NCBI GenBank assembly: GCA_944391625.1
Contig: CALXUG010000017.1
Location: 1-51,903, forward strand
Direction of reading: 5' to 3'
DNA length: 51,903 nt
Source of the DNA: an uncultured Clostridia bacterium
GTDB lineage: Bacteria; Bacillota; Peptococcia; Peptococcales; Peptococcaceae
Part shown: positions 1 to 51,903 of the stretch, one piece after another
Numbering within the stretch: the first letter of the stretch is position 1
How the letters are laid out: every line of letters starts with the position of its first letter
Translations under genes and position numbers: made by a program
Notes under the pieces: model-generated
Seen by the model: the letters and a program-made list of their open reading frames with translations, nothing else
Databases searched by the model: none
What the model was told of the DNA's origin: nothing

Positions 1-1
1 A

Positions 2-139
2 GAATTAAAAGTAGACATCTACAATATCAACTACAACCAATCATCCCAGCTGATACAGAAAAGTAAAAGTTTAAAAGCATATAGTTTATTTGTGCATATG
101 GTGGAGGTGGGAATCAGTGATGATGTGTTTTTGGGATAG
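2..139 (+). CDS. C-terminal fragment of an Rpn/PD-(D/E)XK transposase-like nuclease (starts before the window)
   Basis: The frame is open from base 2 to a TAG at 137-139, giving 45 residues. It contains ELKVDIYNINYN followed by a Lys/Ser-rich segment and KAYSLFVHMV. This resembles the end of the nuclease core in the Rpn / PDDEXK_2 'putative transposase' family, where a V-x-N-I-N-Y motif precedes a C-x-x-L-x-x-Y-s-x-F helix. The family typically contains DNA-cleaving proteins linked to RecA-independent recombination. The catalytic part lies outside the window, so neither activity nor intactness can be judged. It is followed by a two-way terminator shared with the convergent scfB gene. Two other Rpn-like genes occur in the window, but this one is on the opposite strand and is not closely similar to them. 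Confidence 0.55.
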   Translation, partial: ELKVDIYNINYNQSSQLIQKSKSLKAYSLFVHMVEVGISDDVFLG

Positions 140-173
140 GGGATGATTGGGGTTAAGCTGGGAATTACAGATA

Positions 174-215
174 AAAAATCCGCAGGCAGTGAGGCATACT
201 GTTCTGCGGATTTTT
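174..215. terminator. bidirectional intrinsic terminator
   Basis: AAAAATCCGCAG (174-185) pairs with CTGCGGATTTTT (204-215). U-runs follow the stem on both strands, so it can end the upstream plus-strand gene and the minus-strand scfB. Confidence 0.85.
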
Positions 216-256
216 ATTATTGTACTAAATTTATTGCAGTGTGTTGTTTTATGAAA

Positions 257-1639
257 TTAGGCTTCTTCTTGCGCTAATGCTTTTTTTACCTGTAAGCCGA
301 TTGCTGTTTCCAAGCGTTTTTTCTGCAGGGTGCAGCCTTTGTCGTATGGTTGGGTTAAGCTGCCGCCGTAACGGATATTGTTGGCATGACAGCCGCCGCT
401 GCAATAATAGCGGGCCCAGCATTTCATGCAGGTTTCTTTGCTTAATACATTGCTTTGCTGGAATTGACGGCACAAATCAAAATTGACAATGCCGGTGTCT
501 ACAGTGCCGACTTTATAGGCTTCTTCGCCGACAAATTGATGGCATGGGTACAAATCGCCTTCCGGGCTGATGGCCAAATAATCGTGACCAGCTCCGCAAC
601 CGGATAATCGTTTAGGCAGACAAGGACCGCCGCTTAAATCTACGTTGAAATGGAAGAAATTATATGGATCTCCTTTTTCGTATTGACTCCAGTAATGGCG
701 AGCCAGTTTGTCATATTCGTGGCAAGCTTTGAATACGTCCTCATCGGTCAATGCGTAGTCAAATTCTGCTGGCGCTACAACCGGTTCCATGGACAATTCG
801 CGGAAGCCCAAATCTACCATATGAGCTACATCGGCGGCAAAGTCTGTGTTGTGATGGGTGTAAGTGCCGCGCAGGTAATATTCCTGACCGTTACGGTCTT
901 TTACAAAGTCCTGGAACTGTTTCACAATGGCATCATAAGAGCCGGCGCCGTTAGGAAATTTCCGCATACGGTCGTTGGTTTGGGGACGGCCGTCCAAACT
1001 TAATACGGCGCTGATGCCTTCTTCGTTTAAAAAGTCCTGCACTTCTTTGGTCAGCAGCACGCCGTTGGTGGTCAGTGTAAATTTAAAAATTTTATCGTGC
1101 AGTTTGCCTTGTTCTTTGCCGTAGGCTACCAGTTGTTTACAAACTTCAAAATTTAATAACGGTTCACCGCCGAAAAAGTCTACTTCGATATGTTTGCGGT
1201 GTTTGGATGCTTGGATCAGGAAATCCAGCGCTTTTTTACCGGTTTCCAGACTCATCAGTGAGCGCTGGCCATGATATGCGCCGCTGTCGGCAAAACAGTA
1301 GCCGCAGCGCAGGTTACAGTCGTGAGCCATATGCAGACAGATTGCTTTTACGATAGGTTCGGTGTGAGGCTGAAAGCCTTCTAATTCGCGGGCGTCGCTG
1401 AACAGCTGACCGGACATCATCAAATCGCCCAGATCGCCTACAACTGCAGTGGCAGTTTCGTAATCATATTGCTCCATCATCAAAGAAACTGCAGTGTCAA
1501 ATGGATTAACCAGCAGATAATCAAGAAAATCCCATGTGGGTTGGTCAATGACATGCACAGAACCGCTGTTGACATCCAACAGAATGTTTAAATCTTCAAA
1601 GTGAAACCGATGAATACGGCTAAAATCTAAATTTTCCAT
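257..1639 (-). CDS. scfB: SCIFF-type peptide maturase, radical SAM/SPASM protein
   Basis: 460 residues. The N-terminal part (about 10-80) matches the precursor-binding region of ScfB maturases: a short FxxxNILLDVNSGSVHV-like strand pattern. The radical SAM core starts with C108-N-L-R-C112-G-Y-C115, the CxxxCxxC ligand set of the SAM-cleaving 4Fe-4S cluster. The GGEP motif (FFGGEPLLNF) follows. The C-terminal SPASM region is cysteine rich (CLPKRLSGCGAG, GDLYPCHQF, CMKCWARYYCSGGC) and would bind two auxiliary clusters. ScfB enzymes make Cys sulfur to alpha-carbon thioether links in a small six-cysteine peptide. The ATG has GAAGGAG about 8 nt upstream. No SCIFF precursor gene is visible on either side, although scfA normally sits next to scfB. 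The function is well supported by motifs; the partner is missing from view. Confidence 0.88.
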   Translation of the reverse strand: MENLDFSRIHRFHFEDLNILLDVNSGSVHVIDQPTWDFLDYLLVNPFDTAVSLMMEQYDYETATAVVGDLGDLMMSGQLFSDARELEGFQPHTEPIVKAICLHMAHDCNLRCGYCFADSGAYHGQRSLMSLETGKKALDFLIQASKHRKHIEVDFFGGEPLLNFEVCKQLVAYGKEQGKLHDKIFKFTLTTNGVLLTKEVQDFLNEEGISAVLSLDGRPQTNDRMRKFPNGAGSYDAIVKQFQDFVKDRNGQEYYLRGTYTHHNTDFAADVAHMVDLGFRELSMEPVVAPAEFDYALTDEDVFKACHEYDKLARHYWSQYEKGDPYNFFHFNVDLSGGPCLPKRLSGCGAGHDYLAISPEGDLYPCHQFVGEEAYKVGTVDTGIVNFDLCRQFQQSNVLSKETCMKCWARYYCSGGCHANNIRYGGSLTQPYDKGCTLQKKRLETAIGLQVKKALAQEEA

Positions 1640-1947
1640 GAAAAACGCTCCTTCTATGATTGACTAAAAGCTTGATTGAAAATAGACTAAATTTTTTCTG
1701 AATATTGTAACTCTAATGCAACATAATTATTAATTGTAAAATTTTTTGCACTTTCCGTCAACTGCTACTTTTTTCTTTTTTGGGTAATAAAGCAAGAATT
1801 CTTAACAATTCCTTAAATACTTGATAACCATTTCATCAAAAAGACTGGGTATAATAATAACATAAACAAAATATAAAGCTCTTTTGGAGCTGATGTATAA
1901 AAGTGAAATTATTTTGTCAGAATGAATAATAAAAGGAGTGTTTTTCT
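1640..1947. other. AT-rich divergent intergenic region between scfB and htrA
   Basis: About 300 bp without a plausible gene. Stop codons are dense in all frames, and no short Cys-rich ORF that could be a SCIFF precursor is present. A TATAAT at 1850-1855 could serve htrA, but I see no good -35 at standard spacing. htrA has a GGAG ribosome binding site just before its ATG. Confidence 0.6.
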
Positions 1948-3171
1948 ATGTTGGAAAAAAATAATAATGATATGATTCAGGATGCGGTATATACACCTGC
2001 TGAAATAGATGATACGGATGCAGCAGCCAAAATGGAGCAGGCGCTTCATGTTTATGCAGAGCCGCAGAAAAAGAAAAAAGAAAAAAGAAGCCATAGTAAT
2101 TTTAAAGCCATTGTTGCTACCGGTTTAATCTGTTCGTTGGTGGGCGGCGGAATTGGCGGTGTGATTGGCGCTAATTCGGTAGATGTCAGCGGTTCTGGCA
2201 GCGGAGCTTCGGTGCAGTTGGTAGGCAACAGCGGTGAAATTTCTCCGGTGATTGCTATTGCGCAAAAGGTAACGCCTTCTATCGTAGGGGTAAAGACTTA
2301 CGGCACGTATAATTACTGGGGACAACAGATTACCAATCAGGAGTTGGGCAGCGGTTCCGGCATTATCTTCCGAGAAGACGGTTATATTGTCACCAACTAT
2401 CATGTTATTGAAAATGCTACATCGGTAACGGTTACTCTAAATGATGGCACCGAATATGATGCTCGTATTGTCGGGTCTGATTCTTCCAGCGATTTGGCTG
2501 TGCTGAAGGTAGAAGCCAGTGGCTTGCCGGTTGCTGAGTTTGGCGATTCGGACGAATTACAAATTGGGGAACTGGTAGTAGCCATCGGGAATCCATTAGG
2601 ATATGAGAATACAGTAACCGATGGGATTGTCAGCGGACTGAATCGTCAATTAACCAATTATACCGATACTATGACACTGATTCAAACCAATGCGGCCATT
2701 AACAGCGGCAACAGCGGCGGTGCTCTGGTAAATAGCAAAGGGGAAGTAGTTGGCATCAACAGCGCCAAACTGGTGGCTTCCAATGCAGAAGGTATGGGAT
2801 TTGCGCTTAGCATTAATGAGGTAAAACCGATATTGGAAGAATTGATTAGCAAAGGGCATGTCAGCCGTCCATATTTAGGCGTTACCATTAACAGCAATTA
2901 TCAGGTAGATGAAGACACTGCTGAAAAATATGAAATTCCTATGGGCATTCAGATTGCCGATGTGGTAAAAGGCGGTCCTGCTGATAAAGCCGGTCTGCGT
3001 ACAGGAGATATTATCTACAAGGTAGACGATACGCTGATTCAAAGCTTTGAAGACTTGAGCGATATTATTGATAATAGCCAGGTTGGCGATCAGCTGCGTG
3101 TTTTAGCTAACCGCAACGGAGAAAAAATAACAGCCAATGTTACATTGACAGAAGGCAATGTGCAAGGCTAA
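1948..3171 (+). CDS. htrA: membrane-anchored HtrA/DegP-type serine protease with PDZ domain
   Basis: 407 residues. The N-terminal tail of about 52 residues is cytoplasmic and charged (KKKKEKRSHS). One membrane segment follows at about 53-75, with a glycine-rich stretch (GLICSLVGGGIGGVIG). The trypsin-like protease domain spans roughly 95-295. Its catalytic triad is visible as H152 (TNYHVIEN), D182 (SDLAVLKV) and S256 (NSGNSGGAL). A PDZ domain occupies about 305-395 (RPYLGVTI, GGPADKAGLRTGDIIYKVD). Length and order are typical of Gram-positive HtrA proteins, which degrade or refold misfolded exported proteins outside the membrane. That fits a genome region rich in secreted surface proteins. 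The start has AAAGGAG upstream. The gene is monocistronic, with its own terminator at 3237-3272. Confidence 0.93.
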   Translation: MLEKNNNDMIQDAVYTPAEIDDTDAAAKMEQALHVYAEPQKKKKEKRSHSNFKAIVATGLICSLVGGGIGGVIGANSVDVSGSGSGASVQLVGNSGEISPVIAIAQKVTPSIVGVKTYGTYNYWGQQITNQELGSGSGIIFREDGYIVTNYHVIENATSVTVTLNDGTEYDARIVGSDSSSDLAVLKVEASGLPVAEFGDSDELQIGELVVAIGNPLGYENTVTDGIVSGLNRQLTNYTDTMTLIQTNAAINSGNSGGALVNSKGEVVGINSAKLVASNAEGMGFALSINEVKPILEELISKGHVSRPYLGVTINSNYQVDEDTAEKYEIPMGIQIADVVKGGPADKAGLRTGDIIYKVDDTLIQSFEDLSDIIDNSQVGDQLRVLANRNGEKITANVTLTEGNVQG

Positions 3172-3236
3172 TTGATTTGCTGTGATACTCCCTCCAGATT
3201 ATCATGGATATAAAACGGTATGATGTGGATTACCTG

Positions 3237-3272
3237 AAAATGCTGTCAGTTTTTATAGCTGGCAGCATTTTT
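3237..3272 (+). terminator. intrinsic terminator after htrA
   Basis: AATGCTGTCAG pairs with CTGGCAGCATT (one G-U pair) around a short loop, followed by a U-run. Confidence 0.85.
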
Positions 3273-3282
3273 GTTTAAAGTT

Positions 3283-3312
3283 TTGACAAAAGTACATCAT
3301 TTTTATTATAAT
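3283..3312 (+). promoter_or_regulatory. sigma-A type promoter for the AI-2E-family permease
   Basis: TTGACA at 3283-3288 and TATAAT at 3307-3312 with an 18-nt spacer. Both boxes are perfect consensus. It lies directly after the htrA terminator, leaving a leader of about 100 nt. Confidence 0.8.
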
Positions 3313-3416
3313 GATTTTACAGCAGTATGATTTAGGGGCAATTTCAGACAACGGTTTTGATTTGTCTGAACATAAAGAAAATATGAAAATATACTGCAGT
3401 GGAAAAGGAGGAATGT

Positions 3417-4559
3417 ATGGGGAATTTGTCGTTAAAGAAGTTTACACAGTTTGCCCTGGTGCTGGCGTTGGTTTATCTGGGCGTATCTTACCTGCCTGAT
3501 ATTCTGGGCTTTGGGGGCAGTATACTGGATGCTGCTTCGCCATTGATTTGGGGCTGTGTAATTGCTTATGTGCTGAATATTTTAATGGTGCGGCTGGAGG
3601 CACTTTATTTTCCTAAATCCAATCGTGGAATTATACAAAAGAGTCGCAGGTTGGTTTGTATTTTGCTGGCTTTTGTGATTTTGATGGTAATTTTGTTATT
3701 GGTAATCAATATTGTGCTGCCGGAACTGATATCCAGTATTGATTTGATCGTGAAAGAGATCCCTCTGGCTTGGGAAGAACTTCGTTTGTGGGGGATTGCC
3801 CACGCTGATCAGCTGCCGGTTATTCAGGAAACGCTGGAACAGGCAAATTTTGACTGGTCTGCCTCTTTAAAACGGGCGTTGGATGTAATTGCAGTGGGCG
3901 CCAGCGGTATGCTGACCTCTATGGTGGATTTGGCTACCTCTGTGTTTGGCAAGCTGGTGCAGCTGATGATTGGTCTGATTTTTGCGTTGTATCTGCTGTT
4001 TGGCAAAGAACGTCTGAGCCAACAGGGCATCAAGATTATGAACGCTTATTTAAAACCGGAACACAAAGCCAAAATTTTGTATGTCGTGCGCACAGTTCAT
4101 CAGTCTTTTACCAACTTTATTGTGGGACAGTGTACCGAAGCTGTGATTTTGGGCGGCTTATGCGCATTGGGGATGACGCTGCTTGGCCTGCCATATGCTG
4201 TGATGACTGGAACCATTATCGGCGTAACTGCTTTAATTCCGGTAGCGGGCGCCTATATTGGCGGTGCTGTCGGCGCGTTTGTTATCTTTACCGTAGATCC
4301 TTCTAAAGCGGTTATCTTTTTGATTTATTTGGTGATATTGCAGCAGGTAGAAGGAAATGTGGTTTATCCGCGAGTGGTAGGCAGTTCCATTGGTCTGCCC
4401 GGTATCTGGGTATTGACTGCGGTTACTATCGGCGGCGGTGTAATGGGAATCTCCGGTATGTTAATCGGAGTACCGCTCAGTGCTGCGGCGTACAGGCTGT
4501 TTTCTGACCATGTGAATGGAAAGCTGACAGGAGAACAGACGTGGCGGAAGCATTTGTAG
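3417..4559 (+). CDS. AI-2E family (PerM/YtvI-like) transmembrane permease
   Basis: 380 residues with multiple hydrophobic segments at both ends, separated by an amphipathic region (about 90-160). This is the layout of the AI-2E transporter / PerM / YtvI family (PF01594). The C-terminal half carries family-like motifs such as FIVGQCTEAVILGGL, LIPVAGAYIGGAVGAF and VEGNVVYPRVVG. Members export or exchange small molecules or ions; the substrate cannot be deduced here. The ATG at 3417 is chosen because AAAGGAGG sits 5-6 nt upstream. An in-frame GTG at 3399 precedes that site and has none of its own. The gene is monocistronic and followed by the ZTP-controlled purine gene. Confidence 0.85.
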   Translation: MGNLSLKKFTQFALVLALVYLGVSYLPDILGFGGSILDAASPLIWGCVIAYVLNILMVRLEALYFPKSNRGIIQKSRRLVCILLAFVILMVILLLVINIVLPELISSIDLIVKEIPLAWEELRLWGIAHADQLPVIQETLEQANFDWSASLKRALDVIAVGASGMLTSMVDLATSVFGKLVQLMIGLIFALYLLFGKERLSQQGIKIMNAYLKPEHKAKILYVVRTVHQSFTNFIVGQCTEAVILGGLCALGMTLLGLPYAVMTGTIIGVTALIPVAGAYIGGAVGAFVIFTVDPSKAVIFLIYLVILQQVEGNVVYPRVVGSSIGLPGIWVLTAVTIGGGVMGISGMLIGVPLSAAAYRLFSDHVNGKLTGEQTWRKHL

Positions 4560-4594
4560 CGGTTCGATAAAGTCGAAGGTTTTGCGGAAACTTA

Positions 4595-4622
4595 TTGACG
4601 GCTGAAAAATAAATGATACAAT
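4595..4622 (+). promoter_or_regulatory. promoter of the ZTP-riboswitch transcript
   Basis: TTGACG (4595-4600), 16-nt spacer, TACAAT (4617-4622), just upstream of the aptamer. Confidence 0.65.
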
Positions 4623-4628
4623 AGAGTT

Positions 4629-4698
4629 AGTTATACGACTGACGGAAGTGGAATCAACCACATGAAGTATAATGTCTGTTTGCCGACCGTCTGGGCAC
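4629..4698 (+). promoter_or_regulatory. ZTP (pfl) riboswitch aptamer
   Basis: P1 is TTATAC (4631-4636) paired with GTATAA (4667-4672). It encloses the conserved GACTGACGG and a GTGG...CCAC hairpin. The 3' domain carries GCCGACCGTCTGGGCA, the hallmark CCGCCUGGGC element with a C-to-U change. That change is matched in the pseudoknot partner: GACGG (4641-4645) with CCGTC (4687-4691). ZTP riboswitches sense ZTP/ZMP, which accumulate when 10-formyl-THF is short. The gene downstream encodes the enzyme that consumes ZMP. Confidence 0.88.
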
Positions 4699-4725
4699 TA
4701 TGTGTCCGGACGTGTCGGTTTTTTT
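4683..4725 (+). terminator. riboswitch-controlled intrinsic terminator
   Basis: CCGAC-CGTCTGGGCAC pairs with GTGTCCGGACG-T-GTCGG (about 16 bp, one bulge), followed by seven Us. The 5' arm contains the aptamer's CCGTCTGGGC, so ligand binding and termination exclude each other. This is the ON-switch logic of ZTP riboswitches. Confidence 0.88.
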
Positions 4726-4785
4726 ATTGGATTCATTTATGGTTTTGTCTATCAGTTATCTATCAAGAGAAGGGAGTTTTGTTTT

Positions 4786-5958
4786 ATGAAAGAACTGGAA
4801 TTGAAGTATGGGTGCAACCCAAATCAGAAACCTGCCCGCATTTATATGAAAGAAGGCGAACTGCCCATTCGGATTTTGAACGGCAGACCGGGCTATATCA
4901 ATCTGTTGGATGCTTTTAACAGCTGGCAGCTGGTGAAAGAATTAAAAGAAGCTACCGGTTTGCCCAGCGCAGCCAGCTTTAAGCATGTGTCTCCGGCAGG
5001 CGCTGCTGTGTATGTGCCGCTGGACGATGTGATGAAGCAGATTTATTTTACTGACGGTATGGAGCTGTCTCCTATTGCGACTGCTTATGTGCGGGCGCGG
5101 GGCAGTGACCGGATGTCCAGCTATGGCGATTTTGTAGCGCTGAGTGATGTATGTGACGCTTCCTGCGCGCGGTATCTGTCCAGAGAAGTCAGCGATGGTG
5201 TTATTGCGCCGGGTTATACGCCGGAAGCGCTGGAAATTTTGCAGAAAAAGAAAAAAGGCAACTATGTTGTCATCGAGATGGACGAGGCATATCAGCCTGC
5301 TGCACAGGAAACCAAAGACGTTTACGGCATTACCTTTGAACAGGGACGCAATGATATCAAAATTACAGAAGAATTATTGACAGAAATTCCGACAGCCAAC
5401 AAGAATATGACCGACGAAGCAAAACGGGATTTGATTGTAGCGTTGATTACATTAAAATATACCCAGTCCAACTCCGTATGCTATGTAAAAGACGGACAGG
5501 CAATCGGCATTGGCGCCGGTCAGCAATCTCGGGTACACTGCGCTCGGCTGGCCGGCAACAAAGCGGACAACTGGTACTTGCGTCAGCACGAAAAGGTACT
5601 GAATCTGCCATTCAAAGAAGATGTGCGCCGTGCAGACAGAGATAACGCCATTGATGTATATATCTCCGACGATTATGAAGATGTACTGGCAGATGGTGTG
5701 TGGGAAGCCACCTTCACCAGCAAACCGGAACCATTTACCCGAGAAGAAAAGAAAGCCTGGCTGGCTACCATGACCAATGTGGCTTTGGGCAGTGATGCGT
5801 TCTTCCCCTTTGGTGATAATATTGAACGGGCGCATAAAAGCGGCGTAACATATGTTGCTCAATCGGGCGGCAGCATTCGTGACGACAATGTGATTGAAAC
5901 CTGCGACCGTTATAATATGGTGATGGCCTTTACCCATGTGCGTTTATTCCACCATTAA
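4786..5958 (+). CDS. purH: monofunctional AICAR transformylase (PurH C-terminal-type domain)
   Basis: 390 residues. It catalyses formyl transfer from 10-formyl-THF to AICAR (ZMP), the penultimate step of purine synthesis. Family motifs include KHVSPAGAAV near residue 65 (PurH usually has KHANPCG), IGIGAGQQSRVHCARLAG, SDAFFPFGDNI and QSGGSIRDDNVIETC, ending in a short VRLFHH tail. The MGS-like IMP cyclohydrolase domain of bifunctional PurH (about 200 residues) is absent, so FAICAR ring closure needs another protein not seen here. The ATG at 4786 follows AAGGGAG. A longer in-frame ATG at 4672 lies inside the riboswitch and is rejected. Expression is controlled by the ZTP riboswitch upstream, an independent confirmation of function. 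Confidence 0.9.
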   Translation: MKELELKYGCNPNQKPARIYMKEGELPIRILNGRPGYINLLDAFNSWQLVKELKEATGLPSAASFKHVSPAGAAVYVPLDDVMKQIYFTDGMELSPIATAYVRARGSDRMSSYGDFVALSDVCDASCARYLSREVSDGVIAPGYTPEALEILQKKKKGNYVVIEMDEAYQPAAQETKDVYGITFEQGRNDIKITEELLTEIPTANKNMTDEAKRDLIVALITLKYTQSNSVCYVKDGQAIGIGAGQQSRVHCARLAGNKADNWYLRQHEKVLNLPFKEDVRRADRDNAIDVYISDDYEDVLADGVWEATFTSKPEPFTREEKKAWLATMTNVALGSDAFFPFGDNIERAHKSGVTYVAQSGGSIRDDNVIETCDRYNMVMAFTHVRLFHH

Positions 5959-6004
5959 TTGTGTGATGCGGGTATAATTACAGAAATTTTTTTCAATACT
6001 ATAT

Positions 6005-6664
6005 GTGAAAGGGTGTGATTTTATCAGAGTACCTAGACACATTGGAATTATACCTGACGGCAATCGCCGTTGGGCAAAAAATGCCGGATTGGAAAAAAAG
6101 GATGGTTATGCCCATGGGCTTGCGCCGGGGTTGGATTTGCTGCGGCTGGCTCGTGATGCAGGTGTAGAGGAAATTACCTATTATGGGTATACCACTGATA
6201 ATTGCGGGCGTCCGCCGGAGCAGGTGAAAGCCTTTTCCAGCGCCTGTGCGCAGGCTGTGGAACTGATGGCTGCCGAGCCAGTCTCGCTATTGGTGGTTGG
6301 CAATGCTGATGGTTCCAGTTTTCCGCAGGAAATCAAAAAATATACCAGCCGAACCGACTTACATGGCGGCGGCATTAAGGTAAATCTTTTGGTGAACTAC
6401 GGTTGGGAGTGGGATATGGCAGATATGGAGCAGCCTGGCAGGGAACGGTCTAAAATCCGCGCCGGTCTGCATTCTCACGATGTATCCCGCATTGATTTGA
6501 TCATTCGCTGGGGCGGCATGAGAAGGCTATCCGGTTTTTTACCGGTGCAGAGTGTATATGCCGATTTTTTTGTGGTGGATCGGCTGTGGCCTGATTTTCA
6601 GCCTGAGGATTTTTATGACGCATTGGATTGGTATCAGCGGCAGGATGTGACCTTAGGCGGATAG
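6005..6664 (+). CDS. cis-prenyltransferase, undecaprenyl diphosphate synthase family
   Basis: About 214-219 residues. HIGIIPDGNRRWAK near the start is the UppS signature, containing the catalytic Asp and the diphosphate-binding loop. The C-terminal RWGGMRRLSGFLPVQSVYADFFV...LWPDF matches the R-x-S-x-F-L...W-P motif region that binds IPP. Such enzymes condense isopentenyl diphosphate onto an allylic primer to make the lipid carrier for wall glycans. This one is shorter and more divergent than standard UppS (about 240-250), so it may be a paralogue with another chain length. The start is uncertain. GTG 6005 has no ribosome binding site, while AAAGGGTG at 6007-6014 points to an ATC at 6023 (product beginning RVPRHIG). 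A TATAAT at 5973-5978 lies upstream. Confidence 0.78.
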   Translation: MKGCDFIRVPRHIGIIPDGNRRWAKNAGLEKKDGYAHGLAPGLDLLRLARDAGVEEITYYGYTTDNCGRPPEQVKAFSSACAQAVELMAAEPVSLLVVGNADGSSFPQEIKKYTSRTDLHGGGIKVNLLVNYGWEWDMADMEQPGRERSKIRAGLHSHDVSRIDLIIRWGGMRRLSGFLPVQSVYADFFVVDRLWPDFQPEDFYDALDWYQRQDVTLGG

Positions 6665-6968
6665 CAATGATAGAAACAAACAGATATAAGCAACAGAGAA
6701 TCGCTGTATCAAGGCATCTACTCCTTGTGCGGCGGTTTTTCTTTTGCGGATGTTGCCGTCCGTAGCCGATAAGTGCATTGGTGCATAGCGATATAAATTG
6801 TGATATGGATTGCAATGGGGCGCGGCGTTATGAAAATAAAATTGGCTGGGCAAAGGGCAGAGCTGCATAATTTTTGCAGAAGTTTTGAGTGAAAGATTAT
6901 TTTTCTGCAAAGTGGTACATACTATAGAAAAAGATGGATTAGCATCTATATGTATGGAGGTGGCTGCT
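6665..6968. other. intergenic region without a recognised element
   Basis: About 300 bp between the prenyltransferase and yaaL. I see no convincing ORF, RNA gene or clear terminator. Confidence 0.5.
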
Positions 6969-7163
6969 GTGGATTTGGCTCAGGAGTTGGAGGAAGCAAA
7001 ATGTCAATGGCATAATATGCAGAGTGTGTATAACGAGGTGAGCGACCCTGCCTTGATTGATGCGGTTATTTATCAGGTGATGGCTGCAGAACGGCGATAT
7101 GAATATTTGCTGCGGCTGGCAAAAGCGGAATCGTTAAGCTGTGAAAATATTCCAGTTCGTTGA
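6969..7163 (+). CDS. yaaL: YaaL/DUF2508 family small protein
   Basis: 64 residues from the GTG at 6969, chosen because TATGGAGGTGG lies 6-8 nt upstream; longer in-frame starts have no ribosome binding site. The sequence begins MDLAQELEEAKCQWHNMQ and continues VSDPALIDAVIYQVMAAERRY, matching the DUF2508 pattern (helical, acidic, D-P-x-L-I-D followed by A-A-E-x-R-Y-x-Y-L-L). Function is unknown. In Bacillus the gene lies between recR and bofA. Here bofA follows directly, but recR is absent from this spot. The conserved pairing with bofA supports both calls. Confidence 0.8.
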   Translation: MDLAQELEEAKCQWHNMQSVYNEVSDPALIDAVIYQVMAAERRYEYLLRLAKAESLSCENIPVR

Positions 7164-7223
7164 CATAATTGTCTGTCATGCCGCATAAAATAAAACAGAA
7201 TATCATAGCCGGGGGGACGTGTT

Positions 7224-7496
7224 ATGCCGCATATCCAGATGGATACTGTTTTATTTGTATTTTTTGCAATTGCTTTGATTTTTTTAATTGCCCGTTTGGC
7301 TACAGCGCCAATGCAGGTGATGGTGAAGCTGTTGATGAATTCCATGTTATCGGTGGTCATTTTATGTTTTATCAGCATGATTGGTGAGTATTGGGGTATT
7401 CATCTGCCTATTAATCCGGTAACGGTGTTGTTGATTGCAATTTTGGGTTTGCCCGGGTTGTTGTTGATCTCTGTATTGTATTTTCTTTTGGTCTGA
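7224..7496 (+). CDS. bofA: BofA-family membrane protein (pro-sigma-K processing inhibitor family)
   Basis: 90 residues, close to the 87 of B. subtilis BofA. There are two or three hydrophobic segments (about 8-27, 35-54 and 68-88). The C-terminal half has the family pattern ending in a P-G-L/I-x-L-L hydrophobic helix (LGLPGLLLISVLYF). In spore formers BofA holds the SpoIVFB protease inactive in the outer forespore membrane. The family also occurs in non-sporulating Firmicutes, so sporulation cannot be concluded. The start has a GGGGGGA stretch upstream. It lies 60 bp after yaaL in the same orientation, ending at a bidirectional terminator. Confidence 0.82.
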   Translation: MPHIQMDTVLFVFFAIALIFLIARLATAPMQVMVKLLMNSMLSVVILCFISMIGEYWGIHLPINPVTVLLIAILGLPGLLLISVLYFLLV

Positions 7497-7619
7497 TGGC
7501 GTAGCAACGCAGCATGGTGAATGTTTTTACTACCGGGTGATGATGTCCAGGCTGTCGGATCGGAGCAGTATGCAATATGCGGGGCAGAGGCTTTTATCTG
7601 TAGGAAGTGAATAGGGGCA

Positions 7620-7671
7620 AAATAAAAAATCATGGAGAACCTTCAACAGTTTTCCATGATTTTTTATTTTA
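7620..7671. terminator. bidirectional terminator between bofA and the thioredoxin-like gene
   Basis: AAAATAAAAAATCATGGA pairs with TCCATGATTTTTTATTTT around a short loop. It is U-rich on both strands and lies between convergent genes. Confidence 0.9.
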
Positions 7672-7722
7672 CTGAAATCGTATTGCTCATTACAAAGTAT
7701 AAGTGCGGCTGGCGGCTGAAAA

Positions 7723-8097
7723 TTATTTGAACATGCCTTTTAATTTGCCCAACAGCCCTTTCTTTGGATTAATCATATCATTGATTTCTTTTTTGAAGAT
7801 AGACTCGCTGATTGCCCCCGGCAGTGACTCTTTCATTTCGCCATGCAGGAAGAATACAGACTGGGGAACGCCCATCAGTTGCAAAGATTTGAAAGTAGCC
7901 AGGCCATCCGGTGTTTTTACATCCATACCGTAGAAATTAACTTGGCCTTCAAACTGAGCAGCCATTTTTTCGGCTACAGGTGCCAGTTGTTTACAAACAG
8001 AACAGGTTTCTTTAGAAAATACGATAATGCAGGTTTCTTTATTTTCTTTGGTAATTTGCTCAAACTGTTCTGCAGTAATCTGAGGTAGATTCATCAT
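7723..8097 (-). CDS. thioredoxin-fold protein with CSVC active site
   Basis: 124 residues. A thioredoxin fold is indicated by the redox motif C-S-V-C near residue 32 (SKETCSVCKQLAP), the following helix, a central strand (VNFYGMDV) and the cis-Pro loop (MGVPQSVFF). The CxxC spacing fits a thiol-disulfide oxidoreductase, although the dipeptide is not the GP of classical thioredoxin. There is no signal peptide, so it acts in the cytoplasm. The C-terminus is basic (KKGLLGKLKGMFK). The start has GGAGTG upstream. A strong promoter lies at 8140-8168, and no partner reductase is adjacent. Confidence 0.82.
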   Translation of the reverse strand: MMNLPQITAEQFEQITKENKETCIIVFSKETCSVCKQLAPVAEKMAAQFEGQVNFYGMDVKTPDGLATFKSLQLMGVPQSVFFLHGEMKESLPGAISESIFKKEINDMINPKKGLLGKLKGMFK

Positions 8098-8139
8098 ACT
8101 TAATCACTCCAATATCCAAATTTTCATTATGATAATTAT

Positions 8140-8168
8140 ATTGTACTTGAAATTAGGGCATTTGACAA
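8140..8168 (-). promoter_or_regulatory. promoter of the thioredoxin-like gene
   Basis: On the minus strand: TTGTCA (8168-8163), 17-nt spacer, TACAAT (8145-8140). Confidence 0.75.
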
Positions 8169-8259
8169 ATACCTTTTTCATATTTTGCAAAAAAATTCAT
8201 AACAAGTAATTTTGTAAGTAAAAAATAGATAAACGTCGGCTTTTGATTCAAAAAATAAG

Positions 8260-8363
8260 TTTTCCACATTTATTCACAGATTTTGTTGAGAAATCCACTA
8301 TACTATACACAGAAAAAACCGCCAATTAATGGGTTATGCACAGAGTTATCCACACTATCCACA
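8260..8363 (+). other. cluster of DnaA boxes; candidate replication origin or DnaA-binding locus
   Basis: Six DnaA-box-like 9-mers lie on one strand within about 105 bp: TTTTCCACA (8260), TTATTCACA (8270), CTATACACA (8303), TTATGCACA (8334), a perfect TTATCCACA (8346) and CTATCCACA (8355). Neighbouring boxes sit 9-12 nt apart, near one helical turn. The cluster lies in a gene-free stretch (8169-8551) flanked by very AT-rich DNA that could melt, notably around 8370-8420. A perfect parS site lies 2.3 kb away, as is usual near oriC. dnaA and dnaN are not in the window. Most left-hand genes point toward the cluster, which argues against a simple origin. DnaA titration or gene regulation remain possible. 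Confidence 0.65.
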
Positions 8364-8551
8364 GAAATCAAGGATAAATAATACATATTTTTATATTTGA
8401 TTGTATATCTTTTTCTGATGGAATTATGTTTTTCCGGAAAGAACAAACCGCGTTTTTATCGAAGTATATTTTATATTGTAGAAAAAGCGCCAATGTATAA
8501 AATAAAATGGACAGTATTTAAAAATACAAAAACAAAGGATTGATTGACCGG

Positions 8552-8581
8552 TTGCGGCGCAGAAAAGAACAATGTTATAAT
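8552..8581 (+). promoter_or_regulatory. probable promoter of yigZ
   Basis: TTGCGG (8552-8557), 18-nt spacer, TATAAT (8576-8581). Confidence 0.45.
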
Positions 8582-8688
8582 AAATAGATTCACAGTGGAA
8601 TTACATGATATGAAGGCCGATGGTATATAAGACGCAGCTGAAAGCAATGTTACATAAAAGTTGGATTAAATGATTGATGGAGGAAATT

Positions 8689-9318
8689 ATGCTGAAAACA
8701 TATCGCACTATAAAAGAGTTTGGTCAGGATGAAATTGTAATTGAAAAGTCGACATTTATTGGTTATGCCAAGCCGGTAGCTGATGAGGACGAGGCGCTGG
8801 CATTTATTCAGGAGATAAAAAAGAAGCACCGGGATGCCACCCATAATGTGCCGGCCTATGTGCTGGGCGAGCACAACGATATCCAGCGCTGTAACGATGA
8901 CGGCGAGCCGTCGGGCACTGCCGGTGTGCCTGTGCTGGAAGTGCTGAAAAAAGAAGATGTGCGCAATGTGGCAGTGGTGGTGACTCGTTATTTTGGAGGC
9001 ATTAAGCTGGGTACCGGCGGACTGGTGCGAGCCTATACCAAAGGCGCTAAAATTGCGTTAGAAGCCGCAGGACTTATCACTAAGGTATTATATCAGGTGA
9101 TTGTGGTTTCGGTTGATTACACCATGCTAGGCGCGTTACAGAACCAGCTGCGGTTAAAGCAGTATGATACCAAGGATATTGTTTATGATGAAATGGTACA
9201 TTTGCATGTATGGGTAGCAGAGGATGATGTAGCTGGTTTTAAAGCGCAGATGGTAGAATGGACCAATGGACGGGCTGTGATAGAGGATGGGGAAGTCAGC
9301 TACAGAATTATGGAATAA
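8689..9318 (+). CDS. yigZ: YigZ/IMPACT family protein
   Basis: 209 residues. The N-terminal UPF0029/IMPACT domain has the signature around DGEPSGTAGVPVLEVL and the following VVVTRYFGGIKLGTGGLVRAY. The C-terminal ferredoxin-like domain (about 135-205) matches the DUF1949 half of YigZ. Homologues bind nucleic acids or ribosomal factors, or act as proline dipeptidase-like proteins; the cellular role is unsettled. The ATG at 8689 is chosen because TGGAGGAAATT precedes it. An in-frame ATG at 8674 overlaps that site. The gene stands alone in a housekeeping stretch. Confidence 0.88.
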   Translation: MLKTYRTIKEFGQDEIVIEKSTFIGYAKPVADEDEALAFIQEIKKKHRDATHNVPAYVLGEHNDIQRCNDDGEPSGTAGVPVLEVLKKEDVRNVAVVVTRYFGGIKLGTGGLVRAYTKGAKIALEAAGLITKVLYQVIVVSVDYTMLGALQNQLRLKQYDTKDIVYDEMVHLHVWVAEDDVAGFKAQMVEWTNGRAVIEDGEVSYRIME

Positions 9319-9375
9319 GGGCTGGAGCAGAATTTTGGCAAAGGCAGCGGGTTTGTTGGTAGTATCAAACAAAAA

Positions 9376-9409
9376 AACAGAAGCATTTGTTTTTCAAAAT
9401 GCTTCTGTT
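9376..9409 (-). terminator. terminator downstream of the Rpn-like gene
   Basis: AACAGAAGCATTT pairs with AAATGCTTCTGTT. The minus-strand transcript ends in a run of Us. A near-identical hairpin follows the second Rpn-like gene at 51550-51581. Confidence 0.8.
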
Positions 9410-9539
9410 CATAGTAATCATATTTTGTTTACAATATTTTGTAACAGATGGGTTATTTTGTTGGGTTAATTCTATAGCGATGCACAATCTTATGGGATAC
9501 GAATTGGCCATGCTGCGTCAATTGCGCTAATCCTTTTGC

Positions 9540-10376
9540 CTAACCCTGCACCAGCTTCATAAATTCGCTCTTACTCATATTGGCTTCCTTAGCTGCCTCA
9601 TCATATGTCAACAACTTCTTTTTTGCCAATGAAACCAGCGTTTCCAGTGTACCGGCGGTTTTTCCTTCTTTTCTGCCTTCAATCAAGCCCTCAGCCTTTT
9701 GTTTCTGTCCATATTCCTCTACCAGCTTACACATAGACTCATCTCCCTTCACATTGCCTTTCTCCGCTTGCAATTCCTTCGCCAATGCCGGGAACTTGGG
9801 ATTGGTTACTACCGGCTCTAAAAAGCACTGCATCAGTTCGGCAATTTCACTGCCGTCGTTATACTTGGTATTGACATAAATCTCCCGCAATCCGTCTAAT
9901 ACTGCACGGCCTGTTTCTTCTACCATATTTCGTACATGATATACTGTTCGCCCTTCATCAAAGGGGTCAAATTCTGAGATGTATACTACCACTAAATCGT
10001 CCACTTGTTCAAACTGTTCACCCGGATCTACCACATTGGCTGTAATGCAGGCGGCATGATACCGCACTCGCCGAAAGTGATCATCGCTGTCGCTTCGCTG
10101 CACCTCCACATTGCAGTAGCTGCCATTGCCCAATTTGCAATAGGCGTCCAGCACCACCGAGCGTCCCCGCAAGTTTTGAATGCTGTCCTGCGGAATAACT
10201 TCCACTACTGTTATTTTATCATCTTCTAATATGACGCGCAAGATTTCTTCCACAAAGGCAATATTTTCACATAGTTTGCGGAACATGATATCGTCAATGG
10301 CCCGCAGCTGGGCTACGATGGATTCTACTTCAAGCCGATGCCGTCTTTCTTCGTTTTCTTTGCTCTCATCGTTCAT
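9540..10376 (-). CDS. Rpn family PD-(D/E)XK nuclease / putative transposase
   Basis: 278 residues. The N-terminal core is that of Rpn/PDDEXK_2 proteins: DDIMFRKLCEN helix, SVVLDAYCKLGNGSYCNVEVQ (catalytic Asp, then E-V-Q as the E-x-K/Q element), the RVRYHAACI helix and the VVVYISEFDPF strand. Family proteins are endonucleases that promote RecA-independent recombination and often occur in several copies per genome. The C-terminal tail has a charged segment (EGLIEGRKEGKTAGTLETL) and an HTH-like end (LTYDEAAKEANMSKSEFMKLV). The tail is nearly identical to the protein cut by the right window end. The ATG has AAAGGAAA upstream. Sequence after the stop is also conserved with the other copy, so the pair arose by duplication of a larger unit. 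Confidence 0.85.
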   Translation of the reverse strand: MNDESKENEERRHRLEVESIVAQLRAIDDIMFRKLCENIAFVEEILRVILEDDKITVVEVIPQDSIQNLRGRSVVLDAYCKLGNGSYCNVEVQRSDSDDHFRRVRYHAACITANVVDPGEQFEQVDDLVVVYISEFDPFDEGRTVYHVRNMVEETGRAVLDGLREIYVNTKYNDGSEIAELMQCFLEPVVTNPKFPALAKELQAEKGNVKGDESMCKLVEEYGQKQKAEGLIEGRKEGKTAGTLETLVSLAKKKLLTYDEAAKEANMSKSEFMKLVQG

Positions 10377-10670
10377 AGATATTTTTCCTTTCGTATTTCC
10401 TGATTTTACTTTTTTGTGTTGGATGTAGTATAGCTTGAAAGGAAATTACTGTAAATCATTTTTCTTCGACAAAAGATGCAGTAGAGGAAAATCAGGAGTG
10501 AGGGACAAGTAGAATTGTTTGATTATTTGTCAATGGTTGGGGGAAAGAGGGAGAAAATAGGGGAGTGAGTTTGTTTTAATGGGTTGTATCATCAATATGG
10601 AGATGGTTGTTGCCCGCTCTTTCGTTATAGGTAAAATCTCGCCGTTGCCATTAAATTTGGTTAATAACTA

Positions 10671-10686
10671 TGTTTCACGTGAAACA
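10671..10686. other. perfect parS (ParB/Spo0J binding) site
   Basis: TGTTTCACGTGAAACA, a 16-bp perfect palindrome identical to the consensus parS of Bacillus and relatives. It is intergenic and nucleates ParB for chromosome segregation and SMC loading. Such sites cluster near the origin, which ties in with the DnaA-box cluster at 8260-8363. Degenerate relatives with two mismatches (TGTTTCACGCGAAAGA) occur in the terminator repeats near 10885 and 35507. Confidence 0.85.
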
Positions 10687-10700
10687 ATTTTGTTTGCGAG

Positions 10701-10950
10701 GCTGTATTGTCGGGAGACCGTTTGTTGCCTGCCCTCCTTCAGTGGACATCTGCTTGTCAGTCTGCCTCACTTTGGACTGCGTCCAGTTCGGTTAGACAGA
10801 CTGCACATCTGTCCTCTTCAATGTCGACAACGGCAACAAAACATCTCCCTAGGTTGCGCAACATAAAGATAACCAACCACACAATCTTTCGCGTGAAACA
10901 ATACAAAAAAACAGAGACCCTCGTGAGAGAGTCTCTGTCAATTTAACGGT
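10701..10950 (+). repeat. dispersed intergenic repeat, copy A
   Basis: About 250 bp downstream of the surface-protein gene at 10977. It starts GCTGTATTGTCGGGAGAC, followed by TTGTTGCCTGCCCTCCTTCA, then a GTCGACAACGGCAACAAAAC segment and the surface-gene terminator. Inverted copy B lies at 35469-35845 and partial direct copy C at 41488-41627. ORFs read through it are not conserved as protein. It looks like a non-coding element carried with the 3' flanks of surface genes. Confidence 0.7.
10904..10938 (-). terminator. terminator of the 10977 surface gene
   Basis: The ACAGAGAC/GTCTCTGT stem continues into CTC/GAG, then a U-run on the minus strand. It is identical to the terminator at 35469-35502. 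Confidence 0.88.
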
Positions 10951-10976
10951 TATTCAACTATGGATAATCTTAGAGA

Positions 10977-13481
10977 TTACAGGTTAAACAGGATGTCAGC
11001 GGTAGCGCCGTCCTGATCATAAGTTGGGATAACTTTAATTCCGAATGCTTCGGCTACGAAACGTACAGGAACCATTGTGCGGCTGCCATTGATGAATGGA
11101 GCAACGTCCATGATCTGTTCTTCGTTGTTTACAGTGTAAGTAGCGGAACCGATTGTCATAACAACAGTTACGCCGTTCAGTTCAGCAGTTACAGCCTGAG
11201 TAGTTTCGTCGTAAGCAACTTCGGCACCGAAAGCTTCTGCCAATGCACGGAATGGTACATAGGTACGGCTGTCTTGTACAGTAGGTGCTGCGTCGATGGA
11301 TACTTTGTCACTGTTGGCAATAATTTCGTTAGAACCAATGGACATAATTACAGTTTTTCCCATACCGGCTTGTGTGAACAGAATGGTTTGGGTGCCTTCG
11401 TAATAACGCGGGCTCCACGATCCATCTTCTTGTTTGATTTCCACGCCGATTGCCATGCGGATGGTAACAGGACCGATGGTATCGCTTTCGATACGACCCA
11501 CTGCATAACAGTCGCCGGAAATAGAAGAGATGGAGCCACCAGCAGCGCGGGCATCCAGATTTACTTTAGCGCCTTCCGGCTTGGACGCTACCACAAAGCT
11601 GGTCTGTCCACCTGTTACACGAAAAGTACCGGTGGGCATGGCATCATAATTTACTTTACCAGTGCTGTCAGTATAAAAGGCAGCGAGGTCAGAGGTATTG
11701 CTGCCGATGGTAATGTTCATCATGTTCTGTCCATTCATCAGCAAATAGTTTAAGTCAACTGGCGTATTTACAGTTGCGGTGGTGGTAGGACAATACAAGA
11801 ATGATTTACCGTCGTTAATTTGAATGGTACTTTCTCCTACCAGATTATATCGATCGTTGGTAGCAACGATTTTGATATCGTTTCCTGCGTATTTGTCATC
11901 GTTTTTGCTGTAGATATCTACTTTGTTGTCTTTCTCTACAATTTGAGTTTTTAATACGCCATAACCAGATACAGCGATGTCGGTACCTTTTTTCAACGCA
12001 TCGCATTTTACACCATTGACATCAACCAGATCAAAGCTGGCAGATGTTTTACTGCCCAGTTCCATAACAGCAGCTTTTGGTGTAACAGCCAGTTTTACTG
12101 GTGTGCCCATTTCGGCAATTTTAAAGCTGATGTCGGTATGTTTACCGTTTTGCAATGCGACACGAATGGTATAATCGCCTGCTATCAGATTTTCGGCAGT
12201 GTATAATGTGTTTTGATAAGCAGCGTCCTGACCAACCGGACACAGCCAGATATCCTTGTTTTCCAATTCAGAGCCTGTAGGTTGAGAAATAATAGACACA
12301 TATTCTTCTGCTGATTTACCCCAAGTATCAATATAATCTGTTGTGAAATCAAATTGAGTGCCTTGCAAGCCTACAGAAACATTGACAGCGGCAAAGGCCG
12401 GTTCAGCAAATTTGCCGCCAGGCTGTAAGGCAAATGGTTTTACAAAGTTGCCGTTTACATCTTTTACAGCAACCCAGATATCATCCAATGTGCTGCCGGC
12501 AGTGGCATCGTCGGTGGAGATTGGGTTTTGCGGCATTTTTGTAACAGTCAGATCATGTGCACTGGTGGAAGATGCGGTGATAATTAATTTGGCTTCATAA
12601 GAACCGCATTCCATATATACGGTAAATCCATCTGTGTTTGGAGATTCTTCAGTAATAGCAATGGTAAATTTGAATTGTCCCAGCTGGTCAGTGGTGACCG
12701 TTTCTTTGTTGACAATACAGTTGGTATTGCTGGTGGATAATTTTACAGTAGCGCCTTTTACTGCTTTACCGTCTTTGTCCAATAGTTTGAATGTAATATC
12801 ATCAGAAGCAACGCCGTTGGTGTTCAGATGGTTGTTTACACCGCTGACAGATAAATTACCGCCAGCACCAATGGTAGTGGAACCATTATTGGCAAGCTTG
12901 TCACCTTCTTTGATGCCAAAACCTAAACCTGCATTGTCAATCAATTGCAGTTGATATAAATCGCTGTCAGTTTTGGAGTTGATTTCTACAGACTTTTTAC
13001 TACTCAAAGAAGTTATTTTATTTTCTACGTTTTTCACTTTCTCGGCAGTGGTGCCAGCAACGTCAGCAGGATTGTTAAATGCAGCTGCTACAGTATAATT
13101 GCCTGTATTGGAAAAACGAAAACTGTATTTAATTCCTTCTGCTACTTTAGCTGCCGGAATGGTAAATACACCGATATCGCTTTGTGTCAGACCATTTTCC
13201 GAAGTAACAGCGATGGCGGGTACATCGGAACCGTCTTTTACGAACCATACATAGACGTTTGGTGTTGTGGTGACTTTATTTAGTTGTCCGTCAAATGAAA
13301 AACGGATATCTACACTTTCATCTACTTTGGCAGATGTATCACCAGAGATAAAAACAGAAGATACTTCTGCCAGTGCAGCTATGCCGATTGATTTATTAGC
13401 GGCAAGAGCAGCAGCAGGAAATAGTGTAAGCGCAAAGCAAAGCAGTGTGATAAGTGCCCATAATTTTTTGTATTGTTTCAT
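10977..13481 (-). CDS. large secreted surface protein with Ig-like and C-terminal stalk (CuAO-N) domains
   Basis: 834 residues from the ATG at 13481, preceded by GAAGGGGAT. The signal peptide MKQYKKLWALITLLCFAL... ends at ALA/AN. A middle Ig-like domain (KAVKGATVKLSTSN...DQLGQFKFTI) resembles bacterial Big/invasin modules. The last 120 residues are a 'stalk' domain (two VM(S/T)IGS...YVPFRALAEAFGAEV units) almost identical to those of the paralogues at 13784, 33109 and 42453. The stalk is probably the wall-attachment or assembly part, but this is inference. The leader and signal peptide differ from the switching trio, and it has its own promoter (13591-13620), so expression is probably constant. 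Codon use is less biased than in the others. Confidence 0.82.
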   Translation of the reverse strand: MKQYKKLWALITLLCFALTLFPAAALAANKSIGIAALAEVSSVFISGDTSAKVDESVDIRFSFDGQLNKVTTTPNVYVWFVKDGSDVPAIAVTSENGLTQSDIGVFTIPAAKVAEGIKYSFRFSNTGNYTVAAAFNNPADVAGTTAEKVKNVENKITSLSSKKSVEINSKTDSDLYQLQLIDNAGLGFGIKEGDKLANNGSTTIGAGGNLSVSGVNNHLNTNGVASDDITFKLLDKDGKAVKGATVKLSTSNTNCIVNKETVTTDQLGQFKFTIAITEESPNTDGFTVYMECGSYEAKLIITASSTSAHDLTVTKMPQNPISTDDATAGSTLDDIWVAVKDVNGNFVKPFALQPGGKFAEPAFAAVNVSVGLQGTQFDFTTDYIDTWGKSAEEYVSIISQPTGSELENKDIWLCPVGQDAAYQNTLYTAENLIAGDYTIRVALQNGKHTDISFKIAEMGTPVKLAVTPKAAVMELGSKTSASFDLVDVNGVKCDALKKGTDIAVSGYGVLKTQIVEKDNKVDIYSKNDDKYAGNDIKIVATNDRYNLVGESTIQINDGKSFLYCPTTTATVNTPVDLNYLLMNGQNMMNITIGSNTSDLAAFYTDSTGKVNYDAMPTGTFRVTGGQTSFVVASKPEGAKVNLDARAAGGSISSISGDCYAVGRIESDTIGPVTIRMAIGVEIKQEDGSWSPRYYEGTQTILFTQAGMGKTVIMSIGSNEIIANSDKVSIDAAPTVQDSRTYVPFRALAEAFGAEVAYDETTQAVTAELNGVTVVMTIGSATYTVNNEEQIMDVAPFINGSRTMVPVRFVAEAFGIKVIPTYDQDGATADILFNL

Positions 13482-13590
13482 AATGTAATCCCCTTCATAA
13501 ATGGTCAGACGATGGAGAGAAGCCATCGATCTGATATGCAACAAACAATCTCTGATATCCCAAGGAAAATGAAATAATGAAAAGCAATTT

Positions 13591-13620
13591 ATAATAGCTT
13601 ATGTTAAAACAGGGTGTCGA
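13591..13620 (-). promoter_or_regulatory. promoter of the 10977 surface gene
   Basis: On the minus strand: TCGACA (13620-13615), 18-nt spacer, TATTAT (13596-13591). The leader is about 105 nt with a GATGG/CCATC hairpin. The promoter lies just beyond the terminator of the upstream surface gene. Confidence 0.55.
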
Positions 13621-13641
13621 AATAAATCCGGTTAAATAAGC

Positions 13642-13666
13642 AAAAAGAGACTGGCTTTTCAGCCAG
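13642..13666 (-). terminator. terminator of the 13784 surface gene
   Basis: CTGGCT-GAAA-AGCCAG, then a U-rich tail. Before it lies a second long stem (AAGAAAGAT/ATCTTTCTT enclosing AGTGATT/AATCACT, about 13676-13735). Confidence 0.8.
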
Positions 13667-13783
13667 CCCCTTCAGCCTAAGAAAGATGGGGGAGTGATTG
13701 GGGAATCACTGCAAAATCTTTCTTAAAAGAGAGTTGAATCTTATCTATAACAATATGGAGGGTAAGCCCATATGTTATACAAA

Positions 13784-16168
13784 TTACAGGTTAAACAGGA
13801 TGTCAGCGGTAGCGCCGTCCTGATCATAAGTTGGGATAACTTTAATTCCGAATGCTTCGGCTACGAAACGTACAGGAACCATTGTGCGGCTGCCATTGAT
13901 GAATGGAGCAACGTCCATAGTTTTTTCTTCATCGTTTACAGTGTAAGTAGCGGAACCAATAGTCATAACAACTTTCACGCCGTTCAGTTCAGCAGTTACA
14001 GCCTGAGTAGCTTCGTCGTAAGCAACTTCAGCACCGAAAGCTTCTGCCAATGCACGGAATGGTACATAGGTACGGTCATTCTGGATGATTGGAGCAGAAT
14101 CGATGGTAGCTTTTGCATCGTTTACGATGATTTCGTTAGAACCGATGGACATAACTACTACATCACCTACAGAGTCATTGCCTACAGCAAAGATCTGAGT
14201 ACCGGTGTAGTAACGTACAACATTATCGTCCTGTGTTACTTTAGCAACTGCCTGAATGGTAACATTACCAACAGTGTTGGAGGTTACATTCATTACAAAG
14301 CTACCTTCTGTTGTTAAATTATTGTCAGAACCATCTGTAGATACAGATACTTTTGCATCAGTTGGTTTGTCCAGAACTACATAACTGATTTTTGCATCTT
14401 TACCACGGTTCAGAGCAACTTTATTGCCTTCACCATCTACAACAGATACAGTTACTTTATTGTTTGCATTTACAGATAATGTTTTGGTGTCAAAAGCTAA
14501 TTCGGTAGCTTCATCAGCTACAGTTAAAGTAGCATTTGCAGTTAAGTTATAACGATCGTCTACAGCGATTACAGTAATGGTTTGACCGATGTATTTGTCA
14601 TCATCTTTTACTTCTACAGTACCGGCACTGTGTGTTACAACACTGCCAGCTTCATCTTCGTGTGCTGGTGTAGCAGTACATTTGTCATCATCAGCGTAGA
14701 AACGTTCTACAGCATAACCGGTTGCAGCTAAATCAATTTTATTGGTGCAGTCTTTTGTTACGCCGTTAGCGTCAACCCATTCCAAACTATCAATTGCTAC
14801 ATAAGAACCGATTTCTACAGCGTCAGCTTCATATGTCAGGTTCAATTTTACAGGAGTTTCAAATTCCTGTACTTCAAAGGATACTGTTACATAGTTACCA
14901 TTATCTAAAACAACTTTAACTTCATAGGTACCTTCTGCAAGGTCGTCGCTGTCATCAATCCACAGGTTTGCTCTGTATTCGTTGTCAGCTGCAGCTACTA
15001 ATTTTAAATCTTCATTTTCTAAATCGGAAGCAGATGGCTGAGACACGATTGCTACATATGGACGGCAGTTTTCGATATCATCGTTAGGGTTAGCACCATC
15101 ACTATGGAAAGCAGCATAAGCGCCGTTATCATCAGCAATATTGGTTGTTACAGCATTGCCGTTAGCATCGGTGAAAGTAAACTGAATTTTGTTGCTGTCA
15201 GCGTCAAACTGAGTAGTAACATCTACTGGAGCATCTGGAGATTTTGCCAGAGCAATGTTGTAAGCTCCGGTAGCTCCAACCTGAACAATAATAGTGGCTT
15301 CGTAAGAACCACATTTTACATATACTTTATAGTCACCATCACGAACGCCGGTTACTTTAAATTTAACCTGACCTAATGTGTCAGTGGTAGCTTTTTCTTT
15401 GCTCAGTTCGATGTTGGAACTGTTAGTGTCAAAGGTTACTGTTTCGCCTTTGACAGCTCTGCCTTGTTCATCAACGATTTTTACAGTTACTTCTTTTTCA
15501 GCTACGTTGTTGGCACTAACAGTAACGGTTTTGAACTCGGCACCATCTACGTAATAATCAGGATTTACTACACCATCAATTTTTTGTTCATCATCATCAG
15601 CAGCAGCTAAAGCTTCTCCGCCTACGGTAACTTTAGCAGCATAATCGCTGGAACTGGAAGAAGAAGTGATTTCAAAAGAGTTCTGATTAGAAACGGTAGA
15701 CAGTTTGTATTCAACATCGCTGAAACGTTCTGCTAATGTTTTATCAGCATATTTTTTGTCGCTTGGGTTGTCAAAAGCAGCTTTTACTGTATAAGTACCG
15801 CTGTTGGCAAACTGGAAGTCGTAATCAACACCGGATTTTGGATTGTTGATAGTAAATACGCCGTTGCCATCTGGTTCAATAGTATCTTCCATTGTTACAC
15901 TGGTGGTAGCAACGCTAGCGCCACTTTTGATAAACCATACGTAAACAGCGCCGGTAGTTTGGTCAACAGTTGCACCGGATTTGTTTACAAAATCAAACTG
16001 AACGGTTAAGTCACTGCCTGCTTTTTCGCTAGCATCTGCTTCTTTTGTAAAAACGGAGCTTTCCTGGTAGTCAATACCAGCTGGAACATCAGCGAAAGCA
16101 GCAACTGGCATTAAAGTCATCATGAAGCACAGTAATGTCAGAATCGCAAATAATTTTTTGTTTTTCAA
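13784..16168 (-). CDS. S-layer-like surface protein, putative silent cassette 1
   Basis: 794 residues from a TTG start (16168-16166) with CCTAGGAGGG about 7 nt upstream. The signal peptide starts MKNKKLFAILTLLCFMMT and ends at AAFA. The first 78 nt are identical to those of the genes at 33109 and 45428. The middle is variable and includes an Ig-like module (GRAVKGETVTFDTNSSN...TLGQVKFKV). The C-terminal stalk domain of about 120 residues is nearly identical to its paralogues and ends ADILFNL. Codon use is strongly biased, as in highly expressed genes. A 107-nt leader with a 26-bp palindrome lies upstream, but beyond the palindrome I see no promoter comparable with the one at 32757. I therefore propose it is off in this arrangement and activated by inversion with the 33-kb site. 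Confidence 0.82.
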   Translation of the reverse strand: MKNKKLFAILTLLCFMMTLMPVAAFADVPAGIDYQESSVFTKEADASEKAGSDLTVQFDFVNKSGATVDQTTGAVYVWFIKSGASVATTSVTMEDTIEPDGNGVFTINNPKSGVDYDFQFANSGTYTVKAAFDNPSDKKYADKTLAERFSDVEYKLSTVSNQNSFEITSSSSSSDYAAKVTVGGEALAAADDDEQKIDGVVNPDYYVDGAEFKTVTVSANNVAEKEVTVKIVDEQGRAVKGETVTFDTNSSNIELSKEKATTDTLGQVKFKVTGVRDGDYKVYVKCGSYEATIIVQVGATGAYNIALAKSPDAPVDVTTQFDADSNKIQFTFTDANGNAVTTNIADDNGAYAAFHSDGANPNDDIENCRPYVAIVSQPSASDLENEDLKLVAAADNEYRANLWIDDSDDLAEGTYEVKVVLDNGNYVTVSFEVQEFETPVKLNLTYEADAVEIGSYVAIDSLEWVDANGVTKDCTNKIDLAATGYAVERFYADDDKCTATPAHEDEAGSVVTHSAGTVEVKDDDKYIGQTITVIAVDDRYNLTANATLTVADEATELAFDTKTLSVNANNKVTVSVVDGEGNKVALNRGKDAKISYVVLDKPTDAKVSVSTDGSDNNLTTEGSFVMNVTSNTVGNVTIQAVAKVTQDDNVVRYYTGTQIFAVGNDSVGDVVVMSIGSNEIIVNDAKATIDSAPIIQNDRTYVPFRALAEAFGAEVAYDEATQAVTAELNGVKVVMTIGSATYTVNDEEKTMDVAPFINGSRTMVPVRFVAEAFGIKVIPTYDQDGATADILFNL

Positions 16169-16275
16169 TTTATTTCCCTCCTAGGATATTTCTTGGTCGG
16201 TTTTACGCCTCGCCAGGCGTCGGCTGAATATACCGAAAAACGCGCCTTTTCAGACAATTGTCCACCACAGGAGGA
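16169..16275 (-). promoter_or_regulatory. conserved structured 5' leader of surface gene, copy 1
   Basis: 107 nt between the palindromic site and the TTG start. It contains hairpin TCGGT...GCCGA and hairpin ACGCCT-GGCG-AGGCGT, then CCTAGGAGGG. The stems differ from the other two leaders by paired (compensatory) changes, while the GGCG loop is unchanged. The open frame found in the other two leaders is broken here, which favours an RNA role. Confidence 0.65.
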
Positions 16276-16301
16276 TATTCAAAAGTTATGAGTTTTGAAT
16301 A
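16276..16301. repeat. 26-bp palindromic site 1 (putative inversion crossover site)
   Basis: Outer arms TATTCAAAA are perfect and the central dinucleotide is AT; three inner positions do not match the mirror arm. It marks the upstream limit of homology with the other surface-gene leaders, apart from about 11 bp (CATRTGTACGT) shared with the 33-kb site. Confidence 0.65.
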
Positions 16302-16545
16302 CGTACATATGTTTTTGATAAAAATGTAACAAGCGGTGTTATTTCATACGCATTTTTTGGATTAAAATTTCTTATCATAAAAAATATAATTGTACAAAAT
16401 AAAAGTTGAAGGGAAAGAATATGCAGAAGGATGATGCCCAAATGAATGATTGTCCGTGGGGGGCTGACAATAGCATGGGGAAATATGCTGTCTGCAAAAT
16501 GGTTTTACAGACGTTTTGCGATAGCGGAAATATTTTGCAAAAAAT

Positions 16546-16593
16546 AAAAAACGCTGTCAACACAACTTTTGGGTTGCGTTGGCAGCGTTTTTT
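16546..16593. terminator. bidirectional terminator beside the 16608 gene
   Basis: AAAAAACGCTGTCAAC pairs with GTTGGCAGCGTTTTTT, with an inner CAAC/GTTG extension. U-runs occur on both strands. Confidence 0.85.
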
Positions 16594-16607
16594 ATGAAAA
16601 ATAGGGT

Positions 16608-16868
16608 TTAGTGTTCTTCGATATAGTAAACAACGTAAGCTCTTGGATAATCCTGGCGGATGATGTTCATAACTTCGATTCCGACAGAGATTTCACCAAT
16701 CAGGTTGAAATCCATATCAACGTCAAAGTCCTCGTCTTCGGTTGCTTTGATAACGTCAATCTGTGGATTTGGGTCGTGATCTGGTTTGATTCCCAGAGCC
16801 AGGTATTTTTCTTTTGCTTCTTCTGCGCTGTCAGCAAAAACAACTTGTGTATGACTTGTATGCTGCAT
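16608..16868 (-). CDS. conserved-looking small acidic protein, function unknown
   Basis: 86 residues with no signal peptide, membrane segment or motif I recognise. It is acidic in the middle (ATEDEDFDVDMDFN) and mixed alpha/beta in appearance (VVFADSAEEAKEKYLALGI; AYVVYYIEEH at the end). The start has GAGGAGTG about 8 nt upstream, and a strong terminator follows, so it is very probably a real single-gene unit. No neighbour suggests a role. Confidence 0.65.
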   Translation of the reverse strand: MQHTSHTQVVFADSAEEAKEKYLALGIKPDHDPNPQIDVIKATEDEDFDVDMDFNLIGEISVGIEVMNIIRQDYPRAYVVYYIEEH

Positions 16869-16992
16869 TGTTCAACACTCCTCTTTTGATAAAATATTAC
16901 GAACTGTTTTCATTATAGCAGATTGGACAGCAATATACAAAATGAATTTCCTAATTTGTGTAGGAATTTATTGATACGTAGCACAAAAAGTT

Positions 16993-17112
16993 GCGCTTCT
17001 GCTGAGGGGAAGCAGAAGCGCGGTCTATATCAAGAGCAGAAGCGGAGAAAGGAGGTTGCGATTGGATACTGCTGAAAGGAAAACAGCAGTAGAGGGAGGT
17101 TGCTTCTGCCGG
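16993..17112. other. structured purine-rich intergenic region, possible small RNA and/or operon terminator
   Basis: The first hairpin is GCGCTTCTGCT/AGCAGAAGCGC (16993-17021). On the minus strand it is followed by AACTTTTT and could terminate the ABC operon. Next, GCAGAAGC (about 17035) and GCTTCTGC (about 17110) enclose a TACTGCTG/CAGCAGTA hairpin. Two GGAGGTTGC repeats sit unpaired between the stems and AAAGGAAAA sits in the loop. No gene overlaps. I cannot tell which strand is transcribed. Confidence 0.45.
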
Positions 17113-17196
17113 GAAATATTCTATATAAAAAATTTTGTTGTATTGTATAAGTTTTATATAATAGAATTACCCATATTATTGAATTTGTAAACGGTT

Positions 17197-17889
17197 TTAT
17201 GACAATAATTGTTCATTATTTTGATATAAATGGCCATCCACAATCCGCACGATTTTTTGCGCCTTTTTGCCAACGCCGGGGTCGTGGGTGATCATCAAAA
17301 TGGTGTTGCCCAGATCGTTTAGTTCCTGAAACAGCTGCAATACGTCCTGCCCTGTTTTGCTGTCCAGCGCGCCGGTGGGCTCATCGGCCAGCAGAATGGC
17401 CGGATTGCCCACCAAGGCTCGGGCAATGGATACGCGCTGCTGTTGTCCGCCGGACAGTTCGCTGGGTTTGTGATGCAGCCGTTGGCCCATTCCCAGCAGG
17501 GTCAGCTTTTCGGTGGCGGTCTGCACTGCTTCTTTGTGGGACACACCGCGAATCAACAAGGGCATGATGGTATTTTGCAGTACATCATATTTGGGAATCA
17601 GTTGGTATCGCTGAAAAATAAAGCCAATGTGCTGATTGCGAATGCGGGTCATTTTGGCATCGTCGGCCTGGTGAACGGCTTCGCCGCTCAGAAAAAATTC
17701 GCCGTCATCGGCAGTATCCATACAGCCGATAATGTTCATCAGTGTGGATTTGCCTGAACCGGATGGCCCCAAGATGGCGATAAATTCGCCGGGATACACG
17801 TGCAGGTTAATATCAAACAGCACCTGCACTTTTTCATTTCCCAGGCTATAAGATTTGTTGATATGGTTTAACATTAGCAAAGGTTCCAT
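17197..17889 (-). CDS. ABC transporter ATPase, MacB/LolD type
   Basis: 230 residues. Walker A is GPSGSGKST (41-49), the Q-loop is in FIFQRYQL, the signature is LSGGQQQR (145-152) and Walker B is ILLADEP (165-171). The length and the HxGxxFQ/QxxxL pattern fit the MacB/LolD subfamily. These ATPases power substrate extrusion from the membrane or periplasm through FtsX-like permeases rather than import. It is the last gene of a three-gene minus-strand operon (adaptor, permease, ATPase), 12 bp after the permease stop. It energises that pump from the cytoplasmic side. Confidence 0.92.
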   Translation of the reverse strand: MEPLLMLNHINKSYSLGNEKVQVLFDINLHVYPGEFIAILGPSGSGKSTLMNIIGCMDTADDGEFFLSGEAVHQADDAKMTRIRNQHIGFIFQRYQLIPKYDVLQNTIMPLLIRGVSHKEAVQTATEKLTLLGMGQRLHHKPSELSGGQQQRVSIARALVGNPAILLADEPTGALDSKTGQDVLQLFQELNDLGNTILMITHDPGVGKKAQKIVRIVDGHLYQNNEQLLS

Positions 17890-17901
17890 AGTATCGTTCC
17901 T

Positions 17902-19212
17902 TTATTCGTGATTTAAAGCCTCGATTGGTTTCAGGCAGGCTGCTTGCCATGCCGGATAAAAGCCGAACACTGTGCCGGTAAAGATGGCAAAGAACAGTGC
18001 GATAATGGCTGCTGTGTTGGAGGCCACCACGCTCATGCCGCTGAGCCGCACAACAGGCATAATGAGATAACCTGCCGCAACGCCGATAATGCCGCCCAGA
18101 ATGCTGATAAAGTTGGCTTCTAACAGAAACTGCAGCAAAATATCCTTGCGGGAGCTGCCCAGTGCCTTTAAGATGCCAATTTCTCGTGTACGTTCTTTTA
18201 CTGATACAAACAGCACGTTCATAATGCCAATGCCGCCCACCACAAAGACAACGCTGGCTACGGCAATCAGCAGAATGGACATGGTGTTGGCTGATTGCTG
18301 ACTGGCTGCTACCTGGCTGCCGGCATCGGAGACAGTGAAGCTGCCTTTGGGGTACAGCTCTGCCAGAAGGGTTTCAATATCGCTGATGGTGGTTTCCATC
18401 TGGTTGACGTCATCGGCTACGGCAATGATTTTAGGTGTTGCATTGCTGGAGCCCAGCACATATTTGACGGCTGAATTGTACGGCACAAAAATTGCGCTGT
18501 CCAGAGTAATATCAGAAACGGTGGAACCTGTCTCGGATAAAACGCCGATGACCGTATATTTTTTGCTGTTGATATTGATGACACTGTTGTAGGCGTCGGA
18601 TACGTTTTCAAAAATGCTGACGGCTGCGTCATAGCCCAGCACTGCTACCCGCTCCATATCTTCATTGTCGGTGTCGGTAAAAAATTGTCCCTGCAGCAGT
18701 TCCAGATTGGTAATGTCTGCATAATCGGTTGTGACGCCCGCAATGGTGGAGGAAAGGCTGTCTTCCAGTGTGCCGCCTTCCACATCGCTGCTGCCGTTTA
18801 CCAGCAGTGTGATCTGGGCCAGATTGGGGATGAACCAGGACAATTCTTCTAAATCTTCTTCGGTGAAGGTGGTTTTTTTGATTTGCTGCACGCCGCCCAT
18901 CATGCCACCCATCATACCGCCGGGGAATCCGCCGCCTCCGCCTGATCTTCCACTGCTGCCGGGCATGCCGCCGCCGGGAAACCCTCCTCTGCCAAAGGAT
19001 GAGGAAGATCCGCTGTTATCGGCAATGGTAATGGTTCCGGCATTCAGGTTCTTAAACTGATCCTGCACGTCTTTTTGTCCGCCCAGTCCAATGGCGATGA
19101 CGATAACGATGGTGGCTGCGCCTACAATAATCCCTAATGAAGTCAGTAATACTTTTGTTTTATTTTCTTTGATATTGATCCAGACCAAATTAAGAATTTC
19201 GTGAAGCGCCAT
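17902..19212 (-). CDS. MacB-like ABC transporter permease with Gly/Met-rich insertion
   Basis: 436 residues from the ATG at 19212, preceded by GGAAGGAGG; it overlaps the adaptor gene by 23 bp. The first membrane helix (about 18-40) is followed by a large extracellular MacB_PCD domain (about 40-290). Three helices (about 310-335, 360-385 and 400-425) form the FtsX domain (VKERTREIGILKALGSS motif). Just after the first helix, within the extracellular domain, is an unusual low-complexity segment rich in Gly, Pro and Met (GRGGFPGGGMPGSS, GGMMGGMMGG). It is not typical of MacB and may be a flexible or metal-binding loop. The substrate (drug, peptide or lipid) is unknown. It works with the adjacent adaptor and ATPase. 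Confidence 0.88.
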   Translation of the reverse strand: MALHEILNLVWINIKENKTKVLLTSLGIIVGAATIVIVIAIGLGGQKDVQDQFKNLNAGTITIADNSGSSSSFGRGGFPGGGMPGSSGRSGGGGGFPGGMMGGMMGGVQQIKKTTFTEEDLEELSWFIPNLAQITLLVNGSSDVEGGTLEDSLSSTIAGVTTDYADITNLELLQGQFFTDTDNEDMERVAVLGYDAAVSIFENVSDAYNSVININSKKYTVIGVLSETGSTVSDITLDSAIFVPYNSAVKYVLGSSNATPKIIAVADDVNQMETTISDIETLLAELYPKGSFTVSDAGSQVAASQQSANTMSILLIAVASVVFVVGGIGIMNVLFVSVKERTREIGILKALGSSRKDILLQFLLEANFISILGGIIGVAAGYLIMPVVRLSGMSVVASNTAAIIALFFAIFTGTVFGFYPAWQAACLKPIEALNHE

Positions 19213-21130
19213 CAGGCATGCCTCCTTCCATACCGGTTGGCGGAGTGCCGCCCATCTGTTCCGGTGTTTTGTTGGTGCTGCCGGTTTGGCTTTCGCTGTC
19301 GGCGGTACGGTTAATCTGGCTTTCGATGAGTACAATATCGCCTTCCTCTAAGCCGGAAGTGACTTCATAACTGGAACCGTCGGTAAAGCCCAGTGTTACT
19401 TCCTGCTGCAGTGAGGTGCCGTCTTCTTGTTTTACGTTTACATAATTTTTATCGCCCTGGGTGGTGATGGCCCGTTTTGGAATGATCAATACATCATCTA
19501 CCCGTTCGCTGACCAAATCAACGGTGCAGGACATGCCTTCATAAATATCCTCCAGACCTTCGCCTTCCACTGTAACGGTAACCGTGTAGTTTACCGTTGG
19601 AGCGCCGGCAGCCATTGGAGAAACACTGATGGCATTTACCTTGCCTTCAAAGGTTTCTTCGGATGTATCAAAGGTAACCAGAGCCTGCTGATCCAGAGAA
19701 ACGTTGCTGATGTCATCCTGGTCAATGGATAGTACAACCGAGATGCTGTCATTCTGCGCAATGGTGATAACGTCCTGGGTTAAGTCAATCTGTTCGCCTG
19801 CTTCAAAGGCAATATTGGTAACCAGGCCATCGCAGGGAGATAAAATGACGTTATCTTGCAAACAGCTGTTTAATTCCTGCACATAGGCATATAGGTTTTC
19901 TGCTGTCAGTTGGGTACTCAATACTTCCTGCTGCAGTTTATTGACGGTGCTTTCATAGGTCAAATCGGCTGTTTCGGCAGAAACGGTAGTTTTGTTTTTT
20001 TCACTTTCTGCCATTTCTTTGTTGCTTTCGTAGAGTAATTTGTAATTGTCATAGGTTAGTTGGGTATTTTCCAAATCTAACTGCAGCTGGCTGACTTTGC
20101 GCTGCAATTCGCTGTAGGTCATGCCGCTGTACCAATCCTGATAATCCTCGTTATATTCATCATAAGCTTCCTGCGCTTCTTCCAGACAGGTTTGGGCATC
20201 TTCGATACGATTTTCCAGCGTATCATATTCATCTACAACCGACTGATATTTGTTGATGATTTCGATGGCTTCGTCGAATTTATCAACTGCTGTGTTGTAG
20301 GCATCACCGTATTTTTCGGCATCTTCGCTGTCAGCATAGGCATCTTTTTCTGCTTCGGCCTTTTCCAGCGCCTCGGTCAGTGATTCCAGCTGATTTTTAT
20401 AATTGTTGTAGGATGCTTTATAATCGGCGTTATCTTCGTTGTAATCGTCATAAAATTCTTCCAGCGCTTTTAGTGCTTCGTCGTAGTAATCTACCAGGCT
20501 TTTCATATTGTTTCTGGTGGCAGTACGCAGATTATACAACTCCAACAGTTCGCTGTATTTTTCGTAGTCCTCCTGTCCTTCTTGTAAATTCTTTTCGTAT
20601 TCCGTCATTTTGTTTTGCATTTCTGTTAATGTGTTTTCGTAAACACCGGATGCCACCGAACCATCGCTGAGGCTTTCGGTTCGGGTTTGTTCCGCAGTGG
20701 CAGTTCCCAGTGTCAGATTAATGGAGGCTTCATCTGCTTTTAACTGGGCTTCCTGATATGCATTGTTTAAGGTGTTCATGGCCTTGTTCAGCGAAGTCTG
20801 GTCCAGAATAAACAGCGGATCACCTTCTGAAACATGTTCGCCTGCCCGCACCAGCACTTCTTCTACTTTTACTTCCAAATCCAGATGGGTGTCGTCATCC
20901 AGTGTCACATCTAAATCCAATCCGGTGGTTTGTGTTGTGACCGATGCAGTGCCCTCCTCCGACAGGCTGGCAATAATATCGCCTCTTGTCACAGCCTGTT
21001 CTCTGGCCTGAACAGTGTCGGCGTCTGCATTATGTTTCTGCCAGAAAAAAATTCCTGCTGCAATCAAAGCTGCAATTGCAATCACCATAATGGCAATCGT
21101 CGCTTTCTTGCGTGTAATGGTTTTTAACAA
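19190..21130 (-). CDS. periplasmic adaptor (membrane fusion protein) with very long coiled coil
   Basis: 646 residues from a TTG (21130-21128) that follows AAAAGGAG by about 10 nt; longer in-frame starts lack a ribosome binding site. One N-terminal membrane helix (about 10-29) is followed by a biotinyl-lipoyl half motif. A Glu/Tyr-rich coiled coil (about 95-380) follows. It is much longer than in MacA and split into several hairpin segments (YDEYNEDYQDWY and similar). The second lipoyl half (CDGLVTNIAFEAGEQ), beta-barrel and membrane-proximal domains (VLIIPKRAI) come after. The C-terminal tail is Gly/Met-rich. It links the permease to the cell exterior, or to an outer-membrane TolC if one exists; a TolC-family gene lies at 39323. 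First gene of the export operon. Confidence 0.88.
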   Translation of the reverse strand: MLKTITRKKATIAIMVIAIAALIAAGIFFWQKHNADADTVQAREQAVTRGDIIASLSEEGTASVTTQTTGLDLDVTLDDDTHLDLEVKVEEVLVRAGEHVSEGDPLFILDQTSLNKAMNTLNNAYQEAQLKADEASINLTLGTATAEQTRTESLSDGSVASGVYENTLTEMQNKMTEYEKNLQEGQEDYEKYSELLELYNLRTATRNNMKSLVDYYDEALKALEEFYDDYNEDNADYKASYNNYKNQLESLTEALEKAEAEKDAYADSEDAEKYGDAYNTAVDKFDEAIEIINKYQSVVDEYDTLENRIEDAQTCLEEAQEAYDEYNEDYQDWYSGMTYSELQRKVSQLQLDLENTQLTYDNYKLLYESNKEMAESEKNKTTVSAETADLTYESTVNKLQQEVLSTQLTAENLYAYVQELNSCLQDNVILSPCDGLVTNIAFEAGEQIDLTQDVITIAQNDSISVVLSIDQDDISNVSLDQQALVTFDTSEETFEGKVNAISVSPMAAGAPTVNYTVTVTVEGEGLEDIYEGMSCTVDLVSERVDDVLIIPKRAITTQGDKNYVNVKQEDGTSLQQEVTLGFTDGSSYEVTSGLEEGDIVLIESQINRTADSESQTGSTNKTPEQMGGTPPTGMEGGMPDGASRNS

Positions 21131-21238
21131 ATGAATCCCGCTCCTTTTCTTGTTCCTCGTGTTCTGTAAGAAAAAGATACCAATTATTTGTGACAACCTT
21201 GTGTGAAACTTTTTCAGAAAAAGTAACAAAAATTGGAC

Positions 21239-21292
21239 ACAAAAAAAGCTGTTGTGCTTTGCACATCCGGCAGATATGCAAAATACAACAGC
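21239..21292 (-). terminator. terminator of the lrgAB operon
   Basis: GCTGTTGT/ACAACAGC with an inner TTTGCA/TGCAAA pairing. Seven Us follow on the minus strand. Confidence 0.82.
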
Positions 21293-21331
21293 AACATTGT
21301 AATGGATATATGGTAATCGACTTGAAAGATG

Positions 21332-22030
21332 TTATAACAATATCGCAAACAGAAAGGCCCAGAATACAGTAAAAAATCCTGCCAATCCCATAGCGATACC
21401 GCTCATAGCCCCCTGCAGTTCTCCCATGGCAATGGCGCGGGTAGTGCCCACCGCATGGCTGCAGGTGCCAATGCCAACGCCCTGGGCAATGGGGTCGTTA
21501 ATATGAAACAGCTTTACCATAAACGGCGCAATAATGGAACCGGTGATGCCTGTAAAAATGACTGCGGCAATGCCAATGGGCACAATACCGCCCAGCTGCT
21601 GGGTGATTCCCATAGCGATAGGCGTCGTTACCGATTTGCTCAACAAAGAGGCGGTCAAAACGGTGTCCAGTTCAAACAGTTTGCACAAACCAAATACGAC
21701 AGCCATAGAGGCAAAGGAGCCCACAACGGTGCCGACTAAAATAGGCAGCAAATTGTTTTTCAGAATCTGCAGATTTTTATAGATGGGCACAGCCAGCGCA
21801 GCAGTGGCGGGCGCCAAAAACAAATTGATTATGTTGCCGCCTTCCTGAAAGGCTTCCATAGGAATGTGAAAAATCTGCAAAACAGCTACAATGATGATTA
21901 CCGCAATCAACAACGGATTGGCAATAGGATGATTTATCTTGCGGTTGATTGCCAGTCCCAGCTGATAGGCCAAGATGCTCAGCACAACACCAAAATAGGG
22001 AGAATAAAACACTTCTTTAAGCGCTTGCAT
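21332..22030 (-). CDS. lrgB: LrgB/CidB family membrane protein
   Basis: 232 residues with about seven or eight hydrophobic segments. LrgB motifs include NPLLIAVIIIVAVLQIF, NLFLAPATAALAVPIYKNL, LLSKSVTTPIAMGI and GTCSHAVGTTRAIAMGE. The family is the partner of LrgA/CidA holin-like proteins. Proposed roles are modulating murein hydrolase export and cell death, and in several bacteria and plants carrying pyruvate or glycolate. The start overlaps the end of lrgA by 14 nt, so translation is probably coupled. The operon ends in a strong terminator. Confidence 0.92.
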   Translation of the reverse strand: MQALKEVFYSPYFGVVLSILAYQLGLAINRKINHPIANPLLIAVIIIVAVLQIFHIPMEAFQEGGNIINLFLAPATAALAVPIYKNLQILKNNLLPILVGTVVGSFASMAVVFGLCKLFELDTVLTASLLSKSVTTPIAMGITQQLGGIVPIGIAAVIFTGITGSIIAPFMVKLFHINDPIAQGVGIGTCSHAVGTTRAIAMGELQGAMSGIAMGLAGFFTVFWAFLFAILL

Positions 22031-22397
22031 GATGTTTTCGCTCCTTTCGTTTTTCTTCCAGTTTAATCATGGCTGTTACAGTCCATGCTGTAATAGCAAA
22101 GGTGGTAAAAATGGATACTGTACAAATAAAAATCAGAATCAGCAGCTTGCCCTCCATGTAGTGCAGATTTTCTATAATAGAAACTGCCGGTGGGATAAAG
22201 AAAAACGCCATATTATCCAGCAAAAAATCGGTCTGTTTTTTGATATGATATACCTTGAGCGGTCCCCATAATAAAAAGCAGAATACAAGAATCATACTGA
22301 TGACACTGGCAGGAAAGGGAAACGGCAAAATGGCAGCGATAAGTTCCCCTACAAAACAGAGCAGAAAGATAATGGCAATCTGCATCATAATTTTCAT
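22017..22397 (-). CDS. lrgA: LrgA/CidA family holin-like membrane protein
   Basis: 126 residues from the ATG at 22397, with AAGGAAGG upstream; an in-frame start 21 nt earlier has no site. There are four hydrophobic segments with the CidA/LrgA motifs (FLLCFVGELIAAILPFPFPASVISMILVF in pieces, DNMAFFFIPPAVSII) and a basic C-terminal tail (KLEEKRKERKHH). It is holin-like and would form oligomers in the membrane together with LrgB. No LytS/LytR regulator is adjacent, which is the usual control in staphylococci and bacilli. Confidence 0.9.
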   Translation of the reverse strand: MKIMMQIAIIFLLCFVGELIAAILPFPFPASVISMILVFCFLLWGPLKVYHIKKQTDFLLDNMAFFFIPPAVSIIENLHYMEGKLLILIFICTVSIFTTFAITAWTVTAMIKLEEKRKERKHHASA

Positions 22398-22722
22398 GTT
22401 GTTCGCCTTCCTTTGCATGATGAAAAGTTAGTTCTGTCCCAATACAACAGAGATTGTCCAGTTGTTTATATTATGCTTTCCCATTGCAAAAAGCAAGTAG
22501 TAATTTGTGAATCCTTGCTATGTACACAATATTCTTATCAGTGCGGTGATGTAACCAAACCTTAATGAAAACCTGATAGTTTATCAATTGACTTTCATAT
22601 ACAAACATTATAAGGTACTAATAGAATCAATTCTGCAATTTACATAAAATCAACAGTATATATGATGCTGGAAAGCAGCGCATTATTTTTACAAAAAAAC
22701 GCAAAGAAAGGGATGCGATATC
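22398..22722. other. divergent intergenic region between lrgA and the PLD gene
   Basis: About 325 bp, AT-rich, with no ORF I would support. TTGACT at 22588-22593 and TATAAG at 22609-22614 are only 15 nt apart, so they are a weak promoter candidate for the PLD gene. Confidence 0.45.
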
Positions 22723-24156
22723 ATGCTTTTTACCAGAACGCAAAAGGCTCTGCTTTTGCTGTTTATCTTCTTACTCTATATTGTGATTGGTGTAGCTGTG
22801 CCATTGTTTCGGACACCGGCATTGTCAAAACAAACACAAAATCAGCTGGCAGAGGCTTCTTCTTTTTATGGTGATGAAGTGGGTATAGACCGCGCCATGC
22901 TGTTAGAAAGCAATGAGAGCGCCTGGGAAGAACGGATTCGTCTGCTGAATCAGGCCGATGAACAAATTATTTTAACGACCTTTGACATGCGGGAAAGCAA
23001 CAGCACGTTAGATTTGGTATCCATTTTACAACAAAAGGCCCAACGAGGTGTTTCGGTAAAAATTTTATTGGATGGGTTAAATGGATGGTTTCACGCGGAA
23101 CAATCTTCTTTGTTGCGTGCGCTGGCTACAGAGCCCAATGTTGAGATTAAGATGTACAACCCCATCACAGTGCTGCGTCCCTGGACGAATCTATATCGTT
23201 TGCATGATAAATTTGTAATTGTAGATGATGTTGGCTATATTATTGGCGGCCGCAATACCCATGACTATTTTATCGGCAACTATGATACCGACAGCCGCAG
23301 TTTGGACAGAGAGGTGCTGGTGTATAACACCGTTCATAATACAGAGAACAGTGGACAAAGCTCGGTGCATAACTTGCAGGCGTATTTTGACCATATGTGG
23401 AACAGTGACTATTGCCGGTATTACGGCGAGAAAGATACACCGTCGGATCATCAAGAACAACGGCTGCGGGAACTGACACAGCACTATATGAGCCTGGTGC
23501 GGCAGAATCCCGATTTGTTTCAGGATCTGGATTTTATGAGCCGTACAGTGCCAACCAATTGTATTACTCTGCTGTATAATAATCCGGATCCGGTGGCGAA
23601 GGAGCCTGTCATTTTTCAGCAGTTGGTAGAAATTATGAAGCGGGCGCAGGAAGAGGTAACATTTTTCTCGCCTTATGCAGTCTGCAATGATTACATGCTG
23701 CAGCAGCTGCGGCAGGTATCTGCCCAGGTGCCGGACTGTCATCTGGTGGTCAACTCGGTGGAAAATGGAGATAATTTTATAGCATCTTCCGACTATCTGC
23801 GTCACAAAGAAGATATATTGAGCAGTGGTTTTTCTGTGTATGAATATGATGGCGGCACTTCTACCCATGGAAAATCTCTTGCTATTGATGACAGGCTTTC
23901 TATCATTGGATCTTATAATCTGGACTTGCGCAGCACCTATCTCAGCACAGAAACCATGCTGGTGATTGACAGTGCAGAACTGACTGCCCAATTGAAGCAC
24001 AACTTCCATCTGATGGAGCAGCAAAGCCGTCAGTTGATTGGTGAAGATGCATATATGGTTCCCGATGGCTTGGAAACAAACTCCGTATCATTGCTCAAGC
24101 GCTGGGCCTGGTGGTGGGCCGGATTGTTTCTGCAGCCGTTCCGGTTATCTATTTAG
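22723..24156 (+). CDS. phospholipase D / cardiolipin synthase-like membrane protein
   Basis: 477 residues with an N-terminal membrane helix (about 10-30). Two HKD motifs are complete: LHDKFVIVDDVGYIIGGRN near residue 162 and THGKSLAIDDRLSIIGSYN near residue 383. These are the H-x-K-x4-D signatures of the phospholipase D superfamily, as in cardiolipin synthases. Between them lies a region (about 190-300) with no recognised domain. Cardiolipin synthases usually have two N-terminal helices, so this may be a related phosphatidyltransferase or a nuclease-like PLD acting outside the membrane. AAAGGGATGC precedes the ATG. It is a single gene ending in a strong terminator. Confidence 0.85.
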   Translation: MLFTRTQKALLLLFIFLLYIVIGVAVPLFRTPALSKQTQNQLAEASSFYGDEVGIDRAMLLESNESAWEERIRLLNQADEQIILTTFDMRESNSTLDLVSILQQKAQRGVSVKILLDGLNGWFHAEQSSLLRALATEPNVEIKMYNPITVLRPWTNLYRLHDKFVIVDDVGYIIGGRNTHDYFIGNYDTDSRSLDREVLVYNTVHNTENSGQSSVHNLQAYFDHMWNSDYCRYYGEKDTPSDHQEQRLRELTQHYMSLVRQNPDLFQDLDFMSRTVPTNCITLLYNNPDPVAKEPVIFQQLVEIMKRAQEEVTFFSPYAVCNDYMLQQLRQVSAQVPDCHLVVNSVENGDNFIASSDYLRHKEDILSSGFSVYEYDGGTSTHGKSLAIDDRLSIIGSYNLDLRSTYLSTETMLVIDSAELTAQLKHNFHLMEQQSRQLIGEDAYMVPDGLETNSVSLLKRWAWWWAGLFLQPFRLSI

Positions 24157-24241
24157 TGGTGCAGGAACGGACGGCGGATAAAGCACCATCACATCAGCCA
24201 TAGTGTCAGTGGATGAAACATGACAAAATATATTAGTCAAT

Positions 24242-24295
24242 AAAAAATCAGACAGTCTGAATCGGTTTATCGGTTCAGGACTGTCTGATTTTTTT
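24242..24295. terminator. bidirectional terminator between the PLD gene and lysA
   Basis: AAAAAATCAGACAGTC pairs with GACTGTCTGATTTTTTT, with an inner TGAA/TTCA pairing. U-runs occur on both strands. Confidence 0.9.
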
Positions 24296-24343
24296 ATGCT
24301 GTATTAATATGGTATATTGAAACAGTTGATTGGATTATAGAGA

Positions 24344-25591
24344 TTATAACCGACTAAAATCCAAGGTGGCAAATAAATCGTCCAAGGTTTCTGCGCGGCG
24401 AATGCACTCTACAGAACCGTCGGCTTTCAGCAATAATTCGGCAGAACGGAGCTTGCCGTTATAATTGAAGCCCATGGCATGACCGTGAGCGCCTGCATCA
24501 TGGATTACCAGATAATCGCCGGTGGCAATTTCCGGCAGTTCCCGATTGATGGCAAATTTATCGCAGTTTTCGCAGAGGCTGCCTACCACATCATATACAT
24601 GGTCAGCAGGGGCATCTTCTTTGCCCAATACGGTTACATGATGATATGCGCCATACATGCCGGGACGCATCAGATTGGCCATGGAAGCATCCACACCGAT
24701 ATAATGTTTGTAGGTATCTTTGGTATGAATGGCTTTGGTGACCAGATATCCGTAAGGCCCTGTCACCATACGGCCGCATTCCAGGCAGATTTTTAACGGT
24801 GCCAGACCTTTGCCCACAATCAATTCCTCATACAGCGCTTTGACGTCTTGTCCCAGCGCTTCCAAATCCACAGGTTCCTGTTCCGGTTTGTATGGAATAC
24901 CGATACCGCCGCCAAAGTTGACAAAGGAGAACTGAATGCCCACTTCCTGGCTGATATCTGCAATCAGTTCAAACATCATTTTGGCAGTTTCCGCAAAAAA
25001 TTCACGGTTTAACTCATTGGAAATAATCATGGTGTGGATACCAAATTTGGTAGCCCCTTTTTCTTTCATCATGCGATAAGCGTCAAACAGCTGCTCTCTG
25101 GTCAGTCCGTATTTGGCTTCTTCCGGTGTGCCGATAATTTCATTACCGCCCCGCAATGGACCGGGATTATAACGGAAGCTGATGGTGTCAGGCAAACCGA
25201 TCTGGCTGTCGATAAAATCAATATGGGTAATATCGTCCAGGTTTAGAATGGCGCCTAGCTCTTTGGCTTTGGCATATTCTTCAATGGGTGTTTCGTTGGA
25301 TGTGAACATGATTTTTTCACCGGTCAGGCCAACCTTTTCGCATAAAATCAGTTCTGCCATAGAGCTGCAGTCGCCGCCGAAGCCCTCTTCTTTTAAAATT
25401 TTTAATAAATAAGGATTGGGAGCAGCCTTTACTGCATAATACTCTTGAAATTCCGGGGCCCAGCTGAATGCGTTTGTCAAGCGACGGGCATTTTCACGGA
25501 TCGCCTGTTCATCATAAATGTGAAATGGTGTAGGGTAATGCTGCGCAATCTGCGCAATCTGTTCGTTGGTAAAAGGAACAGTTTTTTTCAT
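24344..25591 (-). CDS. lysA: diaminopimelate decarboxylase-family enzyme
   Basis: 415 residues, the usual length of LysA. It is a fold-type III PLP enzyme. The PLP lysine is K55 in YYAVKAAPNP, the glycine loop is FVNFGGGIG, and the C-terminal catalytic cysteine lies in SLCENCDKFA. ECGRMVTGPYGYLV and HDAGAHGHAMGFNYNG are family-typical. LysA converts meso-diaminopimelate to lysine and CO2 in the cytoplasm. Relatives act on carboxynorspermidine or ornithine, so substrate specificity is a homology call. It stands alone, with no other lysine genes nearby and no lysine riboswitch visible upstream. Confidence 0.85.
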   Translation of the reverse strand: MKKTVPFTNEQIAQIAQHYPTPFHIYDEQAIRENARRLTNAFSWAPEFQEYYAVKAAPNPYLLKILKEEGFGGDCSSMAELILCEKVGLTGEKIMFTSNETPIEEYAKAKELGAILNLDDITHIDFIDSQIGLPDTISFRYNPGPLRGGNEIIGTPEEAKYGLTREQLFDAYRMMKEKGATKFGIHTMIISNELNREFFAETAKMMFELIADISQEVGIQFSFVNFGGGIGIPYKPEQEPVDLEALGQDVKALYEELIVGKGLAPLKICLECGRMVTGPYGYLVTKAIHTKDTYKHYIGVDASMANLMRPGMYGAYHHVTVLGKEDAPADHVYDVVGSLCENCDKFAINRELPEIATGDYLVIHDAGAHGHAMGFNYNGKLRSAELLLKADGSVECIRRAETLDDLFATLDFSRL

Positions 25592-25804
25592 GAAAGTACG
25601 CCTCCTGATAAAAAAATAAGTTTGAATTTATTGTATACAAAATAAAATTTATTTACACATAGCTTATTTATGAGAGCTAGTAGAATATATATTATCCTAT
25701 CTGTTTCAGTAAAATCAACCGACTTTGTCCATTATACAGAATACATGTACCAATACAATCTATTTATCACAAAACAGAAATTTACAGGAAAAGATGCGGA
25801 AATA
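25592..25804. other. AT-rich divergent region between lysA and the queuosine operon
   Basis: About 210 bp of AT-rich DNA with no gene or recognised riboswitch for lysA. The promoter and preQ1 leader of the que operon follow directly. Confidence 0.5.
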
Positions 25805-25833
25805 TTGCTTTTTTTCAGCAAACAGGCTATAAT
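25805..25833 (+). promoter_or_regulatory. promoter of the queDE-folE-queC operon
   Basis: TTGCTT (25805-25810), 17-nt spacer, TATAAT (25828-25833). The start site would be about 25840, giving a 265-nt leader that holds the riboswitch. Confidence 0.65.
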
Positions 25834-25900
25834 AACAGATGGAAAAAAGAAAAGATATATGTCTTTGTATCGAGGACATATGAATACCATAACACATACA

Positions 25901-25941
25901 GACAGTTCATTTAGACCATCCTGTCGTTAAACAAAACTAGG
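25901..25941 (+). promoter_or_regulatory. preQ1-I riboswitch aptamer
   Basis: P1 is GACAG (25901-25905) with CTGTC (25921-25925), enclosing a TTCATTTAGACC-type loop. The A-rich tail TTAAACAAAACTAGG follows. The pseudoknot P2 is TAG (25912-25914) with CTA (25937-25939). Size, order and the AAAACTA tail match preQ1-I. The downstream operon makes the precursor of preQ1, which supports the call. The AGGC at its 3' end can pair with GCCT in the terminator, giving an antiterminator. Confidence 0.8.
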
Positions 25942-25991
25942 CTTATTTGTTTTTGCACAACAGTATTGCAGGCTGAACCGCAAAAATTGAT

Positions 25992-26013
25992 AGCGCCTTT
26001 GTGCGCTTTTTTT
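25992..26013 (+). terminator. riboswitch expression-platform terminator
   Basis: AGCGC-CTTTGT-GCGCT followed by seven Us, about 50 nt after the preQ1 aptamer and 90 nt before queD. Confidence 0.8.
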
Positions 26014-26104
26014 ATTGTCATTTTTCTGATTGCAGCTTGATTGCATTGGAGTATATGTTTTTACAAAGAGTTGTCATATCATCTTTGACAGACTGGAGGA
26101 CGTT

Positions 26105-26533
26105 ATGTTTATTTTAAAAAATGAGATACAGTTTGACACTGCCCACTATCTCAGCGGATATGAGGGCAAATGCAGCAACATTCATGGCCATCGTTATCGT
26201 CTGGTGGTAGAATTGGCCAGCGATACTTTGCATCAGAGCGGTCAGCAGAGAGGGATGCTGGCTGACTTTGGCGATGTCAAAGCTATGCTGAAGCAGATTG
26301 CCGACCAATATGACCATAAGCTGCTGATTGAAGATAATGCCGATGGCCGCGCCGTTGCCCAACAATTGGCGCAGGTGCCCAATCAGTTTGCCATATGGAT
26401 GGTGCCTTATCGGCCCACTGCCGAAGAAATGTCCCGCGACATTTATTATCAGATAAAAGCAGCCGGCTATCCGGTTTATTCGGTAGAATTATTTGAAACA
26501 CCGGTCAATAGCTGCATCTATCGGGAGGTGTAA
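26105..26533 (+). CDS. queD: 6-carboxy-5,6,7,8-tetrahydropterin synthase
   Basis: 142 residues from the ATG at 26105, with TGGAGGACG upstream. QueD/PTPS fold: zinc-binding histidines in FDTAHYL and IHGHRY, and the catalytic cysteine in C-S-N-I-H-G-H. It converts 7,8-dihydroneopterin triphosphate to 6-carboxytetrahydropterin, the second step toward queuosine. The FETPVNSCIYR end carries the substrate-binding Glu. It is the first gene of the preQ1-controlled operon; queE begins 2 bp after its stop, implying coupled translation. Confidence 0.93.
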   Translation: MFILKNEIQFDTAHYLSGYEGKCSNIHGHRYRLVVELASDTLHQSGQQRGMLADFGDVKAMLKQIADQYDHKLLIEDNADGRAVAQQLAQVPNQFAIWMVPYRPTAEEMSRDIYYQIKAAGYPVYSVELFETPVNSCIYREV

Positions 26534-26535
26534 GT

Positions 26536-27204
26536 ATGCTGCCTGTGATTGAACAATTTATATCCCTGGATGGCGAAGGCCCTACTGCCGGAGAACTGGC
26601 ATATTTTGTCCGTTTTCAACAGTGTAATCTGCGCTGCAGCTGGTGCGACACCGTTTATTCTTGGGACGACAGCGTGCCGGTACAATGGAAATCGGCACAG
26701 CAGATTTATGATGAAATTGCCGCCAGCGGCATTCACAATGTAACTCTGACAGGCGGTGAACCGCTGATTCAGGAAGATATAATTCCGTTATTGCAGCTGC
26801 TGGCTGCCAATAAGCAGCTGACTGTGCATATTGAAACTAATGGTTCGGTTAATATTGCAGCCTTTCGGCAGGCATGTCCGGCAGAAAATATCATTTATAT
26901 TTTAGACTATAAGCTGCCGGATAGCGGTATGGAAGATCAAATGGATTTGCAGAATCTGCAGCTGGTGCAGCAAAATGATGTTTACAAATTTGTTATTGCC
27001 AGCCAAGCCGATTTGCAGCGGGCAGTGGAACTGGTGCAAAAGTATCATCTGTCCCGGCGTTGTCAGGTGTTTTTCAGTCCTGTGCGGGAATTGATTGATC
27101 CATTATTGTTGGTAGATGCCATGAAGGAGCATTGCCTGAACAACGTGAAATTACAAATACAGCTGCACAAAATTTTGTGGCCGAAAGAAATGAGGGGAGT
27201 ATAA
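26536..27204 (+). CDS. queE: 7-carboxy-7-deazaguanine synthase (radical SAM)
   Basis: 222 residues. The cluster-binding motif is [10 protein letters not shown] near residue 31, preceded by the QueE-typical [10 protein letters not shown] substrate loop. The GGEP motif is [10 protein letters not shown]. The family is a trimmed radical SAM barrel, which fits the short length. It rearranges 6-carboxytetrahydropterin to 7-carboxy-7-deazaguanine using SAM and a 4Fe-4S cluster. The start follows queD by 2 bp with a GGGAGGTGTAAGT ribosome binding site. folE follows 2 bp after the stop. Confidence 0.93.
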
Positions 27205-27206
27205 AC

Positions 27207-27803
27207 ATGGCAATTGATACCGAAAAAATCGCCTATCACATTCGGGAAATCCTGTTGGCGCTGGGAGATGATCCAGACAGAGAAGGGTTAAAGGAAACAC
27301 CGCAGCGTGTAGCCAAAATGTACGCCGAAGTATTTGCCGGTATGAACTACAGTAATCAGGAAATTGCCCATATGTTCAGTACCACCTTTGAAGAAGAGGA
27401 TTATTTGAATCGCCAGAATAACATGGTGGCTGTCACGGAGATTCCTATTTTCAGTTACTGCGAGCATCATATGGCGTTGATGTATAATATGACTGTATCG
27501 GTGGCGTATCTGCCCAAAGAGAAAATCATCGGGCTCAGCAAAATTGCCCGCATTGCCGACATGGTGGGACGGCGGCTGCAGCTGCAGGAACGAATTGGCA
27601 GCGACATTGCCGAAATTGTGTCTATTGTGACAGAAAGTCCAGACGTGGCCGTGCTGGTAAAAGGGGAGCACAGCTGTATGACTGCCCGCGGCATTAAAAA
27701 AGCAGGCACTATCACACGCACAGCCACATTTTGCGGAATCTTTGAAACGGATACCGCTTTGCGTCAGGAGGCGCTCCTGTTGTTGGGAAGTCCTATGGTG
27801 TGA
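27207..27803 (+). CDS. folE: GTP cyclohydrolase I
   Basis: 198 residues. Zinc ligands appear as C85 and H88 (YCEHH) and C157 ([10 protein letters not shown]). The N-terminal [15 protein letters not shown] and the [16 protein letters not shown] segment are family hallmarks. It opens GTP to dihydroneopterin triphosphate, the first step of both folate and queuosine synthesis. Its place between queE and queC means the copy serves the deazaguanine pathway and is under preQ1 control; a second copy for folate may exist elsewhere. The ATG at 27207 follows GAGGGGAG. A longer frame starting inside queE is rejected. Confidence 0.94.
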
Positions 27804-27908
27804 TAAGTGGTATCAATATACGATGCACTATATATAGGAAGAAAAACAGTTTAAAAGAAAAATATACAGGCTATTTAGTAATGCCATCGGGAAGGAATGG
27901 AGAAAATC

Positions 27909-28559
27909 ATGCAGGGAAAAGCAGTTGTAGTATTTAGCGGCGGACAGGATTCCACCACATGTTTATTTTGGGCGCTGCAAAACTTTGATGAAGTCATTGC
28001 GGTAACATTTGACTATGGACAGCGGCACAAGCTGGAGATTGCATGCGCAAAAGAAATTGCCCAGGAGTTGGGTGTAGAACATCATATCTTAGATATGGCG
28101 CTGTTAAATCAGTTAGCCCCCAATGCCCTCACCAGAGAAGATATTCCGGTGGAAGCAGGGCAGGACGGCGCCATGCCCAATACCTTTGTGGAAGGACGCA
28201 ATATGCTGTTTTTGACCTTTGCCGGTGTACTGGCAAAAGTAAAAGGCGCCAAACATATTGTGACCGGCGTATGCGAAACCGATTTCAGCGGCTATCCTGA
28301 CTGCCGTGACGTATTTATCAAATCATTGAATGTAACTATGAATCTGGCCATGGATTATGAATTTGTGATTCACACCCCACTGATGTGGATTGATAAAGCC
28401 CAAACCTGGGCGCTGGCTGATCAATTGGGTAAGTTGGAATATATTCGGGAAAAAACTCTGACCTGCTACAACGGTATCAAAGGCGATGGCTGTGGAGAAT
28501 GCCCAGCCTGCAAACTGCGCAAACGGGGATTGGAGCAGTATTTAGCGCAAAAACTGTAG
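27909..28559 (+). CDS. queC: 7-cyano-7-deazaguanine (preQ0) synthase
   Basis: 216 residues. The ATP-PPase P-loop is SGGQDS (10-15), and the C-terminal zinc site has four cysteines (CYNG...[11 protein letters not shown]). It converts 7-carboxy-7-deazaguanine to preQ0 with ATP and ammonia. The ATG at 27909 is chosen because GGAG lies 6-7 nt upstream; an in-frame ATG at 27897 overlaps that site. There is a 105-bp gap after folE with no clear terminator, so it is probably co-transcribed. queF, the preQ0 reductase, is not in the operon. Confidence 0.94.
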
Positions 28560-28629
28560 CGCTGATATATGCAGCAGAGAAAATTGAGGCTGACTTGACG
28601 AATAATAGGCTTTGTGATAGCATATAATT

Positions 28630-28746
28630 AACAAAAGAGAGCAACCTTGATGTGTTGGTAGCACATCAGCAAACGGTTTACTCTCCCAGATGGGGTTGAT
28701 ACCCTGCCTATCTAGTTGAGTGGATAAGGCGGGGTATCTTTTTTAT
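28630..28746 (+). ncRNA. antitoxin RNA 1
   Basis: Promoter TTGACG (28595-28600), 17 nt, TGA-TAGCAT (28618-28623, extended -10); an overlapping TATAAT lies at 28623-28628. The 5' stem is GAGAGCAACC with GGTTTACTCTC (28675-28685), enclosing TGATGTG/CACATCA. The terminator GATACCC...GGGTATC plus U6 ends near 28746. GGTTTACTCTC is complementary, with one extra base, to the start of the toxin mRNA (GAGAGTAACC). Confidence 0.75.
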
Positions 28747-28764
28747 AAAAGAATAATTACCTTA

Positions 28765-28845
28765 CTACTTTTTACGCAGCAAGGCGATAACAGCGACAAG
28801 TAAAGTCAATGTGGCAATGACTGCCATGTAGAATTCATATGTCAT
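28765..28845 (-). CDS. type I toxin-like hydrophobic peptide 1 (holin-like toxin family)
   Basis: 26 residues: MTYEFYMAVIATLTL, a hydrophobic helix, then ending LLRKK. It is one membrane span with a basic C-terminus, as in TxpA/Fst/'putative holin-like toxin' peptides (family assignment inferred). The promoter is TTTACA-18-TAAAAT just upstream of 28900. The ribosome binding site GGGAGG lies in a CCTCCC-TTGA-AGGGAGG hairpin, so translation would be blocked unless the leader refolds. The mRNA 5' end (GAGAGTAACC; GGTAGGCGG) is complementary to patches in the convergent antitoxin RNA. The gene is too short for ordinary gene callers. Confidence 0.75.
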   Translation of the reverse strand: MTYEFYMAVIATLTLLVAVIALLRKK

Positions 28846-29013
28846 AGTGTTATCACCTCCCTTCAAGGGAGGAAAACCGCCTACCGTTCTGGTTACTCTC
28901 TGGATTGTATTTTAACATAGAAGCATATGTTCTGTAAATGGAATTTACTATTTTTTACAATTTGGTTGCTATGACTAACTTGACGGATAACAGGCTTTGT
29001 GATAGCATATAAC

Positions 29014-29126
29014 TAATAAAAGAGAGCAACCTTGATGCATTGGCGTGCATCAGTAAACGGTTTACTCTCCCAGATTGAGTCGATGACCCGTCTATCTGTT
29101 GAGGGATGAGGCGGGTTGTCTTTTTT
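29014..29126 (+). ncRNA. antitoxin RNA 2
   Basis: Promoter TTGACG (28980-28985), 17 nt, TAGCAT (29003-29008). The inner stem is TGATGCA/TGCATCA, a paired change from copy 1 (TGATGTG/CACATCA). Terminator 29082-29126 (ACCCGTCT/AGGCGGGT, then U6). Confidence 0.75.
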
Positions 29127-29146
29127 GTAAAAGAATAATTACCTTA

Positions 29147-29227
29147 CTACTTTTTACGCAGCAAGGCGATAACAGCGACAAGTAAAGTCAGTGTGGCAAT
29201 GGCTGCCATGTAGAATTCATATGTCAT
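29147..29227 (-). CDS. type I toxin-like hydrophobic peptide 2
   Basis: 26 residues, identical to peptide 1 except Ala instead of Val at position 9. It has the same SD-sequestering hairpin and the same upstream promoter layout on the minus strand. It is convergent with antitoxin RNA 2, with the stop 21 bp from that RNA's terminator. Confidence 0.75.
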   Translation of the reverse strand: MTYEFYMAAIATLTLLVAVIALLRKK

Positions 29228-29395
29228 AGTGTTATCACCTCCCTTCAAGGGAGGAAAACCGCCTACCGTTATGGTTACTCTCTGGATTGTATTTTAACAT
29301 GGAATCGTATGTTCTGTAAATAGAATTTACTATTTTTTACAATTTGGTTGCTATGGCCGACTTGACGGATAATAGGCTTTGTGATAGCATATAAC

Positions 29396-29511
29396 TAACA
29401 AAAGAGAGCAACCTTGATGCATTGGCGTGCATCAGTAAACGGTTTACTCTCCCAAATGTAGACAGACTACTCGCCTATCTTCTCAGGGATAAAGGCGGGT
29501 AGTCATTTTTT
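29396..29511 (+). ncRNA. antitoxin RNA 3
   Basis: Promoter TTGACG (29362-29367), 17 nt, TAGCAT (29385-29390). Inner stem TGATGCA/TGCATCA. Terminator GACTACTCGCCT/AGGCGGGTAGTC (29465-29511), a different stem from its neighbours but with full pairing kept. Confidence 0.75.
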
Positions 29512-29530
29512 ATGACGTTATATAACCTTG

Positions 29531-29608
29531 TTACTTGCGTAGCAAGGCGATAACAGCGACAAGTAAAGTCAATGTGGCAATGGTTGCCATGTAGAATTCA
29601 TATGTCAT
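29531..29608 (-). CDS. type I toxin-like hydrophobic peptide 3
   Basis: 25 residues: one terminal Lys shorter than the others (ends LLRK), with Thr at position 9. The SD hairpin loop differs (CCTCCC-CTAA-GGGAGG), but the stem is intact. The spacing between SD and ATG is 3 nt shorter than in the other copies. Confidence 0.75.
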   Translation of the reverse strand: MTYEFYMATIATLTLLVAVIALLRK

Positions 29609-29773
29609 AGTTACCACCTCCCTTAGGGGAGGAAAACCGCCTACCGTTATGGTTACTCTCTGGATTGTATTTTAACATGGAATCGTATGTTCTGTAAATA
29701 AAATTTACTATTTTTTACAATTTGCTTACTAAGGCTGACTTGACGAATAATAGGCTTTGTGATAGCATATAAC

Positions 29774-29887
29774 TAACAAAAGAGAGCAACCTTGATGTGT
29801 TGGTAGCACATCAGCAAACGGTTTACTCTCCCAAACTGAATAAGCTAACCGCCTATTCGGCGAAGGAATGGGGCGGTTAGTTTTTTT
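29774..29887 (+). ncRNA. antitoxin RNA 4
   Basis: Promoter TTGACG (29740-29745), 17 nt, TAGCAT (29763-29768). Inner stem TGATGTG/CACATCA. Terminator CTAACCGCC/GGGCGGTTAG plus U7 (29845-29887). Confidence 0.75.
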
Positions 29888-29902
29888 ATTACAAAAACCT
29901 TA

Positions 29903-29983
29903 CTACTTTTTACGCAGCAAGGCGATAACAGCGACAAGTAAAGTCAGTGTGGCAATAATGGCCATGTAGAATTCATATGTCAT
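29903..29983 (-). CDS. type I toxin-like hydrophobic peptide 4
   Basis: 26 residues, Ile at position 9. Identical at nucleotide level to peptide 5 through the coding region and leader. SD hairpin CCTCCC-CTAA-GGGAGG. Confidence 0.75.
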   Translation of the reverse strand: MTYEFYMAIIATLTLLVAVIALLRKK

Positions 29984-30150
29984 AGTGTTATCACCTCCCT
30001 TAGGGGAGGAAAACCGCCTACCGTTCTGGTTACTCTCTGGATTGTATTTTAACATGCAAGCGTATGTTCTGTAAATAGAATTGACTGTTTTTTACAATTT
30101 GCTTACTAAGGCTGACTTGACGAATAATAGGCTTTGTGATAGCATATAAC

Positions 30151-30264
30151 TAACAAAAGAGAGCAACCTTGATGTGTTGGTAGCACATCAGCAAACGGTT
30201 TACTCTCCCAAACTGAATAAGCTAACCGCCTATTCGGCGAAGGAATGGGGCGGTTAGTTTTTTT
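30151..30264 (+). ncRNA. antitoxin RNA 5
   Basis: Same sequence as antitoxin RNA 4, with promoter TTGACG at 30117-30122 and TAGCAT at 30140-30145. Terminator 30222-30264. Confidence 0.75.
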
Positions 30265-30279
30265 ATTACAAAAACCTTA

Positions 30280-30360
30280 CTACTTTTTACGCAGCAAGGC
30301 GATAACAGCGACAAGTAAAGTCAGTGTGGCAATAATGGCCATGTAGAATTCATATGTCAT
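30280..30360 (-). CDS. type I toxin-like hydrophobic peptide 5
   Basis: 26 residues, identical to peptide 4. The two units differ only in their far-upstream toxin promoter region. Confidence 0.75.
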   Translation of the reverse strand: MTYEFYMAIIATLTLLVAVIALLRKK

Positions 30361-30527
30361 AGTGTTATCACCTCCCTTAGGGGAGGAAAACCGCCTACCG
30401 TTCTGGTTACTCTCTGGATTGTATTTTAACATGCAATCGTATGTTCTGTAAATAGAATTTACTATTTTTTACAATTTGGTTGCTATGACTAACTTGACGG
30501 ATAACAGGCTTTGTGATAGCATATAAC

Positions 30528-30643
30528 TAACAAAAGAGAGCAACCTTGATACATTGCAGTGTATCAGCAAACGGTTTCGCTCCCTTGTAATGTTGGCGAT
30601 AATCCGCCTCGATTTTTGGGGATCAGGGCGGGTTATCTTTTTT
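30528..30643 (+). ncRNA. antitoxin RNA 6 (divergent)
   Basis: Promoter TTGACG (30494-30499), 17 nt, TAGCAT (30517-30522). Inner stem TGATACA/TGTATCA, a third compensatory version. The 3' side of the outer stem is GGTTTCGCTC instead of GGTTTACTCTC. Terminator GATAATCCGCC/GGCGGGTTATC plus U-run (30598-30643). Confidence 0.75.
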
Positions 30644-30666
30644 AGTTAAAAGATTTTGTTACCTTA

Positions 30667-30747
30667 CTACTTTTTACGCAGCAAGGTGATAACAGCGACT
30701 AATAAAGTCAATGTGGCAATGATTGCCATGTAGAATTCATATGTCAT
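30667..30747 (-). CDS. type I toxin-like hydrophobic peptide 6 (divergent)
   Basis: 26 residues with Ile at position 9 and Thr instead of Ala near position 21 (VITLLRKK end). The mRNA 5' end reads GAGAGCAACC rather than GAGAGTAACC. The SD hairpin is CCTCCC-TTTGAG-GGGAGG. The matching divergence of RNA 6 suggests unit-specific pairing. Confidence 0.75.
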   Translation of the reverse strand: MTYEFYMAIIATLTLLVAVITLLRKK

Positions 30748-30924
30748 AGTGTTATCACCTCCCCTCAAAGGGAGGAAAACCGCCTACCGTTATGGTTGCT
30801 CTCTGAACCATATTTTAACATACAATCATATGTTCTGTAAATAGACTTAAGCAGCAGAATAAACAGAATAGAGCAACTCTTATTGATTACATGATGATTC
30901 GCTTGCCAAGACAGGCGAATTTTT

Positions 30925-31872
30925 TTATTCCTCTAAAAAAGATAAATCTACATAATTACTGTCAAACTTGCTGACCACGCCGCCCAACTGGCGGATTTCC
31001 TGCCGTTGCTTTTGTTCCTCTTTGGCTTCCTGTTTCACCAGGCGCTCCCCGCTGGGTTGCTGCTTTACACTTAACGGATGAAAGCCTTTCCAACGGCGCG
31101 CAATAGATTGTTTCACAATATCGGCCATATGCTCCAGATCTCCTCTGCTCAGCTGCACCAATTTATCCAGCAAAGTCTGCAACCCCCAGCGGGTTAGTTT
31201 CCAGCCATTGCTCAGCCGCATTTTGGCCCAGTTTTGCAGATGATAAGATAATGTCGGCATATAGTAGCAGTTGGCAAACTGAGTAAAAATTTCTGTATAA
31301 TCTTCCATTGTGAGCGGCTGATACAAATCGTCCTCTTGTTCCGGCGGTAGTTGCTCTGCCGTTAGCGGCTGCCATGCTGTGATGCTCTCCGCCTGTTGAA
31401 TGATTTTGATGCTGTTGAAAGTCTGGGCAGAGGGGGCTGCAAAATCCATTGCCAGCAAATCAAAATCTTCCGTTACTTGTTCTGCGGTAACGGTTAATGC
31501 TTCCGGTTGCTGCAAGGGATTGGACAATGCTTGCTGCGCCTGGGCAGATAAAGGCTGCTCAGATTGTTGCTGGTCAGTTTCTTTTGGTTCAAACGCCAAA
31601 GTCTGACCCTTGATTTGCAACGTGTAACGCAATACCTGATGCTCCATATCCACCTGCAGCAGACCGGCATCCACCAAACTCTGGCGTGCATTGTACAATC
31701 CCTTGCGGCTGATCTGCAAAGAAGCCAGCAGATAACTGGTGCTCATAGCTACGCCGCTGGCAATCCCTTTGCGGTGCATAGAAAAATATAACTGCTGCCA
31801 CAATAAAATGGCTGTTGACGATAATTGCTGCTGAATAGCGTGTTGGTGAAAGCGCTCCATGTGATTCATCAT
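30925..31872 (-). CDS. winged-helix replication-initiator-like / DnaD-like protein
   Basis: 315 residues from the ATG at 31872, with CAGGAGGG upstream. The N-terminal part (about 5-95) looks like a winged helix: MHRKGIASGVAMSTSYLLASLQISRKGLYNARQSLVDAGLLQVD, given in pieces, is the pattern of Rep/DnaD-type 'helix-turn-helix' proteins. A Gln/Glu-rich linker (about 100-200) follows, then a second helical domain (FANCYYMPTLSYHLQNWAKMRLSNGW, in part) and a charged tail. I cannot assign it to a named family with confidence. Three 20-bp direct repeats lie directly upstream of its promoter, like iterons or operators. Location beside the toxin-antitoxin array suggests plasmid ancestry. Confidence 0.5.
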   Translation of the reverse strand: MMNHMERFHQHAIQQQLSSTAILLWQQLYFSMHRKGIASGVAMSTSYLLASLQISRKGLYNARQSLVDAGLLQVDMEHQVLRYTLQIKGQTLAFEPKETDQQQSEQPLSAQAQQALSNPLQQPEALTVTAEQVTEDFDLLAMDFAAPSAQTFNSIKIIQQAESITAWQPLTAEQLPPEQEDDLYQPLTMEDYTEIFTQFANCYYMPTLSYHLQNWAKMRLSNGWKLTRWGLQTLLDKLVQLSRGDLEHMADIVKQSIARRWKGFHPLSVKQQPSGERLVKQEAKEEQKQRQEIRQLGGVVSKFDSNYVDLSFLEE

Positions 31873-31907
31873 CTCAATCCCTCCTGTTATCTGCCGGTTT
31901 TTTCTCA

Positions 31908-31937
31908 AGCATACAGGAGTATTTCAGTTTTTGTCAA
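31908..31937 (-). promoter_or_regulatory. promoter of the initiator-like gene
   Basis: On the minus strand: perfect TTGACA (31937-31932), 18-nt spacer, TATGCT (31913-31908). The last iteron-like repeat abuts the -35 box. Confidence 0.7.
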
Positions 31938-31939
31938 AA

Positions 31940-31999
31940 CCGCTTATCCGACATCCGTTCCGGTTATTCAACACCTGTTCCGCTTATACGACATCTAAT
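31940..31999. repeat. three tandem 20-bp iteron-like direct repeats
   Basis: Units at 31940-31959 (CCGCTTATCCGACATCCGTT), 31960-31979 (CCGGTTATTCAACACCTGTT) and 31980-31999 (CCGCTTATACGACATCTAAT). The consensus is CCGSTTATNCRACAYCYGTT. A 20-bp period puts the sites about two helical turns apart, on one DNA face. They end 2 bp from the -35 box of the initiator-like gene. They could be iterons bound by that protein, or operator sites. Confidence 0.7.
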
Positions 32000-32090
32000 A
32001 TAGAAGAGATGTGCAATAAACGGAACGCCATTTTATTTTTGGCATTGATTATCACAGCATGGGTAATGCAGTTCCCAGATTAACAAAGCA

Positions 32091-32111
32091 AAGAGCGCTT
32101 GCTCTTTTTTT
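32091..32111 (+). terminator. intrinsic terminator of an unidentified plus-strand transcript
   Basis: AGAGC-GCTT-GCTCT plus seven Us. No gene lies before it on the plus strand, so a short RNA starting near the iterons (about 32000-32110) is possible. Confidence 0.55.
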
Positions 32112-32756
32112 GTTCTCAATATTTTTAATGTTTTGATTGTTTTATTTGTTTTCTATGTTTTGTAGTTATGTTTAAGCATGTTTGTATGTTTTATAAAACA
32201 TTATATAAGCGTTTGTGGAATCAAATTAAGTGGGTAGTGGAGTGCTCACCTTTTTAGAGGAACAAAACGTCGGAAGATGCAATTTTTAAAATTTTCAAAA
32301 AAAATAAAAAAATCGGGAACCTTTTTAGCAAACCTGCGTCTGTAGATATGTGCCTGATGCATTGGCAATATATGCAAAAGAAACATTTGGCATAAAACGG
32401 TGGAAATTTCCCACGTTGCCAAAATGTTGCCCTTGTAGTTGGCTTCTGTAGCCAGTAAAATGAGATACAGTTACAGCACAGGTAAATAAATCATTTCTAT
32501 GCAGATGAATGACAAATCTGAAAAGAAAAAGAAAATAGATGCAACTTTTTCCGCTCGGAACACGTCAAATATAAACAGAAAGAATTTGTTGCGCATATAA
32601 ACAAAAGGTTCCTGTAAAAGTAACAAAAAAAGTAACAAATTTATTACAAAAACCTGTTGCATTATTAAAAGAGGAATGATATACTAACTGTATTCTAAAG
32701 ATTTAGAAATTGTTGGTATGCAGTAGAAAAATCTTTAAAAAAGATTAAAAAACTAC
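32112..32756. other. gene-free AT-rich region upstream of the surface-gene promoter
   Basis: About 640 bp with homopolymer A/T runs and no ORF I would support on either strand. It could hold binding sites for regulators of the 32757 promoter; none is recognisable. Confidence 0.5.
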
Positions 32757-32785
32757 TTGTCAAAGCAAACAAATCTCTGTATAAT
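32757..32785 (+). promoter_or_regulatory. promoter of the expressed surface-protein locus
   Basis: TTGTCA (32757-32762), 17-nt spacer, TATAAT (32780-32785). It predicts a long 5' UTR (about 315 nt) with a TTTAAAACC/GGGTTTTAAA hairpin (near 32806-32828), a 20-codon ORF, the 26-bp palindrome and the conserved leader. The two paralogous silent genes lack an equivalent. Confidence 0.78.
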
Positions 32786-32881
32786 ACAGAAGTTGACGAA
32801 ATTTGTTTTAAAACCTTTGGGTTTTAAATATAAGTAGTGGGTTATTAAAAAATTAAAATATTTAGCTTGAAAGGGGTGGTT

Positions 32882-32944
32882 ATGCCACATCATTTTGAGA
32901 AGTCGTCTTGGACGAAATGGTTCGCTTCAAGAGTGGAGGCTTAA
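32882..32944 (+). CDS. 20-codon leader ORF in the surface-gene 5' UTR
   Basis: ATG at 32882 follows GAAAGGGGTGG, a good ribosome binding site. The 20 residues start MPHHFEKSSW and end at TAA 32942-32944. The peptide is basic/aromatic and has no known match. It lies between the promoter and the palindromic site, so it would stay with the promoter whichever surface gene is expressed. It could be a regulatory leader peptide or only protect the mRNA. Confidence 0.5.
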   Translation: MPHHFEKSSWTKWFASRVEA

Positions 32945-32977
32945 AACAAATAGTAGAGAATATCGTACACATGTACG

Positions 32978-33003
32978 TATTCAAAACTCATGAGTTTTGA
33001 ATA
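32978..33003. repeat. 26-bp perfect palindrome, site 2 (putative inversion crossover site)
   Basis: Arms TATTCAAAACTC and GAGTTTTGAATA around a central AT. All 26 bp are self-complementary. Length, 12-bp arms and a 2-bp centre match the design of Hin/Gin-type crossover sites, and the arm resembles the hix TCAAAAACC element. It lies between the promoter and the leader of the 33109 gene. Related sites are at 16276-16301 and 45534-45559. Confidence 0.75.
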
Positions 33004-33108
33004 TCCATCAGTGGCGGACATAGCTGAAAAAGGCGCATTTATCGGGAGCTTCCCGATTGTCTGGCGAGACACAAAACTGACCGAGAAATATCCTAGGAGG
33101 GAAATAAA
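33004..33108 (+). promoter_or_regulatory. conserved structured 5' leader of surface gene, copy 2
   Basis: 105 nt with hairpins TCGGGA-GCT-TCCCGA and TTGTCT-GGCG-AGACA, then CCTAGGAGGG before the TTG. It differs from the 45-kb copy at only three positions. A 40-codon frame begins at the ATG in the palindrome and ends TGA overlapping the TTG start (TTGA), but it lacks a ribosome binding site and is broken in the 16-kb copy. Confidence 0.68.
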
Positions 33109-35430
33109 TTGAAAAACAAAAAATTATTTGCGATTCTGACATTACTGTGCTTCATGATGACTTTAATGCCAGTTGCTGCTTTCGCTGCTGACTATCAGAC
33201 TAGCTATGTTTACACAGTAGATAGCGAAGCTTCTGTAGCAGAAAAAGAAGAAGTTGGTTTGGTATTTGATTTAGATGGCACTGCTACAACCGTTTATGTA
33301 TGGTTTGTAGAAGATGGTTATAATGTTCCTACTACAGCCACTGAAAAATACACTGATTCTGATGTAACTGGTACACATCAGAGTGCTATTACCGAAACAG
33401 TTTTAGATGGTGTGTTTGCAATTAGCCCTGTAGCTAGTGACCTGGAATATGATTTCATGTTCTCTCGTAGTGGTAACTACACCGTATATGCTTCTTTAGA
33501 AGATCCTAATGCTGTGACTGGTACAACTGCTGAAAAAATTGCTAATGTTGAGAAGAAATTAGGCACCGCAAAGGATCAGAAAAAAATTGAAGTTTACGGT
33601 GATGATATTTCTACCAGTAAATATGCTGCTAAAGTTGTAAAAGGTGACGGTTTAACAACTATTGAATATTACAAAACCAATAGTACAATTGGTGGCACTG
33701 TTTCTGTAGAAGCCAATAATGTAGCAGAAGAAGAAATTACTTTGAAATTTGTTGATGGTTACACAGCTGCTACCGGTAATGATGCAGAAAAAATTGGTGA
33801 TGCTGTAAAAGGTGCTACAGTTAAATTAGATACTAACAGTTCTAGCATTCAGTTAAACAAAACAGAAGCTACTACAAATGCTTCCGGTCAGGTTAGCTTT
33901 AAAGTATCTGGCTCCACTGAAGGCAACTACAAAGTATATGTAACACTGGGTTCTTACACCACAACTATCAATGTTAAAGTTGGTGGTACAGGCGCTGCTT
34001 ATATCAATGTAGTAAAAGAACCAACTGATCCAGTTGATATCGATATGACTCGTTTCGATGATTTCATTCGTCTTTCTTTCACTGACATCAATGGTAATGC
34101 TTTAACAAATGCTGAAGCTGCTGCTGATGGTGCTGTAGAAGCTTATAAAGCTACTGACTATGTATCTGTTATTTCTCAGCCTGCAAAAGCAAATCTGAAA
34201 AATAAAGATCTGAAATTAGTAGCTCGTAAAAATGCTGCTGGCGTTGAACAACAGTATGAAGCTACAATCGAAAGTAAAAAAGCTCTGACAGTAGAAGGTA
34301 CTTATGAATTCAAAGTAGTTCTGGATAATGGTAACTACAAAACTGTTAAATTGGAAGTAAAAGAATTCACAACACCAGTAAAAATCAACTTGGTATATGC
34401 CGCTCCATCTGTTGAATTAGGTGGTCAGTTAAATGTTGATAAATTAGAATATGTAGATGCTAATGGCGTTGTTAAATCTGCTAAAGGTAAAGTTGATTTA
34501 GCTGCTACTGGTAAAGCTATCCGTGATTTTGATACAACCACTGGTAAAATCACTGTTTCCAGCGATGATAAATATATTGGTTCCGAAATCACTATTACTG
34601 CTGTAGATGATAGATATAATTTAGTTGCTACTGCTAGTTTAACTGTTGCTGATGAAGCAAAAGAACTGAAATTTGATACAAAAACAGCTGAAGTAAATGT
34701 TAACAATACTATCGGTGTTCAGGTTGTTGACTCTCAGGGTAACAGAGTTGCATTAGGTCGTGGTTATGATGCTAATGGCGAATCTGTTGTTGTAGATAGC
34801 ATTAAATATGTAGTTTTGGATAAACCAGCTGATGCTAAAGTATCTGTAAATACTGCAAGTGCTAACAACAACATCCTGTCTGCTGGTTCCTTTAAAATGA
34901 ATCTGACTTCTAATAAAGTTGGTAATGTAACTGTTCAGGCTATTGCTAAAGTAACTTATAATGAAGTTGATGAAAATGATAAACAGAATACAGTTGTAAG
35001 ATACTACACAGGTACCCAGATCTTTGCTGTAGGCAATGGCTCTGTAGGTGATGTAGTAGTTATGTCCATCGGTTCCAGCGAAATCATCGTAAATGATGCA
35101 AAAGCTACTATCGATGCTGCTCCAATGATTCAGAATGACCGTACCTATGTACCATTCCGTGCATTGGCTGAAGCTTTCGGCGCTGAAGTTGCTTACGATG
35201 AAGCTACTCAGGCTGTAACTGCTGAACTGAACGGTGTAAAAGTTGTTATGACTATTGGTTCCGCTACCTACACTGTAAACGACGCTGAAAAAACTATGGA
35301 CGTTGCTCCATTCATCAATGGCAGCCGTACTATGGTTCCAGTAAGATTTGCAGCTGAAGCTTTCGGCATCAAAGTTATCCCAACTTATGATGAAAACGGT
35401 GCTACCGCTGACATCCTGTTCAACCTGTAA
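33109..35430 (+). CDS. S-layer-like surface protein, expressed cassette
   Basis: 773 residues from a TTG with CCTAGGAGGG upstream. The signal peptide MKNKKLFAILTLLCFMMT... is cut after AAFA. The variable middle contains an Ig-like module (GATVKLDTNSSSIQLNK, ASGQVSFKVSGS) and further beta-rich repeats. The last 120 residues are the stalk domain shared with the 13784 and 42453 proteins (TYVPFRALAEAFGAEVAYD; end ADILFNL). Codon choice is very narrow (GCT, GAA, AAA, GTA), as for a highly abundant protein. It alone has a strong promoter. An S-layer or major surface coat role is inferred from size, signal peptide, codon bias and leader. No SLH or LPXTG anchor is present, so the stalk domain may mediate attachment. 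Confidence 0.83.
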   Translation: MKNKKLFAILTLLCFMMTLMPVAAFAADYQTSYVYTVDSEASVAEKEEVGLVFDLDGTATTVYVWFVEDGYNVPTTATEKYTDSDVTGTHQSAITETVLDGVFAISPVASDLEYDFMFSRSGNYTVYASLEDPNAVTGTTAEKIANVEKKLGTAKDQKKIEVYGDDISTSKYAAKVVKGDGLTTIEYYKTNSTIGGTVSVEANNVAEEEITLKFVDGYTAATGNDAEKIGDAVKGATVKLDTNSSSIQLNKTEATTNASGQVSFKVSGSTEGNYKVYVTLGSYTTTINVKVGGTGAAYINVVKEPTDPVDIDMTRFDDFIRLSFTDINGNALTNAEAAADGAVEAYKATDYVSVISQPAKANLKNKDLKLVARKNAAGVEQQYEATIESKKALTVEGTYEFKVVLDNGNYKTVKLEVKEFTTPVKINLVYAAPSVELGGQLNVDKLEYVDANGVVKSAKGKVDLAATGKAIRDFDTTTGKITVSSDDKYIGSEITITAVDDRYNLVATASLTVADEAKELKFDTKTAEVNVNNTIGVQVVDSQGNRVALGRGYDANGESVVVDSIKYVVLDKPADAKVSVNTASANNNILSAGSFKMNLTSNKVGNVTVQAIAKVTYNEVDENDKQNTVVRYYTGTQIFAVGNGSVGDVVVMSIGSSEIIVNDAKATIDAAPMIQNDRTYVPFRALAEAFGAEVAYDEATQAVTAELNGVKVVMTIGSATYTVNDAEKTMDVAPFINGSRTMVPVRFAAEAFGIKVIPTYDENGATADILFNL

Positions 35431-35468
35431 TAAGTATTCTTATTCAGAATTGAATAACGATTAAATCG

Positions 35469-35502
35469 ACAGAGACTCTCTCACGAGGGTCTCTGTTTTT
35501 TT
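35469..35502 (+). terminator. terminator of the 33109 surface gene
   Basis: The ACAGAGAC/GTCTCTGT stem continues into CTC/GAG, then seven Us. It is the same terminator as at 10904-10938. A TTATTCA/TGAATAA inverted repeat precedes it at about 35440-35457. Confidence 0.9.
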
Positions 35503-35845
35503 GTATTGTTTCACGCGAAAGATTGTGTGGTCGGCTGTCTTATCTTTGCCTATCCTTCAGTGCTTCGGACACCAACTTGTTTGTTTCTTTCGCTATGGAC
35601 TGCGTCCAGCTCAATGAAAACAAACTGCGTTGCTGACCGCCGCAATTCAGAATTTTGGCAAAGGATAGGCCAGCCTCATACGCAAGTTAGGGAGATGTTT
35701 TGTTGCCGTTGTCGACATTGAAGCGAACAATTTGACCAGCTGTTCCAACCGTGACGGACGTAGTCCGACTAAGGGGAACAGCGGTAAAACTGTCCGCTGA
35801 AGGAGGGCAGGCAACAAACAGTCTCCCGACAATGCAGTATTGCAC
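35503..35845 (-). repeat. dispersed intergenic repeat, copy B (inverted, mosaic)
   Basis: It shares both ends with copy A in inverse orientation: the segment after the terminator (TGTTTCACGCGAAAGATTG) and the TGAAGGAGGGCAGGCAACAA / GTCTCCCGACAAT segment near 35797-35836. The middle differs. It follows the expressed surface gene. No conserved protein is encoded. Confidence 0.65.
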
Positions 35846-35991
35846 TACAATAGCAATAAAATTCCCCATCCCAATGGTTCCAGTTCCAATTCACAGCTGC
35901 CTCCCACACCCCCATCCTGCACCAACCAAAATGATACCACTGCCCAATTTCTTGTAGCAAAAAGAAATAATATCCAATTTGCAAGAATTTC

Positions 35992-36021
35992 TTTCAATGC
36001 AGTGGGATTCAATGCTATAAT
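35992..36021 (+). promoter_or_regulatory. promoter of the stalk-domain gene pair
   Basis: TTTCAA (35992-35997), 18-nt spacer, TATAAT (36016-36021), 36 bp before the first ATG. Confidence 0.6.
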
Positions 36022-36057
36022 GAATACATATATTGTGAAATTTAGGGAGGTTTGTCT

Positions 36058-37464
36058 ATGAAGAAAATTGCAGCAGCCATGCTTTCTTTGGGATTGCTGG
36101 CAGGCAGTTGTTCCATGGCATTGGCGGCAGAGCCGGAGGTTTCCTATAACGGACAACCGCTGATACTGCATCAGCCCGCTATCATTCAGGAGGGCCGCAC
36201 ATTGCTGGCACTGCGGGATATGGCAGAACAGATGGATGTGGATGTGCAATGGGATGCTTCTGCACGGCTGGCAACGATTCAATACAAAGAAAAAACAATT
36301 ACTTTGCAGCCCGATTTACAGCGTGTGTTTATTAACAATGAACAACAGCAGATTGATGTAGGGCCGCAAATCATAGAAGATCGCATTTATCTGCCGGTGC
36401 GTTATTTATTTGAATTGCTGGATGCTGATGTCTATTTCCGCAGCTATGATGATGGCAAAACAGTGATATCGGTTAATTCCAAGGATTCTTATATCAATTA
36501 CGTCAGCACAACAGGCCGTCAAACCAAAGCAGTGCGCAATACAGACAGTGCCAGCACCACCAATCCCACTATTATGACCCATGACGGTAATATTTTGGAG
36601 ATTGTATCTGATGCAGGCGACATTCATTTGTATCGCACCACACAACGGTTAAACCGTACAGAAATGCAGACAGTTGAACCAGTGTTCCATAATCAGGTGA
36701 CAGATATTATAGAGCAGGACGGGCAGTATTATGCGGTGCTGGATACGAAACAGGCGGCTTATTATGTGGGCAACGGTTATCAACCGGAAGGTTCAGCCAT
36801 TCTAAAAGATATCCATACACCGCAGGGTATGTTCCGTTTTTATGAAAGTCAGGCATCTTTGGATACTTTGGCGTTAGAGAGCAATGATGGCTTTGGCGCA
36901 CGCACCTTTAAAGGATATCTGCTGGATATTGCAGGCAGTGATAAAACAATCAAAGATACCAGCTATGCCTTCAGCAATCAAAAGGGATATGGATTTTTGA
37001 CCGATGGCCAATTGCTGCTGATCGCCAATCGGCCAGGAGAAGGGTTCCAGGTGTTGTCCTGCAATACCATCAGCGACACAATGCAAGATGGCAAATTGTT
37101 TACCAACAATGGTGAGTTTTACGCCATCGGTTCGGATACTGCCGAAAACGGCAAGCAGGAAATTTTTGTGACATCCTACACCAGCTCCGGCATGAAGGCC
37201 AATTCGTATGTGCCGGTCAGCCATTTCTCTGATGCAGAAACCTATCGCTATCTGGATATTGCCGACGCTGTGCAGATTGGTGATAAAGCCTATTTGCTGC
37301 TGCGCACCAACAATAATCGTTATCTGGCCTGTTACGATTTGACGCAGCACACCTTTACCGCTGAAAAGCTGAGTCGGCCTTATCAGAAATTTGTGCAGGC
37401 AAAGGGCAACTGGCAATTATATGATTGTGATGATGAATATTATTACTTTTTACAAGTACAATGA
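36058..37464 (+). CDS. secreted stalk-domain (CuAO-N) protein with unknown C-terminal region
   Basis: 468 residues from the ATG at 36058, with AGGGAGG upstream. The signal peptide (MKKIAAAMLSLGLLAGSCSM, then ALA/AEP) could also be read as a weak lipobox around Cys20. Residues about 28-140 form a stalk domain (PAIIQEGRTLLALRDMAEQMD; IIEDRIYLPVRYLFELL). The remaining 320 residues have repeated beta-type segments and end in DCDDEYYYFLQVQ; I do not recognise the fold. It is paralogous to the next gene, which starts 48 bp later in the same operon. The stalk domain is N-terminal here but C-terminal in the large surface proteins. Role unknown; cell-surface location likely. Confidence 0.75.
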   Translation: MKKIAAAMLSLGLLAGSCSMALAAEPEVSYNGQPLILHQPAIIQEGRTLLALRDMAEQMDVDVQWDASARLATIQYKEKTITLQPDLQRVFINNEQQQIDVGPQIIEDRIYLPVRYLFELLDADVYFRSYDDGKTVISVNSKDSYINYVSTTGRQTKAVRNTDSASTTNPTIMTHDGNILEIVSDAGDIHLYRTTQRLNRTEMQTVEPVFHNQVTDIIEQDGQYYAVLDTKQAAYYVGNGYQPEGSAILKDIHTPQGMFRFYESQASLDTLALESNDGFGARTFKGYLLDIAGSDKTIKDTSYAFSNQKGYGFLTDGQLLLIANRPGEGFQVLSCNTISDTMQDGKLFTNNGEFYAIGSDTAENGKQEIFVTSYTSSGMKANSYVPVSHFSDAETYRYLDIADAVQIGDKAYLLLRTNNNRYLACYDLTQHTFTAEKLSRPYQKFVQAKGNWQLYDCDDEYYYFLQVQ

Positions 37465-37512
37465 TAAAAACTGTAGCGACATATTTGAATTGCACAAAGG
37501 GAGGTTTTTTCT

Positions 37513-38997
37513 ATGAAAGCATTAAAAACACTGGCTGCAACAGCAGCGATAGGCGCTTTGCTGGCCACCCCGGCTATGGCCGATGTATCCACCAGCATCT
37601 ATTATAACGGTGAACTGTTAAATACTACTCAGCCTGTGGTAAATGTAGATGGACGGGTGTTGTTGGCGTTCCGTGATTTGTTTGAAAATTTAGAGGGTGA
37701 TGTTACCTGGAGCGATGAGTTCCGCATGGCATCGGTTACTCATGGTAAAAATACCATCAATCTGTTTCCTGACACCGGCGCTGTGCAGATTAACGGTGTG
37801 CCGCAGTCATTGGCTGTAGGACCGCAGATTATCAATGACAGAGTGTATCTGCCATTACGCTTTGTCGCCCAATCTTTAGGCGGCACTGTGGATTACAGCA
37901 AAGGCGAAGGAGATACCGGAATCATCCGCATCAATACCATTGATTCGGTAGAAAATTTTGCCCAAAAAGAAGGCAATGTAACCAAAATTCTGCGCACCAC
38001 CAGCGCACCGACCAATACCATTCAGGTTACCGAGGAAAACAAATCTGCTTATCAGGCATGGAAAAACAACAACAGCAGCTACTTTGTGGATGACCACGGC
38101 AACTTAATAGAAGTGCAGAGCTATGATCAGAAAATTCAGGTTAATGTAATTGATCTAAACAACGCAAAAGTGGACAGCAAAACCTATGACACCAATATTC
38201 TGTTCCCTGCTCTGACCAGCGTTAGCAGAGATGGGCAGACGTATACCATCGGTATTAACGAAAAAGCATCTACTCGATATGCCGGAGTAGGCACACCGAA
38301 TGGCAGTAATTATGATGAAGTGCTGGAAACCGAGCAGGGCGATCTATCCTTGTATCATGGCAGCAACAACACCAACGTGTTCCGTTTTGATGCGTCAGCA
38401 GACACCGGCATAGTCACCAGTGACAGAGAAACTGGCAAAGTGCTGGATTTAAGCCAGCGGCTGGCAGATGCTGAGCAAAATTCCTATGCGGTGGCAGCTA
38501 ACGGCAATTATGGATTTTTGATGGACGGTCATTTGTTGATTATTGATTCTCAGAATGAAATCAAAGAAGATATTGTGCTAACCCGTTCTGCTGAGGACAG
38601 CCGGATTTTTGCCATAGGCAATGAATTTATTGTCATTGCAGTGGAAGGCGATTTGCGGTATCCGGAAGTATATGCCGCAGTTTATCATGCTGATGGCAGC
38701 GTAAACTACGGCTTCCATAATATCAGCCACATCAGCAAAGTAGCTGACGGAGAAACCTTCTACGAATACAACAATCTAAAAATTGAAGATATGGTGCAGC
38801 AGAATCAGAAGATTTACATGCTGGTAAAAACCGATATGGATTACTATATTGTAATCTATGATGCAAACACCAATAAGAGCACAGTAGAAATGCTGAGCAT
38901 CAAAGAAAAGAACTATGAAGGATTTATCTACACCATGGATGATGTAAAATTATTTGCCGCTGATGACGATTATTATTATCTGCGGGATGTAGATTGA
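37513..38997 (+). CDS. secreted stalk-domain (CuAO-N) protein, paralogue of the preceding gene
   Basis: 494 residues with signal peptide MKALKTLAATAAIGALLA... cut after AMA. The stalk domain (about 28-150) has two units: PVVNVDGRVLLAFRDLFENL and IINDRVYLPLRFVAQSLGG. The C-terminal 340 residues resemble the upstream paralogue, including the acidic/aromatic end (FAADDDYYYLRDVD). AAAGGGAGG lies 10-11 nt before the ATG. Both genes share the promoter at 35992 and the terminator at 39075-39125. Function unknown. Confidence 0.75.
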   Translation: MKALKTLAATAAIGALLATPAMADVSTSIYYNGELLNTTQPVVNVDGRVLLAFRDLFENLEGDVTWSDEFRMASVTHGKNTINLFPDTGAVQINGVPQSLAVGPQIINDRVYLPLRFVAQSLGGTVDYSKGEGDTGIIRINTIDSVENFAQKEGNVTKILRTTSAPTNTIQVTEENKSAYQAWKNNNSSYFVDDHGNLIEVQSYDQKIQVNVIDLNNAKVDSKTYDTNILFPALTSVSRDGQTYTIGINEKASTRYAGVGTPNGSNYDEVLETEQGDLSLYHGSNNTNVFRFDASADTGIVTSDRETGKVLDLSQRLADAEQNSYAVAANGNYGFLMDGHLLIIDSQNEIKEDIVLTRSAEDSRIFAIGNEFIVIAVEGDLRYPEVYAAVYHADGSVNYGFHNISHISKVADGETFYEYNNLKIEDMVQQNQKIYMLVKTDMDYYIVIYDANTNKSTVEMLSIKEKNYEGFIYTMDDVKLFAADDDYYYLRDVD

Positions 38998-39074
38998 TTC
39001 CTGTTCCGGCAAAATATCGGATACGTGTTATCAATATGATAATAGGATAAAAAATAACGCAGAAGGCCATACAG

Positions 39075-39125
39075 TCGGGCAGATAGAAAAAGACCTTAAA
39101 GGTTTAACTATCTGCTCGATTTTTA
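39075..39125 (+). terminator. terminator of the stalk-domain gene pair
   Basis: TCGGGCAGATAG pairs with CTATCTGCTCGA, followed by a U-run. Confidence 0.88.
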
Positions 39126-39274
39126 TTATGCGCTGACAACGTATTCTTCGATTTTAACGTATAACTGGAATGATAATGATTTTCCCCCTTACAAAGACTT
39201 TTTGCCGTTATAAATGCAATCTGTTATTCTGCAACCACCGTTTCGGCTCGTATACTGATTTTAAAATTAACGAC

Positions 39275-39309
39275 AAAAAAATCCTCCCTGTTTGTCCCAG
39301 AGAGGATTC
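39275..39309 (-). terminator. terminator of the TolC-family gene
   Basis: On the minus strand AATCCTCTCTG pairs with CAGGGAGGATT, then a U-run. Confidence 0.85.
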
Positions 39310-39322
39310 ATTCATGTTAATC

Positions 39323-40663
39323 TTATAATGCGCTTACATCTACACCTTTTTCAGCGGCATAGTATTTTTGCCAATCCAGATAATACTGGTAACCGTTTTG
39401 CATGTTGGTCATTTCTGCATTTTTTAAGCTCAATTCTGCCTGTCTTAACTGCAGTTCGGAAATCATGCCCAGTTCATATTTTTTCTGGGTAAATTCAAAA
39501 TTTTTCTTTTCGGTTACATATTTTTGACGGCTTACTTTGTATGCTTCGCCATCGCTGTTAATCTTCGCCAGCATAGCTTTCAAGTTATCTTCTACAGCTT
39601 GTTCCTGTTTCTCGATTTCCTGATTTTTCGCTTCTACCTTGTAGTCAACGTTCTGGCGTTCATCGCTGCCCATGTCGCTGTCTACCGAATCTTTTAAATC
39701 AGCTTTGTCCCGTTCTAAGGTTTTTAAAGTATAGTTATTGTCAACGAATTTATCAATCAATGCTTCGGTATAAGCCGGCGCAGGATCAATGGCAACCGGC
39801 AGATTCATTGGCACAATTTCCAGCGGGTTGCCGGCGTTGCGGCCGATTAGAATGTTGATGTTACGTTTGACAGTACTCAGGCTTTCTTCCATGTCTTCCA
39901 GATTTTTTTCAGCTTCTTTTTTATTGGCCTGCTGTGCTTCCACATCAGTTACAATTTTCATCCCCAGCTTGTGCTGCAATTCAGCAATCTGCACCGATTT
40001 ATCTGCCAGCGCAATCTGATCTTCTAAGAAAGCGATGGATTTTTCCAGCTGAATAGCGCTTAAAGAAAGAGAAGCTGCTGTATAACGCATTTGGGTTTCC
40101 AAGTCCTTCATGGCTTTGTTCAAATCATCTTTGTTATTTTTTAAATCGTCTAAAGAATCATTGATTTGGTCAATGCCAGCCAGCGCGCTGTCTAAACCGG
40201 ACTGCATGGAAGCAGCCATAGAATCTTGAGTAGCTAGCGCCGATGCATACTGCATTTCCATTGCAGTCAGTTGTGCTTTTAAGGCTTCTCTTTCAGTTGA
40301 AGTCAAAGACTCATTTTCCAACTGCGCCTTTAAGCTAGCAATTACTTTTTCCATACTTTGTAGTCCAGAGTTTCCACCCATACTGCTGCCGCCCATAGAA
40401 TTGATGCTGTTCTCTATACTGTGGCGTTCGTTACGAGCCATCTGCTCGCCTAAATCAATCTGTTTCATGTTCAGCTGCAGTTTTTGAGCGTTGTCATTGT
40501 AAATGACAGCTAAATCCTGAATCTGTGAAATGGTCAGCGTATTTTTGTTTTTTGTTTCAGACACAATATTGGTAGATACTGCATGGGCAGGCATTGGAAC
40601 AACTGATAATCCAAAGGTTAATACCATGGTAGATGCTACCGCTTTTAATGTTTTCTTTTTCAA
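39323..40663 (-). CDS. TolC-family (outer membrane efflux-like) protein
   Basis: About 446 residues from the TTG at 40663-40661, preferred because GAAAGGATG lies about 8 nt upstream; an ATG three codons earlier overlaps that site. The signal peptide (KKKTLKAVASTMVLTFGLSV) ends PAHA. The mature part is almost all helical coiled coil with TolC-repeat features, ending in GMISELQLRQAELSLKNAEM, typical of the C-terminal TolC repeat. A Gly/Ser/Met-rich loop lies near 75-90. In diderms TolC forms the outer-membrane channel of tripartite pumps and could pair with the adaptor/MacB-like operon at 17-21 kb. Single-membrane Firmicutes also carry TolC-like secreted proteins of unknown role. The family call is good; the function is uncertain. 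Confidence 0.75.
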   Translation of the reverse strand: MKKKTLKAVASTMVLTFGLSVVPMPAHAVSTNIVSETKNKNTLTISQIQDLAVIYNDNAQKLQLNMKQIDLGEQMARNERHSIENSINSMGGSSMGGNSGLQSMEKVIASLKAQLENESLTSTEREALKAQLTAMEMQYASALATQDSMAASMQSGLDSALAGIDQINDSLDDLKNNKDDLNKAMKDLETQMRYTAASLSLSAIQLEKSIAFLEDQIALADKSVQIAELQHKLGMKIVTDVEAQQANKKEAEKNLEDMEESLSTVKRNINILIGRNAGNPLEIVPMNLPVAIDPAPAYTEALIDKFVDNNYTLKTLERDKADLKDSVDSDMGSDERQNVDYKVEAKNQEIEKQEQAVEDNLKAMLAKINSDGEAYKVSRQKYVTEKKNFEFTQKKYELGMISELQLRQAELSLKNAEMTNMQNGYQYYLDWQKYYAAEKGVDVSAL

Positions 40664-40683
40664 AAGACTCATCCTTTCAAAAT

Positions 40684-40701
40684 ATTGACTGAGCAGTCAA
40701 T
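40684..40701. promoter_or_regulatory. perfect inverted repeat upstream of the TolC-family gene, possible operator
   Basis: ATTGACTG-AG-CAGTCAAT lies directly before the ribosome binding site. The TGACT...AGTCA symmetry is like many TetR-family operators. No regulator gene is adjacent. Confidence 0.45.
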
Positions 40702-40774
40702 CCCTCTGATGAATAGAATAACACAATCTATCGCTGATTTCAATGAACAGATGTCAAGAAATTGTAGGGATTTT

Positions 40775-41248
40775 TTACCGCACGTGATAAATCAAACGGT
40801 ACACACCTTCCTGTCCATAATCAATCAATTCCAGCCGCGCTCCCAGGCAGGTTGCCATCAAGTCAGCAGGGATGTACAGTTTGTCATCAACAAAAGTACC
40901 TACGCTGACAATGCCCTCGGTTTGATCGGCAGTGCCGTTAGCAGAACCATTGGCTGTTGTTTGCACAGTAATTTCAGCCCATTGTCCATTTGGCAGCGAT
41001 AATTTTACCTGACTGGTTTCCGGATTATACACAACTGTACCGCCAAAGGCTTCTGCCACATCCCGCACCGGCACCAAAATTACCCCATCTTCGCTGATGC
41101 CGGCCACACTCTGCATCACAATGGTATCAGCATCCACACTGGCAACCGGATTGCCCAAGTTGATGGTAACAGTTTCTGCCATGGCTGCTGCCGGCACAGA
41201 TGCCAACATAGCGCCCAATAATAAACTTCCCAATACTTTCTTTTTCAT
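40775..41248 (-). CDS. small secreted stalk-domain (CuAO-N) protein
   Basis: 157 residues from the ATG at 41248, with GAAGGAG about 8 nt upstream. The signal peptide MKKKVLGSLLLGAMLASVPA... ends AMA. The rest is essentially one stalk domain in two halves (GVILVPVRDVAEAFGGTVVYN; KLYIPADLMATCLGARLELI), joined by a short Asn/Gly/Ala linker. It is the smallest of the stalk proteins here and precedes the TolC-family gene in the same orientation, possibly as one transcript. A TGC-TATAAT extended -10 lies upstream near 41310. Function unknown. Confidence 0.75.
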   Translation of the reverse strand: MKKKVLGSLLLGAMLASVPAAAMAETVTINLGNPVASVDADTIVMQSVAGISEDGVILVPVRDVAEAFGGTVVYNPETSQVKLSLPNGQWAEITVQTTANGSANGTADQTEGIVSVGTFVDDKLYIPADLMATCLGARLELIDYGQEGVYRLIYHVR

Positions 41249-41365
41249 AGTCAATTCTCCTTCGCGTAACGTATTTTAGATGTTTTATTACATATAGTGA
41301 GCTTATTATAGCATAAAACTCTCTTTTTGTATCCTTTTCTGTTACATCTTAAAGGAGTCTTAACA

Positions 41366-41455
41366 ATGCAATATCTGGTAGTTGAAAATATTATTGCTGT
41401 TGCACCTATAGTATCTGATGATTGCATTTTGCTCAGCGCAGAACAAAATCATTGA
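41366..41455 (+). CDS. possible 29-residue peptide gene
   Basis: ATG with an excellent AAAGGAG 10 nt upstream. The peptide begins MQYLVVENIIAVAP and contains one Asp-Asp-Cys. It is followed at once by repeat copy C. There is no convincing plus-strand promoter and no family I recognise. It may be a leader-type or signalling peptide, or chance. Confidence 0.35.
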   Translation: MQYLVVENIIAVAPIVSDDCILLSAEQNH

Positions 41456-41487
41456 GATGGGGGATTTTATTGATGTTGTCGTGTAAT

Positions 41488-41627
41488 GCTGTATTGTCGG
41501 GAGACTGTTTGTTGCCTGCCCTCCTTCAGTGGACATCTGCTTGTCAGTCTGCCTCACTTTGGACTGCGTCCAGTTCGGCCAGACAGACTGCGCACCTGTT
41601 CATATTGAAGCAGAATTTTGGCAATGA
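41488..41627 (+). repeat. dispersed intergenic repeat, copy C (partial, direct)
   Basis: Matches copy A from GCTGTATTGTCGGGAGAC through GGACTGCGTCCAGTTCGG and the GACAGACTGC segment, then ends near a GCAGAATTTTGGCAA segment shared with copy B. It lacks the terminator end. Confidence 0.7.
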
Positions 41628-41699
41628 CAGCTGGCTTTGCTGACAGTTATATTATTTTTTAATAAGTATTTCCAATTATTTATTTTTTCGGCATCTTTG

Positions 41700-42308
41700 T
41701 TATGGCCGATACCCTTTCTGTTTAGTGTATTTATACCAGCTGCTTCGTGTACATTTCATAATCCGGCAGGCTTCTTCGGCAGTGATTTCTTTTTTGCTCC
41801 ATCGTTCTGCTGTTTCGGCAAATAACTGCCAGTCCCATTCTAAACAGGGACGGCCCATCTTTTTACCGCTGCGCACAGCTTCTTCAATGCCCTGCCGTTG
41901 GCTTTCCCGCATTCGCTTGCGCTGTATTTCATTCAAATATTGCAGCAGAAATAAAAAGTATTCCTGCGCCGATATATCTGTATGGCTGTCTTTCTGCATA
42001 TTGCTGCTGTCCAGATAATCAGGATGCTCTATCACCACAATTCTGGCGCCTACCTGTTGGGTAATATACTGCCACTCCTGGGCCATGGTGATAAAATTGG
42101 CGCCCAGACTATCCAGCCTGTCAATATACAGTTCATCTCCGGAACGTAATAACTGCCGCATAAAGCCATAGCATTCCTGCGTGTTTTCTATATTCTTTTC
42201 ATCAGCAAAAATGAAACGGCTTTCTGCTACATGCTGATAAATCTTCTGTAAAAGCTGTCTTTCTTCATCAGTTTGCTCTTTGCTATATCGTCTGTATCCA
42301 AATTTCAT
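41700..42308 (-). CDS. small serine recombinase (resolvase/invertase family), divergent
   Basis: 202 residues from the ATG at 42308, with AAGGA upstream; an earlier in-frame ATG has no site. The resolvase N-terminal domain has FGYRRYSKEQ with catalytic Ser9 and Arg6. The IDRLDSLGAN loop keeps Arg64, but the second loop Arg usual in DRxxR is missing. The long E helix ends KRMRESQRQGIEEAVRSGKKMGRP. The C-terminal helix-turn-helix (ITAEEACRIMKCTRSSWYKYTKQ, in part) is Hin-like. Size fits Hin/Gin/resolvase enzymes. It lies inside the segment bounded by sites 2 and 3, beside a silent surface gene, so it is a candidate for the enzyme that switches them. Its divergence could also mean reduced activity. 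Confidence 0.72.
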   Translation of the reverse strand: MKFGYRRYSKEQTDEERQLLQKIYQHVAESRFIFADEKNIENTQECYGFMRQLLRSGDELYIDRLDSLGANFITMAQEWQYITQQVGARIVVIEHPDYLDSSNMQKDSHTDISAQEYFLFLLQYLNEIQRKRMRESQRQGIEEAVRSGKKMGRPCLEWDWQLFAETAERWSKKEITAEEACRIMKCTRSSWYKYTKQKGYRP

Positions 42309-42388
42309 CTCTTTCATATCCTTCATGCTAATGGTTATTTCTATAATCTTTCATTTCTATGTTTTACTTAGTAACGCTGTATATGTAA

Positions 42389-42418
42389 AAGAAGCCCTCC
42401 ACAGAGGGAGAGCTTCTT
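42389..42418 (-). terminator. terminator of the 42453 surface gene
   Basis: On the minus strand AAGAAGCTCTCC pairs with GGAGGGCTTCTT, then Us. Confidence 0.85.
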
Positions 42419-42452
42419 GTTTGTTATCATTCAATGCAAGTAATCTTAGAGA

Positions 42453-45428
42453 TTACAGGTTGAACAGGATGTCAGCGGTAGCACCGTTTTCATCATAAGT
42501 TGGGATAACTTTGATGCCGAAAGCTTCAGCTACGAAACGAACTGGAACCATAGTACGGCTGCCATTGATGAATGGAGCAACGTCCATAGTTTTTTCAGCG
42601 TCATTTACAGTGTAGGTAGCGGAACCAATAGTCATAACAACTTTTACGCCGTTCAGTTCAGCAGTTACAGCCTGAGTAGCTTCATCGTAAGCAACTTCAG
42701 CGCCGAAAGCTTCAGCCAATGCACGGAATGGTACGTAAGTACGATCATTCTGAACCATTGGAGCAGCATCGATAGTAGCTTTTGCATCGTTTACGATGAT
42801 TTCGTTAGAACCGATGGACATAACTACTACATCACCTACAGAACCATTGCCTACAGCAAAGATCTGAGTACCTGTGTAGTATTTAACCTGGTTAACAGCT
42901 TCTGTTGTACCGGTTGTTTCAGTTGTGTATCTAGCTTTCAGGATAGCCTGAACAGTTACATTACCAACTTTATCGGAGGTCAGAGCCAGACGGCCTTCAC
43001 CTTTGCTGATTAAATCAGATTTGATTGTAGCATCATAGGTAGAAACTTTAGCACCTTCTGGTTTGTCCAGAACGATGTATTTGATTTCTTCGATGGATAC
43101 TGCATTGTTGGAACCCAAAGCAACTTTGTTATCGCTGGAATCTACTACATTCCAAACGATTTTGTTGTTTACATTTACTTCAGCTGTTTTGTCAGCAAAT
43201 TTGATTGCAGAAGCGCCTTCAGCAACAGTCAGTTCTTTGGTGCTTACCAGGTTGTAACGGCTGGAAGCAGCTGTTACAGTGATTTTAGCGCCAACATATT
43301 TTTCATCGGATTTAACAGTGATGGTGTTGCCATCAACTTTTTCTACTGCATAACCGGTAGCTGCAAAGTCAGCATCGGTAGCTTTCTTTTCAACGCCGTT
43401 AGCATCAACGTAGTCTAAACCAGCAGTAATTTTACCACCCAGTTCAACAGTTGTTGTGTCATAACCAATTCTTAATTCTACTGGAGTACCGAATTTTTTA
43501 ACTTCCCATGTAGCGGTAGCAACAGCACCGTTGTCCAGAATTACTTTTACAGAGTAAGTACCTTCTGCATCAAAGGAAGGAGTTACTAAATCATAAGTTT
43601 CTTTGTTTACATTGTATTTCAGAGATAAATCAGAGCTTTCCATGGTGGAAGCAGATGGTTTTTCTGTCAATACGATATATTTACCAGTTGTTTTGTTAGC
43701 TTTGATACCGGACATACCTTTATCAGTAGGAGCTGCACCATTGGTAGCTTCTTTAACCAGGTTGCCGTTTACGTCAGTTACACGGAAACGGATTTTGGTA
43801 TCGTTGTCATACTGTGCTCTTGGAGCTTTTGGCTGATTTACAGTTTCAATAGCAGAAGCTGCGGTATTGCCGGAAACAACTTTCAGTACATACTGAATGC
43901 CGTCTACTTCCAGATAAATGTTGTATTTACCTTCACGGGAAGCAGATACTTTAAACTGTAATTTACCCTGAGACACTAATTTAGCAGAATCTTTGTTTAC
44001 AGCAATGTTGCCACTGTCTGTAGAAATGCTAACAGTTGTGCCAGTTAATACTTTATCTTTGCTGTAGAAATATACATCAATGTTGTCTGTTTCTACATTG
44101 TTAGGTTGGATAGTCAGAGTACCCAGTTCCTGACCTTTTGCAGCATCAGCAGCTTTTACAACACCTTCGGATGTAACACTGTAATTGTCACCACTGTCTT
44201 TGTTTACTTTAGCGGAGTAAGCTTCTTCCGGATCTACGGATACACCACTAACTGTAATTTTGTTAGCATTTGCTTTACCGCCAATATACTGCATATTGCT
44301 CAAAGCAGATGTAGCTTTATCTTCAATACCAGCATATACGGTGTATTTACCTGCGCTTGCAAAGTACACTTTGATTTCAGCGCCAGCCTGAACACCTGTA
44401 AATTTATAAGAGTTTCTATACTCGCTAGAGTCTTCTTTAGTTGCACCTGTTACTCCAGCAATCTGTAATGCGGAACTAACATTACCATCTTCATCTACAG
44501 CCCAAACATACATATTACCGCTCAAAGGCTGATTTGTTTCATTGCCGTGGGCATCAATTGCTCTGAATTTGAAAGTTGCAATATTTGCAACTCCTTGTTC
44601 ACCTGCTTTTTCAACAACTTTTACAGTTGTATCACCATCAACAGATTCAAAAGCAGATTTGTCAATGGCAACATCACCAGTGCCTGGAACGCCAGGAGTA
44701 GTACCATCTGTGGTGAAAATTGCTTTTACTTCGTCTAAGGTTTTAGCTGTATTAACAGCAGCAGCTTTTTCTGCATCGTCATTACCAACAAATACAGCAA
44801 AATCAGCAGGAGTAACTTTAGCATAAGCTGCTTTAAAAGCTCTTACATTAGCTGCAGTTTGTGTTTTTGCTACAGCATCATATGTTTTTTCAGCAGCAAA
44901 TAAGTTGCTTACTTTATCGAAATTCAGTGCATTAGCTGCAACAAAAGCAGCTTTTTCAGCGTCATCGCCTGTAAGCGGAGATTTATCTTGTGCTGCAACA
45001 AAAGCATCGAGAGTATCTGTGCTAACATTAGCTACCAAATCAGCCCAAGCGGTTTCTGTTGTAGCGACAGCTAATTTAGCATCAGCAGCATCTTTGTCAG
45101 CTTGGGTGATTTTGTAAACATTTGCACCATTAACGGTATCACCATCCTTACCAGTAGCATCAATATAAAGCTCATCTACAACGATAGAACCGTTAGGAAT
45201 ATTTTTGCCGGAAACAACAACACCACCAGTTAATGTGTACACATCACCAGCTTTATTAACTTTCCACAAATCACCTACAGTAACAAACTGTAAAGAGCCA
45301 TCTGGCATTACAGTTGGTTCTCCTAATTTAGCTTGACTTGTTGCATCAGCAGCGAAAGCAGCAACTGGCATTAAAGTCATCATGAAGCACAGTAATGTCA
45401 GAATCGCAAATAATTTTTTGTTTTTCAA
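42453..45428 (-). CDS. S-layer-like surface protein, putative silent cassette 2
   Basis: 991 residues from a TTG (45428-45426) with CCTAGGAGGG upstream. The signal peptide and first 78 nt equal those of the 33109 and 13784 genes. Specific to this copy is an Ala-rich helical region (about 110-250) with repeated DDAEKAA(F/A)V-type motifs. An Ig-like central part and the common C-terminal stalk domain follow (two VMSIGS/VMTIGS units, end ADILFNL). Codon bias is strong. Upstream of its palindromic site is the terminator of the neighbouring gene and then no recognisable promoter. I infer it is off now. Inversion between sites 2 and 3 would place it directly behind the 32757 promoter. Confidence 0.82.
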   Translation of the reverse strand: MKNKKLFAILTLLCFMMTLMPVAAFAADATSQAKLGEPTVMPDGSLQFVTVGDLWKVNKAGDVYTLTGGVVVSGKNIPNGSIVVDELYIDATGKDGDTVNGANVYKITQADKDAADAKLAVATTETAWADLVANVSTDTLDAFVAAQDKSPLTGDDAEKAAFVAANALNFDKVSNLFAAEKTYDAVAKTQTAANVRAFKAAYAKVTPADFAVFVGNDDAEKAAAVNTAKTLDEVKAIFTTDGTTPGVPGTGDVAIDKSAFESVDGDTTVKVVEKAGEQGVANIATFKFRAIDAHGNETNQPLSGNMYVWAVDEDGNVSSALQIAGVTGATKEDSSEYRNSYKFTGVQAGAEIKVYFASAGKYTVYAGIEDKATSALSNMQYIGGKANANKITVSGVSVDPEEAYSAKVNKDSGDNYSVTSEGVVKAADAAKGQELGTLTIQPNNVETDNIDVYFYSKDKVLTGTTVSISTDSGNIAVNKDSAKLVSQGKLQFKVSASREGKYNIYLEVDGIQYVLKVVSGNTAASAIETVNQPKAPRAQYDNDTKIRFRVTDVNGNLVKEATNGAAPTDKGMSGIKANKTTGKYIVLTEKPSASTMESSDLSLKYNVNKETYDLVTPSFDAEGTYSVKVILDNGAVATATWEVKKFGTPVELRIGYDTTTVELGGKITAGLDYVDANGVEKKATDADFAATGYAVEKVDGNTITVKSDEKYVGAKITVTAASSRYNLVSTKELTVAEGASAIKFADKTAEVNVNNKIVWNVVDSSDNKVALGSNNAVSIEEIKYIVLDKPEGAKVSTYDATIKSDLISKGEGRLALTSDKVGNVTVQAILKARYTTETTGTTEAVNQVKYYTGTQIFAVGNGSVGDVVVMSIGSNEIIVNDAKATIDAAPMVQNDRTYVPFRALAEAFGAEVAYDEATQAVTAELNGVKVVMTIGSATYTVNDAEKTMDVAPFINGSRTMVPVRFVAEAFGIKVIPTYDENGATADILFNL

Positions 45429-45533
45429 TTTATTTCCCTCCTAGGATATTTCTCGGTCAGTTTTGTGTCTCGCCAGACAATCGGGAATTTCCCGATAAAT
45501 GCGCCTTTTTCAGCCATGTCCGCCACTGATGGA
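45429..45533 (-). promoter_or_regulatory. conserved structured 5' leader of surface gene, copy 3
   Basis: 105 nt, the same length as copy 2 with three base differences; two are in the loop of TCGGGA-AAT-TCCCGA. The TTGTCT-GGCG-AGACA hairpin and CCTAGGAGGG are kept. Confidence 0.68.
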
Positions 45534-45559
45534 TATTCAAAACTCATGAGTTTTGGGTA
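45534..45559. repeat. 26-bp palindromic site 3 (putative inversion crossover site)
   Basis: Arms TATTCAAAACTC and GAGTTTTGGGTA around AT: two mismatches in the outer arm farthest from the gene. Homology with the 33-kb locus stops in this arm, as expected at a recombination boundary. Confidence 0.7.
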
Positions 45560-45652
45560 AATTGGGGGATTGGTGCTGCAAATGAGAGAAATCTGAGATT
45601 TTCTGTAAAAAAGGAAAGGCGGAAGGGGTAAGTGTGATGATTTTGGGGTACC

Positions 45653-45692
45653 AAAAAAATAACAGTCAGAAAAATTTCTTCCAACTGCTATT
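45653..45692 (-). terminator. terminator of the 45748 gene
   Basis: On the minus strand AATAGCAGT pairs with ACTGTTATT, with an inner GAAGAAA/TTTTTC pairing, then seven Us. It insulates the 42453 gene from upstream transcription. Confidence 0.8.
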
Positions 45693-45747
45693 CTTTGAAA
45701 AAATGTATGATTATACGATTTTGCTGTTGTAGTTGTATTGTTGACCA

Positions 45748-46533
45748 CTACATTTGGAACATGATATCGGCAACTGCGCCCGATTGGGTGTAGGTTGGTT
45801 TTACAACAATACCAAATGCTTCAGCGATAAAACGAATGGGCACCATTGTGCGTCCTTGCTGAATGTAAGCAGGGGCATCCAATACGGCAGCAGTATTGTT
45901 TAATGTGTAGCTGTCGCTGCCGACGGTCATTACGATGGTATCGTCATCTTTACTGACGGTAACTTGTTGCGCGGCGCTGTCATAGCTACATTGAGCACCA
46001 AAGATATCACTCAGGATTCTCAGCGGCACATAGGTGCGATCATTTTGAATAACCGGAGCCGCATCCGATTGTACCACATCGTTGTTTACGATAATTTGTT
46101 TGGAGCCGATGGACATGATTACGATTTTACTGTCCTCTTTTTTTTCTTCAACGACCTGAATGATTTGTGTGCCTGTATAGTATTTGGCAGCGTCTTTCAG
46201 GCTGATAAAGGTTTGCACTTCCACAGTACCCGGTTTATCGCAGGTAAATGCCATGGTTAATTTTCCGGTGCTTTCCAGTTCGCTGTCGTTTGCTGTGTGT
46301 GTGCTGACTTTGGCGCCTTCCGGTTTGCTTTTGATGATGTAGCTGATATCGCCGATTGGTTGTCCGGGCGCCACAGTTCTGCCCTCTTGGTCGGTGATTT
46401 GAATGTCGATGCGGGCGTTTTGATTAACGGTTACAGTGTGGCTATCCTGAGCAAATGCTGCTCCTGCGCCGCCAAAAAGTATGAGCAGAGCCAGCAGTGT
46501 AACCACGCAGGATTTATGAAAAAAATGATTCAT
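45748..46533 (-). CDS. short secreted stalk-domain protein related to the C-terminus of the surface proteins
   Basis: 261 residues with signal peptide MNHFFHKSCVVTLLALLILF... cut after AFA. Residues about 30-135 match the last beta domain of the large surface proteins (ISYIIKSKPEGAKVS, AKYYTGTQIIQV). Residues about 140-261 are the stalk domain (IVIMSIGSKQIIVNN, TYVPLRILSDIFGA; end VADIMFQM). It is thus the conserved C-terminal module without the variable part. Codon use is less biased than in the large proteins. TGG-TATAAT (extended -10) and AGGGAGG lie upstream. It might be a chaperone, anchor or decoy for the surface layer; this is speculation. Confidence 0.78.
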   Translation of the reverse strand: MNHFFHKSCVVTLLALLILFGGAGAAFAQDSHTVTVNQNARIDIQITDQEGRTVAPGQPIGDISYIIKSKPEGAKVSTHTANDSELESTGKLTMAFTCDKPGTVEVQTFISLKDAAKYYTGTQIIQVVEEKKEDSKIVIMSIGSKQIIVNNDVVQSDAAPVIQNDRTYVPLRILSDIFGAQCSYDSAAQQVTVSKDDDTIVMTVGSDSYTLNNTAAVLDAPAYIQQGRTMVPIRFIAEAFGIVVKPTYTQSGAVADIMFQM

Positions 46534-46679
46534 TTTGTTTTGTGCCTCCCTATGTGATGTTTTGGTAGATCAGTTCATGCATTTATTATACCATTGTTAA
46601 TTTTGTAAGGGAATAATGAAATATAAGGGAATTGTGGAATTTTTGTTAAGAAAGCCCTTTTGCATTACATTATTACAAA

Positions 46680-46711
46680 TAAAAACAGCTGCCGCAGATT
46701 GCAGCAGCTGT
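46680..46711 (-). terminator. terminator of argS
   Basis: CAGCTGCTGC pairs with GCGGCAGCTG on the minus strand, then five Us. Confidence 0.88.
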
Positions 46712-46757
46712 GGAGTGACACAAAAAACTGTATTCAACTAAGCTATTTTTCAGATTG

Positions 46758-48434
46758 TTACATCCGTTCCGGAGCGGATACACCCAGCATGGTCAGCACA
46801 TTGCGCAGTGTGATGCGGGTTGCGTTTACCAGAACCAGGCGAGCAGCTGTGAGCGCTTGATCATCGGTCAGTACACGGCAGCTGTTGTAGAAGCTGTGGA
46901 ACATGGTAGCCAGATCGGTGGCATAACGAGCTAAACGATAAGGAGCCAGTTCTTCGGCTGCATAGGCGATTTCGTTCGGCAGGTCGGCAATTTTGCGAAT
47001 CAGTTCCAATTCTGCTTCTTCTTTGAGCAGAGTCAGGTCTGCTTCGGCAGCTTTTGGTGTTGGCTGTCCGGTTGCAGTCAGGATGCTATTGATGCGAGCA
47101 TGGGCATATTGTACATAATATACCGGATTATCGCTGGACTGCTGTTTGGCCAAATCTAGGTCAAAGTCCAGATGGCTGTCCGGATTGCGCATGATAAAGA
47201 AGTAGCGGGCGGCATCTTTGCCTACTTCTTCAATTAATTCCTGCAAGGTTACATATTGTCCTGTACGTTTGGACATGCGCACAACTTCGCCATTTTGATA
47301 TAAACGCACTAACTGCATGAGCATAATGGTTAAGTTGTTGGAATCATAGCCAATGGCATCCATCGCGCCTTTCATGCGGGCTACATGGCCGTGATGGTCA
47401 GCGCCCCAGATATTGATAACCCGTTTGAATCCGCGGTCAAATTTATTTTTGTGATAAGCGATATCGGCGGCGTAATAGGTCGGGATCCCATTGGAACGAA
47501 TGAGCACTTCGTCTTTTTCATCGCCGAAGGATGTGGTTTTTAACCACAGTGCACCGTCTTTTTCGTAGGTCATGCCTTTTTTGGTGAGCAGATCAACTAC
47601 ATCTTGAATTGCGCCGCTTTCATGCAGAGACGTTTCGCTGAACCATACGTCATAGTCCACGCCGAATTCATGCAGTCCGTTTTTAATTGCAGTGATTTTT
47701 TCATTTAACGCGGTGGCAATCATTTTTTGCTGCCGTTCTTCCTCCGGCAGGGACAGATAGCTGTCGCCTACTTCAGCAATAATCCGTTTGGCGGTGTCGA
47801 TAATGTCTTTGCCATGATAACCTTTTTCCGGAAATGGATAATCGGTATCGCCCAGTTCCTGACGGTAACGTGCTTCTAAGGATAAGCCCAGATTTACAAT
47901 CTGATTGCCGGCGTCGTTGATATAGAATTCTTTTGTTACGTCATAACCTGCCATCTTTAACAGATTGGCCAGAGAATCGCCCAGTGCACCGCCGCGAGCG
48001 TTGCCCATGTGCAGCAGACCGGTTGGATTGGCGCTGACAAATTCAATCTGCACTTTTTCACCGTGGCCCAAATCCACAGAGCCATAGGCAGTGTCCTGCG
48101 CTTCTACCACCGGCAAAATGTCATATACCCAGTTTTGGGAAAGGTAAAAGTTAATAAACCCCGGACCGGCAATTTCAACTTTCTCAATTAATTTGCTGTC
48201 CTGGTTCAGGCTATCCACAATGGCCTGGGCAATGTCGCGGGGTTTCATTTTGGCCTGTTTGGTCAGCAGCATGGCGGCATTGGTGGCAAAGTCGCCGTGA
48301 GACTTGTCCTTTGGCACTTCGATTACAAAAGCGGGCATCTGTTCAAAATTGATGCGGCCTGCTTCTTTGGCCTGGGTAATACCCTGGCTGATTTCGCTTC
48401 TTAACTGGTCTGTAACCTGTTCAACTAAGTTCAT
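46758..48434 (-). CDS. argS: arginyl-tRNA synthetase
   Basis: 558 residues, the usual length. The N-terminal Add-1 domain (about 1-110) is specific to ArgRS. The class I signature HIGH appears as GLLHMGNARGG near residue 140, and the KMSKS region as VVRMSKRTGQYVTL. The C-terminal DALR anticodon-binding domain has ALTAARLVLVNATRITLRNVL (in part) and the terminal LGVSAPERM that is typical of ArgRS. It charges tRNA-Arg with arginine using ATP in the cytoplasm. The ATG at 48434 is preferred because AGGAG lies 9-10 nt upstream; the ATG three codons earlier overlaps that site. Single gene with its own terminator. It marks the return to core chromosomal genes after the surface region. Confidence 0.97.
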   Translation of the reverse strand: MNLVEQVTDQLRSEISQGITQAKEAGRINFEQMPAFVIEVPKDKSHGDFATNAAMLLTKQAKMKPRDIAQAIVDSLNQDSKLIEKVEIAGPGFINFYLSQNWVYDILPVVEAQDTAYGSVDLGHGEKVQIEFVSANPTGLLHMGNARGGALGDSLANLLKMAGYDVTKEFYINDAGNQIVNLGLSLEARYRQELGDTDYPFPEKGYHGKDIIDTAKRIIAEVGDSYLSLPEEERQQKMIATALNEKITAIKNGLHEFGVDYDVWFSETSLHESGAIQDVVDLLTKKGMTYEKDGALWLKTTSFGDEKDEVLIRSNGIPTYYAADIAYHKNKFDRGFKRVINIWGADHHGHVARMKGAMDAIGYDSNNLTIMLMQLVRLYQNGEVVRMSKRTGQYVTLQELIEEVGKDAARYFFIMRNPDSHLDFDLDLAKQQSSDNPVYYVQYAHARINSILTATGQPTPKAAEADLTLLKEEAELELIRKIADLPNEIAYAAEELAPYRLARYATDLATMFHSFYNSCRVLTDDQALTAARLVLVNATRITLRNVLTMLGVSAPERM

Positions 48435-48856
48435 TATTTTCATTCTCCTGTCTTTGTCAGAATCATAATATTGACATCTTCATAACTTATAATTTTACCA
48501 TAGAGACGTTATTTTACACAACTTCTATTTGCATTTTGTTTTATATTTTTGTCGCAATGCAGCCGGTGGTGCAGCGTGCATGTCTATCAACGGTTGGTTT
48601 TATTTACCTTTATGAAAAATCTGCAAAATATTCCTTAATACTTGGTAAGAAAAAAATGGAGATTTTTGCAATCTTATTGTATAATTTAGATGATTACTTT
48701 GTAGTATGGTTCAGATCGAGATAAAAAGTTGTTGCTTTTTGTTCCGGTCTGTTCGTGTTCTCACCATTTTTTTACATATAGAGAAAACTAATACCTGGGC
48801 AGTGATAGTGTGACATTGTCCAGGAGAAAATAATCCCAAAAGGAGGAAGTGAGAAC
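48435..48856. other. divergent intergenic region between argS and a serine recombinase
   Basis: About 420 bp. A TATAAT near 48680 has a weak -35. CCTGGGCA and TGTCCAGG (about 48796-48826) form an imperfect inverted repeat just before the recombinase; it may be an operator or hairpin. I see no gene and no T-box or other leader for argS. Confidence 0.5.
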
Positions 48857-49459
48857 ATGATATATGGTTATATGCGTGTTAGTACAGTGGGTCAGGTAAA
48901 GGGCAACAGTCTGGAAGAACAGGAACGGATTTTGCGCCAGAATGGTGCGGTCATTCTTTATCAGGATGCTTTTACCGGTACCAAAACCTCTCGTCCTAAT
49001 TTTAACAAGCTGCTGGATATTTTGCAGGAGGGCGATACACTGGTAATTACCAAGCTGGATCGGTTTGCCCGCAATACAGTGGAGGGCATCAATGTGGTGC
49101 AGCATTTGCTGGAACGAGGGGTACGGGTAAATATTTTAAACATGGGTACAGTGGATAATACCCCAACAGGAAAATTGATTTTGACAGTCATGTTAGGATT
49201 TGCGGAATTTGAACGGGATATGATTATACAGCGTACTTCGGAAGGAAAGTCTATTGCCAAAACAAAGGTTGGTTACTGGGAAGGCAGACCGCCTAAGTAT
49301 GACATGGAAACTTTGATAGAAGCCGCTGAATTGCTGGAATATCACACCTACCGTCAGGTCAGTGAGATCACCGGCATCAGCAAAAGTACGCTGCAGAGGA
49401 TTAAGAAACGGTATGAAGAAGGAAAGTTTGATTGCTATGATGAAACAGAAATGATATAA
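48857..49459 (+). CDS. small serine recombinase (resolvase/invertase family)
   Basis: 200 residues. The resolvase domain has MIYGYMRVST with catalytic Ser9 and Arg7, KLDRFARN with both loop arginines (R69, R72), and EFERDMIIQRTSEGKSIAK, the dimerisation helix. All active-site positions are intact. The C-terminal helix-turn-helix (HTYRQVSEITGISKSTLQRI) has Hin-like size. AAAGGAGG precedes the ATG. Unlike the divergent copy at 41700, it looks fully active. It lies 3.3 kb outside palindromic site 3 and, acting in trans, is a second candidate for the enzyme that inverts the surface-gene sites. Resolution of plasmid multimers or transposon cointegrates is an alternative job. Confidence 0.88.
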   Translation: MIYGYMRVSTVGQVKGNSLEEQERILRQNGAVILYQDAFTGTKTSRPNFNKLLDILQEGDTLVITKLDRFARNTVEGINVVQHLLERGVRVNILNMGTVDNTPTGKLILTVMLGFAEFERDMIIQRTSEGKSIAKTKVGYWEGRPPKYDMETLIEAAELLEYHTYRQVSEITGISKSTLQRIKKRYEEGKFDCYDETEMI

Positions 49460-49506
49460 TAATATGATTGTATTGCAAAATCCGACAGGGAAGGGGTATT
49501 TTTTGT

Positions 49507-51366
49507 ATGGCAAAAAAGAATAAAGGCGCAGGAAAGGCTGTTAAAAAAGGGCCTGCTGCGCAGACAATACAACTGGGTGTGAGCTTGTTTGTGCCATTGA
49601 TTTTGGTGCTGGGCGTCATTCCGTTAATTGTGCAGATGCGGCTGGTTCCACTGGCACCGGAAGTGCAGGTTTTTTGGACACAGGACTACGCTGCTGACTT
49701 TTTCTCTTATTATAAATCAAAGGCCATTATCTTGGTAGTGATTTACATGCTTTGCGTATTTGGTTATTACAAGGCGCAGGGACTGAAAGACAAGTTAATT
49801 AGCAACAAGTCGCTGCATATCTATTTTGGGGCAACTGCGGTATTTGCATTATTTGCGTTGCTGTCCACAATGTTATCCGACTATAAGAGTGTTGCAGTGT
49901 GGGGCGGTCCGGAACGTTGCGAAGGGATTATTATGGTTCTGGCCTATTTGGTAATCATGCTGTATGCGCTGTGGGCTTATCTGCACAAACCGGAGTTTAA
50001 ATATATTGTGCTGCCGCTGGGCGTGTTAACCTTGATTACCGGTATTTTGGGTGTATTCCAGTTTTGGGGGCATGATATCTTCTTTACCAAGTTTGGACAA
50101 ACACTGATTATTCCGGAAGCGTATCGTTCTCAGGGTGAATTGCAGTCCCTGTTTGAAAAAGGGAAAATTTACGGCACCATGTATCATTACAACTACATGG
50201 GCAGCTTTGGAGCTATGATGACGCCGCTGTTTTTGGTGCTGACACTGTTTTTAAAAGAGCGCAAGCAACAGATTTTTTGCGGTGCAATGACTGTCATCTC
50301 TCTGTTTGTATTGTTGGGCAGTACCTCTCGTGCCGGCATTATCGGTCTGGCTTTGGCAGCAGTCTGTTTCCTGATTTTCTTTGGCAAAAAGCTGGTGCAG
50401 CATTATAAGGCAACTTTGGGCTGTGTGGCATTGCTGGTTGTCTTTGTACTTGGTGTAAACATGGTTACCGGCGGTTTGGCGCTGGCCCGTATCCCCAGTT
50501 TGTTAAACGATATGAAGGCGCTGGTATCCAGCAGTGATGTGGATTATCATGATGAAATTCCGGTGCGTCATATTGATTTGCAGCAGGATACAGCCACATT
50601 TACGTTCCAGGATGGTACGCTGACAATTCAGAAAAACAGCAATCATCAGCCTGTGTTTACTACCGGCGATGGACAGACATTGACTGCGCCGGGCGAGGAT
50701 TGCAGCCTGACAGCCGGTAATTACAAAATGGAGCTGCAATATGTGCCGATTAATGATGTCAATACACCGTTCCTTGGTATTTATTTAGGTGATAAGATCG
50801 AGTTTATTTTGGGGTTGTATGATGAAGGATTTGCTTTTGTGGACAGCCGCATGAATAAAATTGCTTATGAGGAAGCGCCGTCTATCGGTTTCCAGGGGAA
50901 AGAAAAGCTGGGTTCTGCCCGTGGCTATATCTGGTCCCGCAGTTTGCCGTTAATGATGGATAGTTTGTTAATTGGGCAGGGACCGGATACATTCTTTGCT
51001 GAGTTCCCGCAAGGCGATTTGTTAGGGAAATTATATGCGTATGATTCAGCGCAGACCATTGTAGATAAACCACACAATTTGTATTTGCAGATTGGTATCA
51101 GTGAGGGCGGTATTGCGCTGGCAGCATTTTTGGTAATGATGATTGCCTATCTGGCTGACAGTTTCCGCTTATATGCGCTGCGCAAAGAGTACACTGCACA
51201 ACAGACTGCCGGTGTGGCGGTAGCATTGGCTGTTATTGGCTATTTGGGCGCAGGGTTCTTTAATGACTCTATCGTCTCTGTTGCTCCTATCTTCTGGGTG
51301 TTGTTTGGTGTAGGGGTTGCTATCAATCAGATTAACAAAAAACAACCGTCAACAGAGAATGAATAA
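49507..51366 (+). CDS. O-antigen ligase-like (Wzy_C family) polytopic membrane protein
   Basis: 619 residues from the ATG at 49507 (GGGAAGGGG upstream). The basic N-terminus (MAKKNKGAGKAVKKG) is followed by about a dozen membrane segments. The Wzy_C/WaaL-type region is around STSRAGIIGLALAAV and the large extracellular loop that follows. That loop (about 335-500) has a beta-rich insert and then RGYIWSRSLPLMMDSLLIGQGPDTF and VDKPHNLYLQIGISEGG; the last holds the H-N-x-Y/x-L motif typical of ligases. The family transfers lipid-linked glycans to an acceptor. Here the acceptor could be wall polymer or glycoprotein; the nearby surface proteins are tempting but unproven substrates. Single gene ended by the terminator at 51450-51477. 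Confidence 0.82.
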   Translation: MAKKNKGAGKAVKKGPAAQTIQLGVSLFVPLILVLGVIPLIVQMRLVPLAPEVQVFWTQDYAADFFSYYKSKAIILVVIYMLCVFGYYKAQGLKDKLISNKSLHIYFGATAVFALFALLSTMLSDYKSVAVWGGPERCEGIIMVLAYLVIMLYALWAYLHKPEFKYIVLPLGVLTLITGILGVFQFWGHDIFFTKFGQTLIIPEAYRSQGELQSLFEKGKIYGTMYHYNYMGSFGAMMTPLFLVLTLFLKERKQQIFCGAMTVISLFVLLGSTSRAGIIGLALAAVCFLIFFGKKLVQHYKATLGCVALLVVFVLGVNMVTGGLALARIPSLLNDMKALVSSSDVDYHDEIPVRHIDLQQDTATFTFQDGTLTIQKNSNHQPVFTTGDGQTLTAPGEDCSLTAGNYKMELQYVPINDVNTPFLGIYLGDKIEFILGLYDEGFAFVDSRMNKIAYEEAPSIGFQGKEKLGSARGYIWSRSLPLMMDSLLIGQGPDTFFAEFPQGDLLGKLYAYDSAQTIVDKPHNLYLQIGISEGGIALAAFLVMMIAYLADSFRLYALRKEYTAQQTAGVAVALAVIGYLGAGFFNDSIVSVAPIFWVLFGVGVAINQINKKQPSTENE

Positions 51367-51449
51367 TAGGATCTATCACACAAAATTTTTGTAATCGTCG
51401 TTGTTTCGTTGTCGTAAAAAATGAATTAGGGTACGTTGTATGCAACAGA

Positions 51450-51477
51450 GGCTGTCTCCTTGTGGGACGGCCTTTTT
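51450..51477 (+). terminator. terminator of the ligase-like gene
   Basis: GGCTGTC pairs with GACGGCC (one G-U pair), followed by five Us. Confidence 0.8.
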
Positions 51478-51549
51478 GCGGTATCTATGGAGTTATAGCG
51501 GCTTTTGGGATGGGGAATTTTTTTGTTGATATTGCATATATGCAAAAAA

Positions 51550-51581
51550 ACAGAAGCATCTGTTTTCACAAATGCTTCTGT
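51550..51581 (-). terminator. terminator of the right-end Rpn-like gene
   Basis: ACAGAAGCATTTGTG pairs with the mirror-side ATGCTTCTGT, then seven Us on the minus strand. It is nearly the same as at 9376-9409. Confidence 0.8.
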
Positions 51582-51702
51582 CCATAGTAATCATATTCTA
51601 TTTATAATTTTGCAACGTCTAGGTTACTCTATAACAATACACAATCTTATGGGATATGAATTGGCCTTGCTGCGTTAATTGAGCCAATCCTTTTGCTTAA
51701 CC

Positions 51703-51903
51703 CTATACCAGCTTCATAAATTCGCTCTTACTCATATTGGCTTCCTTGGCTGCTTCATCATATGTCAACAACTTCTTTTTTGCCAATGAAACCAGCGTTT
51801 CTAATGTACCTTCAGCTTTTCCTTCTGCCTTTTGCTGCTCTCCATATTCCTTAGCCCGCTTTTGCGCATATTCCTCTACTAATTGACACATAGACTCATC
51901 TCC
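51703..51903 (-). CDS. C-terminal part of an Rpn-family nuclease/transposase-like gene (cut by window end)
   Basis: 67 codons are visible, reading in from the right edge to a TAG at 51703. GDESMCQLVEEYAQ, the EGTLETLVSLAKKKLLTYDE segment and AAKEANMSKSEFMKLV match the end of the protein at 9540-10376. The charged linker differs (KRAKEYGEQQKAEGKAEG). The 3' flank and terminator are also alike, so the two loci are duplicates of a unit larger than the gene. The nuclease core lies outside the window. Confidence 0.8.
   Translation of the reverse strand, partial: GDESMCQLVEEYAQKRAKEYGEQQKAEGKAEGTLETLVSLAKKKLLTYDEAAKEANMSKSEFMKLV

Follow-up and report, generated by a model that had tools for sequence, protein, structure and literature searches.

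Whether a compact group of DnaA boxes with no dnaA beside it marks an origin of replication or another kind of DnaA site is the question raised by the intergenic region studied here. The window, as we call the whole analysed stretch of 51,903 nucleotides, is contig C17 of the 2.97-Mb, 74-contig genome of a gut Peptococcaceae, and the region in question (8098–8691; 594 bp, 71% A+T) separates a thioredoxin-like protein gene, trx, on the minus strand (7723–8097; Pfam PF00085, 8.8e-14), the divergent left neighbour, from a right neighbour of the yigZ/IMPACT family on the plus strand (8692–9318; UPF0029 + DUF1949; Pfam PF01205, 7.2e-41). Allowing for one mismatch, six matches to TTATNCACA begin at 8260, 8270, 8303, 8334, 8346 and 8355, all on the plus strand, and three of them (8270, 8334 and 8346) match it exactly. 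The outermost box, TTTTCCACA (8260–8268, one mismatch), is not conserved in relatives, and the second, TTATTCACA (8270–8278, exact), has a counterpart near its position in one congener (L080) and none in most. The conserved boxes are CTATACACA (8303–8311, array position −31), TTATGCACA (8334–8342, position 0, the first of a triplet), TTATCCACA (8346–8354, position +12, the one perfect box) and CTATCCACA (8355–8363, position +21), which abuts the perfect box; a degenerate fifth position, TAATACATA (8379–8387, plus strand), has two mismatches. The initial annotation had described six boxes at 8260–8363, one of them perfect and all on a single strand, and its coordinates proved exact; it had likewise rightly placed yaaL–bofA next to the cluster, as a family-model scan located yaaL (DUF2508) at 6885–7163 and bofA at 7224–7496, both on the plus strand. 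Its description of the spacing as short and regular needs amendment, because the steps of 10, 33, 31, 12 and 9 are not regular, yet the 31/12/9 portion stays rigid from one species to the next.

Six same-strand boxes within 104 bp of the intergenic region compare with three or fewer in 5000 dinucleotide-preserving shuffles, and shuffles of the whole window (n = 40) never gave more than three same-strand boxes, the reversed window giving two. The total over the window is not raised (59 boxes vs an expected mean of 70), so that the clustering, and not the number, is the significant part.

Ten species belonging to four genera (g1, g3, g5 and g6) keep the array between trx and yigZ, with aligned boxes at −31, 0, +12, +21 and about +45. 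The exceptions to this spacing are one species with 13 instead of 12 and the window's own copy, which is without the +45 box: at about this position a better box than the window's degenerate one is present in all nine of the remaining aligned species. Mean identity over the 10 aligned species is 93% in box columns vs 61% in the other columns. Since the spacing is fixed while the distances to the genes vary (about 121–261 bp from the array to the trx start and 64–328 bp to yigZ), selection keeps the array itself rather than a set distance from a gene. In a set of 80 named yigZ loci, the array was found upstream of yigZ in seven (L077–L082 and L094), all from close relatives; the remaining 73, taken irrespective of trx adjacency, lack it. 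At eight more yigZ loci beyond these, no trx match and no cluster was present. Further genera with the array before yigZ are represented by genomes G009 (L054) and G012 (L055), with trx again as a neighbour. In all four arrays compared in this respect (those of the window, G005, G009 and G012) the boxes read on the strand that is locally G-rich within 15 kb, as if they pointed along the movement of the fork.

The same spacing occurs at other loci across the Bacillota. Of 100 relatives' genomes, 36 contained the exact triplet pattern (0, +12, +21; at most one mismatch), compared with none for the reversed control. Eight of the 24 triplet loci outside the genus lie beside tsaD, which we take to be the gene called gcp in B. 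subtilis, three more within about 2.2 kb of it and seven at comFC/FlgN/SBP genes, the remaining six matching none of our queries. A further box upstream, at about −31, forms no part of the search pattern, though it was present, as a YCACA end, at 18 of 22 triplet loci (L157–L179 less L164, which duplicates L163; L180 left out), the other stretches of the 60 bp upstream of the triplet having YCACA ends at 0 or 1. With up to two mismatches, only 8 of 38 named genomes contained the triplet, and exact triplets are thus rare in Peptostreptococcales, Tissierellia and Bacilli, where looser arrays are picked up by R1, a sequence model built from the 10 trx–yigZ arrays, which score by construction. The window's whole array (8300–8392, plus strand), itself one of these training sequences, scores 76.6 bits (E = 3.3e-21). 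R1 matched 56 of 60 relatives (E ≤ 0.01, in a set that includes the training species); at E ≤ 0.001, it matched 35 of 38 named genomes. It thus provides a search model for candidate DnaA-control sites in most of the Bacillota genomes tried. The triplet was present in 41 of 44 R1 matches and the upstream box in 30 of those 41, counts that lean towards the model and that score as a miss one locus (L277) with a short left flank, scanned over the wrong stretch; the 18 of 22 given above is less biased.

Neighbouring genes were assigned by tblastn against a fixed list of queries for the best arrays of 54 genomes (30 of the 56 matched relatives and 24 of the 35 matched named genomes). Ten arrays lie at trx–yigZ, all of them R1 training sequences, nine at tsaD, three near tsaD and 26 at comFC/flagellar/SBP/hpf genes, and six had neighbours that matched no query. 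DnaA or DnaN was near the triplet at none of the 30 loci read and beside none of the 54 best arrays, which rules out that the phylum-wide triplet is the box pair of the dnaA–dnaN unwinding region. Arrays beside tsaD include those of five Bacillaceae genomes (L295, L304, L306, L311 and L313), two of which (L304 and L313) match the triplet poorly.

Within its own genome the window's array is the strongest of eight R1 matches, the next scoring 25.3 bits; the weaker ones (19–25 bits) are on contigs C16, C2, C34, C42, C10 and C52 and at oriC on C50, which also carries a pair of boxes spaced by 12 bp. The match on C10 lies between a comFC-like gene and an SBP gene, and that on C16 beside an aldehyde dehydrogenase gene, the same neighbour as that of a triplet in G003. 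Of the seven clusters outside oriC, three (on C34, C42 and C52) are flanked by convergent 3' ends, a setting in which a promoter would not be expected. The perfect TTATCCACA occurs 67 times genome-wide vs 23 for the reversed control. Contrary to expectation, no box cluster was found within 1.5 kb of this genome's own tsaD (L200). Besides the window's cluster, six more DnaA-box clusters outside oriC were recorded in the same genome (L188, L189, L190, L191, L192 and L193).

A conserved array lying away from the true start point of replication is most likely a brake on, or a reservoir for, DnaA, and the window site is probably an extra-origin DnaA-box cluster that would sequester the protein and restrain initiation. 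We infer that several DnaA molecules bind the head-to-tail array cooperatively, forming an oligomer, and that the array would hold DnaA, probably ATP-DnaA, away from oriC, so that initiation would be restrained or timed as it is with the DnaA-box clusters of B. subtilis. In that species eight high-affinity DnaA-binding regions were found in vitro, two in oriC and six elsewhere, including gcp/ydiF, which bound 16-fold more ATP-DnaA than ADP-DnaA at low concentration (PMC4447404); cells lacking six such clusters initiated early, a defect that a single cluster put back at various positions corrected in part (PMC5295017); and a 2024 paper describes the role of the clusters as inhibitory, through sequestration of DnaA (PMC11019786). 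Like the window array, these clusters have several boxes close together, are intergenic and lie away from dnaA/oriC. The place of gcp/ydiF equals that of the tsaD arrays of the five Bacillaceae, a likeness of gene position, and the window array has the same spacing as the arrays at that place; its own home between trx and yigZ is a different one. Because tsaD arrays lie at a verified DnaA-binding place of B. subtilis, and because of the effect of deleting such clusters, we interpret the window site as one of this type. Some points count against this reading. Recurrent neighbours (tsaD, comFC/hpf) exceed what a titration site free to lie anywhere would need, and the fifth box, kept by most relatives, has been lost from the window copy. 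Moreover, a review states that clusters of this type have no significant part in regulation in B. subtilis (PMC5295017), and about 10-fold overproduction of DnaA is reported in that species without over-initiation (PMC13220808), both of which speak against titration.

The extra-origin clusters of B. subtilis may only soak up DnaA or may also act on it, and if function depends on the 31/12/9 geometry rather than on the number of boxes, passive titration would be wrong. A broader proposal, which we offer as a tentative possibility, is that the Bacillota have a dedicated, position-independent DnaA element with a spacing code of −31, 0, +12, +21 and about +35/+45, whose home differs by lineage (tsaD/gcp, comFC–flagellar–hpf or trx–yigZ). 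On this proposal the rigid geometry would imply an active function on DnaA, for example the nucleation of an ATP-DnaA oligomer that is then inactivated, as in a counterpart of datA, and not passive titration. Clusters of DnaA boxes outside oriC are of a known kind, and it is the phylum-wide fixed spacing that may be unreported: neither a common spacing code nor a trx–yigZ home was found described in the portions of the literature compared, a comparison that left the primary papers on the B. subtilis clusters outside, and we do not claim that either is unpublished.

A mechanism similar to that of E. coli datA, in which a head-to-tail ATP-DnaA oligomer would stimulate hydrolysis of the DnaA-bound ATP, making the site an active switch instead of a passive sequestering one, is rather unlikely. 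The window array resembles datA in lying outside oriC and in its unidirectional boxes at fixed intervals, the essential boxes of datA all facing one direction (PMC5742627). The rigid spacing also exceeds the needs of simple titration, and the ATP-DnaA preference at gcp/ydiF (PMC4447404) is in keeping with such a switch. However, datA depends on an IHF site that lies between its boxes 2 and 3, and it has a minimal length of 183 bp (PMC5742627), compared with about 90 bp spanned by the array, and the interval between its boxes is longer; no homology between the two is claimed. E. coli DARS1 and DARS2 share with the window array a core of three DnaA boxes at fixed spacing, but box I of DARS is opposite to boxes II and III (PMC5742627), whereas all six window boxes are on the plus strand, which rules out an element of the DARS type.

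Local transcription control, by which DnaA would regulate trx, yigZ or both according to replication status, we consider unlikely. The array lies between divergent 5' ends and is kept there in four genera, which leaves some room for a transcriptional role, and a conserved promoter-like sequence precedes trx: the candidate TTGTCA-17-TACAAT (8140–8168, minus strand) is a consensus match only, in a region with six matches to the promoter consensus vs 4.8 expected, although its second hexamer falls within columns invariant in eight species. Against such control, 92 bp separate the candidate −35 element from the closest box upstream of it and the distances to both genes vary widely, so that occlusion of the promoter by DnaA is disfavoured; in addition, unrelated genes adjoin arrays with this spacing, convergent genes flank three further clusters of this genome, and the 73 other named yigZ loci have no array. 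Between the trx start and the candidate promoter we also observed TTATGATAATTATATTG (8127–8143), largely conserved in congeners and resembling a PerR/Fur-type palindrome.

That the array is itself a chromosomal replication origin, main or second, is highly improbable, dense DnaA boxes in AT-rich DNA notwithstanding. The initial annotation, which had proposed an origin of replication or a DnaA hub, had correctly remarked that dnaA and dnaN are missing here: dnaA was located on a different contig, C50, where DnaA boxes flank it to left and right, among genes that we take to be dnaN, recF, gyrB and gyrA in one direction and rnpA, yidC and jag in the opposite one, dnaA alone having been checked by family model. 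The GC-skew check that it had called for went against an origin, as the sign changes at dnaA on C50 (−0.087 left of the dnaA–dnaN gap, +0.224 right of dnaA, cumulative minimum at ~12.5 kb) and not at the window cluster (+0.158 on the left, +0.032 on the right). Of the annotation's two alternatives the origin fails on the position of dnaA, the skew and the DnaA-trios considered next, while the DnaA hub finds support in the significance of the clustering, in a spacing conserved among related genera and in arrays with matching spacing at further Bacillota loci, the tsaD/gcp position among them.

The basal unwinding system consists of a DnaA box, a short spacer and at least three DnaA-trios (PMC8287927), a rule that we re-implemented with our own scoring. 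The dnaA–dnaN gap on C50 has a box followed by six DnaA-trios (score 16); together with the boxes on both sides of dnaA and the skew change, this makes C50 the canonical oriC. In the window gap the best score was 9, at a box with two mismatches at 8112, outside the cluster, and no box-and-trio match was listed on the conserved boxes. The 500 bp before yigZ gave best scores of 4–7 in five of six congeners; the sixth (L077) scored 11 at a box about 390 bp from yigZ, again outside the array. The window site has DnaA boxes in common with the bipartite oriC of the Bacillota, but differs from it in lacking dnaA/dnaN, any trio array at its conserved boxes and a skew inflection. Among relatives, the skew inflection of G005 falls at dnaA rather than at the array, and in G012 the array lies within uniform positive skew (+0.106/+0.120) with no sign change; close to the array of G009 the skew does rise, from about −0.16 to +0.1, which favours an origin, though only about 6 kb lies to the right of that array. 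The flanking genes are directed toward the site. The skew, unwinding-element and gene-context tests together lead us to reject an origin at the window site. In every relative in which both were found, dnaA and yigZ are on separate contigs; eight array matches in closed or nearly closed Bacillota genomes lie about 0.18–1.06 Mb from dnaA (sizes rounded), six of them in the origin-proximal half, a sample (n = 8) too small for a trend to be read from it. As a separate observation, dnaA of G012 (contig C4, position 58300; L246, L257 and L258) has no good box-and-trio match within 1.5 kb and the GC skew of that genome changes sign about 15 kb from dnaA, so that its origin may have moved.

Chance clustering or a leftover plasmid origin has a negligible probability, since AT-rich DNA raises the odds of single boxes but none of the 5000 shuffles exceeded three, conservation of the spacing in 10 species rules out chance, and ten neighbouring ORFs scanned include no replication gene.

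Some minor features of the window and of the arrays elsewhere are recorded here. A transposase-like gene of the PD-(D/E)XK nuclease family lies near the array (9540–10376, minus strand). A ZMP/ZTP riboswitch (4625–4703, plus strand; Rfam RF01750, 54.7 bits) directly precedes or overlaps the start of an ORF of the AICARFT/IMPCHase family. At 28588–30845 a unit of 377 bp is repeated in tandem in about 5.9 copies with 87% matches and no long ORFs. Beside many clostridial arrays there is a gene of 175–190 amino acids that belongs to the ribosome hibernation factor family (S30AE) in all seven proteins scanned; arrays near an S30AE gene are those at L288, L289, L291, L296, L297, L299–L303, L305, L307–L310, L312 and L314–L317, and the recurrence of this neighbour suggests a possible link between DnaA and hibernation.

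Follow-up and report, generated by a model that had tools for sequence, protein, structure and literature searches.

Very few bacteria are known to switch their surface layer by exchanging entire genes. The slp switch of Lactobacillus acidophilus is said to use a hix-like 26-bp site. The Hin and Gin sites themselves measure 26 bp, with two 12-bp arms around a 2-bp core. In Bacteroides fragilis a single small serine recombinase, Mpi, acts on many dispersed surface-gene sites; this global invertase flips promoters, unlike the system considered here, in which whole genes would be swapped. As outlined in one account of slpA/slpB in L. acidophilus, two S-layer genes share the slp segment, one at a promoter-bearing expression site and the other silent and promoterless, and they change places by inversion (Boot et al. 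1996; PMC6015585). Strand exchange by Hin follows the serine recombinase mechanism (PMC3798978). The surface protein CwpV of C. difficile is phase-variable by DNA inversion with the promoter outside the inverted part (PMC2784873), and the BT1927 S-layer of B. thetaiotaomicron is also phase-variable by DNA inversion (PMC12548429). In these last two, what inverts is a short element of 195 bp or one invertible promoter, whereas the system proposed here would exchange complete genes behind a single promoter.

The window (the whole stretch of DNA analysed, 51,903 nucleotides) is contig C17 of a 2.97-Mb genome that is 96% complete. The named relatives in the genus, UBA7185 (G001), RGIG1748 (G004) and RGIG7294 (G005), are uncultured gut Peptococcaceae. 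A 26-bp palindrome at 32978–33003 is judged, with reasonable though far from full confidence, to be a crossover site among surface-protein cassettes, at which a Gin-type recombinase encoded at 48857 would place alternative genes behind one promoter. The candidate system is best read as similar to the slp switch of L. acidophilus, though with a larger number of cassettes. The 12.6-kb segment between 32978 and 45534 has the same layout as slp, whereas here there are at least six genomic sites (approximately 11 leader copies in G005) spread over several loci, and the proposed site is perfectly palindromic. The format of the site and a Gin-type recombinase with an intact active site recall Hin/hix and Gin of the Din family. 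Unlike those systems, this one combines a self-complementary AT core with many sites and segments of 12–17 kb, and the link between enzyme and site is a predicted one.

The palindrome (TATTCAAAACTCATGAGTTTTGAATA) is exact and lies where the earlier note had placed it. With a half-length of 13 it exceeds every other zero-loop perfect palindrome in the window; next comes the inner 18 bp (45538–45555) of another copy of the site. In 60 first-order simulations of the window the maximum half-length was 7–10 and, once, 11. Two copies with two mismatches to the 26-mer, at 16276–16301 and 45534–45559, stand against an expectation of zero. Both are inverted relative to 32978, so that all three show the Din-type layout of inverted sites of about 26 bp with 12-bp arms round a 2-bp core. 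The earlier note had held that these copies keep the gene-side arm while the other arm decays. This is true of 45534, where the gene-side arm is intact and the outer arm has changed to TACCCAAAACTC, but not of 16276, where it is the gene-side arm that has changed, beside the core (AACTTTTGAATA), and the outer arm that is intact. Compared with hixL, in what we take to be its sequence, the 26-mer agrees at about 15 of 26 positions, a modest likeness that serves as a lead only. An Rfam search returned no family at the palindrome, and phage and IMG/VR collections contained no match.

A genome-wide search for copies, proposed in the earlier note, yields six sites at up to three mismatches: 32978, 16276, 45534, C49:3954, C56:56 and C33:56. 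The note had said that wide occurrence at unrelated genes would count against a crossover site, and within this genome the palindrome is not found at such genes; all six copies stand at a surface-protein leader, with the same kind of leader downstream. Wherever the contig extends far enough, a start codon follows about 105 bp past the site and the reading frame opens with MKNKKLFAILTLLCFMMTLMPVAAFA; contigs C56 and C33 stop 55 bp into the leader, their genes unassembled. The cassette genes encode secreted proteins of 773–991 aa with a common signal peptide, and the surface proteins that were scanned carry C-terminal Cu_amine_oxidN1 domains and Ig-like Big_1 domains. At the expression locus, the 105-nt leader from site to start codon (33004–33108, plus strand), common to the other cassettes of the genome, precedes a gene for a 773-aa protein (33109–35430, plus strand) with signal peptide, Big_1 and two Cu_amine_oxidN1 stretches. 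The genes at 45534 (42453–45428, minus strand, 991 aa) and 16276 (13784–16168, minus strand, 794 aa) share its signal peptide and are presumed silent cassettes. The paralog family, the strong conserved promoter and the long structured leader suggest that these surface proteins form an S-layer. Near the 3′ side of surface cassettes there is an intergenic repeat (10695–10858, 35681–35879, 41447–41599 and, on C49 (L005), the left end), which might be where a mobile cassette ends on that side.

The site at 32978 lies 192 bp downstream of a near-consensus sigma-A-type promoter (TTGTCA-17-TATAAT; 32757–32785, plus strand) that matches the consensus at 11 of 12 positions and whose hexamers and spacing are identical in G001 and G004. 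Conservation in these two relatives (three species including that of the window) covers the promoter and the next ~190 nt and again ends at the site. The resulting 5′ untranslated segment (32786–32977, plus strand) closes with a 14-bp near-palindrome, CGTACACATGTACG, at 32964–32977. The promoter scan covered the three window sites, 32978, 45534 and 16276. Between 45400 and 45800, upstream of the 45534 site, it found no promoter-like match to the consensus, and at 16276 the sole match on the right strand overlaps the apparent terminator of the adjoining gene. The scan thus gives a layout of the slp type, with one promoter outside the segment and a promoterless gene facing the opposite way at 45534, and cassettes away from the expression locus are presumably silent.

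Conservation sets the palindrome apart from its surroundings. A 22-bp consensus scanned over 84,980 genomes matched 20 stretches, and genomes matched on more than one contig were confined to this Peptococcaceae group. Among 21 sites from five genomes, identity between genomes is 85% for the 26-bp site and 91% for its inner 18 bp, as against 33–40% for the 26 bp flanking it on either side. Hardly any variation is seen at the central AT or at arm positions CA and AACT. There are two types of outer arm, TATTCAAAACTC and xxCCCAAAACTC, and both occur in G000 and in G005. In G005, C77:2186 (L077) and C98:2352 (L143) are near-identical over ~230 bp upstream save for a patch of ~14 bp, which converts the outer arm from TATTCAAAACTT to GTCCCAAAACTT.

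At 32978 the palindrome would be transcribed, and the transcript predicted from 32793 to 33120 folds better than shuffled sequences (z = -4.0). The palindrome could in principle act as a terminator or, as a hairpin in the 5′ untranslated RNA, stabilise the message of the surface protein; the terminator-like scores of its counterparts in a sister genus also speak for such a role. However, not one compensatory stem change is seen in the 21 sites, as would be expected of a structured RNA, and at position 7 alone 10 of them have A/A or T/T; in the predicted fold, moreover, part of the outer arm pairs instead with untranslated sequence upstream. Since the arms do not compensate, the conserved object looks like paired protein half-sites in DNA and not like an RNA stem. 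The stem reading was rejected on this ground, and a role as hairpin or terminator is highly improbable.

Protein half-sites may also belong to an operator. In the sister genus (G008), related palindromes with a core almost identical to CAAAACTYATRAGTTTTG (CACAACTTATAAGTTATG in one copy) are found upstream of csrA-flagellin operons. They are paired, 113–138 bp apart, at two such loci, C35 (L100/L197; ~969–1107) and C193 (L196; ~20594–20757), and score as terminator-like; the pairs could be the bounds of short invertible segments, operators or terminators. A transcription factor for surface genes, S-layer-like in the genus and csrA-flagellin in the sister genus, might therefore bind the palindrome, as the perfect dyad, the restriction to one gene family and the same-core pairs upstream of the two csrA-fliC loci would suggest. 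Such an operator would nevertheless sit some 190 bp inside the transcript at 32978, would have been kept at 45534 where the scan found no promoter, and would often have asymmetric arms. It is quite unlikely to be the function of the palindrome.

All pairs of sites were aligned across 100 bp on the upstream side and as much as 75 bp on the downstream side. For 32978 and 45534 the leaders are 96% identical and the upstream sequences are unrelated (55%, background 58%). C56 and C33 have leaders that are 100% identical and upstream sequences at 57%; this pair may simply be an inverted repeat. The reverse pattern is seen in G005, where C77 and C98 share 91% of the upstream sequence and 65% of the leader (background 57%, maximum 67%). 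With the 32978 leader, that of C98 agrees at 84%; C98 is a mosaic of G005-family upstream sequence and a 32978-like leader, with the junction at the palindrome. Recombination has therefore taken place at or beside the palindrome. The joints would fit site-specific and homologous recombination alike and by themselves do not discriminate between the two.

RecA-dependent recombination or gene conversion between the repeats of ~210 bp formed by leader and signal peptide might shuffle the genes, in which case the palindrome would only be a regulatory element or the conserved boundary of the repeat on its left. The 32978 and 45534 cassettes are 99% identical over leader plus signal peptide, and the leaders of G005 are homogenised within that genome, which site-specific exchange alone does not explain. 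On the other hand, the 26-bp site is far better conserved between genomes than the adjoining leader, remains recognisable in G005 C77/C98 where the leader has reached background divergence, and is accompanied by a Gin-type recombinase conserved across the genus. Homologous shuffling is on balance an unlikely explanation, though together with the operator it is the chief rival of the crossover reading.

Gene order was compared using one genome per species. The 16.6–28.5 kb block in G001 and G004 and the 36–41 kb block in G004 have the same orientation as in the window, a point against the switch. At four gene junctions, WecG|dCMP deaminase, CuN45748|GPI, lrgA|lysA and 16608|yigZ, the neighbours are directly adjacent in G001 or G004, and other species have a site or cassette there; a surface gene of G004 has 87% DNA identity to a G005 gene at a different locus. 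By these comparisons, cassettes move between loci. The four breakpoints in gene order between species do not resolve to the palindrome, and in G005 ~230 bp upstream are also repeated. A 77-bp contig end common to C33 and C56 was dropped as proof of alternative joins because a genomic inverted repeat yields the same fork; overlaps of 141 bp between C28 and C33 of G004 and between C22 and C77 of G005 are hints only.

The likeliest enzyme for the proposed crossover would be the small serine recombinase encoded at 48857–49459 (plus strand; Pfam Resolvase, 119 bits). Its best PDB match is Gin (4m6f, E 1.7e-24), it matches the PHROG DNA invertase with 195 bits, and it retains the catalytic residues of an invertase-type serine recombinase (R7, S9 and LDRFAR). 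With 58.5 bits against the Mpi model NCBIfam PRK13413 (cut-off 272) it falls outside the Mpi family. Orthologs of 75–90% identity occur in six other genomes of the genus (seven of eight including that of the window) and adjoin argS wherever seen; two other genera have relatives at 74–76%. Of the six family genomes with a completeness of 90% or more, four have both sites and recombinase and two have neither. The less complete genomes break this co-occurrence in five of seven cases, G006 having sites and no detected ortholog and G002, G003, G007 and G011 the reverse, all of them incomplete. A half-site between argS and 48857 was discarded as an autoregulatory site, as it is not conserved in G004, G005 and G007.

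The earlier note had put forward a second recombinase, at 41700–42326 (minus strand) behind the 42453 cassette. Of the two, 48857 stands as the intact, genus-conserved, Gin-like candidate. The 41700 protein is degenerate and resolvase-like (Pfam Resolvase, 37 bits), and a 99% identical copy lies behind the C49 cassette. It was eliminated as the enzyme because both LDRxxR arginines have been replaced, and it is probably not a recombinase. Resolvase-like proteins that have lost catalytic residues form a family, made up of 41700–42326, L005:562–1188, L066:1304–1939, L067:63–374 and L149:71–382; the pieces on C48 and C62 look like one gene split by an insertion element, and C62 has a 77-bp end in common with C49.

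What sustains the idea of a crossover site, first raised in the earlier note, is that the palindrome is confined in this genome to one surface-gene family, is conserved as DNA, lies at a joint and occurs together with a conserved Gin-type recombinase; that the 48857 enzyme acts at these sites and that inversion occurs in living cells is presumed. In the proposed mechanism, the cassette would be a unit of site, leader of ~105 nt and gene with the common signal peptide, and outside it, upstream of the 32978 site, would lie the promoter and the initial ~190 nt of transcribed sequence. Recombination of 32978 with the inverted site at 45534 (12.6 kb away) or 16276 (16.7 kb away) would bring another cassette under the promoter, and sites elsewhere in the genome might be further partners. 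The self-complementary AT at the centre would leave the sites without built-in direction, and from the serine recombinase mechanism deletion between direct copies should thus also be possible. More tentatively, and with a fair degree of doubt, the system may be chromosome-wide, with one stably inherited Gin-type recombinase and directionless palindromic sites drawing on many dispersed cassettes (~6 here, ~11 in the relative), such that every switch would invert or delete a large stretch of the chromosome and, over time, the genus would have its gene order reshaped. A multi-cassette version would explain how an uncultured gut lineage varies its outermost protein against phages and host immunity, and, if true, would provide a naturally occurring serine recombinase whose palindromic site is defined. 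Among the papers searched, none dealt with this surface-gene switch.

Two other elements of the window were observed. Six tandem repeats of ~380 bp at 28587–30850 contain minus-strand ORFs that, in the copies inspected by eye, look like a hydrophobic peptide of ~24 aa, and the arrangement resembles a type I toxin-antitoxin array. A ZMP/ZTP riboswitch (Rfam RF01750, 54.7 bits) lies at 4625–4703.
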